From: SAR86 cluster bacterium
Lineage (GTDB): Bacteria > Pseudomonadota > Gammaproteobacteria > Magnimaribacterales > Magnimaribacteraceae
Direction of reading: 5' to 3'
Assembly: GCA_016777005.1 (NCBI GenBank)
Contig: JADHSF010000001.1
Coordinates: 1 to 64,000 of the forward strand
DNA length: 64,000 nt
In this document: piece by piece, positions 1 through 64,000 of the stretch
How the letters are laid out: every line of letters begins with the position of its first letter
Numbering within the stretch: position 1 is the first letter of the stretch
Translations under genes and position numbers: made by a program
The notes under the pieces: generated by a model
Database searches by the model: none
Told to the model about the DNA's origin: nothing
Seen by the model: only the letters and a program-made list of their open reading frames with translations

Positions 1-52
1 GCAGGACCAATTCGTTAAAAGCGAACTGCTCTACCGACTGAGCTAACGGCCC
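1..52 (-). tRNA. tRNA-Lys (anticodon UUU), 3' part cut off by the window edge
   Basis: Reverse complement reads GGGCCGTTAGCTCAGTCGGTAGAGCAGTTCGCTTTTAACGAATTGGTCC: acceptor 5' strand, D-arm and anticodon arm with CTTTTAA loop. Confidence 0.93.
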
Positions 53-77
53 GAAAAAAAAAGCGTATATTATAGGT

Positions 78-752
78 TTACTCAACTAAATTCGACTCTT
101 CTTTTACAATTTCTTTAGATTTTTTTGCAAGCTGGGCAGCACCCGATTCAGGGAACGCCTCAATAACCCTATTATATTGAATTAATGACTCTTCTTCATT
201 ACCCTCTATTCTGAGTATCTCACCCATTTTATATAAAGCATCTGGACAACGAGAATGATCGGAGAATTGATCAATAACACTCTGATAACTTAATTTGGCA
301 TCTTCATACATTTCTTGAGCTAAAAATAATTCACCAGACCAGAAATAAGCATCAGGAGTATAAAGTCCATTAGGAAAAGAAATAATAATCTCTGAGAAAA
401 TATCTAGAGCTTCAGCAAATCTGGATTCTTCAAACAATACCAATGCTTGTTTAAATAAGTCTCTTTCAGGGTCTGGGCTTTCAAAGACATTTCGCTCTTC
501 TAATACTACTTGTGGATTGGAGAGCTTTGATAATTCCAAAATACGCGAATCAAGATCTAAGTATCTTTGTTGTTGCACTTCTAATGATCTGTCAACAAGT
601 ATAGAATTTTCTTCAAGAATATTTCTAAGATCCCTTATTTCTTCTTCAAGATTTACTATTTTTTGATATAAAAGCTCCAGACTTTCTTCTTGTTCTGAAA
701 CAATTATTGAAGAAAGAATGCAAACGAGACTAGTTAAAAAAAATTTTTTCAA
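78..752 (-). CDS. cpoB: Tol-Pal system / cell division coordinator CpoB (YbgF), coiled coil plus TPR
   Basis: N-terminal coiled coil, TPR repeats (FKQALVLFEESRFAEALDIFSEII...), position after pal. Confidence 0.88.
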   Translation of the reverse strand: MKKFFLTSLVCILSSIIVSEQEESLELLYQKIVNLEEEIRDLRNILEENSILVDRSLEVQQQRYLDLDSRILELSKLSNPQVVLEERNVFESPDPERDLFKQALVLFEESRFAEALDIFSEIIISFPNGLYTPDAYFWSGELFLAQEMYEDAKLSYQSVIDQFSDHSRCPDALYKMGEILRIEGNEEESLIQYNRVIEAFPESGAAQLAKKSKEIVKEESNLVE

Positions 753-757
753 ACTTC

Positions 758-1222
758 TTAGAAAGTTTTAACCAAGGCCCTTCTGTTTTGCGACCATGAC
801 CTTTCATTTGATCCATTGACGATTGGTTTTTCTTCACCATAACTAACGGTCTGGATTTTATCTGATGAGACACCATTAATAATAAGCAGCTCTGCAACTG
901 TTTTAGCTCTTTTTTCTCCTAATGCCAAGTTGTACTCTCTAGTACCTCTCTCATCACAGTGTCCTTCAACTCTAACATTGAGATCATTATCGTTGATGAG
1001 TTTAGCTAGGGTCCTAATTTTTATTCTTCCCTCTGAATTAACATCGGATTTATCATAAGAAAAATAAAGAACATTATTAGAAGTCATTCCACTATCAGAA
1101 TAAGCTCCTGATGCAGAAGCCGATATTGCTGTAGAGTCATTAGTTCTATCTGAAGAAACTGAGCTACAAGATGCAAGGACAATAATGATTGTGGTTAAAA
1201 AAGATTTTTGAGTAATATTCAT
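758..1222 (-). CDS. pal: Peptidoglycan-associated lipoprotein Pal
   Basis: Lipobox VLASCSS; OmpA-like domain (VEGHCDERGTREYNLALGEKRAKTVAELL). Confidence 0.95.
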   Translation of the reverse strand: MNITQKSFLTTIIIVLASCSSVSSDRTNDSTAISASASGAYSDSGMTSNNVLYFSYDKSDVNSEGRIKIRTLAKLINDNDLNVRVEGHCDERGTREYNLALGEKRAKTVAELLIINGVSSDKIQTVSYGEEKPIVNGSNERSWSQNRRALVKTF

Positions 1223-1261
1223 TTTTTAGTCTCCTGAGTTTATTATACTTTTATTTTTATT

Positions 1262-2557
1262 CTAATCTATTAAAGGCGACCAAGCCGGCTCTCTAGCCTC
1301 ACCCTTAAGTGAAGGCATTATAAACTTAGTTTTACCGTCCATAGTGATGCCAGCCAATATATCTCTATCGCCATCTTTGGTTGCATAGATAATGACATTA
1401 CCATTAGGTGAGATAGTAGGAGATTCATCTAAGTAAGTGTCAGTCAAAATTCTTACTTTTCCTGATCTAAAATTTTGAGTTGCAATATGAAAAACTCCAT
1501 TTCTCCTATGAACAAAAACTATACCTTTCCCATCAGGTAAATATCTTGCTCTGGCGTTATAAGTACCCTCAAATGTCAGTCTCTTAATTCTGTTATTTTT
1601 AACGTTTGCTTCATAAATTTGAGGGGACCCAGATCTATTAGATGTAAATAATAGACTTCTTGAATCAGGAGACCAATCTGGTTCAGTATCTATGCCAAAA
1701 TGTTTAGTTATTTGCGTCCAACTAGATTGCTCTAAATCATAAATAAAAAGATCAGGATTCCCAGATTTAGATAAAACAGCTGAAATCATATCTCCATTAG
1801 GAGACCAATTTGGTGAACTATTTATACCCTCCTCTAATTTGAGGCCTTTTCTCTTTGCTGAACTGAGTTCTTGTAAAAAAATTCGTGAAGTCCCCTCTTC
1901 AAAGGAGACATATGCAATTTCTTTTCTATCAGGCGACCAACTTGGAGACATTAATGGTTGAGGCGAAGAAAATAAGGAAATACTTTCGAATCCATCAATA
2001 TCAGATATCCTCAAATTATAATTAGGATCTTCAGAAGAAGGCTTATCTATGTAAGCCAGTTTGGTTGAAAAAATACCCGGTATACCTTGAATTTTTTCAT
2101 AAATCTTGTCGCTCATCTTATGAGCAACCTTTCTTAAAGACTTAATAGGACCGATGACATTGCCTCTATGAATTGATTTTTCTCTAGCGATATCAAAAAT
2201 AATATAATTGGTTTCAGTATTGCCGTCTAGGTTAGAACCTTTTGTGCCACCTATTACTAAATAATCTACTCCTAATAGCCTCCAATCTTTATAGTAAATT
2301 TCTTCCTTTGAAGTTGGCAGACTCAACATACTTTCAGGTGGCAAAACAACAAATTCACCAAAAGACTCTAAATCCGATTTAATTATTTTATGAAGATATG
2401 TTGTCTGAGTGCTTTCTAACTCCCATTTCATAGGGACAACCGCAATATTGATTGGATCGGCTATACCTCCCTTTATTTCTATACGTAATTGCGAATAGGT
2501 AAATGAAAAATAAAAGAAGAGAATGAAGGTCAGAAAAAAAATCTTAAATTTAAACAT
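1262..2557 (-). CDS. tolB: Tol-Pal system beta-propeller protein TolB
   Basis: Repeated PxWSPDG-type propeller motifs; tol operon context. Confidence 0.95.
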   Translation of the reverse strand: MFKFKIFFLTFILFFYFSFTYSQLRIEIKGGIADPINIAVVPMKWELESTQTTYLHKIIKSDLESFGEFVVLPPESMLSLPTSKEEIYYKDWRLLGVDYLVIGGTKGSNLDGNTETNYIIFDIAREKSIHRGNVIGPIKSLRKVAHKMSDKIYEKIQGIPGIFSTKLAYIDKPSSEDPNYNLRISDIDGFESISLFSSPQPLMSPSWSPDRKEIAYVSFEEGTSRIFLQELSSAKRKGLKLEEGINSSPNWSPNGDMISAVLSKSGNPDLFIYDLEQSSWTQITKHFGIDTEPDWSPDSRSLLFTSNRSGSPQIYEANVKNNRIKRLTFEGTYNARARYLPDGKGIVFVHRRNGVFHIATQNFRSGKVRILTDTYLDESPTISPNGNVIIYATKDGDRDILAGITMDGKTKFIMPSLKGEAREPAWSPLID

Positions 2558-2571
2558 AAATTAAATATTTA

Positions 2572-3183
2572 TTATTCCGGACTGAAAATAAGGATAAAGT
2601 TCCTAAAGTGTTGATCGAATAAACTCATCTGCATACTTAGTCCTTCAAAAGATTTTACTTTTGAGATTGCAGTTAAAGCAGATTCATCAAAAGCTAGATT
2701 TCCGCTACCCTTTATAATTGATGCAGAAACAATCTCTCCAGTCGGTACAAGTATAATTTGAATCTCTGTTTTTAAATTAAACTTCAGTTGAGATGGTCTT
2801 TTCCAATTATCCATTACCTGACTCTTGATGATAGATGAAAAATTCTCTAACTCAGTCAGACTAATTAATTTATTTTTATCAACTTCATTACTTTGATTCT
2901 TTACTTCCAAAATTGAAATCTGATCCAGTTCATAATTTACGTCAGAAAGTTTTATTCTCTCAGGAGAGTCTTTATTTTGGATATCTTGTTCATTCTCCTT
3001 TGGTATCGAGATATTTCTTTTCTTTAATAAGTTTTTTTCTTGTTCAATTATTAAGTAAGCTTGGATAGGCTTACTTGTCTCAATATTAAATGCTTCAAGA
3101 TCTAAATTAAAAAAATTTGAGAAAGATAAAACTAAACCAAGATGAATGAATACAGACAAAATTAAGGGAGGAAAATAATTCAT
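2572..3183 (-). CDS. tolA: TolA-like energy transduction protein (short, 203 aa)
   Basis: N-terminal TM, C-terminal TonB/TolA-like domain (VMDNWKRPSQLKFNLKTEIQIILVPTGEIVSASIIKGSGNLAFDESALTAI); between tolR and tolB. Confidence 0.85.
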   Translation of the reverse strand: MNYFPPLILSVFIHLGLVLSFSNFFNLDLEAFNIETSKPIQAYLIIEQEKNLLKKRNISIPKENEQDIQNKDSPERIKLSDVNYELDQISILEVKNQSNEVDKNKLISLTELENFSSIIKSQVMDNWKRPSQLKFNLKTEIQIILVPTGEIVSASIIKGSGNLAFDESALTAISKVKSFEGLSMQMSLFDQHFRNFILIFSPE

Positions 3184-3599
3184 TAATTTGATGAGATAGG
3201 CTTAGAAATAAGACCTATATCAATTGCTCCTGCCATTTGGAGTTCTGCCATAACAGTCATTACTTTTTCATATTTAACCTGTCCATCACCTCTAATGACA
3301 ACCTGAAGGCCAGGACTAGCTTCAATGATTTTAGAAACCGAAACATTTAGCTCATCTAAAGTAAGCGGCTTGTTTTTTGTTGAACCAGTTTCGAGAAATA
3401 AAGCGCCATCCCGATCAATAGAAACTATTAATGGTTCTGTATTTTGCACAGGTAAAGCTTCAGAAGAAGCTTCTGGCAAATTAACCTGGATACCCTGAAC
3501 CATCAAAGGAGCTGAGATCATAAATATGACCAGCAAAACCAACATAACATCAATATATGGAACCACATTGATGTCCGAGATTAAATTTCTTCTTTTCAC
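3183..3599 (-). CDS. tolR: TolR, ExbD family
   Basis: ISDINVVPYIDVMLVLLVIFMISAP motif. Confidence 0.95.
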   Translation of the reverse strand: MKRRNLISDINVVPYIDVMLVLLVIFMISAPLMVQGIQVNLPEASSEALPVQNTEPLIVSIDRDGALFLETGSTKNKPLTLDELNVSVSKIIEASPGLQVVIRGDGQVKYEKVMTVMAELQMAGAIDIGLISKPISSN

Positions 3600-3601
3600 T
3601 C

Positions 3602-4270
3602 TTAATCTGAATGTATATCCCTATACAAAACTGCTAAAAATTCTTCTTTAAAACCCTCAAAATTTGATAGGAGATTATCAGATTCCGAAATAAATTTATT
3701 ATAGGCAACAAGAGCAGGAATGGCAGCAAAGAGTCCAATTGCTGTAGCAATAAGTGCTTCAGAGATACCAGGTGCTACAGCTGAAAGTGTTGCTTGTGAT
3801 GCCCCTGCTAATCCCCTAAAGGAATTCATTATCCCCCACACAGTTCCAAATAAACCCACATAAGGGCTGACTGAAGCGACTGTAGCAAGAAATGGTAAAT
3901 GCTTTTCCAGCAAAGATTGTTCTTTCGCTAAAGCAACACGCATATTTCTTTGAACACTATCCATAACAATGTCTGGACCTAAACTCTCTTTTGTAAGCCT
4001 CTTATAATCAAGATAACCTACTTGAAAAATGTACTCAGCCCCTACTGGATTATGATTTTCTTCTTGGCTTGAAGATAAAAGTGCATCTAAACCCGCATCT
4101 GACCAAAAACTAATTTCGAAATCTAATAACTCCTGACTAATTTTTTTTATATAAAGCCAACGTTCAAAAATGATCATCCAAGAAACAATCGATGCAAGGA
4201 TTAAGATAATTATTACCGTCTTTACAACAACACTTGCATTCAAAAAAAGTTCTAATATTGAAAGTTCCAT
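3602..4270 (-). CDS. tolQ: TolQ, MotA/TolQ/ExbB family
   Basis: SPYVGLFGTVWGIMNSF...APGISEALIATAIGLFAAIPA motif. Confidence 0.95.
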   Translation of the reverse strand: MELSILELFLNASVVVKTVIIILILASIVSWMIIFERWLYIKKISQELLDFEISFWSDAGLDALLSSSQEENHNPVGAEYIFQVGYLDYKRLTKESLGPDIVMDSVQRNMRVALAKEQSLLEKHLPFLATVASVSPYVGLFGTVWGIMNSFRGLAGASQATLSAVAPGISEALIATAIGLFAAIPALVAYNKFISESDNLLSNFEGFKEEFLAVLYRDIHSD

Positions 4271-4274
4271 AAGA

Positions 4275-4673
4275 CTATAAGAGTAGTTTTTTCATTCCCG
4301 TATGTAAATACTCAGGCAAAGCTGCAGGAATAAAAGTTTCAGAATCAAGGCTACCGCATTTTATAGTAGCCTTAGCAATTTCTTGATTATTACTAAATGC
4401 AGTTTGCTCAAAATCAAAACTTACTTTTCCTAATTTAACTAAATCCGTTTTTATTACTAATTGGTCATCAAGTCTTGCGGGCTTGAGAAGTTTTAAATCT
4501 AAGCTTCTAACAACAAAAATAATCTTTTCTTCCATAAGCTTCATCTGTTCATAGCCAATTGCTCTTAATAATTCCGTTCGAGCTCTTTCAAAAAATTTAA
4601 GATAGTTAGCATAGTAAACCACTCCTTGAGCGTCTGTATCCTCGTAATAAACTCTCAAAAGATATTCTTGCAT
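4275..4673 (-). CDS. ybgC: Tol-Pal associated acyl-CoA thioesterase YbgC
   Basis: YYEDTDAQGVVYYANYLKFFERARTELLR hot-dog motif. Confidence 0.95.
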   Translation of the reverse strand: MQEYLLRVYYEDTDAQGVVYYANYLKFFERARTELLRAIGYEQMKLMEEKIIFVVRSLDLKLLKPARLDDQLVIKTDLVKLGKVSFDFEQTAFSNNQEIAKATIKCGSLDSETFIPAALPEYLHTGMKKLLL

Positions 4674-5089
4674 TAATCTAATTCTTCGTGATCCTGAATA
4701 TCTTTGGAGTAAAGTTCTTTTAAAAGGAAAATAAAATCATCCCACAGTAAATCCGCAGTAAAAGGAGAGTCTATATGTAAATTGGGATTGATTGCCCCTA
4801 GTGGAACTCTGACTTTAATGGGCCTTCTATCAAATTTGTAAACCAAAGCTGGGATTCCTTTATTTCGTGTTGCGTCTAGAACTTGTTTCCACCAAGCCTC
4901 GAGAGGTTCAGCACCAGATGCATATCTTTTGCATTCAAGATACCAATTACCCAGCATAAGATCAGGTAAATGTTTTTCTCTAGTTTGTTCAAGAATTCTT
5001 CTTATATTTTTTTTTAAACCTAAATCATTTGTAAGGAGATTGGCTACTTCCCTTTCGAAAGAAGCTCCTTTATTTCTTGAATTAGCCAT
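4673..5089 (-). CDS. Putative PD-(D/E)XK nuclease / Holliday-junction-resolvase-like protein
   Basis: MANSRNKGASFEREVANLL...KHLPDLMLGNWYLECKRYASG matches E...PD-Xn-E-C-K layout. The ORF track start at 5128 overlaps yebC; the internal ATG at 5089 lies just after the yebC stop and is the likelier start. Confidence 0.72.
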   Translation of the reverse strand: MANSRNKGASFEREVANLLTNDLGLKKNIRRILEQTREKHLPDLMLGNWYLECKRYASGAEPLEAWWKQVLDATRNKGIPALVYKFDRRPIKVRVPLGAINPNLHIDSPFTADLLWDDFIFLLKELYSKDIQDHEELD

Positions 5090-5090
5090 A

Positions 5091-5837
5091 TTAATCCAGT
5101 TGTTCGAACATACCATCAGCAAATTCAATATTTGAAGTTACATTCTGAGTATCGTCAAGGTCTTCGAGCATTTCTAATAATTTATATACCTTAAGAGAAG
5201 TATCTATATCAGCTTGAACTGTAGTTTCAGGCACTAAGGATATTTCTGAGTCATCAATTCTGAAATCTTGGTTAATTAAAGCATTTTTAATATTTTGAAA
5301 GTCTTCTGGAGAAGAGCTTACAGTAGTTGTTAGATCTTCATTTATCTCTATATCTTCAGCACCTGCTTCAATAGATACTTCCATAATTTGTTCAGCATCT
5401 TGTTCCGAAGAAACAGTTATTATTCCTTTTTTTTCAAAAAGGTAAGAAACCGATCCGTTTGTTCCAAGATTTCCTCCAGATTTAGTAAAGGCATGTCTGA
5501 CTTCAGCCACTGTTCTATTATTATTGTCTGTCATAGACTCAACAATGATTGCTATTCCACCTGGACCATAACCCTCAAAGCTGACTTCTTCAAGATTTTC
5601 TCCCTCGAGACCTCCTGCTCCTCTTTGCACAGCTCTTTCGATAGTATCTTTGGTCATATTGGCAGCTAAGGCTTTATCAATGGCTGTTCTAAGTCTAGGG
5701 TTATCATCGGGAACCCCGCCTCCCAATTTAGCTGCAACTGTCAGCTCTCTTATCAGGACAGAAAATATCTTTCCTCTTTTTGCATCCTGCCTACCTTTTC
5801 TATGCTTTATATTAGCCCATTTTGAATGACCTGCCAC
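5091..5837 (-). CDS. yebC: YebC/PmpR family protein
   Basis: MAGHSKWANIKHRKGRQDAKRGKIF signature. Confidence 0.97.
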   Translation of the reverse strand: MAGHSKWANIKHRKGRQDAKRGKIFSVLIRELTVAAKLGGGVPDDNPRLRTAIDKALAANMTKDTIERAVQRGAGGLEGENLEEVSFEGYGPGGIAIIVESMTDNNNRTVAEVRHAFTKSGGNLGTNGSVSYLFEKKGIITVSSEQDAEQIMEVSIEAGAEDIEINEDLTTTVSSSPEDFQNIKNALINQDFRIDDSEISLVPETTVQADIDTSLKVYKLLEMLEDLDDTQNVTSNIEFADGMFEQLD

Positions 5838-5838
5838 T

Positions 5839-7614
5839 TTACTCCTCCTTATCTAATCCATGGAACCTTATATGAAGTTCATCTAATTGATCTTGTGCCG
5901 CATGTCCTGGAGCATCAGTCAGTAAACATGAAGCAGTTTGAGTTTTGGGGAAGGCTATAACGTCTCTTATTGAATCTGAATGCGTCATCAACATAATCAA
6001 TCTATCGAGTCCAATAGCTAGTCCAGCATGCGGTGGACAACCATGCTGAAGGGCTGAAATCAAAAAACCAAACTTTTCTTCGGCTTCTCTTTCATCTATT
6101 TTCAGAAGACTTAAGACTGTTTTTTGCATTTCTTGATCATGGATTCTTACAGAACCACCCCCAAGCTCAGTTCCATTCAAGACTATATCATAGGCATCAG
6201 TTAAAGCTTCAAGAGGAGCATTCTTGAGACTCTCGATAGAGCATGTAGGAGCCGTAAAAGGATGGTGCAATGGAGTAAGGTCGCCCGACTTATTTTTTTC
6301 AAACATAGGAAAATCAGTAATCCAACAAGGTGCCCAGTCACATATTAAAAGATCTAAATCTTTGGCCACTAGATCTCTTAAAGCAGCCAAAGAATCATTC
6401 ACTATATTGCTTTTACCAGCTCCGAAGAAAATAATGTCCCCTTCCTCTACTTCCAATGTTTTCATAAGAGATGAAATTATTTCATCATCTATAAATTTTA
6501 TTATAGGAGACTGAAGGCCTTCCTTACCCTTTGATAGATCTTCTACTCTTATATACGCCAATCCCTTTGCGCCATAATTAGCTACAAAATTTGTATAGTC
6601 GTCAATCTGCTTTCGAGTAAGAGATTTACCATTGGGAACCCTAATTGCAGCAATCCTTGAATCATCATCATTAGCAGGTTCGCTAAACACCTTAAAATCA
6701 CAGTCCTTGAATAATGTCTTTACCTCTAAAAGTTGTAAGGGATTTCTTAAATCAGGCTTATCAATGCCGTACTTTTCTATTGCATCCTTGTAGGATATTT
6801 TAGGAAATTCACCTAACTCGATAGATAAAGATTCTTTAAAAACATCTTTTATCATATCAGTAATTAAATTCATCACTACTGAGGAATCAGCAAAAGATAA
6901 TTCAATATCTAGCTGAGTGAATTCTGGTTGTCGATCTGCTCTAAGATCTTCATCTCTAAAGCATTTTGCAAATTGATAGTATCTCTCAAAACCAGATGCC
7001 ATAAGAGTTTGCTTAAATAATTGAGGAGATTGAGGTAAAGCAAAAAATGAGCCTGGAAATGTTCTACTTGGGACCAAATAGTCTCTAGCTCCCTCAGGGG
7101 TCGCTTTAGTCAAGATAGGTGTTTCAATTTCAATAAATTCTTCATTGCTTAAATAATTCCTGAGACGAGAAGAAACTTTTGATCTTAATCTAAGATTTTG
7201 TTGCATTTCAGATCTTCTTAAATCTAAGAATCTATATGTTAAACGAGTCTCTTCTCCGACTGACGTGTATTCATCTAATTGAAACGGAAGAGGTTTAGAA
7301 GGATTTAATATATCTAAATGTGAGGCAACTATTTCTACTTCACCTGTTGCGAGGTTAGAATTTATTGTCCCCTCAGGTCTTTCTCTTACCAAACCTTTAG
7401 AAAAAACTACATATTCATTTCTGCAATTCTCAGCGAGAGCAAATGTCTCTTCTGAGTCAGGGTTATAGACTACTTGCACAAGTCCATCTTCGTCTCTAAT
7501 GTCAAAGAATATTACACCGCCGTGATCTCTTCTTCGATGAATCCATCCAGCAACTGATATTTCTTGTCCGATCAAATCTATATTAATTTGATTACATTTA
7601 TGTGTTCTTTTCAT
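5839..7614 (-). CDS. aspS: Aspartyl-tRNA synthetase (non-discriminating-type residues)
   Basis: Full-length class II synthetase; [19 protein letters not shown] and [13 protein letters not shown] motifs. Confidence 0.97.
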
Positions 7615-7618
7615 TTTT

Positions 7619-7894
7619 TTATATAGATTCTTTTTTTGTTACAGAGGTATCTTTAGTTTTTTTGTCTGGCTTAGCAGGAGAAGTACTTTCGTTATCGCTT
7701 TTAGCTATATTTTTTTTGTTCCCGGTTTTGAAATCTGTCTCATACCATCCTGTCCCTTTAAGCCTAAATGATGGGGCTGTTGGCATCTGAGAAAAGTTAG
7801 GATTTTTAATTTTGAAATCATCTAATTCGGAGATTCGCATCTGTTTCTCAAAAATCTCTTCGGTTTCTATATTTTTAAAAATGTATGTTGGCAT
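7619..7894 (-). CDS. FmdB-like small protein lacking the zinc-ribbon cysteines
   Basis: MPTYIFKN start and [17 protein letters not shown] end as in FmdB-family proteins; no cysteine in the sequence. Confidence 0.7.
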
Positions 7895-8013
7895 AAAAGG
7901 GTTGCTCAGTATTAAATGTAAGGTATTTATTCACTCAGGATGCAATTATAGCAATTTTTATTATATAGATTCTTGAAAACCAGCTATATGTTAGTATTAG
8001 TAAAAATAAATTT

Positions 8014-9288
8014 ATGAAAGCTTCAAAGTTAATTCTAGGTACTCAAAGAGAAAATCCTGCAGATGCAGAGATTGTTAGTCACCAATTAATGATTAGAGCT
8101 GGGCTAATCAGGCAAGTTTCTTCAGGAATATACAATTGGCTCCCTTTGGGGAAAAAAGTACTTCAGAAGGTTGAGGATATTATAAGAACTGAAATGAATA
8201 ACTCGGACGCGCAAGAAATTTTAATGCCAATGGTCCAACCAGCTGCTTTATGGGAAGAATCTGGAAGAATTGATCAATATGGTCAAGAATTACTAGTTTT
8301 CCTAGATAGGCATGATAATAAATTTTGTCTTGGGCCTACTCATGAAGAAATAATTACTGATCTTTGTAAGAATCTTCTTACTAGCTATAAACAGTTACCA
8401 GTCACTCTTTACCAAATCCAAACAAAATTTAGAGATGAAATAAGGCCTAGATTCGGGGTGATGAGATCTAGAGAATTTATTATGAAAGATGCCTATTCTT
8501 TTGATTTAAATAAAGAAGGCCTTGATCAAAGTTATGCGATCATGAAGGGCGCTTATATAAATATTTTTAATCGCCTGGGTTTGGACTATCGTATTGTAAA
8601 GGCAGACAGCGGAGCTATAGGAGGTTCTGACTCTGAGGAATTTCATGTATTGGCTGATTCGGGTGAGGACCTTTTAGCTTTTAGTGATAAGAGTGATTAT
8701 GCAATTAATGCTGAATTGCTTACAGAACTTCAAGAGGGACAAGATCCTTATTCATTAGAAGGTAAGCAAAGTCCAGATGGGAAAGGTAATCTTAAATTGA
8801 AAAAAGGGATAGAGGTAGGTCATATATTCAAACTGGGTAAAAAATATTCAGAAATCCTTAATTTAAGAATCCAAGGAGAAGATGGTGACATCAATCCTGA
8901 GATGGGTTGCTATGGTATTGGAGCTTCAAGAATTGTTGCTGCAGCAATAGAACAAAATCACGATGAAAAAGGCATAGTATGGCCTAAATCATTATCCCCC
9001 TTTCAAGTTGCATTGGTTGAAGTCAACTCAAAAGATAACAAAGTTGTGAAGGATAAATGTAATGAAATCTATCAATTACTAAAAGATAACAACATTGAAA
9101 CATTATGGGATGATAGAGACAAAAGACCTGGTGTAAAATTTTCTGATATGGAAGTAATCGGCATCCCTATGACAATTATCGTTGGGGAGAGAACTCTAGA
9201 AACTGGTCAGATAGAAATTAAGAAAAGAAAAGATGAGAAACCAGAACTGGTCTCTCATCAAGATCTTTTATCACTGATACTGAGCTAA
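8014..9288 (+). CDS. proS: Prolyl-tRNA synthetase, short form lacking the INS editing domain
   Basis: FRDEIRPRFGVMRSREFIMKDAYSFD; ends of the catalytic core joined through a short linker (SDYAINAELL...QSPDGKGNLKLKKGIEVGHIFKLG). Confidence 0.96.
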   Translation: MKASKLILGTQRENPADAEIVSHQLMIRAGLIRQVSSGIYNWLPLGKKVLQKVEDIIRTEMNNSDAQEILMPMVQPAALWEESGRIDQYGQELLVFLDRHDNKFCLGPTHEEIITDLCKNLLTSYKQLPVTLYQIQTKFRDEIRPRFGVMRSREFIMKDAYSFDLNKEGLDQSYAIMKGAYINIFNRLGLDYRIVKADSGAIGGSDSEEFHVLADSGEDLLAFSDKSDYAINAELLTELQEGQDPYSLEGKQSPDGKGNLKLKKGIEVGHIFKLGKKYSEILNLRIQGEDGDINPEMGCYGIGASRIVAAAIEQNHDEKGIVWPKSLSPFQVALVEVNSKDNKVVKDKCNEIYQLLKDNNIETLWDDRDKRPGVKFSDMEVIGIPMTIIVGERTLETGQIEIKKRKDEKPELVSHQDLLSLILS

Positions 9289-10463
9289 TCCATCCTCTCA
9301 ATGATCATTGCATTAGCTGTACCACCACCTTCGCAGATGGCTTGAAGCCCATATTTTACTTCCCTTCTTTCCAGTTCATGCAATAAGGTAGTCATTAACT
9401 TGGCACCAGTACCTCCCAAGGGATGTCCCAAGGCCATAGCACCTCCATTAACATTTAATTTATCTAGATCAGCATTTAACTCTTTTGCCCAAGCTAATGG
9501 AACGGGTGCAAACGCTTCATTAACTTCATATAAATCTATGTCCTCGATAGACATGGAAGCTTTTTCTAAAACATTTCTAGAAGCTGGTATTGGACCAGTT
9601 AACATTATTACTGGATCGTCTCCGGCTAATGCCAATGCGACTACTTTAGCTCTAGGTTTAAGTCCAAGTTTAGCTAATCCTGCATCATTAACAAGCATGA
9701 CTGCTGCAGCTCCGTCACAGATCTGACTTGATGTACCAGCAGTTAGAACACCATCCTCAGACAATGCATTTAGACCAGAAAGACTCTCAGAACTTGCATC
9801 AAATCTAATACCTTCATCAACAGTAACCATCTCTTTTTCGCCATTTGGAAGGTCACCCTCTACTGGAACTATCTCTCTATCAAAATATCCACCTTCTGTT
9901 GCGTTTACAGCTTTATGATGACTTGAAAGGGCAAATGCATCTAATTCTTCTCTGGACATGTCCCATCTTTTTGCCATCATTTCAGCACCTGTAAATTGAC
10001 TAAACTGAACTCCAGGGTATCTTTCACTTGTTCCTTTTCCGCCGTATGGCTGACCATGGCCCGCCTTGAAACTATCTATAACTGCAGCACCGATTGGTAC
10101 TTGACTCATTACCTCAACTCCGCCAGCAATAACAATATCTTGTGTCTCAGACATAACTGCTTGTGCTGCAAAATGAATAGCTTGCTGTGAAGAACCACAT
10201 TGCCTATCAACTGTAGTTCCTGGAACAGATTCAGGAAGAGAAGATGCAAGGACTGCATTTCTTGCTATATTCCCTGATTGCGCACCAGATTGGCTGACAC
10301 AACCGAAAATTACATCATCAATTTCTTCTGGGTTTACACCAGTCCTTTGAACTATTTCATCTAAAACGAGTGCACCTAAATCTGTGGGATGCCACTGACT
10401 TAACTTACCGTTTTTTCTTCCACCAGGTGTCCTGACGGCACCAACTATATATGCATTTCCCAT
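9285..10463 (-). CDS. Acetyl-CoA C-acyltransferase (thiolase family)
   Basis: VDRQCGSSQQAIHFAAQAV active-site Cys region; NVNGGAMALGHPLGGTGAKLMTTLLHEL; AICEGGGTANAMI. Confidence 0.93.
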   Translation of the reverse strand: MGNAYIVGAVRTPGGRKNGKLSQWHPTDLGALVLDEIVQRTGVNPEEIDDVIFGCVSQSGAQSGNIARNAVLASSLPESVPGTTVDRQCGSSQQAIHFAAQAVMSETQDIVIAGGVEVMSQVPIGAAVIDSFKAGHGQPYGGKGTSERYPGVQFSQFTGAEMMAKRWDMSREELDAFALSSHHKAVNATEGGYFDREIVPVEGDLPNGEKEMVTVDEGIRFDASSESLSGLNALSEDGVLTAGTSSQICDGAAAVMLVNDAGLAKLGLKPRAKVVALALAGDDPVIMLTGPIPASRNVLEKASMSIEDIDLYEVNEAFAPVPLAWAKELNADLDKLNVNGGAMALGHPLGGTGAKLMTTLLHELERREVKYGLQAICEGGGTANAMIIERMD

Positions 10464-10487
10464 ATTTACTCCTTGTTTTTAAAGAAA

Positions 10488-10511
10488 GTGGCGACTTAAA
10501 AGAGTCGCCAC
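10488..10511 (-). terminator. Putative intrinsic terminator downstream of recA
   Basis: Perfect 9-bp stem GTGGCGACT-TAAAAG-AGTCGCCAC, followed on the minus strand by TTTCTTT. Confidence 0.7.
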
Positions 10512-10553
10512 ATTCGAATCCTATAACAAAATAGGTCTTATGAGAAAAAGAAA

Positions 10554-11573
10554 TTAATCCTCTTTATTAATCGCGTCCATTACCTGTTTTTCTATTGTCT
10601 CTAGTAATTTAGGATTCTCCTTCAAGAATTCAATAGAATTAGCCTTTCCTTGACCTATCTTCTCACCATTATAACTATACCAAGCGCCTGCTTTTTCAAT
10701 AATATCTAGATCAGATCCTTTATCTATAAGTTCACCGAGACGATTTATTCCCTTGTTGTAAAGAATTTGGAACTCTGCTTGTTTGAAAGGTGGAGATACT
10801 TTATTTTTTACAACTTTCACTCTTGTTTCATTACCCACTGCCTCATCACCATCTTTGACAGTTCCTATTCTTCTGATATCCATTCTCACTGATGCATAAA
10901 ATTTGAGTGCATTACCGCCGGCTGTAGTCTCAGGACTACCGAACATAACACCTATTTTGTGGCGAATCTGGTTAATAAAAATAACTAAGGTATCTGATTT
11001 TTTAACATTACCAGTTATTTTTCTAAGAGCTTGTGACATAAGTCGTGCCTGAAGACCGACATGATGATCGCCCATTTCACCCTCTATTTCAGCTTTCGGT
11101 ACTAGTGCGGCTACAGAATCAATAACCAATATATCTATCCCACCAGACGAGACCATGATATCTGCAACTTCTAATGCCTGTTCACCAGTGTCTGGTTGGG
11201 ATACCAAAAGCTCATCTACCTTGACTCCAAGCTTCTCGGCATACAATGGATCGAGTGCATGTTCTGCATCGATAAAAGCAGCCGTTCCACCTAATTTTTG
11301 GCATTGAGCTATGACCTCTAATGTCAATGTTGTTTTACCAGAAGATTCAGGTCCATAAATCTCTACTATTCTTCCTCTGGGCAATCCACCTATGCCAAGT
11401 GCAATATCAAGACCCAAAGAGCCTGTTGGGATAGCTGGTATCCTCTCATGCCTCTTATCGCCCATGCGCATAACAGTTCCTGCACCAAACTGACGCTCTA
11501 TTTGCCCTAAAGCACTATCTAATGATTTTGATTTATCTACTTCTTTAATGTCTGTCACCTTTTTTTGAGCCAT
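10554..11573 (-). CDS. recA: Recombinase A
   Basis: [20 protein letters not shown] Walker A; full-length RecA. Confidence 0.99.
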
Positions 11574-11610
11574 AATATTTCTCCGTTAGAATATTATGCA
11601 TTATACAAAA

Positions 11611-11630
11611 TACTGTATAAATAAACAGTA
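11611..11630 (-). promoter_or_regulatory. LexA/SOS box upstream of recA
   Basis: TACTGTATAAATAAACAGTA: CTGT-N8-ACAG, 38 bp upstream of the recA start. Confidence 0.88.
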
Positions 11631-11642
11631 TTATTTATATTA

Positions 11643-12131
11643 TTATTTCAATAACTCTATGGCCCCTTCTAGGCCTGTAATTACAGTCTGATATCTTACT
11701 TCGTTTCTGTTGCCTTCGAATAGAAAAGTTGACTTTATAGTCTCGCTTCCTTTGAGCTTCCAAGCTACACATACCGTACCAACAGGCCTTTCATCTGTTC
11801 CTCCACCTGGACCTGCTATACCGCTTATTGCAATTCCAAGATCAGCATGGCTTTCATCTAATGCTCCTGTCACCATCTCCTTTACCACTTCTTCACTAAC
11901 TGCTCCAAAAGTCTTAAGAGTATCTTTGGATACACCTAATATCTTCTGTTTAGAAATATTTGAGTATGTAATGAAACTGCAACCAAACCAAGCAGAGCTG
12001 CCAGGAACTGAGACTATTGATTGAGAAAGTAGACCTCCTGTACAGGACTCTGCAGAAGTAAAAAACATTTTATTCTTCTGCAAAAGAGCACCTAAATCAG
12101 CGCTAAGGATTTCTAAATTATTTAATTCCAA
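11643..12131 (-). CDS. pncC: CinA C-terminal domain / nicotinamide-nucleotide amidase
   Basis: SAESCTGGLLSQSIVSVPGSSAWFGCSFITYSN; AISGIAGPGGGTDERPVGTVCVA. Confidence 0.93.
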   Translation of the reverse strand: MELNNLEILSADLGALLQKNKMFFTSAESCTGGLLSQSIVSVPGSSAWFGCSFITYSNISKQKILGVSKDTLKTFGAVSEEVVKEMVTGALDESHADLGIAISGIAGPGGGTDERPVGTVCVAWKLKGSETIKSTFLFEGNRNEVRYQTVITGLEGAIELLK

Positions 12132-12227
12132 TTTGTAAAATAATATTAATGATCATTAGAACAGATATGAAATGTTTGTCTAGTTGGTGGTTACTGAAAT
12201 ATTCGTAAAATGATAAAATGATTTTTA

Positions 12228-12551
12228 ATGGCTTTTATCGTTGGTGACGCTTGTGTCAAATGCAAATTAACAGACTGTGTTGAGGTGTGTCCTGTTGACT
12301 GTTTTTATGAAGGGCCGAATATGCTTGTGATCAATCCGGATGAATGTATAGATTGCGCACTGTGTGAACCAGAGTGTCCAATTGACGCTATTTATTCCGA
12401 GGATGAGGTTCCAGATAACCAAATAAAGTATATTGAACTAAATGCAGAGCTATGCATGGAATGGCCTAATATTGTAGAACAAAAGGATCCCCTTCCGGAT
12501 TCAGATCAATGGAAAGAAGTAGAGGATAAATTTGAAATGATTGAGCGCTAG
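12228..12551 (+). CDS. fdxA: 7Fe-8S type ferredoxin
   Basis: [21 protein letters not shown]...[16 protein letters not shown]. Confidence 0.95.
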
Positions 12552-13351
12552 CTTTTGCCAATGTATTTAAAGAATAAAACCAAAACTATCCCTAAGAAAG
12601 AACCAATCAAAAAAGGTTGTAGATTAGATACATAGATTGTGTCCATAGGTTGATTCTGCCAAATGAGCGGAATACAAAATATGATCAAGCCAAAAAATAT
12701 AGACAAGAGTAAAGCTTTTTGCTTCTCATACAGTATCTTTATTAATCTAACTATACTTAATAATCCGATAACTGCACCGCTCAAAAAGATCAATATGATT
12801 TCCATATCTATATCCCTTACTGCCCCCAATACAAAAGAGTATGTGCCTAATAAAAGAAGAATAAAACTCCCTGATATCCCTGGAACAACTAGAGCAGTAA
12901 CTGCAAAAAAACCTGAAAAAAATAAATACCAAGGACTAATATCAATTAGCTCTCTACTTGGCATTAGAAACAGCAAACCGCAGATAATTAAAGAAATAAT
13001 AAGTCCAATGAAAAACGATCTAGATAATTTTGGCTTTAAAGGTTCAATAAAAACAGAGCAAAACAATAAAGAAGACAGGAAAGATCTAAATGCTATGGGA
13101 TATGCATCCATGGTGAATAAAATCAGGGCAGAAAGAGAATAAATCGAAAGCAACATACCCATAAACAAAATACTTATGAAATTGCCATCAATTCGACTCC
13201 AAGCAAGATTTAATTTTCTTTCGAGTAAGAGATGGATAAGTTCGTAATCAAAGCTTGAAATTGCTTTGATCAATCTTTCGTAAACTCCTAAGATTAGAGC
13301 TACAGTTCCGCCTGATATCCCTGGTATAACTTCGGCAATACCCATTGCCAT
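12548..13351 (-). CDS. DUF368 family membrane protein (undecaprenyl-phosphate translocase-like)
   Basis: [25 protein letters not shown] and [17 protein letters not shown] motifs; polytopic. Confidence 0.88.
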
Positions 13352-13389
13352 GCCTCTTATGAATATTGAGATTTTTTTATTCTTGATAA

Positions 13390-14073
13390 TTATGAAACCA
13401 CTCCCTTGAGTAAAGGAACAAACAAAACTTCTTCAAGCTTCTCTTCTATAAAAATATCTTTTGAAGTTCTCTTTATGAGCGTGAGGATTTGTTTATTACT
13501 ATCACCAACTGGAATAATTAATTTCCCCCCTACATTAAGTTTCTCTTTTAAAAATTGAGGAATTTCAAGAGGCGCTGCTGCAGATAAAATCGCATCATAT
13601 TTCTGGTCTCCAAGTTTATTTCCATCATCCACCATGAATTCCACATTATTAACTTTTAATTGCTTAAGAGTTTTCTTGGCTTTATCTTGAAGCGGCTCTA
13701 TCCGCTCAATAGAAGTAACTTTTTTAGAAAAGATAGCTAGTAGATATGTTTGATAGCCACAACCAGTTCCAATTTCTAAAGTTTTCTTAAGGGGAACTTC
13801 TGCTAACCTATCTCCAGAAACTAAGGCCTCTGTCATTCTAGCAACTATATAGGGTTGAGAAATTGTTTGCTGGTATCCTATTGGTAAGGCCAGGTCTTCA
13901 TATGCTCTTGTAGAAAGAGCCTCGTCTAAAAAAAGATGTCTAGGGCTATCTCTCATTGCCTCAAGTACCCTTACATCAGAAATACCTTTTTCAGTGAGTC
14001 TTTCGATAAGCCTTTGCCTAGTTCTCAATGAAGTCATCCCCTGCCCTTGGAGTAATTCTTTATCTAAGCTCAT
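13390..14073 (-). CDS. pcm: Protein-L-isoaspartate O-methyltransferase
   Basis: DSPRHLFLDEALSTRAYEDLALPIGYQQTISQPYIVARMTEAL; next to surE. Confidence 0.94.
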   Translation of the reverse strand: MSLDKELLQGQGMTSLRTRQRLIERLTEKGISDVRVLEAMRDSPRHLFLDEALSTRAYEDLALPIGYQQTISQPYIVARMTEALVSGDRLAEVPLKKTLEIGTGCGYQTYLLAIFSKKVTSIERIEPLQDKAKKTLKQLKVNNVEFMVDDGNKLGDQKYDAILSAAAPLEIPQFLKEKLNVGGKLIIPVGDSNKQILTLIKRTSKDIFIEEKLEEVLFVPLLKGVVS

Positions 14074-14837
14074 TTCTTTTGAAGGTTAAAATTTATATTG
14101 GGTTCAGTTTCATAAGAAAATTTAGGATAAATAGGAGAGATAGAAATAGTATTATTTTTAAGAGCGCTTATATCTGAATTAGATTCATTGGGAGGACAAT
14201 TCTCTCTATGAGAGGTCCAATAAGTTATTTGATCATCTTTTTCCTTTTCCACATGAGGAGGGTTTCTCTTACCCCATTTACCAATTGACGTAATCTCATA
14301 ATCTAAATCTGCGGAGAATACTTTATTAGGAGTATTAACATTAAGAACAATAGAGGAGTCAATTATACTGAGATCATAATTTTCAATAAGATCTAGAACC
14401 ACTTTTGCAGCAGTATCATAATTTGGGTCCATAAAACTTTCTGAGCCTGGTTGATGGAACGCAGCAGCAGATACAGCAATAGAAGGATAAGTTAACCATC
14501 TTCCTTCCAGGGCCGCGCCAACAGTTCCTGAATAGAGAAGATCTTCTCCCATATTAGCCCCAAGATTAATACCGCTGATAACTAGGTCAGGTGTCCATGG
14601 AGCAAGTTCGTGGATGCCAAGATAAACACAATCTGCGGGTTTGCCTGTAACGGAAACAAAACCATTATTATGGAATTTAGCTTTCATTGGTTGATTGACT
14701 GTAATAGAACAACCCGCTCCACTATGATTCGTCTCTGGTGCCACAACAAATAAATCTGCTGAATCCTTAAGAGTTTCGTATAGAGCTTCTAGGCCCGGCG
14801 CATCATAGCCATCATCGTTTGAGAGTAGTATTTTCAT
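14070..14837 (-). CDS. surE: 5'/3'-nucleotidase SurE
   Basis: MKILLSNDDGYDAPGLEAL; NHSGAGCSITV; SGINLGANMGEDLLYSGTVGAALEG. Confidence 0.97.
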   Translation of the reverse strand: MKILLSNDDGYDAPGLEALYETLKDSADLFVVAPETNHSGAGCSITVNQPMKAKFHNNGFVSVTGKPADCVYLGIHELAPWTPDLVISGINLGANMGEDLLYSGTVGAALEGRWLTYPSIAVSAAAFHQPGSESFMDPNYDTAAKVVLDLIENYDLSIIDSSIVLNVNTPNKVFSADLDYEITSIGKWGKRNPPHVEKEKDDQITYWTSHRENCPPNESNSDISALKNNTISISPIYPKFSYETEPNINFNLQKK

Positions 14838-14852
14838 TATTCTAATATTTTC

Positions 14853-15320
14853 TTATTCAATTAAGCTTATGCAGTGGCAAGAGATTCCTTCTAAATTTCC
14901 TTCAAACCCCAGACCATCAGTAGTAGTCGCCTTGCAACTAATTTTATTAATATCTATCTCGAGGATACTAGATAAATTTTTTCTTATTATATCTCTATGA
15001 GGTATTATTTTTGGAACTTCACCTACATATGTAATATCTATATTAACTATAGAAAAATTATCTCTCTTTAGTTTTTCCATAACGGTAAGCAACATAGATA
15101 CGCTTGAAATGTCTTTTAAAGATTCATCTTCACTAGGAAAATAAGCTCCCAGATCTCCATAAGCGGCCGCTCCAAGAAGTGAATCAATCAAAGCATGAAT
15201 AATTATATCTCCATCGGAATGAGCCTCGATAGAATAATCACAGTCTATTTCAATACCACCAAGAGTAAGACTTTTTCCTGGTTTAATTTTATGAGCATCA
15301 TAACCTTGTCCAATTCTCAT
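14853..15320 (-). CDS. ispF: 2-C-methyl-D-erythritol 2,4-cyclodiphosphate synthase
   Basis: MRIGQGYDAHKI; AHSDGDIIIHALIDSLLGAAAYGDLGAYFP. Confidence 0.97.
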   Translation of the reverse strand: MRIGQGYDAHKIKPGKSLTLGGIEIDCDYSIEAHSDGDIIIHALIDSLLGAAAYGDLGAYFPSEDESLKDISSVSMLLTVMEKLKRDNFSIVNIDITYVGEVPKIIPHRDIIRKNLSSILEIDINKISCKATTTDGLGFEGNLEGISCHCISLIE

Positions 15321-15324
15321 TTTG

Positions 15325-16017
15325 CTAATTCCTTTTTGTATTTATTATAGATTCAGCCAAGCTTAAGTCCTCTTGAAAGGTTATTTTTATATTATTAGCT
15401 GAGCTTTGAAATAAAAATATATCATCATCTAATTTATCAAAAAGAGAGGATTCGTCTGTTAGCTTATTCATTTCTATTTTATTCACATCGTAAGCCTGCA
15501 TTAAATTTGTATGCCTAAAAACCTGAGGTGTCTGAGCCTGCCATAGTTCTGATCTATCAACTGTTTGATTGATTCGTACTCCGTCTGAAGAAGCCTTCAA
15601 AGTATCTGAGCATGGGGTTGCAAAGATAGCACCAGAATTTTCCGACGAACAAAATTGAGTGAGAAATTCTTCAACCTCTTCATTCAACACACAAGGCCTA
15701 GCAGCGTCATGAATTAAAACATTCTCAATGTGTCCCTTTTCTGTCAAGTAGTCAAAACCTATCTTGACGGACTCAGCTCTATTCAAACCTCCCTCAACAA
15801 GATTTACTCTGTCGTCTTGGGTTAACTTATGACAATAAGGGTCCTCCTTAGAGACCATAATCACTACTTTCTTACATTGATCAAAACTCAAGAATAATTC
15901 TAATGAATAATCCAAGACGAATTGTCCATTAATTTTATGATATTGCTTAGGTTTATCGTTCTCAAAGCGCAAACCTAAGCCTGCGCTTGGTAAAATTACT
16001 ACAAATGGATCAATCAA
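15325..16017 (-). CDS. ispD: 2-C-methyl-D-erythritol 4-phosphate cytidylyltransferase
   Basis: LPSAGLGLRFENDKPKQY; VLIHDAARPCV; LWQAQTPQVFR. Confidence 0.96.
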   Translation of the reverse strand: MIDPFVVILPSAGLGLRFENDKPKQYHKINGQFVLDYSLELFLSFDQCKKVVIMVSKEDPYCHKLTQDDRVNLVEGGLNRAESVKIGFDYLTEKGHIENVLIHDAARPCVLNEEVEEFLTQFCSSENSGAIFATPCSDTLKASSDGVRINQTVDRSELWQAQTPQVFRHTNLMQAYDVNKIEMNKLTDESSLFDKLDDDIFLFQSSANNIKITFQEDLSLAESIINTKRN

Positions 16018-16367
16018 TTTTTATTTTCTAAATTTTGTTCGTCAACTTCGTTTTTAAAGACATAAAACTTTTCACCTGGCTTTATCATTCCGAGCTCATA
16101 CCTGGCAGCACCTTCTAAGGCCTCTCTTCCAGAACTTAGCTTGTCTCTCTCTTCAGCTAAAATTTGATTATTATTTTTTAATTCAACCATTTCATCTTCT
16201 ATAGCTGCGATACTCTTATTTAACTCAGATAAATCATGATTGTTATGTTCACCAAACCAATATTGGTTTTGGGTTAAAGCAATTACTAGAAATAAAAAAA
16301 TAAGGCTAAAGCTGTATATAGGTTGAATTTTAAAAATTAAAAAAACTCTTTTAATTATCCTAAACAT
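16014..16367 (-). CDS. ftsB: Cell division protein FtsB
   Basis: Short bitopic coiled-coil protein; ...EGAARYELGMIKPGEKFYVF; eno-ftsB-ispD context. Confidence 0.9.
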   Translation of the reverse strand: MFRIIKRVFLIFKIQPIYSFSLIFLFLVIALTQNQYWFGEHNNHDLSELNKSIAAIEDEMVELKNNNQILAEERDKLSSGREALEGAARYELGMIKPGEKFYVFKNEVDEQNLENKN

Positions 16368-17626
16368 AACTCAGTTTCAGCCTCTATCATTAAAAGACGG
16401 TTATATTTTGCAACTCTATCAGATCTCGAAGGAGCTCCAGTTTTAATTTGTCCCGAACCTACGCCGACTGCTAGATCCGCTATAAAAGTATCCTCAGTCT
16501 CTCCTGATCTATGAGAGATAACAGTTTGGAAATTATTTTTGGTTGAAGTCTTGATAGCATCAAAAGTCTCCAGAAGAGTACCTATTTGATTTACTTTAAC
16601 CAAAACAGCGTTTGCAGCATGAGTCTCAACACCTTTGGTGATTCTTTCAGGGTTTGTTACAAATAAATCATCCCCAACTAGCTGAACATCAGTTCCGATA
16701 GATTCGGTTAGTTGTTCCCAACCTTCCCAGTCATCCTCATCCAATCCATCTTCTACAGAAGTAATAGGATATTTTAAACACAGTTCCTTTATATAATTAA
16801 TCATTTCAATTGTTGTGAACGACTTTTTCATTCCTTCTAAGTGATAAGAGGAATTGGAATAGAACTCAGTCGCTGCTATGTCTAGACACAAAGAAATCTG
16901 ATCGCCTGGTTTGTAACCTGATTTCTCTATAGCAATCATAATTAAATCTAAAGCTTCTTCAGGTGATTTCAGATTAGGAGCAAATCCTCCTTCATCACCA
17001 ACCGAAGTGCTTAATCCTTTAGATTTTAAGATACCTTTTAGAGTTTGGAAGACCTCAATTCCTGCCCTTAAAGATTCAGCGAACGAACTAAATCCTTTTG
17101 GTTGAATCATAAACTCTTGAAAATCTATAGGATTGTCTGCATGAGCTCCACCATTGAGAATATTCATCATTGGAAGCGGTAAATTCTTTATGACCTTCTC
17201 GTTACTAAATTCTGAGTATTTTTCATTTAAAAAACTGTATAAAGGTATCTTTCTTGAATTAGCAGCAGCTTTAGCAGATGCCATCGATACAGCTAATATA
17301 GAGTTTGCTCCTAGATTACTTTTATTGGCAGTATCATCAAAATCAATCATCAACTGATCATTTATAATTAGATCATCTGGATTTTTTCCCTTTAACAAGG
17401 AATCTATTTCAGTCTGAATGGAACCTACAGCGTCAAGAACTCCCTTGCCAGAGTATCTTGTCTTATCTCCATCTCTTTTCTCAATTGCTTCGTGTTGACC
17501 CGTCGATGCTCCTGATGGAACAAAAGCTGTCCCAGAAGAACCATCTTCAAGGCCAACTGTTGCAGCTACAGTAGGGTTACCCCTGGAATCTATAATCTCA
17601 AATCCCTTTATTGATTTTATTTTCAT
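16355..17626 (-). CDS. eno: Enolase
   Basis: Full-length; GDEGGFAPNL; VISHRSGETEDTFIADLAVG. Confidence 0.99.
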   Translation of the reverse strand: MKIKSIKGFEIIDSRGNPTVAATVGLEDGSSGTAFVPSGASTGQHEAIEKRDGDKTRYSGKGVLDAVGSIQTEIDSLLKGKNPDDLIINDQLMIDFDDTANKSNLGANSILAVSMASAKAAANSRKIPLYSFLNEKYSEFSNEKVIKNLPLPMMNILNGGAHADNPIDFQEFMIQPKGFSSFAESLRAGIEVFQTLKGILKSKGLSTSVGDEGGFAPNLKSPEEALDLIMIAIEKSGYKPGDQISLCLDIAATEFYSNSSYHLEGMKKSFTTIEMINYIKELCLKYPITSVEDGLDEDDWEGWEQLTESIGTDVQLVGDDLFVTNPERITKGVETHAANAVLVKVNQIGTLLETFDAIKTSTKNNFQTVISHRSGETEDTFIADLAVGVGSGQIKTGAPSRSDRVAKYNRLLMIEAETELCLG

Positions 17627-17639
17627 AAATTTTATACGA

Positions 17640-20128
<2,489 letters not shown>

Positions 20129-20200
20129 TTAAAAATTGTCTTCTCTACGATGGGATTACAGGTTAACAAAAACCAGTGAAAGGAACAACAAAATTAAAAA

Positions 20201-21274
20201 TTAAGCAGATAGATCTATAGGTTTTTCCAACTCTGCCCATGAAATATCATCAGATGTATGTGACTCAAACTCTAAAACGCCTAATTGATCATATAGAGGT
20301 CTTACCTTATCAGTAAGTAGTCCTATTCTGGAAAGGTTAGGTACTACTCTAGAGAAAAGTAATCTTTGGAATTCTAAAGAAAATCCAGCATCATTAGAAA
20401 ACTCTCTTGCTTCATCTTCATTCCATCCAAACCTTCTAAAAACATCAGTAGGAAATAATCTTTCTTTGCTTATCACACAAGCTTCATAAGCAAACATAGC
20501 TCTATCTTCCCTTTCTTCTTCAGTTAAATTTTCTATGAAGTCTTCAAGATAATTAACACCAAAAGTCACATGTCTTGCTTCATCCCTAATAATTAAATGA
20601 AGAATATCCCTTAAAACAGGATCGGGTGTGACAGCTTTTGCAGTATTAAAAGCTGCCAGAGCTAAGCCTTCAATAATAATTTGCATTCCTATTAACTTTA
20701 AATCCCATCTTTCATCTGTCAAAATTTTATCCAAGAGACTCTTCAATCCTGAACCTACTGGGTACATAAGCTTTGATCGATTTTGTATGTATTTAGTAAA
20801 AGCTTCAACATGTCTAGCCTCATCAAAAGCTTGAGAAGCTGCATAAAGTTTTGCTTGATAAGTTGGTGCACATGAAACCAACTGAGAAGCAACAAGAAGT
20901 GCTCCTTGTTCTCCATGAAGAAATTGACTAAATTGACTTGCACCTCTATGTCTTAAAAACTCTCTTTTCTTTTCATCACTTAGCTTCTTATAGGGAGGGT
21001 ACTCATCCCAGAACATTACAGGTATTTCTTCCGAAACAACTAAAGGCCTATCCCAATCGATATCCATAGAGACGTTCCAATTAAGTTTCTTTCCCAGCTC
21101 ATAAAGCTTTGCGATTCTATTATCTTGTACTGAATAATCCCAGTTAAAAGTTCCTGTAAGAGATGTTTTAAAAATCTCTGCTATATCTTCTACTTCTTTT
21201 GGGCTTAATTCTGGCTCCACCTCTGCATAATCTCTTATTTTTCTTGGTGTTTCTTCGGTATATTGAATCTTCAT
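20201..21274 (-). CDS. Ferritin-like / RNR R2-like di-iron protein of unknown function
   Basis: Two DEARH carboxylate motifs (AFDEARHVEAF and IRDEARHVTFGV) plus upstream Glu-containing helices. Confidence 0.72.
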   Translation of the reverse strand: MKIQYTEETPRKIRDYAEVEPELSPKEVEDIAEIFKTSLTGTFNWDYSVQDNRIAKLYELGKKLNWNVSMDIDWDRPLVVSEEIPVMFWDEYPPYKKLSDEKKREFLRHRGASQFSQFLHGEQGALLVASQLVSCAPTYQAKLYAASQAFDEARHVEAFTKYIQNRSKLMYPVGSGLKSLLDKILTDERWDLKLIGMQIIIEGLALAAFNTAKAVTPDPVLRDILHLIIRDEARHVTFGVNYLEDFIENLTEEEREDRAMFAYEACVISKERLFPTDVFRRFGWNEDEAREFSNDAGFSLEFQRLLFSRVVPNLSRIGLLTDKVRPLYDQLGVLEFESHTSDDISWAELEKPIDLSA

Positions 21275-21372
21275 ATGGTTTTTATCAGTTTATCTAGCGA
21301 ACAAAGAGTAATTTAACAATTAATAGTCTGCATGAGAAGATAAGAATATGTCGGGGTTATGACAAAAAAAAT

Positions 21373-22803
21373 TTAAGTATCTTCATTTTCATCAAAATAT
21401 TGAGGAGGATATCTATCACTCTTGGCAAGATTTTGAAAAGTTGCTGTATTCTCTACGAAAGCTACAGGAACAGCTTTTGTGGGACCGTTCCTCTGTTTAG
21501 CAATATTAACTTCTGCCTTTCCCTTACTTTCTAAGTCTGTAGGATCATAGTAGGAATGCCTGTATAAAAAAGCAATTACATCTGCGTCTTGTTCAATAGC
21601 CCCTGAATCTCTCAAATCAGCCAGGATAGGCCTTTTATTTGGTCTAGTTTCAACAGCCCTATTAAGCTGAGACAAAGCTATGACAGGAACGTTAAGTTCT
21701 TTGGCGAGTGCTTTTAAAGACCTACTTATTTCACTTATCTCAGAAACTCTATTATCTCCCCTTCCGGGTATTTGCATTAACTGTAGATAGTCAATAACTA
21801 TCATTGCTAAATCTTTATTTTCCCGTTTTACCCTTCTCGCCCTTGCCCTAATTTCTGAAGGTGATAGTGCAGGAGTATCATCTAGTAAAATATGCTTTTG
21901 ACTAAGCACGGATAAAGCCTTGTCTATACCTGCCCAGTCATGCTCTTCTAGCTGTCCTCTCATCAACCTTTGAAGGTCAATATTAGAGATACTTGAAATA
22001 AATCTTCTTACTACTTGCTCAGATGACATTTCCATACTGAATAGCAACACAGTTTGATCAGTTTGGCGTGCAACATTTTCGGCTATATTGAAAGCAAATG
22101 CAGTCTTACCCATTGATGGTCTACCTGCGATAATAATTAGGTCTGATTTTTGAAAGCCTAATGTGACCTCATCGATTTCGGTAAAGCCTGTACTTACACC
22201 AACAAGAGAACTGCCGCTTTCAGATGATTCTTGAATGTCAGCATAAACAGGTCCAAGCAATTCTTTTACTTCTCTTGGTCCTACAGATCGGTTGAGGTCA
22301 TCTCTCAGGCTAAGAATTTTTTCTTCAGCTTCATCGATAATCCTATCACTGCCTGAAGCATCTGACTCTTTGGCAACTTTAGAAATATTATCTGCTGCTA
22401 TGATTAGCCTTCTTAGATTAGATCTTTGCTTGATGATATCAGCATAACTTTGGATATTAGCTACACTTGGAGTCTCTTTAGCTAGTAAGGCCAAATAATC
22501 CTTTCCACCAGAATTAATAAGTTTTGGAAGATCTCCGTTGCCTTCAATTGCTTCTTGAACTGTAATTACATCTACGGGCTTTCCTGCATCTTGAAGGGCA
22601 TTGATAGTTCTATAGATTAACCGATGTTCTTCTTTATGAAAGTCATCTTCTTTAACAAGATCTGAAACAATATCCCATGTTTCGTTTTTGAGCATGATTC
22701 CACCAAGAACGGCTTTCTCAGCTTCTGTTGAGTAGGGTAATTCTCGATTTGATAAAGTATCTAATGCCATAACCTGTTTCTTAGGGGGAACCAATTCTCC
22801 CAT
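21373..22803 (-). CDS. dnaB: Replicative DNA helicase
   Basis: IIAGRPSMGKTAFAFNIAENVA Walker A; DLRDSGAIEQDADVIAFLYR. Confidence 0.97.
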   Translation of the reverse strand: MGELVPPKKQVMALDTLSNRELPYSTEAEKAVLGGIMLKNETWDIVSDLVKEDDFHKEEHRLIYRTINALQDAGKPVDVITVQEAIEGNGDLPKLINSGGKDYLALLAKETPSVANIQSYADIIKQRSNLRRLIIAADNISKVAKESDASGSDRIIDEAEEKILSLRDDLNRSVGPREVKELLGPVYADIQESSESGSSLVGVSTGFTEIDEVTLGFQKSDLIIIAGRPSMGKTAFAFNIAENVARQTDQTVLLFSMEMSSEQVVRRFISSISNIDLQRLMRGQLEEHDWAGIDKALSVLSQKHILLDDTPALSPSEIRARARRVKRENKDLAMIVIDYLQLMQIPGRGDNRVSEISEISRSLKALAKELNVPVIALSQLNRAVETRPNKRPILADLRDSGAIEQDADVIAFLYRHSYYDPTDLESKGKAEVNIAKQRNGPTKAVPVAFVENTATFQNLAKSDRYPPQYFDENEDT

Positions 22804-22830
22804 TTGGACAAGTTTATGACAAGTTACTTT

Positions 22831-23286
22831 TTAATTATCTTCCAATGCCGTAATCTGAACTAAGACAGATTGTATGACCTCTGGATGCAATTCAATATCC
22901 AGCCTATATTCGCCTAATTCTTTTAAAGCTCCCTCTGGCAATCTGACAGCACTCTTTTCAATTTCAAAACCTTTTTCCGTAAGAGCATCGGCAATTTCTC
23001 TGGTGCCTATTGAACCGTATAGAGTGCCTTCCTCAGAAACAGAAGCTGAAATTTCAATTGATAGACCTTGCATTGCTTCAGATTGTTTTGTAGCAGTACC
23101 TTTTCTATCTGCCTCAGCCGTCATGAGAGCTTCTTTTCTCTTCTCATACTCAGCTTTATTTTCATCATCAGCTCTAACAGCCTTTCCTGTAGGTATAAGG
23201 AAATTTCTACCGTAACCTGATTTAACATTAACTAGATCACCAGGATCTCCTAATTGTGCAACCTTCTCTAAAAGTATTAATTCCAT
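22831..23286 (-). CDS. rplI: 50S ribosomal protein L9
   Basis: VAQLGDPGDLVNVKSGYGRNFLIPTGKAV. Confidence 0.98.
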   Translation of the reverse strand: MELILLEKVAQLGDPGDLVNVKSGYGRNFLIPTGKAVRADDENKAEYEKRKEALMTAEADRKGTATKQSEAMQGLSIEISASVSEEGTLYGSIGTREIADALTEKGFEIEKSAVRLPEGALKELGEYRLDIELHPEVIQSVLVQITALEDN

Positions 23287-23289
23287 AGC

Positions 23290-23553
23290 TTAATTATAGT
23301 GTGAGTCTGTATAAGGTATAAGTGCAAGATGTCTCGCTCTCTTTACAGCCTTGTTGAGTTGTCTTTGATATTTTGCTGAAGTTCCAGTCATTCTTGCAGG
23401 GATTATTTTTCCTGTCTCAGTAATATACTCTTTAAGTAATTTGATATCTTTAAAGTCTACTTCTTCTATGCCTAGAGAAGAGAACTTACAATACTTAGGA
23501 CGGTTATCGTAATCACCCTTCCTTTTAAAATTCTTCTTTTGTTTTTTAGCCAT
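23290..23553 (-). CDS. rpsR: 30S ribosomal protein S18
   Basis: [49 protein letters not shown]. Confidence 0.98.
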
Positions 23554-24038
23554 TATTCACTCTCCTTTTTTTCTTCATTAGAAGCAACTTCAGGTTTCTC
23601 TTCAGGTTTCTCTTCAGGTTTCTCTATTTTGCTTGATGAGGCAGCTTGTGCACCTCTGTCAACATTTTTGCTAACTTGCTCTCTAGCTTCTTGATAAGAA
23701 TCTTTATCATTGTCTTCTTTTGTTTGTAGCAGAAGAGCTGAAGTATCAGTATGTGCTTTTTTAGCAATTAAGATTAAATTACGAATTATAGAATCATTAA
23801 ATTTAAAAGAATTCTTAATTTCGTCTATGGTTTCTTGATTACATTCAATGTTGAGAAGACCATAACTAGCCTTGAACTGATCTTGGATAGGATACGCTAG
23901 CTTCCTATTACCAATATCCTCTGAGCGATGAACATTTCCACCAGACTCTTTAACTAGCTTATCTAATCTTGAAATTATGGGAGAAGTTTGATCGGATTGA
24001 TCGGGGTGTACTAAAAATACGATTTCGTAGTTTCTCAT
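23553..24038 (-). CDS. rpsF: 30S ribosomal protein S6 with extended acidic/lysine-rich tail
   Basis: [38 protein letters not shown]. Confidence 0.97.
23589..23624 (-). repeat. 3 exact tandem copies of a 12-bp unit inside the rpsF 3' end
   Basis: TTCAGGTTTCTC x3 on the + strand, encoding EKPE repeats. Confidence 0.95.
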
Positions 24039-24043
24039 TGTTT

Positions 24044-24092
24044 GCCTCGTGGTTTAAAGCTCTCATGTTAATCATGTAGAGCAAGGTGAGGC
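24044..24092 (-). promoter_or_regulatory. Candidate structured 5' leader of rpsF (possible S6:S18 autoregulatory element)
   Basis: Minus strand: GCCTC-ACCTT-GCTCT-A-CATG-ATTAA-CATG-AGAGC-TTTAAACCAC-GAGGC, nested stems of 5 bp, 5 bp and 4 bp ending 5 nt before the ATG. Confidence 0.55.
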
Positions 24093-24113
24093 GCATTTTA
24101 TTTACATCTAGAG

Positions 24114-25067
24114 CTATTTGCAAGATAAAAGAAGGACTTTAATCACAACATCGCTGAAGCTTAGGCCTTCATAAGAAGCCGCCTTAGGCAATAAACTAGT
24201 TTCCGTTAAGCCCGGAATAGTATTTACCTCGATTATCTGAAAATTTCCTTCTTTATCTTCAATAAAATCTACCCTTCCCCAATGACTACAACCTAATGAA
24301 GAGAAAGCATGCCAAGCGTAGTCTTTTATTTCTTGTAATTTTTGAACAGATAAGTCTGCCATTGCATATTCTGTTCCTGAAGCAGCATATTTTGAATTGA
24401 AATCATAGAATTCTCCAGCTGGCTGAATGTGAATAGGATGAAAGATTTCATTACCTAGGATCGCAACCGTTAATTCTCTGCCTTCTACAAAAGCCTCAAC
24501 CACAATAGAAGAATCATACCTGGCTGCTTCTCTCATAGCCTCTTCTAGGCTACCTTGTCCAGGTCTAACGATAGTAATGCCAAAGCTTGAACCTTCGTTT
24601 GCTGGCTTAACAACAAACGTCTTATCAAGAGCAGTTATGTCTTCTTCCCCAGATAAATGAGGGGTTAGTTTCATTTTAGAATTACCAGCATTTACTATTT
24701 CTACGAAATCAGGAGTGGGTAAAAGTAACTCTCTCCAAATTTTTTTTGCTTCAGTTTTATTCAAGGATATTTGACAAGACAATGCATCGCTTCCGGTAAA
24801 TTTTATGCCCTTTGATTGAAGAACATCTTGAATAAATCCATCTTCTCCACCTCTTCCATGAAGCGCTATGAAAGCTACATCATATTCTTCAGAAATATTA
24901 TTTGCATCTTCCTCTGAGATTAAATCTATATGTGTATGCAAAATATCATTTTCTTGCAATGCCTTTGAAACAGCAATACCAGATTTTAGAGATATATCTC
25001 TTTCTGCAGACCATCCACCCGAGAGGACTAATATTTTTTTTTGCTTTAAGGTTGCAATTGAATCCAT
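24114..25067 (-). CDS. ddl: D-alanine--D-alanine ligase
   Basis: LSGGWSAERDISLKSG; ALHGRGGEDG; EVNTIPGLTETSLLPKAA. Confidence 0.97.
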   Translation of the reverse strand: MDSIATLKQKKILVLSGGWSAERDISLKSGIAVSKALQENDILHTHIDLISEEDANNISEEYDVAFIALHGRGGEDGFIQDVLQSKGIKFTGSDALSCQISLNKTEAKKIWRELLLPTPDFVEIVNAGNSKMKLTPHLSGEEDITALDKTFVVKPANEGSSFGITIVRPGQGSLEEAMREAARYDSSIVVEAFVEGRELTVAILGNEIFHPIHIQPAGEFYDFNSKYAASGTEYAMADLSVQKLQEIKDYAWHAFSSLGCSHWGRVDFIEDKEGNFQIIEVNTIPGLTETSLLPKAASYEGLSFSDVVIKVLLLSCK

Positions 25068-26459
25068 CTAAAAATGTTCCCTTTCAAATTGCTTGCTGAT
25101 AGAAGATATGTCTCCCGCTCCCTGAAAAATAAATACTGTATTTATGTCAGGTGAATCAGTGATTCTCTTTAAAACAAGATCTTTATTCTCAACTAGCTCA
25201 ACATTAGAAAAACCTGAATCTTCTAAAGATTTCTTGATATTTGAACTATCTATTCCTTTTATGGGCTTTTCTCCAGCGGGATAAACGTCCAAAAGTATCA
25301 AATTATCGACATCCTTTAAAACCTGAATAAATTCATTAAATAAATCCTTTGTTCTGGTATATCTATGTGGCTGAAAAACCATAGTTAAATTATGTTCGGG
25401 ATAAGAATTTTTTATTGCTTCGATTGTTCTTTGTATCTCTGTAGGATGATGTCCATAGTCATCTATATAGACTTTGGAAGATTTCTCATTAACCTGCTCT
25501 CCTAATATTTGCATGCGCCTATCAATGCCCATGAAGCCCTCAAGAGACTCCTTTATGACTTTGAGAGGAATATTCTCTAGTAAGCATAAAACGATTGCTG
25601 CTGCTGCGTTAAGAGCGTTATGTTGACCCAGCATATTGAGGGTGATGTCTATTGAGTTAAGGTTGGAAGTAATCTTAAAAGTAGATCTCCTGCCATCAGA
25701 CTCGTACTCTGAGAGCACATAATCATTCTTAGGGTCAAAGCCATAACTTATGTGTGACCTTTGAAAGCTTGTTTTGAGTTCACTTATAATGGGATCATCT
25801 CCACACACTATAGAAATTCCATTAAAAGGAAGTTTTTTTATAAATTCTAAAAAAGCATTTTTTAGATTATCAAAATTATCTTCGTAATTAATTAAGTGAT
25901 CAGGTTCGATGTTTGTAATTACAGAAATTGAGGGTTGAAGCAGAAGAAAGGATTTATCACTTTCATCAGCCTCAGCAATTAAGTACTCTCCTTTGCCCAG
26001 TTGTGCGTTGGAATTGAAACTATTAATGATACCTCCATTTATAAATGTTGGATCCAATTGGGCGTGGCTCATAATAGAGGCTATCAAGCTAGTTGTGGTT
26101 GTCTTGCCATGCGTACCTGCGACGGCAATACCTCTTTTATTGTTCATTAAACTGGAGAGCATTTCTGCTCTAGCCAAAACAGGTATCAATCGTCTTTTGG
26201 CTTCAAGAATCTCCGGATTATCGTCGAGTATAGCTGTAGATCTTACGACCATCTCAACTCCATCTAGATTTTCCGATTTATGATCGTAATAGACATTAAT
26301 ACCCAGATTCTCAAGGCGAATGGTATTAGATGAATTTGAATTGTCAGAACCAGAAACTAGATAACCTAAATTATTCAACACCTCGGCAATGCCGCTCATA
26401 CCGCTGCCGCCAATACCAATGAAATGGATATTTTTTAATTTAAAACTTGAGGGATTCAT
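25068..26459 (-). CDS. murC: UDP-N-acetylmuramate--L-alanine ligase
   Basis: HFIGIGGSGMSGIAEVL; GTHGKTTTTSL. Confidence 0.98.
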   Translation of the reverse strand: MNPSSFKLKNIHFIGIGGSGMSGIAEVLNNLGYLVSGSDNSNSSNTIRLENLGINVYYDHKSENLDGVEMVVRSTAILDDNPEILEAKRRLIPVLARAEMLSSLMNNKRGIAVAGTHGKTTTTSLIASIMSHAQLDPTFINGGIINSFNSNAQLGKGEYLIAEADESDKSFLLLQPSISVITNIEPDHLINYEDNFDNLKNAFLEFIKKLPFNGISIVCGDDPIISELKTSFQRSHISYGFDPKNDYVLSEYESDGRRSTFKITSNLNSIDITLNMLGQHNALNAAAAIVLCLLENIPLKVIKESLEGFMGIDRRMQILGEQVNEKSSKVYIDDYGHHPTEIQRTIEAIKNSYPEHNLTMVFQPHRYTRTKDLFNEFIQVLKDVDNLILLDVYPAGEKPIKGIDSSNIKKSLEDSGFSNVELVENKDLVLKRITDSPDINTVFIFQGAGDISSISKQFEREHF

Positions 26460-27504
26460 TAATACAATTAAATATTCTTTCTGAAGTGGAACTTGGGAAA
26501 ACCTTTCCCGCTGCTCGTTTCATTGAGTTTCTTTTATTATCATCTTTTTCGAGATCAATTAGAAGTTCGTATAGGATTTCAGCATTAGAAATATCAGATT
26601 CGATCATCTGAGCAGCTCCTCTATCAGCAAGAAATTTAGCATTAAAAAACTGATGATTATCGGCAGACCAGGGAAGCGGAAGTAAAATACATGCTTTTTG
26701 TGCTGAGCAGATCTCCGTAACACTCATCGCCCCAGAACGAGAAATAATAATATCGGACTCTCTATATGCTGTAGCAATATCTTCAATAAATTCTTTAATG
26801 ACAAACTTTACTCCAGATTTTATATAAGCTTCTTTGAGTTTGGTTGTATTAAGTTGCCCCACTTGATGTGTAAGAATCCAATGTGAGAGATTTTTTTTAT
26901 CATGTATGGCTTGAATTAAAATATCATTAATTTGCTGTGACCCTTGACTGCCACCAAGAATCAAAATTCTAAACTTATCGTCTTTTATCTTATCTAATTC
27001 TGCGATTCTAGAAATTTCATCTCTTATAGGATTGCCTACATTAATCACTTTTTGGGTCGCTTGTTTAAAAGTCCCAGGAAAAGCTTCAAAAGTTCTTTTT
27101 GATGTCCTGTGTAATATCCTATTAGAAATACCCGGTATGCTATTTTGTTCATGAATGTATAAAGGACATAAAAAAATAGTTGCCAAGCCTGGAGCCAGAG
27201 ACAGATACCCTCCAGTTGATATTGCCAAATCAGGTTTTATCCTAATAATTAAGACAATACTCTTTAGAATTGAGATTGATAAAGTAAAAATCGCACCTAT
27301 CTTTTCAATAAAATTTTTTCCTAAGAAACCCTTTGCTTGAATAGGGAAGAAATGAAAGCCTTCCTCTAAAGCTATTCTCTCCTCTAGACTATCTAATTTT
27401 CCAATCCAAGAAATATCATTTCCGTGTTCTTCAAATTTCTTAGCGATAGTGAGTGCTGGAAAGACATGTCCTCCTGTACCTCCGGCAATCATGAGTATTT
27501 TCAT
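26440..27504 (-). CDS. murG: UDP-GlcNAc:MurNAc-pentapeptide-PP-undecaprenol GlcNAc transferase
   Basis: MIAGGTGGHVFPALTIA; ILGGSQGSQQIN; ISRSGAMSVTEI. Confidence 0.97.
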   Translation of the reverse strand: MKILMIAGGTGGHVFPALTIAKKFEEHGNDISWIGKLDSLEERIALEEGFHFFPIQAKGFLGKNFIEKIGAIFTLSISILKSIVLIIRIKPDLAISTGGYLSLAPGLATIFLCPLYIHEQNSIPGISNRILHRTSKRTFEAFPGTFKQATQKVINVGNPIRDEISRIAELDKIKDDKFRILILGGSQGSQQINDILIQAIHDKKNLSHWILTHQVGQLNTTKLKEAYIKSGVKFVIKEFIEDIATAYRESDIIISRSGAMSVTEICSAQKACILLPLPWSADNHQFFNAKFLADRGAAQMIESDISNAEILYELLIDLEKDDNKRNSMKRAAGKVFPSSTSERIFNCINESLKF

Positions 27505-28673
27505 CAGAATTCGGCTCTATGTTTTATTATCGCTATGGGCATTGAATTTTTATTTTCATAGTCTACCCTTAAAATTAATCCGATCATTAAACAAACCATT
27601 ATTAAGTTTGTACCTCCATAACTTATTAATGGCAAGGTTAAACCTTTAGTTGGAAGCAGGCCACAAGCGACCCCTACATTGATAAAGGTGTGCATTCCAA
27701 GAAGTAGCGCAACTCCATATGAAAAATAAAAACCAAAAAAATTCTTTCTAAGGAGAGATTCTCTACCGATATAAAATATTCTAAATGATAAAGCAAAAAG
27801 CAAAGCAACTATCATTAGACCACCTAAAATTCCTGTCTCCTCGACAATCACTGAAAAGATAAAGTCAGTATGTGCATCGGGTAAATAACCCATTTTCATA
27901 AGGCTTTGACCTAGCCCAACACCAAACCAGTCTCCTCTTCCAATAGACATTAAGGATAGGGTCAATTGATATCCACTGCTCCAAGGATTACTCCACGGAT
28001 CCATAAATGAAATAATCCTCTCCCATCGCCAGGGTACAAGAGCAATCATTAGGAATATTCCTATACATCCAAGAAGAGCGACCACCATAAATTGTTTTAA
28101 CTTTACTCCAGCAACAAATAAAACCCCAAGGACAGCTATAAATATAACAGCAGATGAGCCTAAATCAGGTTGTATCAAAATTACTGAAATTACACTGATA
28201 ATAATTAATGCAGGTCTAAAAAAACCCATCCAATGTGATTGAATTTGTTTGATACGTCTTACAGAATAACAGGACACATAAAGTATACTTAGAAACTTCA
28301 TTACCTCTGAAGGCTGCAAGCCAAAGCCAGCAATTCTTACCCATCTATTAGCCCCATTGACCTCTACGCCTATTCCCGGAACAAAAACTAAAAGTAGTAA
28401 CAAAAATCCTAAGGTTAAAAGCAATCTATCGTAAGTTAACCAAAAATTTAATGGGATTAAAAAAAATATTAGCAATCCGATAATACCCAAAATAAAATGA
28501 ATTAATTGTCTGTTAAATAGTGCCGAAGGATTTCCATATATTAAATCTGAGAAATGCACAGCTGCAGAAGCTAAAATTAAAAGACCACAGAAGCTAAGCG
28601 TTAAGAATAAAAAAATTAATATGAAATCTAGCTTGAGGTAGTCAAAATTGTGAAAAAAATTTAATCTGTCCAT
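27504..28673 (-). CDS. ftsW: Peptidoglycan glycosyltransferase / cell division protein FtsW
   Basis: SEDS family; GLGQSLMKMGYLPDAHTDFIFSVIVEETG; GLTLPLISYGGTNLI. Confidence 0.96.
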   Translation of the reverse strand: MDRLNFFHNFDYLKLDFILIFLFLTLSFCGLLILASAAVHFSDLIYGNPSALFNRQLIHFILGIIGLLIFFLIPLNFWLTYDRLLLTLGFLLLLLVFVPGIGVEVNGANRWVRIAGFGLQPSEVMKFLSILYVSCYSVRRIKQIQSHWMGFFRPALIIISVISVILIQPDLGSSAVIFIAVLGVLFVAGVKLKQFMVVALLGCIGIFLMIALVPWRWERIISFMDPWSNPWSSGYQLTLSLMSIGRGDWFGVGLGQSLMKMGYLPDAHTDFIFSVIVEETGILGGLMIVALLFALSFRIFYIGRESLLRKNFFGFYFSYGVALLLGMHTFINVGVACGLLPTKGLTLPLISYGGTNLIMVCLMIGLILRVDYENKNSMPIAIIKHRAEF

Positions 28674-29966
28674 CTACAGATCATTCACAAGTTGCTTAAA
28701 CCTGTCTCCTCTTTCCTGATAATCACTGAACATATCTAAACTTGAGCATGCAGGTGAAAGCAAAACATAATCACCTTCTTTTGCCATTGATACTGTAATT
28801 CTAAATGCTGACTCTAAGTCTAGTACACTCAACGACTCCGAGTGTTTATTCATTGAATTAAAAATCGTTGCTTTGTCTTTTCCGTAAATAAGTATTTTTC
28901 TTACATTACTTAACTCAGATAAATCTGCAGAAAGAATATCCTGCCCTTTTAGGTCTCCTCCACATATCAGATAAATATTTCCGTCTTGACTATATTGATT
29001 AGCTGAACTTACTGCCTTTATCATTGCATCAATATTTGTAGCTTTTGAGTCATTAATATAGCTAACGCCTTCACATTGCTTAATAAACTCAAATCTATGC
29101 GGTAATTTTCTAAAGCTCTTAAGGCTCTTTAGGATACCTTCATAGAGATTTTTATTATTTTTAATGCCCTTATAATGCTTTGAATACGTATTTAAGACCT
29201 CAATGCTAGCTCTTAAATTTTGTTTATCGTGTAGAGGCCAATCTAATAGAGTAGAAGACTCTAAAAAACCTTTTGGTAACTCATGATTATGATAATTCTT
29301 GTAATCCTTATCTAAAGAATTTCTATTATTAAAAGAAATATTAAAAGCAGAATGCTTCAAGACCTTTTCTTTTATTGCCTTGTACTCTTTAAAAGTTCCA
29401 TGCCTATCTAAATGGTCTTGTTCTATGTTTAAAAGTAAGCCTATTTCAAATTCAATTTGATTTAATAATTCGAGTTGAAAACTCGAAACTTCAATAATAG
29501 AGACATCGACCTCTTTTCCTAAATAATCAAGTACAGGTTCTCCTATATTGCCTAAAGCAGCTATCTTTAAATTGGGATAAAAAAACTCAAATAAGTGCTT
29601 GATTAATAGGCAAGTAGAAGTCTTACCATTTGTTCCTGTAACTAATATCTTTGTACTTTTATGAGTTACCAGAAATTCTTGTATATCTGATGAAACTTCT
29701 AATTTATTTTTTCTTGCATGACCGAAAATTACATGATCACTTGGTACTCCAGGACTTGGATAAATCTTTGAGACCTGTGAAAAAAGCTCATTGTCCAGTT
29801 TCGGATTAATAACGACTTTAGGAATCTCTTGGATAATTCTTTTTAGATTAGGATTATCTTTCCAGTCTTCTATCAAAAATATTTTTTCGTAAGATTTAGA
29901 TAAATAATCTATTAGTGAAGAGCCTGTTGCACCAAGGCCAATGACTAATGGAAATTTCTCTTCCAC
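28674..29966 (-). CDS. murD: UDP-N-acetylmuramoyl-L-alanine--D-glutamate ligase
   Basis: VTGTNGKTSTCLL; FIKQCEGVSYINDSKATNIDA; LLSPACSSLDMFSDYQERGDRF. Confidence 0.96.
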   Translation of the reverse strand: MEEKFPLVIGLGATGSSLIDYLSKSYEKIFLIEDWKDNPNLKRIIQEIPKVVINPKLDNELFSQVSKIYPSPGVPSDHVIFGHARKNKLEVSSDIQEFLVTHKSTKILVTGTNGKTSTCLLIKHLFEFFYPNLKIAALGNIGEPVLDYLGKEVDVSIIEVSSFQLELLNQIEFEIGLLLNIEQDHLDRHGTFKEYKAIKEKVLKHSAFNISFNNRNSLDKDYKNYHNHELPKGFLESSTLLDWPLHDKQNLRASIEVLNTYSKHYKGIKNNKNLYEGILKSLKSFRKLPHRFEFIKQCEGVSYINDSKATNIDAMIKAVSSANQYSQDGNIYLICGGDLKGQDILSADLSELSNVRKILIYGKDKATIFNSMNKHSESLSVLDLESAFRITVSMAKEGDYVLLSPACSSLDMFSDYQERGDRFKQLVNDL

Positions 29967-29971
29967 CCTTT

Positions 29972-31054
29972 CTATCTAAGCCTAAGAAGAGCTAATCCAA
30001 GCAAAACCAACATAAATGTAATAATCCAAAACCTGACAATTACTCGGGGTTCGGGCCAGCCTTTTAACTCATAGTGATGATGCAAAGGAGCCATATTAAA
30101 TACTCTTTTACCTGTTATCTTAAATGAAGCTACTTGAACAATAACTGATAATGCTTCGATTACAAATAACCCGCCCATTACCAGTAATACATATTCGTGT
30201 CTTATGATCACAGTCACAATACCTAAAGCAGCTCCTAGAGACAGAGAACCTACATCACCCATAAAAACTTGGGCAGGATATGTATTGAACCAAAGAAAAC
30301 CTATTCCTGCACCTACCAAAGCACCACAAAATACTATCATCTCACCTGTACCAGGCAAATAAGGTATATTTAGAAAATCTGAATAAATAATATTTCCTGC
30401 CAGATAACCTATTATACCTAGTCCTGCAGCTACCATTACACAAGGTAAAATGGCAAGTCCATCCAATCCATCGGTTAAATTAACAGCATTGCTAGTTCCT
30501 ATGACTACAAAGTAGGAAAGTGCTATGAAACCTAACCCCAAAGGAATAGAAACATCTTTAAAAAATGGAACTATCAAACTGGTTTCAGCTATATTTTCTT
30601 GGCTTATATAAAGGTAAGAGCATGCAATGAGAGCAATAATAGACTGCCAAAAAATTTTATTAGAAGCGGATAGTCCATCGCTAGATTTATATTTTATCTT
30701 TAAACGATCATCTGCCCAGCCCAGAATACCGAAGGACATTGCCGTTAGAAACGCTACCCATAAATATCTATTTTCTAAGTCTCCCCATAAAATTACGCTT
30801 AGGAATATAGAACTAAGTATTAGTGTACCCCCCATAGTTGGCGTTCCTTGTTTAGAAAGATGAGTTTCAGGACCCTCTTCTCTTACGACCTGCCCAACCT
30901 GTATATCTTTCATTTTATTTATAAACCTTGGACCCAAGATTAATGAAAAAATTAACGAGGTTAATGTTGCTAATATTGCCCTAGTAGAAAGAAACTCAAC
31001 GACACGAAAAGGGCCAAAAAACTCGGAAAGATATTCAAATAATGGTAGTAGCAT
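29972..31054 (-). CDS. mraY: Phospho-N-acetylmuramoyl-pentapeptide-transferase
   Basis: [46 protein letters not shown]. Confidence 0.98.
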
Positions 31055-32389
31055 TTAATTTTTTAGTTTATCGGCAATAAGGTCCATTCTTGTTGATCTT
31101 GAGCCTTTCACTAATAATATAGTGTTCTGGTCTAATACTGAAACTAAGTACTCATATATCTCATCATGATTATCAAAAATTATTAAAGAATCCGTTTTAT
31201 CTAAATCAATGGATGACCATGTATCACCCAAGAGAAGGGTTTTGTCTGTTTTATCCTTAGCATAATGATACATTTCTTTATGAATCTCAGCCGACTCTTC
31301 TCCTAATTCTTTCATTTCTCCAAGTACACAAATTTTCTTTCCTTTCATTTCTTCTAACGAATCTAGAGCATTCTTCAACGAAGCAGGATTAGAATTGTAA
31401 GAATCATCTATTAAAATTGAACCAGATTTTAATTTAAATATCGACAACCTTCTTTGAGGAAGATCTACAGCTACAAGGTTCTCTTTGATTTGAGATAATC
31501 CAATACCACAATGAAAAGCCACTCCAAAAGATAGGGCGGCATTCAGCGCATTATGAAATCCAATGCCATTTATGAGTAGCTCTTCTTTTGAGCCATCAAA
31601 ATATAAATTAAAACCGGTAAGATTATTCTCTAAATCTGACTTTATTCCCGATATCCTAAAATCAGATTCTTTGTCAAAACCAAATGACAAGACTTCTTTT
31701 GCATTAGTTCTGTCTTTCCAGGATTGATAAAAATTTGAGTCTTTTGGTAAAAAAGCAATTCCATTATTTGTTTGGAAATCTAAAATATTTCCTTTCTCTA
31801 CAGCAATAGAATTTGTATCCGAAAGACCATCTAAATGACCCATTGATACATTAGTTATAGCAGCAATATCTGGATTTACTTGCCTAGTTAATATTTCTAT
31901 TTCACCAGGTTCGCTAGTTCCCATTTCAATCACAGAATATTGAAAATTATTTTGCAAGGTAAGCAAGGAAAAAGGGACGCCTATCTGATTATTCATGTTC
32001 CCCAATGTTCTATGGCAGTTGTTATCTTTATTCAGAAGACTAAAGATAATTTGTTTAGTACTTGTTTTGCCATTTGTGCCAGTGATCCCAATTACCTTAC
32101 CTCTAAATTCATTTCTGTTATAAGCAGCAACACTACTCATAAAGTCAAAGGTATCATCGACAAGAATTTGAGGAAAATCTATATGGGTTGATTGACTTAC
32201 AACAGCAGCTGAAGCACCTTTCTGTTTTGCTTCTGTTAAGAATTCATGGCCATCAAAATTTTTACCTAACAAAGAAATATATAATTCACCAGGACTGATG
32301 GTTCTGGAATCTATACTAAAACCTTCAAAGTTAACGGACTTTCCAATGAGCCTACCTTTAGAGATTTGAGCTAGTTGGTTTAAATCCAT
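31055..32389 (-). CDS. murF: UDP-N-acetylmuramoyl-tripeptide--D-alanyl-D-alanine ligase
   Basis: GITGTNGKTSTKQI; IDDSYNSNPASLKNAL. Confidence 0.96.
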   Translation of the reverse strand: MDLNQLAQISKGRLIGKSVNFEGFSIDSRTISPGELYISLLGKNFDGHEFLTEAKQKGASAAVVSQSTHIDFPQILVDDTFDFMSSVAAYNRNEFRGKVIGITGTNGKTSTKQIIFSLLNKDNNCHRTLGNMNNQIGVPFSLLTLQNNFQYSVIEMGTSEPGEIEILTRQVNPDIAAITNVSMGHLDGLSDTNSIAVEKGNILDFQTNNGIAFLPKDSNFYQSWKDRTNAKEVLSFGFDKESDFRISGIKSDLENNLTGFNLYFDGSKEELLINGIGFHNALNAALSFGVAFHCGIGLSQIKENLVAVDLPQRRLSIFKLKSGSILIDDSYNSNPASLKNALDSLEEMKGKKICVLGEMKELGEESAEIHKEMYHYAKDKTDKTLLLGDTWSSIDLDKTDSLIIFDNHDEIYEYLVSVLDQNTILLVKGSRSTRMDLIADKLKN

Positions 32390-32392
32390 AAC

Positions 32393-33847
32393 TTATTTTA
32401 TTTTCAAGAATTCAGATACTATATCTTCATCATTAAACTCAAGGAGTGCATTTCCGATATTTTGGTGAGATTCGTGTCCTTTTCCTGCAATTAATAATAC
32501 ATCTTTGTTTGAACTTTTCTTAAATTCAGTAAGAATCTTCTCTATTGCCTCTCTTCTGTCAGGAAATATTAAAATATTTTCTGACGATTCTGTCCCTGAA
32601 AGAATATCACTAATGATCACTTTTTCATCTTCCCTTCTAGGATTGTCATTAGTCAATACAACCACATCGGCATATTGTTCAGCCACACTACCCATCAAAG
32701 GTCTTTTTTGCTTATCACGATCCCCTCCACATCCAAATAAACACCAAATCATACCTTCATGACTTCTTCGGATTTCTTTTAATGCACCTTCAAGTGCGTC
32801 AGGAGTGTGGGCATAGTCAATATAGATTGGATTCTTTTCATTAAAGATCCTCTCTAATCTGCCTTTGGGTAGAAGTATGTCTTTACTGATACTTGAAATT
32901 TCTCTAAGAGATTTCCCTTCTAAGACAAGAACGGCAATAGAGCAAATAATATTTGAAGCAAGATATCTAGAGATTGTGCTTAGATCGAAATTAATGTTAT
33001 CTTCAAAAGCTTTAAGGTTTACATTGAGACCTCCTTTAGATTTCTCAAATGTAGCATAGAAATCTGCCTCTTTCTCAATAGAAACACTATAAGTCTTTTG
33101 ATTTAATTTCTTCAGTTCTTGGTACAGATTTTCTCCAAATTCACTATCTATACAAATGATGTTGTTATTTGGTGATAAATCATAAAAGAGTTTCTTTTTT
33201 GAATTTTGATAGTTTTTTAGACTCCCATGATAATCTAAATGATCATGAGAAAAACTGGTTAAAATGGCGTAATCTATTTCTAGCCCAGCCAATCTATTCT
33301 GCTCTAAGCCATGGGAAGAGGCTTCCATGGCTATATATGAGGCTTTATTATTTAGAGCATCTCGGAGGAAACTATTGATCTGGATTGGATGTTCTGTAGT
33401 CAAAACTGATTCTTTAAGGGTATAACCGTCAATAGAAGAATTGATCGTGCTCATGTAACCGCATTTACTTTGCAGTAAATTACTCATACCAGAGAAAGTC
33501 TCAACAGAGGTTGTTTTTCCATTGGTGCCAGTAACACACACTATTTTCAATTTAGTGCTTGGGAGACCGTAAAATCTTGAAGCAAATAAACCTAAGTATT
33601 CTCTTAAATCAGGAAAGTAAATAATGTTTTGGTCCTTAGTACTTATCTTGTTGTCCGATATAACTAAAGCAGCTCCTTTTTCTAATGCCGAATCTACAAA
33701 ATCAATGCCATCTTTTTTATGCCCCTTTAGCGCAAAAAATAGACCCCCAGGAGATAAGGATCTACTATCAATATGAAGACTTGAAATTTCTATGTCCTTA
33801 AAACCCTCTAGATCAGAGAGTTCAAATAAAAAATCAGAAGTTTGCAT
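32393..33847 (-). CDS. murE: UDP-MurNAc-tripeptide synthetase
   Basis: CVTGTNGKTTSVETF; IDYAHTPDALEGAL; LTNDNPRREDE. Confidence 0.97.
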   Translation of the reverse strand: MQTSDFLFELSDLEGFKDIEISSLHIDSRSLSPGGLFFALKGHKKDGIDFVDSALEKGAALVISDNKISTKDQNIIYFPDLREYLGLFASRFYGLPSTKLKIVCVTGTNGKTTSVETFSGMSNLLQSKCGYMSTINSSIDGYTLKESVLTTEHPIQINSFLRDALNNKASYIAMEASSHGLEQNRLAGLEIDYAILTSFSHDHLDYHGSLKNYQNSKKKLFYDLSPNNNIICIDSEFGENLYQELKKLNQKTYSVSIEKEADFYATFEKSKGGLNVNLKAFEDNINFDLSTISRYLASNIICSIAVLVLEGKSLREISSISKDILLPKGRLERIFNEKNPIYIDYAHTPDALEGALKEIRRSHEGMIWCLFGCGGDRDKQKRPLMGSVAEQYADVVVLTNDNPRREDEKVIISDILSGTESSENILIFPDRREAIEKILTEFKKSSNKDVLLIAGKGHESHQNIGNALLEFNDEDIVSEFLKIK

Positions 33848-35497
33848 CTATATCTCAAGGTCCCTTAATAAAAATATTTGCTCCATAATGCTGGAAAATA
33901 AAGGAGCTGATACTTTACCGCCAGAGTAATCATCCCCAGCAAGTCCATGCAATACAACGACTGCTAAAAATTCTGGGCTATCATGAGGTACGAAACCTGC
34001 AAATGTTGCCGTGTAAGTAGTCTCAGCCTCAACAGTCTCTTTGGCAGTGCCCGTTTTACCTGCAACTACCCACTTTGCAAGTTTAGCTTTAGATGCGGTT
34101 CCTCCTTGTGAGTTAACCGTACTAACAAGCATGTCCACTATTTTTTGATTTGTATCTTCATTAATAACCCTTTCATTTAAAGATTCGGCAAAAGAATTTT
34201 CTTTAAATAAATTTAACTCTATGAAATTTCCTTGATTGGCAAAAACCGAATAGGCCTGAGCAATCTGAAGGGCCGATAAAGTCATTCCATAACCATAACA
34301 AGAACTCACTTTATCTCTTAAAGTAAATTGAGTTTCGTGAGGTAAAAAGCCTTCTCTTGCAGGCAGCATAATAGACGTAGGATATCTGCCGATACCAAAT
34401 TTTTTATAATAGTTTACTAGATGTTTTATATCCTGACCTTCACATAATTTGATCATTCCAACATTACTTGAATAAGAAATAATTTCTGAGAGATTAAGCT
34501 GACCATAATCTCGAAAATCACTTGTTTTATATCCTTCAAACTCAATCCATCCTGGAGAGGTATTAACTATTAAATCTTCATGTATTTTTTCTGATTCTAG
34601 AATTGCAGACATGGCCAAAGGTTTGAGTACAGAACCTGGTTCAAAAACATCTATTGTTGCTCTATTTCTAAGTATAGACATATCATGAAAGTTTTTTCTA
34701 TTAGAGGGATCGAAAGAAGGATGATTTACTAAAGCAAGTATATCGCCCGATTTAGGCTCAATGACAACCACTGATCCTGCCTTGGCATTATATTTTTTAA
34801 CAACCTTATCTAGTTCATGATAAGCAATTGACTGGATATTTATATCTATAGTTAATTGAATATCATTTCCTGAAACAGCCTCTATTCTTTTACCTTCAAG
34901 TTTACTATTTCTTGAACCTTTAATTCCTTGAAAGCTGCCCTCTTTTCCTAAAAGCTCGTTATGAAATACTAGCTCTGTACCTTGAATGCCTCTTCTGTCG
35001 ATATCTGTAAGACCAACAACATGAGAAGTGATATTTTTCTCCGGATAACTTCTTCTTAAATTTTCTCTAAAATAAATTCCTGGAATCTTCTGACTTTTAA
35101 TACTTGTTCTTATTTGATTATTGACATTCCTACTAATTTCTTTGAATCCAGAAGATTGCTTTTTTAATCCCTCAAGTAAGATAACAGGATCTTGATTTAA
35201 GGCACTGGAAAGAAAAATAATATTTTCTTTATCATATGTAAATTGGGAGAAATCTAAACCAACGCTATAACCTTTTACATCCAATGCAAGAACTTTATTA
35301 TTTCTATCTAAAATCTTTCCTCTAGATGCTAAAAGAGAATAATTAGAATCTAGCCTACTAAAGACTTGATCATCAAGAAAAATATCCTGATAAATTTGAA
35401 GGTAGATCAGTCTAGCAATTAGAGAGCAAAACCCTAAAAGAATTATTAATTGGATAAATACTACCCTTCCCGAAGAATAGAGAATCCTAGTAGACAT
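33848..35497 (-). CDS. ftsI: Peptidoglycan transpeptidase FtsI (PBP3)
   Basis: FEPGSVLKPLAM; SSNVGMIKL; VAGKTGTAKE. Confidence 0.97.
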   Translation of the reverse strand: MSTRILYSSGRVVFIQLIILLGFCSLIARLIYLQIYQDIFLDDQVFSRLDSNYSLLASRGKILDRNNKVLALDVKGYSVGLDFSQFTYDKENIIFLSSALNQDPVILLEGLKKQSSGFKEISRNVNNQIRTSIKSQKIPGIYFRENLRRSYPEKNITSHVVGLTDIDRRGIQGTELVFHNELLGKEGSFQGIKGSRNSKLEGKRIEAVSGNDIQLTIDINIQSIAYHELDKVVKKYNAKAGSVVVIEPKSGDILALVNHPSFDPSNRKNFHDMSILRNRATIDVFEPGSVLKPLAMSAILESEKIHEDLIVNTSPGWIEFEGYKTSDFRDYGQLNLSEIISYSSNVGMIKLCEGQDIKHLVNYYKKFGIGRYPTSIMLPAREGFLPHETQFTLRDKVSSCYGYGMTLSALQIAQAYSVFANQGNFIELNLFKENSFAESLNERVINEDTNQKIVDMLVSTVNSQGGTASKAKLAKWVVAGKTGTAKETVEAETTYTATFAGFVPHDSPEFLAVVVLHGLAGDDYSGGKVSAPLFSSIMEQIFLLRDLEI

Positions 35498-35507
35498 GGT
35501 CTCCTAA

Positions 35508-36656
35508 TTAATCTAACTGTGTTCTTACAAAGGAAGGAATATCCAGATATTCATCATTATCTGTTTCTTTTTTTAAAGCCTTTTCTACAAGTGGTGGATT
35601 TTCTAGAAGTTGTTTGGCTGCATCACTCAAAGGTAAAGGTTTCCTTTCATTTATAGAATTTAGGCTGTGGGGTTTATTTGCAGCTGTCTGTACAGAAGAA
35701 TTTAATCCTGTGGCAATGACAGTTACTGTTAAATCATTTGAAGATGATTCATCTAAAACCGTCCCAGTAACTATGATCGCTTCTGGAGAAGCAAATTCAT
35801 TAATACAATCCCCAACTGCTTTTATTTCTCCCAAAGAAAGTTCGGGTCCTGCAGTTATATTAACCAGAACTCCTTTTGCGTCTTTAAGACTTATATCTTC
35901 TAGAAGCTTGCTTGCTATTGCTTGTTCAGCTGCAATTCTTGCTCGATCAGGTCCACTAGATGTACCTGTACCCATCATTGCAGTTCCTTTTTCGGACATG
36001 ACAGTTTTTACATCAGCAAAATCTACATTTATTAATCCAGGTCTAATTATAATATCCGAAATACCTCTAACAGCTCCGCCGAGTACGTCATTTGCCTGTT
36101 TGAAGGCTTCGAGCATGCTGCAATCTTCTCCAAGAACTTCTAAGAGTTTCTGGTTAGGTATTGTTATCAATGAATCAACTTCTTCAACTAATTCTTTAAT
36201 GCCCTCTTGGGCAATCTTCATTCGCTTAGCTCCTTCTAATTCAAAAGGTTTAGTAACAACCGCTACTGTAAGAATTCCAAGTTCTTTAGCTACTTGAGCT
36301 ACTATTGGAGCAGCGCCTGTACCTGTACCTCCACCCATTCCAGCTGTTATGAAAACCATATCAGTGCCTTTGAGCATATCTCTAAGCTTATCTCTATCCT
36401 CAAGAGCAGCCTCTCTTCCAATCGCAGGATTTGCTCCTGCTCCTAGTCCATCGGTTATCTCCATACCTAGAATAAGTTTAGTACTAGCATTATTCTTATC
36501 TAGAGCCTGCTTATCGGTATTAATAGAAATGAACTCAGCGCCTTCAATGCCACATTCGACCATATGCTGCACAGCATTTCCGCCACCGCCTCCAACACCT
36601 ATAACTCTTATTGAAGCATTTCCTTTAACTTCCTCTATAATTTCCCACTCACTCAT
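35508..36656 (-). CDS. ftsZ: Cell division GTPase FtsZ
   Basis: GGGTGTGAAPIVA tubulin signature; C-terminal DIPSFVRTQLD. Confidence 0.99.
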   Translation of the reverse strand: MSEWEIIEEVKGNASIRVIGVGGGGGNAVQHMVECGIEGAEFISINTDKQALDKNNASTKLILGMEITDGLGAGANPAIGREAALEDRDKLRDMLKGTDMVFITAGMGGGTGTGAAPIVAQVAKELGILTVAVVTKPFELEGAKRMKIAQEGIKELVEEVDSLITIPNQKLLEVLGEDCSMLEAFKQANDVLGGAVRGISDIIIRPGLINVDFADVKTVMSEKGTAMMGTGTSSGPDRARIAAEQAIASKLLEDISLKDAKGVLVNITAGPELSLGEIKAVGDCINEFASPEAIIVTGTVLDESSSNDLTVTVIATGLNSSVQTAANKPHSLNSINERKPLPLSDAAKQLLENPPLVEKALKKETDNDEYLDIPSFVRTQLD

Positions 36657-36681
36657 ATCTAACCTCTCTTTTAATTAATTG

Positions 36682-37908
36682 TTAAAGATTTCCGCCAAAC
36701 CATCTAGAAATCCTATTTAAAATATTCTTGTCTCTGTGTATATAATTTAAATGATCCTCTTGCATTTGCTTCTTTCCATATAGCAATAGACCAACCGATG
36801 TAGCATAAATTGGGTTATTAATAATCTCAGAAAAACCTTCAACTGAATGAGGCGAGCCCATTCTCACTGGAGAATGAAAAATCTCTTCTGCTAATTCTGT
36901 GGCCCCTTCAATTTTTGATGCTCCACCAGTCAACACTATCCCTGCAGGAATTAATTCATCAAAGCCGCTTAGACTTAACTTCTGTTGAGCCATACTAAAT
37001 ATCTCTACATATCTTCTTTCTAAAACATCTGCTAATGCCTGTCTTGATAACTCTCTTTCCGGTCTTCCTCCCATGCCAGGAACCATCATAATTTCTTCAG
37101 GTCTTGTCATTGAGCTTACGGCACAGCCATATCTTTGTTTAATTGTTTCTGCTTGCGTAGGAGGAGTTCTGAGAGCTTGAGCGATATCATTCGTCACATG
37201 ATCACCAGCTATTGGAATAACATCTGTAAAACAAATAGATCCGTCAACAAAGACTGCGATGTCTGTCGTTCCTCCACCTATATCAATTAAACAAACTCCC
37301 AGATTTCTCTCGTCTTCAGTTAATACGGAGTAGCTCGACGCAAGTTGCTCTAAAACAAATGCTTCAACATCTAAACCAGCTGCACTTATGCATTTATGGA
37401 TATTTTGAGACGAATTTTCGCTGCATGTTACTAGATGCACCTTAGCTTCTAATCTTGAACCTGCCATCCCTAGCGGTTCCTTGATACCATCTTGTTTATC
37501 TATGATGTAATCTCTAGGCAATACATGCAGTAGTCTTTGATCTGCAGGTATTGCCATAGCCTGAGCAGTCTCAATTACTCTATCTACATCAGTGAACTTG
37601 ACTTCACCATCACGTATAGGAACAACGCCTTCAGAGTTTAGACCTCTTATATGGCTTCCAGAGATACCAACATAACAAGATCCTATATGACAACCAGCCA
37701 TACTTTCTGCTTCTTCAATCGATCTTTTTATAGCTGTTGTTGTTGATTCAATATCGACAACAACTCCATTCTTGAGACCCTTAGAGGTGTGAGTGCCTAG
37801 ACCTGTTATTTCAATTTGTGGCCCTCTTGCTTCTGCAACAATAGCCACTACTTTTGATGTTCCTATATCAACACCTACAAGCATTTCATTCTTACTTACG
37901 TTACTCAT
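36682..37908 (-). CDS. ftsA: Cell division protein FtsA
   Basis: VGVDIGTSKVVAIVAE; LIDIGGGTTDIAVF. Confidence 0.98.
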   Translation of the reverse strand: MSNVSKNEMLVGVDIGTSKVVAIVAEARGPQIEITGLGTHTSKGLKNGVVVDIESTTTAIKRSIEEAESMAGCHIGSCYVGISGSHIRGLNSEGVVPIRDGEVKFTDVDRVIETAQAMAIPADQRLLHVLPRDYIIDKQDGIKEPLGMAGSRLEAKVHLVTCSENSSQNIHKCISAAGLDVEAFVLEQLASSYSVLTEDERNLGVCLIDIGGGTTDIAVFVDGSICFTDVIPIAGDHVTNDIAQALRTPPTQAETIKQRYGCAVSSMTRPEEIMMVPGMGGRPERELSRQALADVLERRYVEIFSMAQQKLSLSGFDELIPAGIVLTGGASKIEGATELAEEIFHSPVRMGSPHSVEGFSEIINNPIYATSVGLLLYGKKQMQEDHLNYIHRDKNILNRISRWFGGNL

Positions 37909-38567
37909 ATTGCCTTCTCCATTTTTTCAGTGCTTATTGCAATAGCATTTCTGTATCTTAGATCTATATATTTGCTATGGTCTTTATTTCCTGAGCTCAG
38001 CTCGAACAGTATAAATTGCTCGAGACGTTCGAGCTGAACCCGGAAATCCCCTTTATTGAATAAGTAATTTGTTCCATAATTATCTTGTGCTTTTATAAAA
38101 TCAGTACCCTCCTGACCCAAGTGTTGTAATTTATTTCCCTTAAGATTAAGAACATTTTGCATAAGTCTTGCATAATTTAATAAAATTTCTACCTGATCAT
38201 CTGCACCAGAAATTGAAATCAGACTTAGGTTTTTTGACATACCGCCAGGAGATATAATCTTTCCTTCTTGTGTAAAAAATCTATCGTTTTCTAAAATAGC
38301 TAAAGGTTGATGTTCTTCAATTTCAATCAATGTTTTTTCATTGAAATTTTGAGTTGCCTTTATTATTGACACCCAAGAATTTGAAAATATTTCGTCTTTG
38401 TTGTTTGTTTGAACATTATTTACATGATTAGAAATTTTTGGTTCTAAAATAGCCATATTCGAAATGATTTCTTTTGAAAATTTTATAATGATTTGCTGAT
38501 CCGCAGACTGATTTTGAACAGAACAACCCGTCACCATTAGTAAAACAATGATTAGAAAGGACCTCAT
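37905..38567 (-). CDS. ftsQ: FtsQ-like divisome protein with lipobox-like N-terminus
   Basis: IEIEEHQPLAILENDRFFTQEGKIISP...SKYIDLRYRNAIAIS matches FtsQ POTRA/beta domain; N-terminus MRSFLIIVLLMVTGCSVQNQ. Confidence 0.82.
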   Translation of the reverse strand: MRSFLIIVLLMVTGCSVQNQSADQQIIIKFSKEIISNMAILEPKISNHVNNVQTNNKDEIFSNSWVSIIKATQNFNEKTLIEIEEHQPLAILENDRFFTQEGKIISPGGMSKNLSLISISGADDQVEILLNYARLMQNVLNLKGNKLQHLGQEGTDFIKAQDNYGTNYLFNKGDFRVQLERLEQFILFELSSGNKDHSKYIDLRYRNAIAISTEKMEKAI

Positions 38568-38854
38568 CTGACTGAGCTCCTGTCTAAATAAATATTTTTA
38601 TCAGAAGCAGGGATAGTCATGCCTAGACTTTCAGTAGCGAATTTTCTCAAAGATATATGATTCTTAAAATACTTTACCTCTTCTAAAAGAAGGTTAGATT
38701 GAAAAGATAGGTCCTCTTTTTCTAATTTTAAATTTTCTAACACAGAAAATGATTTTCTATACTCATATGTCTGAAGTATCAATGCATAAGAGCTTATAAA
38801 AGAAGTAATTATCAATAGAGATATAAATATGATTTTGAAATTATCTTGTATCAT
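38564..38854 (-). CDS. ftsL: Cell division protein FtsL
   Basis: Short bitopic coiled-coil protein after rsmH; LRKFATESLGMTIP. Confidence 0.9.
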   Translation of the reverse strand: MIQDNFKIIFISLLIITSFISSYALILQTYEYRKSFSVLENLKLEKEDLSFQSNLLLEEVKYFKNHISLRKFATESLGMTIPASDKNIYLDRSSVR

Positions 38855-39732
38855 ATTTTTTCTGCCACTCTGAGGATTGCACTTCTGCTTCGTGGGTTTG
38901 TAGACATTTCAGTATTGGTAGGTTTTAAAAATTTTTCTCCAAAATATTTAAATTTTATATTTGAACCTATCCTGTCTTTTCCCTGAAAAAACCTCTTAAC
39001 AATCCTATCCTCCATAGAATGAAAACTTATAACAGCCAATCTACCACCACAACATAGAACATAACTGGCAGCTTCAAGAGCGCATTGCAGCTCATATATC
39101 TCTTGATTTATGAACATTCTGATAGCTCTAAATGAATTTGTAGCAGGATGTTTCTTCGATCTTTTGTAAACACAAGAAATAATAAGATCAGATAATTCCT
39201 TAGTAGATTCGATAGGTTTTTTTTCTCTTGATTCGCAGATTTTAGAAGCTATTTTTCTAGATGCTCTCTCTTCTCCTAAGGTCCAAAGTACATCTTCAAT
39301 TTCTTTTTTTGTAGCTGAATTAATCCATTCAGCTGCTGTTTGGCCCTGAGATGTATCAATCCTCATATCTAAAGGTCCATTTGATTGAAAACTAAATCCT
39401 CTTTCTGGATCATCAAGTTGTGTTGAGGAAATGCCTAAATCTATTAAAATTCCATCTATCTCACTGTCTTTAAAGAGTTTATTTAAATTAGAGAATGAAT
39501 CATTAATTAATTTAAATCTTATGTCATCAGTGAATTCTGAAGATAAATTCAAAGTAGCCATCTTATCTTTCTCTATTGAAGTCAAAGCTCCATCCTGATT
39601 TAGCTTTTTAAGAATTTTTAGTGAATGCCCTCCAGCTCCGAAAGTACAGTCTATATATCTACCATTTTGCTTAGAGACAAGATTCTCTAGCACTTCATCT
39701 ACCATTACCGCTTCATGGGTAGAATTGATCAA
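38851..39732 (-). CDS. rsmH: 16S rRNA m4C1402 methyltransferase RsmH
   Basis: HEAVMVDEVLENL; DCTFGAGGHS; LGISSTQLDDPERGFSF; FHSMEDRIVKRFF. Confidence 0.98.
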   Translation of the reverse strand: MINSTHEAVMVDEVLENLVSKQNGRYIDCTFGAGGHSLKILKKLNQDGALTSIEKDKMATLNLSSEFTDDIRFKLINDSFSNLNKLFKDSEIDGILIDLGISSTQLDDPERGFSFQSNGPLDMRIDTSQGQTAAEWINSATKKEIEDVLWTLGEERASRKIASKICESREKKPIESTKELSDLIISCVYKRSKKHPATNSFRAIRMFINQEIYELQCALEAASYVLCCGGRLAVISFHSMEDRIVKRFFQGKDRIGSNIKFKYFGEKFLKPTNTEMSTNPRSRSAILRVAEKI

Positions 39733-40208
39733 AACGGTATCTCCTCCAAACTCATTGGAAGATCCGCAATTAAATCTTCTCCTTTAATCTGGAGTCCAGA
39801 TTGCTTTTTTTCCCAGTTATCCAGGTTCCACAATTCAAATTTTGAGCCCATACCGACAAGAGCAACGTTTTCTTTCAAGGTTAAATCAGCAAATTCTCTT
39901 AAAATTTGAGGAATGAGAAGTGTCATTCTCTCACCAACCTCAAAATCGGTTACTGAGGCATTGCCTAATATTTTCCACTGAATAGACCTTACTTTTTGAT
40001 TAAGACCTCCAAGTGCCTCAAATTTCTGCGAAATCTCTTTCCATAGCTTTCCAGGATAGATTATTAATGCAGGGTATTGAGGATCTTTTGTAATAATCAT
40101 TTCCCCTTCGCAACTTGCCCTCAAAAGTTCTCTATATCTTGCAGGGATGACAATTCTACCCTTTGTATCAAGGGTTAAATTACTAGATCCATATATGCCT
40201 ATACTCAT
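39729..40208 (-). CDS. mraZ: Transcriptional regulator MraZ
   Basis: LDTKGRIVIPARYRELL; dcw cluster start. Confidence 0.96.
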   Translation of the reverse strand: MSIGIYGSSNLTLDTKGRIVIPARYRELLRASCEGEMIITKDPQYPALIIYPGKLWKEISQKFEALGGLNQKVRSIQWKILGNASVTDFEVGERMTLLIPQILREFADLTLKENVALVGMGSKFELWNLDNWEKKQSGLQIKGEDLIADLPMSLEEIPF

Positions 40209-40242
40209 TTTATGTACTTATTAGCAAGTAATATTACATTAT

Positions 40243-40272
40243 CTTGCACTTTGGCACACTTTTACACACTTT
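40243..40272 (-). promoter_or_regulatory. Putative MraZ-box array: three contiguous 10-bp repeats
   Basis: Minus strand AAAGTGTGTA AAAGTGTGCC AAAGTGCAAG, upstream of mraZ. Confidence 0.72.
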
Positions 40273-40367
40273 AAATAAAATTACTAGTTAAAATGAAAAG
40301 AAAAGTACACTAAATAAAACTTGCAATTTACTGAATATAAAAAGATTGAAATAGATAATTTCTTGGG

Positions 40368-40705
40368 GAGTGAGTCAGCCTATAAGCCGGGTTCTGTCGT
40401 GGATAATCATTCATCTAGATTTTGCGTCACCACAAAATTCAAGCAACCTACCCTGGTCCAGCCAGGACTGACTTAAGGACCTCTATTTGGTCTTGCTCCA
40501 GACGGGGTTTACCATGCCATATACAGTTACCTGATATGCGGTGCGCTTTTACCGCACCTTTTCACCCTTACCTTAAAATATAAGGCGGTTTATTTTCTGT
40601 TGCACTATCCGTAGATTTGCACCTCCCAGGAGTTACCTGGCGTCTTGCCCAATGGAGCCCGGACTTTCCTCTCAAAATTTGAGCGATTATCTAGCTGACT
40701 CTGGC
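40368..40705 (-). ncRNA. rnpB: RNase P RNA (class A)
   Basis: Minus strand has GAGGAAAGTCCGGGCTCC (P4 5' region) and AGAACCCGGCTTATAGGC near the 3' end. Perfect 8-bp P1 pairing GAGTCAGC/GCTGACTC (40694-40701 with 40372-40379). Confidence 0.96.
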
Positions 40706-40738
40706 CAATTGTATAGCTAAAAACAAAGTTAAAGAAGG

Positions 40739-41578
40739 TCAGTCTTTAATCTTAATTTTATAAATATCATTTCTTTTTTTATTTAAAATTTCTGATCCTA
40801 ATTCAAAGGCTAGTTTTTGATCTAATTTATCCATCAGAATCTCTAATATTCTTCTATCTTCTTCGGAAATATCATTTTCTCTAGCTTCATGAATTCCTTC
40901 AATAACAATTACAAACTCTCCTTTTGACCCAAACTCAGATTGGCTGATAAGATCTTTTACTGTTTTGATATCACCTCGATAGAAAGTTTCATGAAGTTTC
41001 GTTATTTCTCTTGCAATCATAATTCCAGTCTCTGCCGAAAGTTCTTCAGACAAAGTATCCAGTAGTTTATTTATGCGTCTTCCGGACTCAAAAAAAATAC
41101 AAACCGATGAAGAGGAAGATATTTTTTTTAAGAGTATCTTTTTTTCTTTTTCTTTACGTGGAAAAAATCCATAAAAACTTAAGTTTTCTAGATTAAAGCC
41201 TGAAACACTAGCAGCAGCTATCACAGAGGTTACGCCCGGAATGGGAATAATAGTTATACCAATCTCTATGGCTGCTTGAAGCAAATAATGACCAGGATCT
41301 GAAATTAAAGGAGTTCCTGCATCGCTAATCAAAGCAATATTTTTTCCTGATTTGAGTTCATTTATTAAAAAAGTAGTTTTGGTTTTTTCAGAAAACTTAT
41401 GATAGGAAGTTAGTTTTGTATCTATGTCGTATCTACTTAAAAGTTTTCTAGAAACTCTTGTGTCCTCAGCTGCACAAATATCAACTTTATTCAGCACTTC
41501 AATCGCCCTTAATGTAATATCATCTAAATTACCTATTGGTGTAGAGACTACGAAAAGAGAGCCGTAATTTTTACTCAT
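40739..41578 (-). CDS. rsmI: 16S rRNA 2'-O-ribose C1402 methyltransferase RsmI
   Basis: LFVVSTPIGNLDDITLRAIEVL; EDTRVSRKLL; ALISDAGTPLISDPG. Confidence 0.97.
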   Translation of the reverse strand: MSKNYGSLFVVSTPIGNLDDITLRAIEVLNKVDICAAEDTRVSRKLLSRYDIDTKLTSYHKFSEKTKTTFLINELKSGKNIALISDAGTPLISDPGHYLLQAAIEIGITIIPIPGVTSVIAAASVSGFNLENLSFYGFFPRKEKEKKILLKKISSSSSVCIFFESGRRINKLLDTLSEELSAETGIMIAREITKLHETFYRGDIKTVKDLISQSEFGSKGEFVIVIEGIHEARENDISEEDRRILEILMDKLDQKLAFELGSEILNKKRNDIYKIKIKD

Positions 41579-41584
41579 GAATTT

Positions 41585-42712
41585 ATGAAAAATAAAATTT
41601 TAATTTTGCTCATCTTCTTAATCAGCGGATGTTCTAGCATTCCAAAGAGCGATCAAGAGGAATCAATTGATACGCTGTTTAAGAAACCAGAAATCAACTA
41701 TAAAACAAACTCTCTACCAAAAGTAATAAAACTATATTACTTAGAAAATAATGATAATCATAGATTGCCTGATGAGGTTAAAGGATTTTTTGAAAACTTA
41801 TATTTTTACAACTCAAAAATTAATTATCAGCCTAAAATAATATTGTCTCCTCTTAATTCAAAAATATGTGAAAGTAATAAAAATATAGATTTAACTGTAA
41901 TTTTTGAAATAAATCTCGCCAATGAAAGGCTAAAAGACTTCAGTTGTTTAAGCAGAATCTCGAATACAAAAACATTATTAATATCTAATAATATTAATAG
42001 CCAATTAAGGTTTGACAACAATTTCATAATTTCTCGAGAACTGGAAAAGGAAAAATTGGTAAATCTTATCTCCTCAACTAAAGGTCTTATTGTTATTGAT
42101 AGTACTAAAACATTAGATAAATTTAGTATTACAGAATCTATTTTAGAGACAAACCAGCGGGTTACTGAACAAAGAACTTATGAAAGCGAACTAAGCAGCC
42201 AAGATATGTTTGCAGATGTCTTAATGGTGAATAGAAGTAAGGAAAGATTAAGAAAATTATCAAGGAGATTATCAAGAGAAATTAAAGGCAACACGAGGAC
42301 AAGGGAAGATATAGATACATTTTTTCTCTCCGTAGGCCTAGATGAAGCAAGGAACTTAAAACCAGCGCTTGACTACATAGCAGAAAATGATTTAAAAGTT
42401 TTTATATTAAATAGTTGGAAGAATAATATTACCTATAAGCTCAAGGATAAAGATTTAATAGGTTCAATTAACTCTGATATTCCTTTCATGATGCCAATTA
42501 AAATTCCCTTGCATCTTAACAGCTCAAATAAAACAAGGGAGTTCGCCATGGGTTATGACGCTTTTGAAATTATGTTGCTGCGATATGGCACAAACAATAA
42601 TCAAAAATTTATTTATAAGGGGTTAACTGGAAAAATAAATCCCAATAACAAGAGGATAACAAGAGAGGCTTATATTTTTAAGATATCGGAAGAAGGCATT
42701 GAGATTCTTTAA
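41585..42712 (+). CDS. lpoA: LpoA/LppC-family penicillin-binding protein activator, short form
   Basis: Lipobox FLISGCSS; C-terminal REFAMGYDAFEIMLLRYG...GLTGKINPNNKRITREAYIFKI; divergent from rsmI as in other gammaproteobacteria. Confidence 0.75.
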   Translation: MKNKILILLIFLISGCSSIPKSDQEESIDTLFKKPEINYKTNSLPKVIKLYYLENNDNHRLPDEVKGFFENLYFYNSKINYQPKIILSPLNSKICESNKNIDLTVIFEINLANERLKDFSCLSRISNTKTLLISNNINSQLRFDNNFIISRELEKEKLVNLISSTKGLIVIDSTKTLDKFSITESILETNQRVTEQRTYESELSSQDMFADVLMVNRSKERLRKLSRRLSREIKGNTRTREDIDTFFLSVGLDEARNLKPALDYIAENDLKVFILNSWKNNITYKLKDKDLIGSINSDIPFMMPIKIPLHLNSSNKTREFAMGYDAFEIMLLRYGTNNNQKFIYKGLTGKINPNNKRITREAYIFKISEEGIEIL

Positions 42713-42717
42713 TTTTT

Positions 42718-43356
42718 TTAAATGTCTCTTATATCTCTCTCTAACTCAGAGAGACTGTTAATGAAACAAGGCTTAGTAAATACCCTTTGCATATAGGCAT
42801 AAATTGGCTTGGTTTTAGTATCTTTCTGAAGTTCAATTTCTATAAGAGGTAATCTCCAAAGAATAGGTGCTATACAACAATCCACTAGGCTAAACTCATC
42901 CGACATAAAATAAGGCTTTTCTTTAAGAATTAATGACATTCCAAGAATTTGCGATTTTAAATCGGCACGCAGTTTTTTTGCTTTCGCCTCAGTTGGAGTA
43001 CCGCTGATTAATTCATCAAAAATCCCACACCAATCTCTTTCTATTCTTTGTGTAAATAGTCTTATATGGGCTCTAGAGACTGGATAAACAGGAAGAAGTG
43101 GGGGATGCGGAAAACGTTCATCCAGATATTCCATTAGAATAAGAGAGTCATATAAACATACATCTCTATCGACCAAGACAGGTAATTCTGCATAAGGGCT
43201 TACTTCCAGAATTTCATTACTCAAGTTATTAGTATCTGAATCAATTATTTCACTAGTTACACCCTTCTTCTCCATTACTATTCTTACTCTATGACTATAA
43301 TGATCCATTGGATCTGAAAAAAGTGCCATTGACGTTCTATTACTAAGAGATACCAT
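42718..43356 (-). CDS. sspA: Stringent starvation protein A (GST-like)
   Basis: ALFSDPMDHYSHRVRIVMEKKGV; bc1-sspA context. Confidence 0.93.
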   Translation of the reverse strand: MVSLSNRTSMALFSDPMDHYSHRVRIVMEKKGVTSEIIDSDTNNLSNEILEVSPYAELPVLVDRDVCLYDSLILMEYLDERFPHPPLLPVYPVSRAHIRLFTQRIERDWCGIFDELISGTPTEAKAKKLRADLKSQILGMSLILKEKPYFMSDEFSLVDCCIAPILWRLPLIEIELQKDTKTKPIYAYMQRVFTKPCFINSLSELERDIRDI

Positions 43357-43375
43357 AAAAACTCCGATTGGGAAA

Positions 43376-44206
43376 TTAGTGAAGATCTTTCTTAAATTCT
43401 CTATAGAGAAGATAACTAAGCATTGTGAAAATAAATAAATACAACAGAGTATAAGTTCCGATTGATTCCCTTTCTGTCTTCATAGGATCTGTCATGTAAG
43501 CCAAAAAGTTTGTTAAATCCAGCATAGCTTCATCAAACTCTTCAGGGTTTAGCTGGCCAGTTCCAGCTTCAACTTCAAGAAAACCACACTGTTCTTGAGT
43601 AAGCCTCTCTCCGGTAAGAGGATCTTGTCTAATCCCTCCATTTTCTGCAACAAACGATACCTGCCTACATACTGATTGAGGAGTTCCTTGAAGATCAACC
43701 AAAACATGAGGCATTCCTACATTCTCATAAACCTTATTATTTACCCCTAAAGGCCTTGATTCATCAATATAAAAACTCTTCAAATAAGTATAAACCCAAT
43801 CGGGACCTCTGAGGCCAGCCTCTAAAGTTAAATCAGGAGGAGTATTTCCAAACCACTCTTTTGCTTCCTTTGGATCCATGCCTACTTGAATAAGATCACC
43901 CATTTTTTGATCACCGAAAATGAGATTGTCTTTAAACATATCGAGAGGAATCTCTAAATCTTCAGAAACCTTTTTATATCTGGCATACTTTAAAGAGTGA
44001 CATCCCAAACAGTAATTCATATAAATCTGAGCACCTCTTTGAAGGGAAGGCTTGTCGGTTGCATCAACATAAGCCTTATCACATTCACCTTTGGTAAGAC
44101 CATCTTCGGACAAATAGTTTCCGCAGGCCGCTCCACCCGCCGCACTTAAGTTACCCGCAAGTAGACTAACTCCAAGTATAACTATGCTCAGGGAAATATT
44201 TCTCAT
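43376..44206 (-). CDS. petC: Cytochrome c1 of the bc1 complex
   Basis: CLGCHSLKYARY heme motif; C-terminal TM anchor. Confidence 0.95.
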   Translation of the reverse strand: MRNISLSIVILGVSLLAGNLSAAGGAACGNYLSEDGLTKGECDKAYVDATDKPSLQRGAQIYMNYCLGCHSLKYARYKKVSEDLEIPLDMFKDNLIFGDQKMGDLIQVGMDPKEAKEWFGNTPPDLTLEAGLRGPDWVYTYLKSFYIDESRPLGVNNKVYENVGMPHVLVDLQGTPQSVCRQVSFVAENGGIRQDPLTGERLTQEQCGFLEVEAGTGQLNPEEFDEAMLDLTNFLAYMTDPMKTERESIGTYTLLYLFIFTMLSYLLYREFKKDLH

Positions 44207-45441
44207 GAAAGTTGAATTCTGTCTGGGACAGGCTTGCAGGTTTCATATTTGGTATAGATGGGCATCAATAGGAAGTAAGAAAAATATGTAACTGTAAAAA
44301 ATTGGGCCAGTAAGGTTCCAAGTGGAGTAGATGCAACTGAACCTAAATATCCTAGAACAAAGAAGCTAATTACAAATAACGTCAAAAAGAATTTGCTGTA
44401 GAAGCCTTTGTATTTAATTGATTTGACAGGACTCCTGTCTAACCAAGGGAGAGCAACGAATATTGCTATACCTGCTGCCATAACCACAAAACCAAGAAAT
44501 TTAGCAGAGAGTCCAAGAACAGGGAAAGTAATAGCTCTTAACATTGCGTAATAAGGTGTGTAATACCAAGAAGGAACAATATGTTCGGGAGTCTTTAAAT
44601 TATCAGCTGCTTCATAATTTACATATTCGATTACATACCCTCCTCCGTCTGGATAAAAGAACATTATTGCAACAAAAAATATCAAGAAAACACCTATGGC
44701 ATAGAGATCATGAGTTATGTCATAAGGAAAGAAAGGTTTAGTGTCCAGAGGAACGCCGTCCTCATCTTTAAATTTTTTGACGTCTACTCCATCAGGGTTA
44801 TTTGACCCAACTTCATGAAGCGCAAGAATATGAACGAAAACGACTGCTATGAGTGCCAATGGTAAAAGGACTACATGAAAAGCAAAAAGCCTAGTTAATG
44901 TGATACCAGAGATTAAATAATCTCCCCTGATCCAGGTAAGTAAGTCTTCTCCAATATAAGGGATAGAGCCGAATAGAGACATTATTACTTGAGCTGCCCA
45001 GAAGGACATTTGTCCCCATGGGAGAACATATCCAGTAAAGCCTAACATGCAGAGTAGAAGATAAGTTATCCACCCAAGAACCCATAACAGTTCTCTTGGC
45101 TTCTGATAAGAACCATACATCATTCCCCTAAACATATGCAGGAATATCAAAGCAAAGAATGCTGAAGCCCCAGTGGTATGCATATAACGTATAATGTAAC
45201 CATACTGAACATCTCTCATTATGTATTGTATTGAAGCAAAGGCTCCCTCGGCAGTAGGTTCATAATTCATTAAAAGCCATATTCCAGAAGCCAATTGAAT
45301 TACCAAAACAACAACAAGTAAAACTCCTGCAAGATACCAAATATTCATATTGATAGGAGCAGGATATTTTGTAAGATGCCTTTCGATAGTTGCAGTTAAA
45401 GGCAATCTATCATCGAACCAATTCATTAATTTTGTGACCAT
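44203..45441 (-). CDS. petB: Cytochrome b of the bc1 complex
   Basis: GYVLPWGQMSFWAAQVI; PEHIVPSWYYTPYYAMLRAI. Confidence 0.97.
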   Translation of the reverse strand: MVTKLMNWFDDRLPLTATIERHLTKYPAPINMNIWYLAGVLLVVVLVIQLASGIWLLMNYEPTAEGAFASIQYIMRDVQYGYIIRYMHTTGASAFFALIFLHMFRGMMYGSYQKPRELLWVLGWITYLLLCMLGFTGYVLPWGQMSFWAAQVIMSLFGSIPYIGEDLLTWIRGDYLISGITLTRLFAFHVVLLPLALIAVVFVHILALHEVGSNNPDGVDVKKFKDEDGVPLDTKPFFPYDITHDLYAIGVFLIFFVAIMFFYPDGGGYVIEYVNYEAADNLKTPEHIVPSWYYTPYYAMLRAITFPVLGLSAKFLGFVVMAAGIAIFVALPWLDRSPVKSIKYKGFYSKFFLTLFVISFFVLGYLGSVASTPLGTLLAQFFTVTYFSYFLLMPIYTKYETCKPVPDRIQLS

Positions 45442-46037
45442 TAGACTAATTCTCCATCTTCCCCAATAACTAAAATGTCATCGGATTTAAAATAATGGGG
45501 GGGCACAGTCAAATTATCAGGTGCAGGCACTCCTGCGTATACTCTTCCAGCTAGATCAAACTTAGAGCCATGACATGGGCAGAAAAAACCTCCCTGCCAT
45601 TCGGAATCAAAATCTACAACTCCTAATTGAGGATAGTATTTTGGGGCACATCCAAGATGAGTACAAACTGCTGATAAAACAGATATGCCTACTTTTCGTG
45701 ATCTATATTTATTTTTTGCATAGATTGGTTGAGCTTCAATCTCTGAGTCCGGATCAGCTAGTCTTTCTAAATTCATATCTATTTTATCTATAGATTCTTC
45801 AGAGTGTTTTACCACATAGATCGGTGTTCCTCTCCACTCCACAATTATCATTTCTCCCGGAGATAACCTACTGATATCAGCTACTGCTGGCGCTCCTGCT
45901 GCTTCTGCTGCTGCGCTAGGGTGAAATGCACTAATGAATGGTACGGCTGCACCAGCTATACCTACGGCTCCTACTGCTGAAGTAGCACCTATTAGAAATT
46001 TTCTTCTTCCTGGATTAGGAGGAGATTTTGGCTGCAT
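45441..46037 (-). CDS. petA: Ubiquinol-cytochrome c reductase Rieske iron-sulfur subunit
   Basis: RRKFLIGATSAVGAVG; CTHLGC and CPCHGS. Confidence 0.97.
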   Translation of the reverse strand: MQPKSPPNPGRRKFLIGATSAVGAVGIAGAAVPFISAFHPSAAAEAAGAPAVADISRLSPGEMIIVEWRGTPIYVVKHSEESIDKIDMNLERLADPDSEIEAQPIYAKNKYRSRKVGISVLSAVCTHLGCAPKYYPQLGVVDFDSEWQGGFFCPCHGSKFDLAGRVYAGVPAPDNLTVPPHYFKSDDILVIGEDGELV

Positions 46038-46038
46038 A

Positions 46039-46425
46039 TTACCTTTTTGAGTATTGAGGTCTTTTTCTTGCCTTCCTTAGACCAACTTTTTTCCTTTCAA
46101 CTTTTCTTGAATCACGTGTTAAGAAGCCTTCTGCTTTCAACACAGGCTTTAAGGTTTCGTCATATTCGATTAAAGCGCGAGCAATTCCTAATCTAATCGC
46201 ACCCGCTTGTCCAAAACTACCACCACCGGCAACTGTTGCTTTAATGTCAATCCCTTTAACTAGCTCGGTTGTTACTAGAGGCTGTTTTACAACCATCTGT
46301 GCAACTTCTCTTCCAAAATAAGTCTCTAATTTTTTCTTATTAACTGTAATTTCGCCAGTTCCTTTTTGAAGGAAGACTCTTGCTGTTGAGGTTTTTCTTC
46401 TACCTACTGTTATGATTTGATCCAA
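46039..46425 (-). CDS. rpsI: 30S ribosomal protein S9
   Basis: [35 protein letters not shown]. Confidence 0.99.
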
Positions 46426-46434
46426 TTTATTTTC

Positions 46435-46863
46435 CTATATATCTAAAGTGACTGGTTTTTGAGCAGCGTGAGGGTGGTTATCATCATTGTACACCTTTAA
46501 TTTAGTGAACATTTGTCTACCTAATTTACTTTTTGGTAACATGCCTTTAACAGCACTTTTAATTGCGTCACTAGCTGAGTTTTCCATAATATCTCTTAAA
46601 GGTTTAGACTTTATTCCACCGGGATATCCTGAGTGTCTATAATAAATTTTTTGGTCTAATTTCTTTCCCGTTACATGTATTTCATTAGCATTGACTACTA
46701 CGACAAAATCACCGAGATCTGCATTAGGAGTATATTCAGGTTTGTTCTTACCTGACAATATACTCGCAACTTCAGAAGCCAGCCTCCCAAGGGTTTTACC
46801 CTTAGCATCTATTAATAACCAGGATTCTTCTATGTCGGTTCTTTTGTAACTTTGTGTTCTCAT
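46435..46863 (-). CDS. rplM: 50S ribosomal protein L13
   Basis: WLLIDAKGKTLGRLASEVASIL; YYRHSGYPGGIKS. Confidence 0.99.
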   Translation of the reverse strand: MRTQSYKRTDIEESWLLIDAKGKTLGRLASEVASILSGKNKPEYTPNADLGDFVVVVNANEIHVTGKKLDQKIYYRHSGYPGGIKSKPLRDIMENSASDAIKSAVKGMLPKSKLGRQMFTKLKVYNDDNHPHAAQKPVTLDI

Positions 46864-47005
46864 TAAGATAATTTTTGTTGAAATCTTGCGAAGGCGCCAG
46901 CATTTTAATGCTTACAACTATCTTATTCAACTAGAACTTTACAAAATTATGCATTCAAGTCGTTAATAATGTATCTTTTCTGTAAATGAAGCGTTAAAAA
47001 GAGAC

Positions 47006-48070
47006 ATGTTTAATAACAAAAATATTTATTTTTATATAATTTTCTTACTAATTGGAGGTGTTTTAGGTTTTTTTTATTCTTATATCTGCTTAGCAAGTGA
47101 AGATGATATATCTAATGGCGATAAAACATTAATCAATTTCTCCTATAACCAAGCAATTGCAAGAGCCTCTCCAGCTGTAGTGAATATCTATAGCGAGCAG
47201 GTAGTTGGCAAGGAAAGTCAACGAAAAACAAGAAGATTTAACCCAATTTTTGATAAGAAAAGTAACAGTATAAAAACCAGTTTGGGGTCTGGGGTTATAT
47301 TAAGTTCAGATGGGTATATTCTGACTAATCAGCATGTAATAGGAGATATATCTTTAAAAATAACGGTTGAGTTATTCGATGGAAAAAAATATAAGGCACA
47401 TCTAATTGGTATTGATAGAGGTACTGACCTGGCTGTTCTTAAAATAAGCAATAGTGAGGCAATATTCCCGTCAATAGAAATAGATAATTCCGACAAAGTT
47501 AAAATAGGAGATATTGTTTTAGCTATAGGCAATCCTTATGGACTAGGTCAATCAGTCAGTATGGGAATTATTAGTGCGACCGGAAGAGAGTTTGAAAATC
47601 CTTATTCTAGTTATATTCAGACCGATGCTTCAATAAATAAGGGTAATTCAGGTGGCGCTCTCATAGACACACAAGGAAGATTAATAGGCATCAATACTTT
47701 GATTAGATCTTCAAGCGGAGGCTCAGAAGGCATAGGATTAGCAATTCCGTCAACAAATGCACTTGAAATAATAAGTGATCTCATTCAATACGGGGAAGTA
47801 AGGCGAGGTTGGCTTGGCTTCAGTATAGATAAACAGAGTTTAATAACTCTGGGCAAGCTAGTTATTTCGGCAGTTGTTACAAATGGACCTGCCGAAATAG
47901 GAGGTCTTCAAAAAAATGATATTTTAATTTCAATAAATGACAGCGAACCATCTTACGAAAACTTATATAAGACCTTCGCAAGGTCTAAACCAGGAGATGT
48001 AATTAAGCTAGAAATCCAAAGAAAAGAAGAATTTTTAGAATTAGTTTTTACAGCCAAGATGAAAAGTTAA
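47006..48070 (+). CDS. DegS/AlgW-like periplasmic serine protease with PDZ domain
   Basis: N-terminal TM; LTNQHVI, TDLAVLKI, GNSGGALID triad motifs; single PDZ. Confidence 0.93.
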   Translation: MFNNKNIYFYIIFLLIGGVLGFFYSYICLASEDDISNGDKTLINFSYNQAIARASPAVVNIYSEQVVGKESQRKTRRFNPIFDKKSNSIKTSLGSGVILSSDGYILTNQHVIGDISLKITVELFDGKKYKAHLIGIDRGTDLAVLKISNSEAIFPSIEIDNSDKVKIGDIVLAIGNPYGLGQSVSMGIISATGREFENPYSSYIQTDASINKGNSGGALIDTQGRLIGINTLIRSSSGGSEGIGLAIPSTNALEIISDLIQYGEVRRGWLGFSIDKQSLITLGKLVISAVVTNGPAEIGGLQKNDILISINDSEPSYENLYKTFARSKPGDVIKLEIQRKEEFLELVFTAKMKS

Positions 48071-49365
48071 ATGTTTAGTCTTTTCTCAGCTGCAATTGCA
48101 TGTGCGGTTAATCCCTCAGCCCTTGCAATCTTAGATGTATGATCTACATATTCTTTAAATTGATTAATATCCTTATTTTTGTTGAGAGATACATAACTGT
48201 AACTAATCAAAAAATCTTCAACTGATAAAGGAGAACTAAATCTTGATGATGAATTTGTGGGGAGAATATGGCTAGGACCCAATACATAATCAGATAAGGA
48301 AATTGCTGAATCTTTACCTTTCATTATTAAGCCTGCGACTAAGCTGCCTTCCTCTTCGTAATGATTGTGGTCAAAGGCAATGTGGAGATGCTCTGGTGCA
48401 ATCCTATTGATAATCTCTTTTGCCTGCCCCAAATCATTAATTGAAATAAATAAACCATTGGACTCAATGGCATCTTTAATAATTTGGTGCCTTTGAAGAG
48501 ACACAATCTCTTTAGTTATTATTTTTTTCACTTCATCTATCAATTTATCTGAAGATGAAATCATAACAGCAGATGCATCTGAATCATGCTCTGATTGTGC
48601 CATTAGATCCCACGCTATTGTTTCAGGATCAGAAGTATCATCAGCAAGAATAACAATCTCAGAAGGTCCTGCGATGGAATCTATACCAACCTCGCCAAAA
48701 AGTTGTTTTTTAGCTTCTGCAACAAATGCATTTCCAGGTCCTATGATTTTATCTACTTTAGATACTTGATCTGTACCCAATGCCAGTGCAGCTATAGCTT
48801 GAGCGCCACCTATTTTATAAATTTTATTTACACCTGCTACTTTTGCCGCAGCTATTGTTAAAGAATTCAATATTCCATTTCGAGCGGGAGTTGTAAGTGA
48901 AATATCTCTTACACCGCAAGCCAGGGCTGGGGCCGCTGCCATCAAAACAGTTGATGGATAAGAAGCTTGTCCACCGGGAATATACATCCCCACTGAATCT
49001 ATGACCCTAAATTTTCTTTTTACATCATCATCGGGTGGCTCTAAATTTAAACTTTCATAGCATTTAGACTGGTAATTCGAAATATTTTCAAAAGCAAACT
49101 CCAATGATTCAATTAGCTCATGATCCACGTCATTGGTGGCTTTTTCGAATTCTTGTTGAGAAATTAAGAAGTTATTACAATCAAAGTTATCAAAATCTTT
49201 CGTGAAAGATTTCAGTGCAATATCTCCGTTGGTCCTTACTTCTGAGATAATTTTCGCTACAGTAGCTGCAACCATATTTGAGCTTTGATTCTTTCGATCG
49301 AGATAAGAATTTAATCTTTCATGGAAAGAATAGTCTTCGTATTTTATGGCACTGAAAGTTAACAT
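48067..49365 (-). CDS. hisD: Histidinol dehydrogenase
   Basis: YIPGGQASYPSTVLMAAAPA; IDSIAGPSEIVILAD. Confidence 0.98.
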   Translation of the reverse strand: MLTFSAIKYEDYSFHERLNSYLDRKNQSSNMVAATVAKIISEVRTNGDIALKSFTKDFDNFDCNNFLISQQEFEKATNDVDHELIESLEFAFENISNYQSKCYESLNLEPPDDDVKRKFRVIDSVGMYIPGGQASYPSTVLMAAAPALACGVRDISLTTPARNGILNSLTIAAAKVAGVNKIYKIGGAQAIAALALGTDQVSKVDKIIGPGNAFVAEAKKQLFGEVGIDSIAGPSEIVILADDTSDPETIAWDLMAQSEHDSDASAVMISSSDKLIDEVKKIITKEIVSLQRHQIIKDAIESNGLFISINDLGQAKEIINRIAPEHLHIAFDHNHYEEEGSLVAGLIMKGKDSAISLSDYVLGPSHILPTNSSSRFSSPLSVEDFLISYSYVSLNKNKDINQFKEYVDHTSKIARAEGLTAHAIAAEKRLNI

Positions 49366-49994
49366 GCAGCAAGCGAATCTTTTATTTCATTGATGAGATC
49401 AGATCTTGTTTTTAATGAGGCTTTATTTGCTATTAACCTTGTAGAGATTTCGGAAATAGTTTGAATCTCTTTTAAGCCATTCTCTTTGAGTGTTGCACCA
49501 GAATCAACTAAGTCAATAATTGCATCTGAGAGACCTAATATCGGTGCAATTTCTTGAGCTCCATTTAGATAAATTATTTCTGCTTGTATTCCTATAGAGT
49601 TCATAAATTTAGTTGCACTTTTAGGATATTTTGTTGCTATTCTTAATTTACTAGAGCCTGAAAGAATATTCTGAGTCCCTGCTAAGGATAGTCTGCATTT
49701 TCCTAGGCCTAAATCTGACAGCTCAACAAATTCTTCTTCTTCTTTTTCCATTAGAATATCTTTACCTACAACTCCTAAATGGGCAGACCCCGAAGTTATA
49801 TAAGTTGGAACATCCCAGCCTCTTATAACAAGAACCTTTACCTTTGGATGCTTGGTATCCAATAGCATTTTCCTAGATTTCCTTGGATCATCTTTGAGCG
49901 CAAATTGAGTTTCTTGCAGAGAAGGAATAAAGTCGTCGTAGACCCTGCCCTTAGGCAGAGCTAGTATAAATGAATCATTTTCTTTCATATTCAA
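49359..49994 (-). CDS. hisG: ATP phosphoribosyltransferase, short form
   Basis: LALPKGRVYDDFIP; DAIIDLVDSGATLKENGL. Confidence 0.96.
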   Translation of the reverse strand: MNMKENDSFILALPKGRVYDDFIPSLQETQFALKDDPRKSRKMLLDTKHPKVKVLVIRGWDVPTYITSGSAHLGVVGKDILMEKEEEEFVELSDLGLGKCRLSLAGTQNILSGSSKLRIATKYPKSATKFMNSIGIQAEIIYLNGAQEIAPILGLSDAIIDLVDSGATLKENGLKEIQTISEISTRLIANKASLKTRSDLINEIKDSLAAC

Positions 49995-49996
49995 GT

Positions 49997-51256
<1,260 letters not shown>

Positions 51257-51865
51257 TTAGACAGACGCCACCCATTTTTTAATTACAAGATCAATATCTC
51301 CTTGGTTCTTCTCCATGAGTGAATAAAATTGATTTCTGAAGATTTTTCCAAGATTCATTCCATTAATTTCTATATTGATTATTTTCCAACGGCCCTCCTG
51401 ATCTAAGTACATGCTATACCTTCCAGGATAGGTGTTAGATGATGTAACTATCTCAATATAGACTCTCGCTTTAGTTTTGGACTGTTGAGGTTTGGTAGGA
51501 GAAAGGACGTTTATCTTCTCATCTTTAAATTCCACAAGAGTACTTGAATAAGTCTCCAGTAAACTATTCTCAAAAACTAATGAAAAAGCTTGCATCTGAT
51601 CAATTGAAGCTGCCTTTGAGTACTTTCCCATAACATTCTTGGCTATTCTATCGAAATCAACAATTGGTTTAAAAGCATCACTTATTAGTCTCGTGAAACT
51701 ATCTGGATCTTCTTCAAATAATTCATTTTGTGTTTGGATAATCTCAATAATATTATTATGAGTCATCTCAGCATACTGATGAGCTAAAAGACCATCGTCA
51801 CTGGGATACAAGCCTGAAGTAAAAGTTAAAATCAAGGCAAATATTTTTAATTGGAGAATTTTCAT
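51257..51865 (-). CDS. mlaC: MlaC / Ttg2D-family periplasmic phospholipid-binding protein
   Basis: FDRIAKNVMGKYSKAASIDQMQAFSLVFENSLLETYSSTL; upstream of murA. Confidence 0.88.
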   Translation of the reverse strand: MKILQLKIFALILTFTSGLYPSDDGLLAHQYAEMTHNNIIEIIQTQNELFEEDPDSFTRLISDAFKPIVDFDRIAKNVMGKYSKAASIDQMQAFSLVFENSLLETYSSTLVEFKDEKINVLSPTKPQQSKTKARVYIEIVTSSNTYPGRYSMYLDQEGRWKIINIEINGMNLGKIFRNQFYSLMEKNQGDIDLVIKKWVASV

Positions 51866-51945
51866 AAGAGATTAATATGATTTGGTAAATTAAAACACTA
51901 TTATATCATCTGGAAAACTCGTTCTTAGAACAAAAAGAAATAATT

Positions 51946-52899
51946 ATGATAATTGCAATATCCGCAATAGCTTCTGGGGTTGCCCTAATATGGATTAGCG
52001 CTGAACGATTAGAGAAATATTCTGTTCTTACTGCTAAAAATTATGGGTTATCCCCATTTTTTATTGGCTCTACGGTTATTGCGTTTGGGACCTCGGCACC
52101 AGAAATGCTTACTACTTTCTTTGTATCTCTTGAAAATAAAGGATCAATGGTTATCGGGAATGTGATTGGTTCAAATGTGGCCAACCTGTCATTAGTTTTT
52201 GGATCAATGCTGTTAATTGTTTCTTTAAAGAAACTTACTATCCAACAAAATCTTAATATCTATCAAAATCTATTAATACTTTTAGCTTCTACTATGCTTG
52301 TTTGGGTAATTATTGCCACAGATCCGTTTAGCGTAATTGCTTCCTCAATTTTATTGATTGCTCTTTTTTTAGTGATTATGTTTTGGTACAAAAATAGTTC
52401 TATAGAAATTGATTCTGATGAAGAAAATGAAGAACAGCCAAAGAATGTAACCTTCAAACTAGCACTATCCCTAGTATTTCTTGTCGGAGCAGCATGGCTA
52501 ATCACTTTTGGAGCCAATCAAATTCTAGATCAATTTAATTTAGGTCAACTTTTTATTGGCTACACTGTTCTTGCCATAGGAACTAGTTTGCCAGAGATTG
52601 CGGCTTCAGTTTCTCTTGCATTAAAAGGAAGGTATGAAACAGTTTCAGGAACTCTTATAGGGTCTAATATATTTAATGGCCTATGTGTTTTAGCTATCCC
52701 AGGACTCTTCTCTAATCCCGAAATGAATGCCGGCTGGAATTATGTTAGCTGGTCGCCCCTTCTGCTTGTCTTGTTTATAGTAACTTTTCTATTCGCTAGC
52801 TTTATTTTTTACATATCAAAGAAAGAAAGAAAGGCTAGCTTTTTTATAAGTATTTTCTTTTTAAGTTCTTACTTTATTTCACTTTATTTTGCTTATTAG
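51946..52899 (+). CDS. YrbG-type CaCA sodium/calcium antiporter
   Basis: Two inverted repeats: STVIAFGTSAPEM...GNVIGSNVANL and YTVLAIGTSLPEIAAS...GTLIGSNIFNGL. Confidence 0.93.
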   Translation: MIIAISAIASGVALIWISAERLEKYSVLTAKNYGLSPFFIGSTVIAFGTSAPEMLTTFFVSLENKGSMVIGNVIGSNVANLSLVFGSMLLIVSLKKLTIQQNLNIYQNLLILLASTMLVWVIIATDPFSVIASSILLIALFLVIMFWYKNSSIEIDSDEENEEQPKNVTFKLALSLVFLVGAAWLITFGANQILDQFNLGQLFIGYTVLAIGTSLPEIAASVSLALKGRYETVSGTLIGSNIFNGLCVLAIPGLFSNPEMNAGWNYVSWSPLLLVLFIVTFLFASFIFYISKKERKASFFISIFFLSSYFISLYFAY

Positions 52900-52912
52900 A
52901 TAAATTTAACTC

Positions 52913-53881
52913 ATGAAAAAAATCAACCACCTTAAATCCGCAAGAAAGACATTAAAAATTGAAGCAAAAGGTTTGGAAGAGCTAGCCAAATTACTTTCAA
53001 ATGATTTTAATGATGTTTGTAATAAACTCCTTAAGACTAAAGGAAAAATTATTACTTTAGGCATAGGAAAATCTGGTCATATAGCAAAGAAAATTTCAGC
53101 AACACTTTCAAGTACAGGCTCTCCATCAAGCTTTATAAATGCCGGAGAAGCGCTGCATGGAGATGTTGGAGGTATAAATAAAAATGATAAGGTTTTGATT
53201 TTCTCACACTCCGGTCAAAGTGAAGAAATAATAAACCTTTTGCCCTATTTAAAATCAGTTGGTTGTGACTACTTCTCAATTACTGGCTCCAAAACATCCG
53301 TTATAGCTAGAAATGTATTAATTAATATAGATACAGGAGTATCTGAGGAAGCCTGTCCTCTGGATCTTACACCAACAACTAGTACTACAGCAGCCTTAGC
53401 TCTTGGTGATGCTATAGCTGTAGCGCTATTAGAGGCTAAAGATTTTAAAAGTGACGACTTTGCTAAGTCACATCCAGGAGGAAAACTAGGAAAAAGATTA
53501 ATAACAAAAGTAGATGACTTAATGACTCAAGGAAAAAATCTACCTAAGGTAACTCCAAAAACGACATTATCTAAAACTCTTATAGAAATAAGCTCTAAAG
53601 GCCTTGGCGTAGCTCTTGTGATAGACAACAAATCCCTGAAAGGTATTTTTACAGATGGTGACTTAAGGAGAACACTTAATAACGAGAGCGAACCTTTAAG
53701 CGAAGACATATCAAAGTTCATGACAAAAAAAACTAAATCTATCTCAAAAGATAGCCTAGCCATTGATGCACTTGAGGTTATGCAAAACAATAAGATCTAT
53801 TCTCTTGTTGTGTTAGATCAGACTAAAAATCCGGTTGGAATAATTAGGATGCATGATTTGATCGAAGCAGGATTGGTTTAA
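52913..53881 (+). CDS. kdsD: Arabinose-5-phosphate isomerase (SIS + CBS)
   Basis: GIGKSGHIAKKISATLSSTGSPSSFINAGEALHGDVGGI; C-terminal CBS pair. Confidence 0.96.
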   Translation: MKKINHLKSARKTLKIEAKGLEELAKLLSNDFNDVCNKLLKTKGKIITLGIGKSGHIAKKISATLSSTGSPSSFINAGEALHGDVGGINKNDKVLIFSHSGQSEEIINLLPYLKSVGCDYFSITGSKTSVIARNVLINIDTGVSEEACPLDLTPTTSTTAALALGDAIAVALLEAKDFKSDDFAKSHPGGKLGKRLITKVDDLMTQGKNLPKVTPKTTLSKTLIEISSKGLGVALVIDNKSLKGIFTDGDLRRTLNNESEPLSEDISKFMTKKTKSISKDSLAIDALEVMQNNKIYSLVVLDQTKNPVGIIRMHDLIEAGLV

Positions 53882-54585
53882 TGAAAAATATTTTCCTATT
53901 TCCTTTCCTGTTTATTATCCACTTGGCGTTATCGTATAACTTGACTGGTGAAATTATTGATAACGAATATCAGTCCAACTCATATATAGAAAGACCTAAT
54001 TTTTATGTTTTTAATACCAATCAGTCTTTGCAACTTAAGGGAGACCAAGCTCGCCTAAAAGGGGATTCTCAATATTTTATAAAAAATGTTGATGCGTCCT
54101 TGGTGAGTGCTTTTTCTGAAAGCAATATCACTTCAGAAGAGGCCAATTACGATAAGAATCAAGAGACAATAGAATTTGAGCAATCTGTTAACTTTTCACA
54201 TAGCAGAGAAAAAGATAATTTCTCTATCAATACTGAGTTTTTGGGCTTCGATATAGCTAATTCAAAACTTTTTACAGACAAAAGAGCTGAAGTCAACTTT
54301 AATAAAATAAAAATTAATTCTGATGGGGTGATTTTAGAAACTCTATCAGGGATCATTAGTGCAGAATTTAAGAAGGGGAATTTAGAGATTCAAAATTTAG
54401 ATTCTATTTACAAAGGATCTGCAGATAAAATAATCATTCTCTCAGAAGACAATACTTTAATTCTGGAAGGTCAGGCTATATTTGATCAAGTGGGTTTAAT
54501 CCTACAAGCAGATTTAATCCATTATGACTATCAAGAAAATAAAATCTTAAAATCTATAAATTCTGAAATTAAAAATCAAATATGA
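53881..54585 (+). CDS. LptC-like protein with LptA/OstA-like C-terminal segment (compact LPS transport bridge protein)
   Basis: Sits exactly where kdsC-lptC-lptA would be, between kdsD and lptB; repeated beta-strand pattern (SEEANYDKNQETIEFEQSVNF..., then GSADKIIILSEDNTLILEGQAIF...ADLIHYDYQENKIL). Confidence 0.68.
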   Translation: MKNIFLFPFLFIIHLALSYNLTGEIIDNEYQSNSYIERPNFYVFNTNQSLQLKGDQARLKGDSQYFIKNVDASLVSAFSESNITSEEANYDKNQETIEFEQSVNFSHSREKDNFSINTEFLGFDIANSKLFTDKRAEVNFNKIKINSDGVILETLSGIISAEFKKGNLEIQNLDSIYKGSADKIIILSEDNTLILEGQAIFDQVGLILQADLIHYDYQENKILKSINSEIKNQI

Positions 54586-55304
54586 AACTTGGTATTGAAA
54601 ACCTTCACAAGCAATATGCAGATAAGATTGTAATTGAAGGAATTACTTTTGAACTAAGTCAGGGTGAAACTATAGGTATTCTGGGACCTAATGGGGCCGG
54701 TAAGACAACTTTATTTTATATGATTGCAGGACTTATCAATCCTGATTTAGGAAATATTTATCTAGGTAATGAAATAATCAATAAAGAATCTATATCCAAA
54801 AGAACTTCTTTAGGCCTATCCTATCTTCCTCAGGAATCATCTATTTTTAGAGGACTAACTGTAGAGGAGAATATACTTTCATCGCTGGAACAAAGAAAGG
54901 ATTTAAATCCAAAAGATAGAAAAGAATTGTTGGAATCTTTATTAGATGAATTCAATCTTTCAGAATTTTCGAAAACTCAAGGAATAAAGTTATCAGGTGG
55001 CGAAAGGAGGCGAACAGAAATTGCGAGATCGCTTGCATCCGATCCAAAATTTATATTGTTAGATGAGCCTTTTGCTGGCATTGATCCTCTGGCAGTCTCA
55101 GATTTAAAACAAACTATCCAAAAGCTTAATCAAAAGAACATAGGTGTATTGATTAGTGACCATAATGTTAGAGACACTATGAATATTTGTACTAAAGTTA
55201 TAGTGGTTAGCCAAGGTAAGATAATAGCCAATGGCAATCCTGACGATATTGCTAAAGATCCTACGGTCAAGGAAGTTTATCTCGGACACAACTTCCAGTC
55301 TTAA
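54582..55304 (+). CDS. lptB: LPS export ABC transporter ATP-binding protein LptB
   Basis: GILGPNGAGKTTLFYMIAGL; LSGGERRRTEIARSLA; DEPFAGIDPLAV. Confidence 0.97.
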   Translation: MKLGIENLHKQYADKIVIEGITFELSQGETIGILGPNGAGKTTLFYMIAGLINPDLGNIYLGNEIINKESISKRTSLGLSYLPQESSIFRGLTVEENILSSLEQRKDLNPKDRKELLESLLDEFNLSEFSKTQGIKLSGGERRRTEIARSLASDPKFILLDEPFAGIDPLAVSDLKQTIQKLNQKNIGVLISDHNVRDTMNICTKVIVVSQGKIIANGNPDDIAKDPTVKEVYLGHNFQS

Positions 55305-55307
55305 GAC

Positions 55308-56591
55308 GTGAAACAAAGTTTAAAGCAGAAACAGAAACTTTCGCTGAATATTACCGCCAACCTCGGTAATCAAATTAAATTATTATCTCTAAGTGGCTTT
55401 GAGATCAGTTCGAAACTTAATGAACTGATAGAAAATTACATATTAGAAGATGACAAACAAATAAAATATTTCAAAGATGAATTTTTAATAGATCAATATA
55501 AAAATACCCTATATTCAAATGATGGATTTGAAAATCGATTCTCATTAGATATCAATGAAACAGAATTAAAACAAAAATTATTTGATCAACTTTCAATTGA
55601 GTCTTTAAATCAGATTGAGAATCTAATTGGTGAATTTTTAATAGATTCGATTGAGGACAATGGAAGATTAGATCCAGAGTTAGATTATGAAGATATTAAA
55701 AGAATAGTCTTAGAGGATTTTCATACTCATATTGAAGATCATGACATTGATGCAGTGCTCTCAATTATTCAAAACCTTGACCCACCAGGATGCGCATTTA
55801 GATCAATCGATGAATCTCTAAGTATTCAAATTGAAAACTTAAATTTAGAAGCCAAAGAAAAGCTCGAATTAAAAGAAAAAATACAAGATTTGGTATCAAA
55901 TAAAATTTCATTACAGGACTTGCCTGATCATTTTAAAGAAGTATTACTTAAGCTGTCTTTAAATCTAGGAGGCAGTTTTGGTCAATCCTCAAAAAATTAT
56001 ATAAGACCTGACCTGATAGCCATAAGAGATAAAAATCTTTGGCATGTATCGCTAAATGATGACTTCATGTCTCAAGATCTTCTAGAAAAAATAAAAGACA
56101 AAGTTGAATCCTCTAATAAGGATGATGGTAGCTCTATATCATTCTTAATAGGCCTAGAAAGAAGACAACAAACCCTTTTCATGGTTGCTAAATTCTTAGT
56201 TGAAACTCAAGAAAATTTTTTAAACAACTTGGCTGAAAAGAGAGCGCTATCTAACAAGCAGGTAGCTAATTATTTAAAAATCAGCGAATCAACAATTTCA
56301 AGGATAGTAAGAAATAAATATATTCAATTACCAGATAAGATAATTCCACTAAAAGATCTTCTTGAAAAAAGGTTAAATAAGCCGGAAAGAGGAAAGGATG
56401 TCACGTTGAGTGATTTAAAATTCCTTATTGAAAAATTAGTATCAATGGAAGATAAATTGAACCCGCTAAGCGATGAAAGTCTTAAATTTCAACTAAAAAA
56501 TGAATTCGAAATCCTTTTATCCCGAAGAACTATTGCCAAATACAGGCAAGAGCTGAAGATTCCTCCTTCAAGACTTAGAATCAAAAAGTAA
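55308..56591 (+). CDS. rpoN: RNA polymerase sigma-54 factor (GTG start)
   Basis: RpoN box SRRTIAKYRQELKIPPS; HTH KQVANYLKISESTISRIVRNKYIQLP. Confidence 0.93.
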   Translation: MKQSLKQKQKLSLNITANLGNQIKLLSLSGFEISSKLNELIENYILEDDKQIKYFKDEFLIDQYKNTLYSNDGFENRFSLDINETELKQKLFDQLSIESLNQIENLIGEFLIDSIEDNGRLDPELDYEDIKRIVLEDFHTHIEDHDIDAVLSIIQNLDPPGCAFRSIDESLSIQIENLNLEAKEKLELKEKIQDLVSNKISLQDLPDHFKEVLLKLSLNLGGSFGQSSKNYIRPDLIAIRDKNLWHVSLNDDFMSQDLLEKIKDKVESSNKDDGSSISFLIGLERRQQTLFMVAKFLVETQENFLNNLAEKRALSNKQVANYLKISESTISRIVRNKYIQLPDKIIPLKDLLEKRLNKPERGKDVTLSDLKFLIEKLVSMEDKLNPLSDESLKFQLKNEFEILLSRRTIAKYRQELKIPPSRLRIKK

Positions 56592-56592
56592 T

Positions 56593-59500
56593 TTATTCTT
56601 TCGATGTCTCAAACCAGCCCGAAAAATCAGTTTTAGGGTCAGACAAGGTACCCCTTACAGTCCAAGATCCTGAGCTAAGTTGATCTAGATTTCTTTCAAA
56701 AGCCTTACCAGCTATATATACAATTCCCGCTGTTACAGGACCTCCTAATAAGAACGCATAAGCTGGAAGATACTCTCTCAGCGGCAATGTCATCAAAACC
56801 TCTAGATTAAGATTAGTAAAGGATCCAGTGTCATCTTTATCAACTTTTCCTTCCCATCTGAATTCACTTGATCCACTTCTGAATATTAAAGGCTTTGAAA
56901 TTGAAATTGAAGTTTTAGCTATCTTAAAATTGCCACGAACTGAATCTGAGCTAAACCCTGATTGGTATAACTTTCTAAAATCTAAATTAGTAACTTTCTC
57001 AAAAGAATCAGTGATGTTGAAAATGTTAATGAGCCTCAATAGATTATTAGGTGTGGGCATGTCCTCTCTATCTTGAATTAATAAACCATTAATATTAAGT
57101 GATACTTCTCCAAGAATATTTTTGTAACTTATCTGCCAAGGCAGAGAGTCCCAATAAATATCTACTTCGGTTGAAATTGTATCCATTTCAAAGTTTGGAT
57201 TTATTCCAAATTGCTTAAACCCTTTTTCTGGTGAGCCTGAGTATATTTTTGATTTAAGTGCAGTTTGCCAACCCAAACTTTCTTTTACAATTTCAAGCCT
57301 TGAAATGCCATCCCTAGTGCTTGTTAATCCCCATTTACCATAAATACCCTCGAGATTATTAAGTTTTAATAAACCGCTTGAAGGCTCCACATCAAATTTC
57401 CACTTACCATAGTCATTGGAATTAAGAATGAGTAAATCAGTTTCAAAAGAAAAACTGGTATTTAAATTATTAAAAACATTCAAAAATGCAGAATCTCCGA
57501 GCGAGTCATTTAAATCAATTTTTAAAAATCTGAAGTTTATTTGCGGAAGAAGATCTTTCTCTTTTGGAAGGAAAATCTTGCCTTCAAAATCATCATTTGA
57601 AATTTTAAATGCGTAGTTTTCTTTAGATTTTTCAGAGTAGATTCTTGTCTTAGGAATAATGAAGTCTGAATACTTAACCTCATTTATGACCAAGTTTTTA
57701 ATGTTAAAATTGAATGACTGGTCATCGAATGTTTGGTTTTCTAAATTTAGCAAACCCAAATCAAATTTCTTAAAGGTACCAATTAGTGAAATGATGCCTG
57801 GTTCTGTAGTTATACTTTGCTTATCTACACCCGCTATAAGATAGCCCTGCTTTTTGTCTGACGAAAGATCAAGTTTACCTCTTAGTACGTCTCCATACTT
57901 AAATCTTAGTTGAGAATAATCTTTTGTGTGAGCAGGATAGTATTGAAAATTAAAACCAATCTCTTCATTTTTAAATTTATAAAATGGATCTGAAAGAGAA
58001 ATATTTGTACCTATTAAATCTGAAGAAAATTGAATGAAACTTTTTCTAACTTTTACTCCTTTCTTAAAAGAAGGAATATTGATATCTATAAAAACTTGAG
58101 AAGATCCTGTAATTTTATCTTCTAAAGATTTAGGAATGAATTTTCTTAGCTGAACTATCTCTGTTGCACTAAAGACTGAATAATCAGGTGAGCTTATATT
58201 ATTATCAATTTCGAAGGAAAGAGGAACTGAGTTAAGTTTTAGTGAAAGAAAGGCTTCTTTTAGACCATCTGTACTATCATATTGAATTGAAGAAAATATA
58301 TTTTTTATATTAAAATCTAGAGGATTTATATTAAAACCTCCTTTCTTAATTTCAGTAGAAATCTTTAAATTTGAAGATAAAGACAATAACTCCATCTTTC
58401 TTGTTAAGGGTGAATGATAAATGTAATTAGTAAGATGGAGACCTTCAACATCTGTTAATTGAGATTCCTCGCCTTCAAATAAACCTATAATTGAAGAGAA
58501 TGGTCCACTTGCATTTCCTTCTATCTGGAAAAAGTAATTTTCTTTATTTGTATATGTTTGAACTTTTGCATCGATAGCAGAACCAAGAAAATTGCCTCTT
58601 TTTAAATCACCTAAAAAATTGAAGTCATTAACTTTGAAATCGCCACTAACATCTCCTATTTTATAACTGTTGATGTTGATGCACATATTTTCAGCCGAAC
58701 CAATCAGGCCAAAAGTAGCAGAGTTATCTTTATAGATTCTATCAACAGGGCCCCTATAAATTAAATCCGCACCTTCTGCTGAACCACACTCAATAAGACT
58801 CTTCAGAGTTTGCTTTGTTCCAGAAAGATATGGAGTATTAGGAAATAATAAGAAAGCCGAATTGTAATTTATTTTTTCTGCCCTTACTCTAAGATTAAGA
58901 TCGCCTAAGCTTGTTACAGGGACTGGTTTTAAGTCTAAAAGTCCTGTTAACCTCTCTCCATTTAAAACACCAGAAAAGACCGATGGGAAAACCTCTAGTC
59001 CTAGAGATGAAATATTGAAATTAATATGAGAATTAAACTCATCAAAACTAAGTCTTTCATCTAAAAAATCCTTTGAAGCAACAGATAATCGAGGTGAGGA
59101 TATTTTAATTAAAGATTTACCATCATCTAATTTAATTTGGCCTGCTAGACCTTGAACATTTATTGCTTCTGAAAGTATTTCAATATCTTTAAATGAGGAT
59201 CTAAAGAATTCTGAGTTTAGATCTATAGATGAATCAATCAACTCTCCTTTGACATTTATATCTAAACCGTAACTTTGAATCAGTAGGTTTATAATTTTAG
59301 TTTTTGATAAGTCTATCTTGGGGAAAATAAATACGGGATTCTTGAAATCTAAATCAACAAAAAAATCAGGAACTCTAAGGGTATTGTCATAGTTTAAAAA
59401 GGAGCTTACTTGCAATAAGTAAGAGTCTGAATCTTTTAGATTGAAACTCGATGAAAAAGCCTTTATACCCAATAAACTTTTACTCAATGAGGCATCAAAA

Positions 59501-60204
59501 TTTCCTCTAAGATTTAAAAGTTCATTTTGAAGAAATGAAAAGTTAATAAATGAGTTAATCTCTCCATCGAAATCGCAATTTTTGCAGAATTGGGAGATTA
59601 ACTTTTGACTTACTAAAAAATTAGAAGCGCTTAGATGACCCCTTAAAAGAGCCCCACTTGTATTCTCTTCACTGAGCACTTTTACTAACATGCTATTAGA
59701 TTTTTTATCCAGCAGACTAAGCTCTAAACTAGGACCATCTTTATCAAGAACATAAGATAGCCTGCCTTTCAATAAAATTTTATTACCATCAGAAATATTA
59801 ATATTTCTCAGATTGAGCTCTGTAATTTTGGTGAGAAAATTTAAAGACCCTTTGAGATTAAGTGTTTCCTCTTTGTTTCCTTGGAAATAATTAGCCTCTA
59901 TTTCAGAGATGTTGATTTTTGAAATTAGATTACCTCTCAATAAATGCATCAAGGAGAACTCTAACCAAAGATCTTTGACGAAAAGTCTCTGATCTTTATT
60001 TACAAGATTAATATCTTTAAAATAAATAGAGGGCTTTAGAGGGTGCCAGTTTGACTCTACAATGGTGAAGTTTGAATTTGCATCAAAATTAGAAAGAATT
60101 AGGTATTTATAAAACGTGTTTTGTAAAACAATACTTGAAACAATTAGTATGATCCCTAAATAAAAAGGTAGAATCCAAGCCACTATAGAGGTAATTTTTT
60201 TCAT
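56593..60204 (-). CDS. yhdP: YhdP-family AsmA-like large envelope protein
   Basis: 1203 aa, N-terminal TM, C-terminal YLPAYAFLLGGPVTAGIVYIAGKAFERNLDQLSSGSWTVRGTLSDPKTDF; mreBCD neighbour. Confidence 0.88.
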   Translation of the reverse strand: MKKITSIVAWILPFYLGIILIVSSIVLQNTFYKYLILSNFDANSNFTIVESNWHPLKPSIYFKDINLVNKDQRLFVKDLWLEFSLMHLLRGNLISKINISEIEANYFQGNKEETLNLKGSLNFLTKITELNLRNINISDGNKILLKGRLSYVLDKDGPSLELSLLDKKSNSMLVKVLSEENTSGALLRGHLSASNFLVSQKLISQFCKNCDFDGEINSFINFSFLQNELLNLRGNFDASLSKSLLGIKAFSSSFNLKDSDSYLLQVSSFLNYDNTLRVPDFFVDLDFKNPVFIFPKIDLSKTKIINLLIQSYGLDINVKGELIDSSIDLNSEFFRSSFKDIEILSEAINVQGLAGQIKLDDGKSLIKISSPRLSVASKDFLDERLSFDEFNSHINFNISSLGLEVFPSVFSGVLNGERLTGLLDLKPVPVTSLGDLNLRVRAEKINYNSAFLLFPNTPYLSGTKQTLKSLIECGSAEGADLIYRGPVDRIYKDNSATFGLIGSAENMCININSYKIGDVSGDFKVNDFNFLGDLKRGNFLGSAIDAKVQTYTNKENYFFQIEGNASGPFSSIIGLFEGEESQLTDVEGLHLTNYIYHSPLTRKMELLSLSSNLKISTEIKKGGFNINPLDFNIKNIFSSIQYDSTDGLKEAFLSLKLNSVPLSFEIDNNISSPDYSVFSATEIVQLRKFIPKSLEDKITGSSQVFIDINIPSFKKGVKVRKSFIQFSSDLIGTNISLSDPFYKFKNEEIGFNFQYYPAHTKDYSQLRFKYGDVLRGKLDLSSDKKQGYLIAGVDKQSITTEPGIISLIGTFKKFDLGLLNLENQTFDDQSFNFNIKNLVINEVKYSDFIIPKTRIYSEKSKENYAFKISNDDFEGKIFLPKEKDLLPQINFRFLKIDLNDSLGDSAFLNVFNNLNTSFSFETDLLILNSNDYGKWKFDVEPSSGLLKLNNLEGIYGKWGLTSTRDGISRLEIVKESLGWQTALKSKIYSGSPEKGFKQFGINPNFEMDTISTEVDIYWDSLPWQISYKNILGEVSLNINGLLIQDREDMPTPNNLLRLINIFNITDSFEKVTNLDFRKLYQSGFSSDSVRGNFKIAKTSISISKPLIFRSGSSEFRWEGKVDKDDTGSFTNLNLEVLMTLPLREYLPAYAFLLGGPVTAGIVYIAGKAFERNLDQLSSGSWTVRGTLSDPKTDFSGWFETSKE

Positions 60205-60211
60205 ACCAATA

Positions 60212-60715
60212 TTAAATTCTAATTTTCCTTCGTCTAAACTCTCTAAGGATGAAAAACATAGGTATCCAAATAAGAGACGAAAGTATAGCGAAGAGAAAAG
60301 AATCTAAAAGATAATTTCTATCTGAAAGATTAAGACCTGGAGCCATATCATTAAAATCAAAACCAAATGCAAGCTTGAATATAAAAAATAGAAAAAATAG
60401 AGTTACCGATTGCTGCCACATTGGAGAGACTCTAAATTGATAAAAAAAACGTTGGCAAATGTAAGTTATCAAGACGAATAAAGCAGCATGTAATCCTAAC
60501 AATGTTCCCGTGGATACATCCAATAGCAGTCCAAAAAATAAAGCCTCAAAGATCCCCACTCTATCTGGCAAGGCCATATTCCAATAAATTAAAACTAATA
60601 AAGTTAAAACTGGTTTCCAGAGTATAAACATTTCAGGCGTAACATAAATATCAATTACAAAAGCCAAAAATAAGGAGCTATTAATCCAGAATTGATTCAA
60701 GAAAGATCTATTCAT
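60212..60715 (-). CDS. mreD: Rod shape-determining protein MreD
   Basis: LFFGLLLDVSTGTLLGLHAALFVLITY; mre operon. Confidence 0.93.
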   Translation of the reverse strand: MNRSFLNQFWINSSLFLAFVIDIYVTPEMFILWKPVLTLLVLIYWNMALPDRVGIFEALFFGLLLDVSTGTLLGLHAALFVLITYICQRFFYQFRVSPMWQQSVTLFFLFFIFKLAFGFDFNDMAPGLNLSDRNYLLDSFLFAILSSLIWIPMFFILREFRRRKIRI

Positions 60716-61562
60716 GCTTGTAGATTAAAAAAAAGTCCTGATTAATGGGAGTCTGAGAAAAGTCTATTTCTATCCTCAAAAATTCACTATCAGCAGGATC
60801 GTCTATAGAAATAATTTCTCCAACTAATATATTTTGAGGAAATATACCTCCCAAACCTGATGTAAATATTTTTTCTCCAATGTAAAATTTAGAAGTTTTC
60901 TTAACATAACTCAGTTGTCCTGTCCTTTCTAAGCCAAACCCTTTTAGTGTAGAGTGAATTGAACTGGTCCCTGAAACAACTGGAATTGATGACCTAATAT
61001 CTTGAATCAAAAAAACTTCTGCCGTAGAAATGCCTACGTTACTAATCCTACCTACTAATCCCTTCTCGGAAATAACAGAATTATTAATTTTAATATCATG
61101 ATCCCTTTCTATATCTAAAACTAATAAAGGCTGGAAAATATTTGAAGATAGAAGATTCTTTTTAGAAATTTTGAAACTTTCTTTATTAAGATTAGATGAA
61201 GACCAAAGAGTATTTATTCTTTCTAAATCAATAGCGAGTTTTTTTGCCAGCTGGTTAGTGGCTTTTAATTTTAAATTTTCTTCTTCAAGAGTTTTAACTC
61301 TTTTATCCAAAGTTACTCTGGCTGAGATGAAAGAACTTGTTATATCTGCAACATATCCTGGAAAATCAATTACCAAGCTTATGGGTTTAAGGATTTCATG
61401 GCTAACCAATCTCAAAGTAGAAGAAGTTTCAAACTTCACATCACTTATCATGAGACAAATGCAAAAGATTACAGCAAAAACAACTCTCGAGCGTTTCATA
61501 GCGGGGATAGCAAATATCGCCTCGCTACTTATATAAGAAACCTTGTGTTCTCGCTTGAGCAT
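60708..61562 (-). CDS. mreC: Rod shape-determining protein MreC
   Basis: TM + coiled coil + beta domain (GLVGRISNVGISTAEVFLIQDIRSSIPV); mre operon. Confidence 0.95.
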   Translation of the reverse strand: MLKREHKVSYISSEAIFAIPAMKRSRVVFAVIFCICLMISDVKFETSSTLRLVSHEILKPISLVIDFPGYVADITSSFISARVTLDKRVKTLEEENLKLKATNQLAKKLAIDLERINTLWSSSNLNKESFKISKKNLLSSNIFQPLLVLDIERDHDIKINNSVISEKGLVGRISNVGISTAEVFLIQDIRSSIPVVSGTSSIHSTLKGFGLERTGQLSYVKKTSKFYIGEKIFTSGLGGIFPQNILVGEIISIDDPADSEFLRIEIDFSQTPINQDFFLIYKHE

Positions 61563-61607
61563 AGATAAATGATACTCAGAGAGGATTAATAAAGATATCT
61601 TAAAGTA

Positions 61608-62645
<1,038 letters not shown>

Positions 62646-62766
62646 TTAGTTTCCCGTTAAGAATTGCTTTGATTCTATTTAAATGTAACTCTAGCAATAG
62701 CATTGTTTTTGAGCAAGCTACAATATGCTACATTACCCATCTTTTTAAAATAATACATTCAAAAAT

Positions 62767-63063
62767 ATGGCTCTAAGCGACAAAGAATTAAAAGAAATTT
62801 CTTACCTTGCAAGGATAAATGTAAAGGAAGAATCATTTTCTTCATTGAAAAAGGAACTTGAACAGATCTTAACTCTTTTTGAAGAACTCAACGAAGCTGA
62901 CACGTCATCTGTAGATGCCATGTCGCATCCTCTAGATCTATCTCAACCAACAAGAAAAGATGAAGTTACTGAAGAAAATAAAAGAGATGAGCTGCTTAAA
63001 AATGCACCTTCTGTTAAATCAGGACTCTTTATTGTTCCTAAAGTGATAGACGGAGAAGCATAA
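62767..63063 (+). CDS. gatC: Asp-tRNA(Asn)/Glu-tRNA(Gln) amidotransferase subunit C
   Basis: [34 protein letters not shown]; followed by gatA. Confidence 0.95.
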
Positions 63064-63064
63064 A

Positions 63065-64000
63065 ATGGATCTGCACAAACTTTCTCTTAAAGAACAACTA
63101 GAAGGCTTAAAAAAAAGTGAATTTACATCTGTAGAGCTGACTTCGCATTACCTTAAAAGAATTTCTAAACATGACGAAAAGTTCAATTCATTTATAACAG
63201 TAACTGAAGAGAATGCTCTGATGCAGGCAAAAGCAGCTGATGAGCGCTATAAAAAAGATAAATCTCTTCCTCTTGACGGAGTACCTATCGCTCATAAAGA
63301 TATTTTTTGCACCAAAGGAGTAAGAACAACTTGTGGGTCAAAAATGCTGTCAAATTTCGAAGCTCCCTACTCTTCAACGGTCTATACAAAGCTTGATGAA
63401 CATGGCATGGTGATGTTGGGGAAAACAAATATGGATGAATTTGCGATGGGTTCATCAAACGAGACAAGTTACTTTGGTCCAGTTAGCAACCCGTGGGATA
63501 CTGAATATGTTCCTGGAGGATCTTCTGGAGGCTCTGCATCTTGTGTTTCTGCTGAGTTAGCACCGATAGCAACAGCAACTGATACCGGTGGTTCTATTAG
63601 ACAGCCAGCATCTTTATGCGGTCTAACTGGAATAAAACCTACCTATGGAAGGGTTTCAAGATATGGAATGATTGCTTTTGCTTCAAGTCTAGATCAAGGC
63701 GGTGTTGTAGCGAGGTCGGCTGAAGATGCTGCATTAATTCTTGAAGGAATGTCTGGGCATGACCCAAAAGATTCAACTAGCTTAAAACTGCCATCGCCAG
63801 ATCTTACAAAGAATCTTAAGGATTCTATACAAGGCATGAAAATTGGCCTTCCTAAAGAATTCTTTGAACAAGATATGCCATCTTATGTAGAACAATCAAT
63901 CCAAGAAGCAATTGAAACTTATAAAAGTCTTGGAGCTGAAATCGTAGAAGTGTCATTAAAAAATATTAACTTATCGCTACCAATTTATTACATTATTGCT
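63065..64000 (+). CDS. gatA: Asp-tRNA(Asn)/Glu-tRNA(Gln) amidotransferase subunit A, truncated by window end (312 codons visible)
   Basis: Translated by eye from ATG at 63065 (absent from the ORF track because no stop is in the window): [69 protein letters not shown]. Confidence 0.96.

Follow-up and report, generated by a model that had tools for sequence, protein, structure and literature searches.

A single 234-residue protein, encoded directly upstream of lptB in a genome of the very abundant gammaproteobacterial ocean group SAR86, is by its homology a hybrid of LptC and LptA, which as two separate proteins carry lipopolysaccharide (LPS) through the periplasm from one membrane to the other. 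We consider it probable that this protein acts as the single-subunit periplasmic LPS bridge of a natural six-protein Lpt machine, in which it would join LptF to LptD. The basis for this reading is the homology of the hybrid, its predicted fold, the detection of no other lptC or lptA gene in the genome or its relatives, a single gene slot throughout the order and an uncharged residue at position 212 of LptF.

The gene lies in a window of 64,000 nucleotides from the start of contig JADHSF010000001.1, part of an assembly of 1.2 Mb in 51 contigs that is 82.6% complete. The gene order is yrbG-kdsD-hybrid-lptB-rpoN (Table 1). In E. coli, kdsC, lptC and lptA are found between kdsD and lptB, whereas the SAR86 window holds one gene in place of these three. 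The hybrid gene overlaps the stop of kdsD by 1 nt (TAATG, 53879–53883) and the start of lptB by 4 nt (ATGA, 54582–54585). The open reading frame coordinates thus bear out the original prediction that kdsD is followed at once by one 234-residue frame and then by lptB, with overlaps of these lengths.

Table 1. Coordinates of the hybrid gene, its parts, its neighbours and kdsA within the window.
Feature	Position	Strand	Basis or remark
kdsA	17640–18464	−	51% identity to E. coli KdsA
yrbG-type Na/Ca exchanger	51946–52899	+	Upstream neighbour, like E. coli
kdsD (KpsF/GutQ family arabinose-5-phosphate isomerase)	52913–53881	+	TIGR00393, 308 bits (cut-off 203.7)
lptC/lptA hybrid gene	53881–54585	+	ATG start, 234 aa; sole periplasmic-bridge gene detected in the genome
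N-terminal hydrophobic segment, residues 1–20	53881–53940	+	Hydropathy and sequence across relatives; low-confidence helix in the model
LptC-like part, residues 35–158	53983–54354	+	hhalign against LptC; putative LptF-docking end
LptA-like part, residues 110–222	54208–54546	+	hhalign against LptA; putative LptD-docking end; holds most conserved stretch
lptB, LPS exporter ATPase	54582–55304	+	TIGR04406, 325.5 bits (cut-off 240)
rpoN (sigma-54)	55308–56591	+	Downstream neighbour, like E. coli
Long ORF, AsmA/YhdP-like by eye	56593–60204		Downstream of the hybrid locus

The protein had been described as LptC-like at its start and of OstA/LptA type at its end, and both parts of this description were confirmed by profile comparison. 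Residues 80–150 matched LptC in Pfam (PF06835, E 5e-7, 29.9 bits against a curated cut-off of 21) and residues 169–220 matched LptD_N/OstA (E 9e-5, above the curated cut-off). Among the NCBIfam models, TIGR04409 (LptC) matched residues 64–150 with 33.7 bits, short of its equivalog cut-off of 38, and TIGR03002 (LptA) matched residues 143–223 with 22.3 bits, far below its equivalog cut-off of 71.7. Alignment with hhalign was performed using a profile from roughly 20 hybrid orthologues of the genome's own family, f1. Positions 1–171 of gammaproteobacterial LptC aligned to hybrid residues 1–158 (E 8.7e-9), and positions 21–132 of SAR86 proteins that are LptA only aligned nearly gaplessly to residues 110–222 (E 7e-13), corresponding to a full LptA unit; other LptA proteins aligned to residues 68–225 (E 4e-11). 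The match between the SAR86 LptA-only proteins and LptC was weaker than that of the hybrid, at E 2.6e-4. The LptC-like and LptA-like matches overlap since a common jellyroll underlies both LptC and LptA. A PDB sequence search with the hybrid alone returned chance matches only.

The AlphaFold model of the hybrid is a single elongated beta-jellyroll spanning residues 35–232 (pLDDT 87.6, pTM 0.78). The best solved Foldseek matches of this model were LptA and LptC, including LptA 2r1a (E 2e-5, TM-score 0.81 by target) and 6mit_C, the LptC of the LptB2FGC complex (188 columns). About 198 residues are structured in the hybrid as opposed to 126–135 in solved LptC and LptA chains, and the hybrid therefore amounts to about 1.5 jellyroll units, not two. 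The word chosen in the original prediction for lptC and lptA, "collapsed", was apt in that the protein is one jellyroll of this length rather than a tandem of complete domains. The OstA-like fold that was looked for in the C-terminal segment was present in both the AlphaFold and Foldseek results, in addition to the LptA homology found with hhalign.

The hydropathy of the N-terminus was 1.2–2.3 in the genome's own genus versus 2.4–2.8 in family f3, and signal-peptidase-like sites were observed in several members of the genus. Judged from these sequence features, the N-terminus of the hybrid may be a cleavable signal peptide rather than a membrane anchor of the LptC type. Comparison of the hybrid gene with that of its nearest relative gave a dN of 0.10 and a dS of 0.34. 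The last 59 residues were the slowest-changing part (dN 0.03 and dS 0.19 between the two nearest genomes), and residues 176–234 were also the most conserved, at 2.58 bits versus 1.7–2.1 in the rest of the protein. That conservation is strongest at the LptA-like end is consistent with a putative docking of this end to the N-terminal domain of LptD. Both the position and the length of the gene are kept across the whole genus, which together with purifying selection, as indicated by dN/dS, shows the hybrid to be a real gene.

Further lptC or lptA genes were searched for with three profiles (PF03968, PF06835 and a SAR86 LptA-only profile), each run over the genome itself and 60 relatives, some of these 61 assemblies being incomplete. 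No consistent third OstA-type locus was found in the 61 genomes; the significant matches in nearly all of them were the slot before lptB and LptD, and there were a few isolated weak matches (E 0.01–1). The result was the same for genomes assembled into a single contig, such as G005 from the hybrid's own genus (95% complete), in which these profiles revealed no further OstA locus. The same profiles did pick up the N-terminal domain of LptD as well as the sister-family genes that encode LptA only. A separate lptA, which the original prediction had allowed for, was thus found with the three profiles neither in the genome itself nor in its relatives, and no second lptC was detected either. A very diverged extra LptA could escape such a search on account of the jellyroll units being homologous and low in sequence identity.

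All 40 of the SAR86 loci that were fetched had one gene alone immediately before lptB. In 39 of them the gene preceding this one was recognised as kdsD, the exception being G047, in whose stretch no kdsD was seen. As a control, lptB loci from other gammaproteobacterial families were inspected, and roughly 42 out of 45 had separate lptC and lptA. The single-gene slot is apparently order-wide in SAR86, a pattern that the original prediction had not foreseen, nor had it foreseen that SAR86 families fill the slot differently. In family f1 the slot protein is 209–246 residues long, except in genus g7, where it is a single unit of 171 residues. Families f2 and f4 carry LptA-only proteins of 131–142 and 125–129 residues, respectively, with signal-peptide-like starts. 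Profile search of f2 and f4 genomes (loci L091, L093–L096, L098 and L105–L109) detected LptA-type proteins only and no LptC, and on this evidence the two families seem to be without any LptC. In f3 the slot is filled by membrane-anchored LptC-type proteins of 183–239 residues, the C-terminal part of which also matches the LptA profile in genus g13; f3 is thus mixed. SAR86 formed one clade in a KdsD-LptB tree with f2 branching first, so the slot appears to have changed state more than once within the order. Among individual loci, the hybrid match in G015 (L013) runs across two TAA codons, which may reflect a frameshift, a broken copy of the gene or an error of assembly. Among the other gammaproteobacterial genomes, G083 (L291), G106 (L295) and G118 (L262) have lptC near lptB with no recognised adjacent lptA, and in G118 a PIN-like toxin gene (by eye) is situated between the two.

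Genes for LptD, LptF and LptG are present in the genome. Substitution of Arg212 in E. coli LptF (R212G, R212S or R212C) permits life without LptC, in the case of R212G via a six-protein bridge (PMC4986956, PMC9972910). Position 212, placed in the alignment by way of a conserved Gly two positions earlier, is Ser in the genome itself and is uncharged and never Arg in all 46 SAR86 LptF (16 Ser, 13 Leu, 6 Ile, 6 Phe, 3 Val, 1 Ala and 1 Met). The residue is Arg in 43 of 56 other LptF and something else in the other 13. As at least some of the non-Arg outgroup genomes retain separate lptC and lptA, position 212 was discarded as an unambiguous marker for the loss of LptC. It fits the single-bridge reading but is suggestive only, given these outgroups and the fact that SAR86 amounts to one clade. 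The idea that LptF has absorbed LptC was likewise rejected, the LptF jellyroll being 113–131 residues in SAR86 versus 125–135 in the listed outgroups. A C-terminal extension of LptF of 29–41 residues, which looks like a seventh membrane helix, is carried by each of the 16 proteins examined from f2 and f3 (e.g. L192 and L209), is absent from f1 and f4 and occurs in one of about 55 outgroup LptF (G105). This helix may be a substitute for, or an addition to, the LptC helix. For LptE a weak match only was obtained (G000:C18:28390-28680, outside the window, E 0.001) and the protein went undetected in most SAR86 genomes searched, so it is either missing from SAR86 or highly diverged there.

The prediction that kdsC is missing in spite of kdsA and kdsD being present was also sustained. 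No match to TIGR01670 was found in the genome itself or in 58 of the 60 relatives, and both kdsA and kdsD were identified in the window (Table 1). The matches in the two exceptions (L058 and L059) adjoin NeuB-like genes (by eye), in surroundings that are apparently a nonulosonate sugar cluster, and on account of these neighbours neither is likely to be the KDO enzyme. With kdsA present and no KDO-type kdsC found in the 61 genomes, the KDO-8-P phosphatase step is presumably carried out by another phosphatase.

In the mechanism we propose, the hybrid would have originated by fusion or internal deletion; its N-terminal part would derive from LptC and its C-terminal part from LptA, the two forming one continuous jellyroll of about 1.5 units. 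By analogy with its homologues, the protein would be exported to the periplasm and receive LPS from the LptF jellyroll at its N-terminal edge. The acyl chains would then move through a single unbroken groove and LPS would be passed from the C-terminal edge to the N-terminal jellyroll of LptD. Such a machine would consist of six protein kinds (LptB, LptF, LptG, the hybrid, LptD and probably LptE) instead of seven. A shorter bridge is plausible because monomeric LptA is functional in E. coli, because one LptC and one LptA together with the membrane-bound parts span about 16 nm (PMC5575297) and because the LptC membrane helix is dispensable in E. coli (PMC4986956).

The original prediction had allowed for either a minimal fused LptC-LptA bridge or an extended LptC with LptA encoded elsewhere. 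In the latter case LptA would be very diverged or unassembled and the machine would be an ordinary one of seven proteins. The incompleteness of the genome, the quick divergence of OstA units and the low NCBIfam LptA score of the hybrid speak for this, but it is hard to reconcile with 61 genomes, single-contig G005 among them, in which profiles able to find the LptD N-terminal domain and sister-family LptA-only genes revealed no consistent third OstA locus. As the C-terminal part of the hybrid in addition matches a full LptA unit, we consider a separate LptA unlikely; it has no support from sequence, and the failure of three profiles to find a separate lptA, along with the OstA fold of the C-terminal segment, supports the fused bridge. 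That no fusion took place, and that a single LptA (or LptC) gained strands by internal repeat expansion while still being the sole bridge subunit, is possible although doubtful, and the weight given to this origin overlaps with that of the fused bridge since the two differ in origin only. Expansion would agree with the single-unit protein of g7 in the same family and with the two LptA-only sister families, and parts of the hybrid would align to both LptC and LptA in any event as these are homologous jellyrolls. Similarity to LptC, however, extends over residues 1–158, the N-terminal region included, and is much stronger than that between the SAR86 LptA-only proteins and LptC.

Two further explanations carry little weight. 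LPS could be carried by other envelope-spanning proteins, which may exist and for which the AsmA/YhdP-like frame downstream (Table 1) is a candidate by eye, leaving the hybrid with a different role. This is very improbable considering the overlap of the gene with lptB, the LptA/LptC fold, the conserved LptA-like end and the presence of LptD, LptF and LptG. An artefact of assembly or sequencing that fused two genes, conceivable in a draft of 51 contigs, is refuted by independent assemblies and single-cell genomes of the genus and family that have like length and order, as well as by the purifying selection on the gene, and its probability is close to nil.

Whether the fused bridge of f1 is one instance of a wider pattern can be argued about equally well either way. 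The whole SAR86 order would then have a six-protein Lpt machine with one kind of bridge subunit, reached by different routes: a hybrid in f1, LptA without LptC in f2 and f4, and an LptC-type protein without recognisable LptA in parts of f3, with the uncharged LptF residue 212 as the permissive change. Work on the E. coli machine published in 2022 assumes that LptC is kept in all lipopolysaccharide-bearing bacteria; in SAR86, LptC appears not to be retained as a separate gene. No natural LptC-LptA fusion or natural loss of LptC was found in the open literature, the subscription literature being mostly outside the search, and an earlier description is possible. SAR86 offers natural test cases for what LptC, the length of the bridge and LptF position 212 contribute, and purification and imaging should be simpler for a bridge of one chain than for one of several proteins. 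There is also a bearing on thanatin and other antimicrobial peptides whose site of action is the joint of LptC with LptA, as there is no two-protein joint here.

Compared with known systems, the SAR86 locus resembles that of the seven-protein machine of E. coli (LptB2FGCADE) in its neighbourhood, ABC transporter parts, LptD and jellyroll fold. In composition it resembles the E. coli delta-lptC suppressors with LptF R212G, R212S or R212C (PMC4986956, PMC9972910), which have six Lpt protein kinds as proposed for SAR86; the R212S suppressor has the same residue, Ser, as the SAR86 genome studied here. In the suppressor strain, however, LptC is lost and extra LptA is needed, whereas the SAR86 protein retains LptC-like and LptA-like parts, and the six-protein state is laboratory-made in E. 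coli but would be natural and order-wide in SAR86, as read from sequence. The unit of LptA (TIGR03002) and of P. aeruginosa LptH is matched by the LptA-like part of the hybrid, and the fold of the model matches LptA with the TM-score given above. Unlike these proteins, the hybrid has about 90 additional LptC-like residues at its N-terminus, comprises some 1.5 units, scores below the equivalog cut-off and is not a separate one-unit protein beside a separate LptC, there being a single gene and no second locus detected. LptC (TIGR04409, PF06835), in turn, is matched over its positions 1–171, to which the hybrid adds LptA-like C-terminal strands, and LptC has a membrane anchor where the N-terminus in this genus appears signal-peptide-like.
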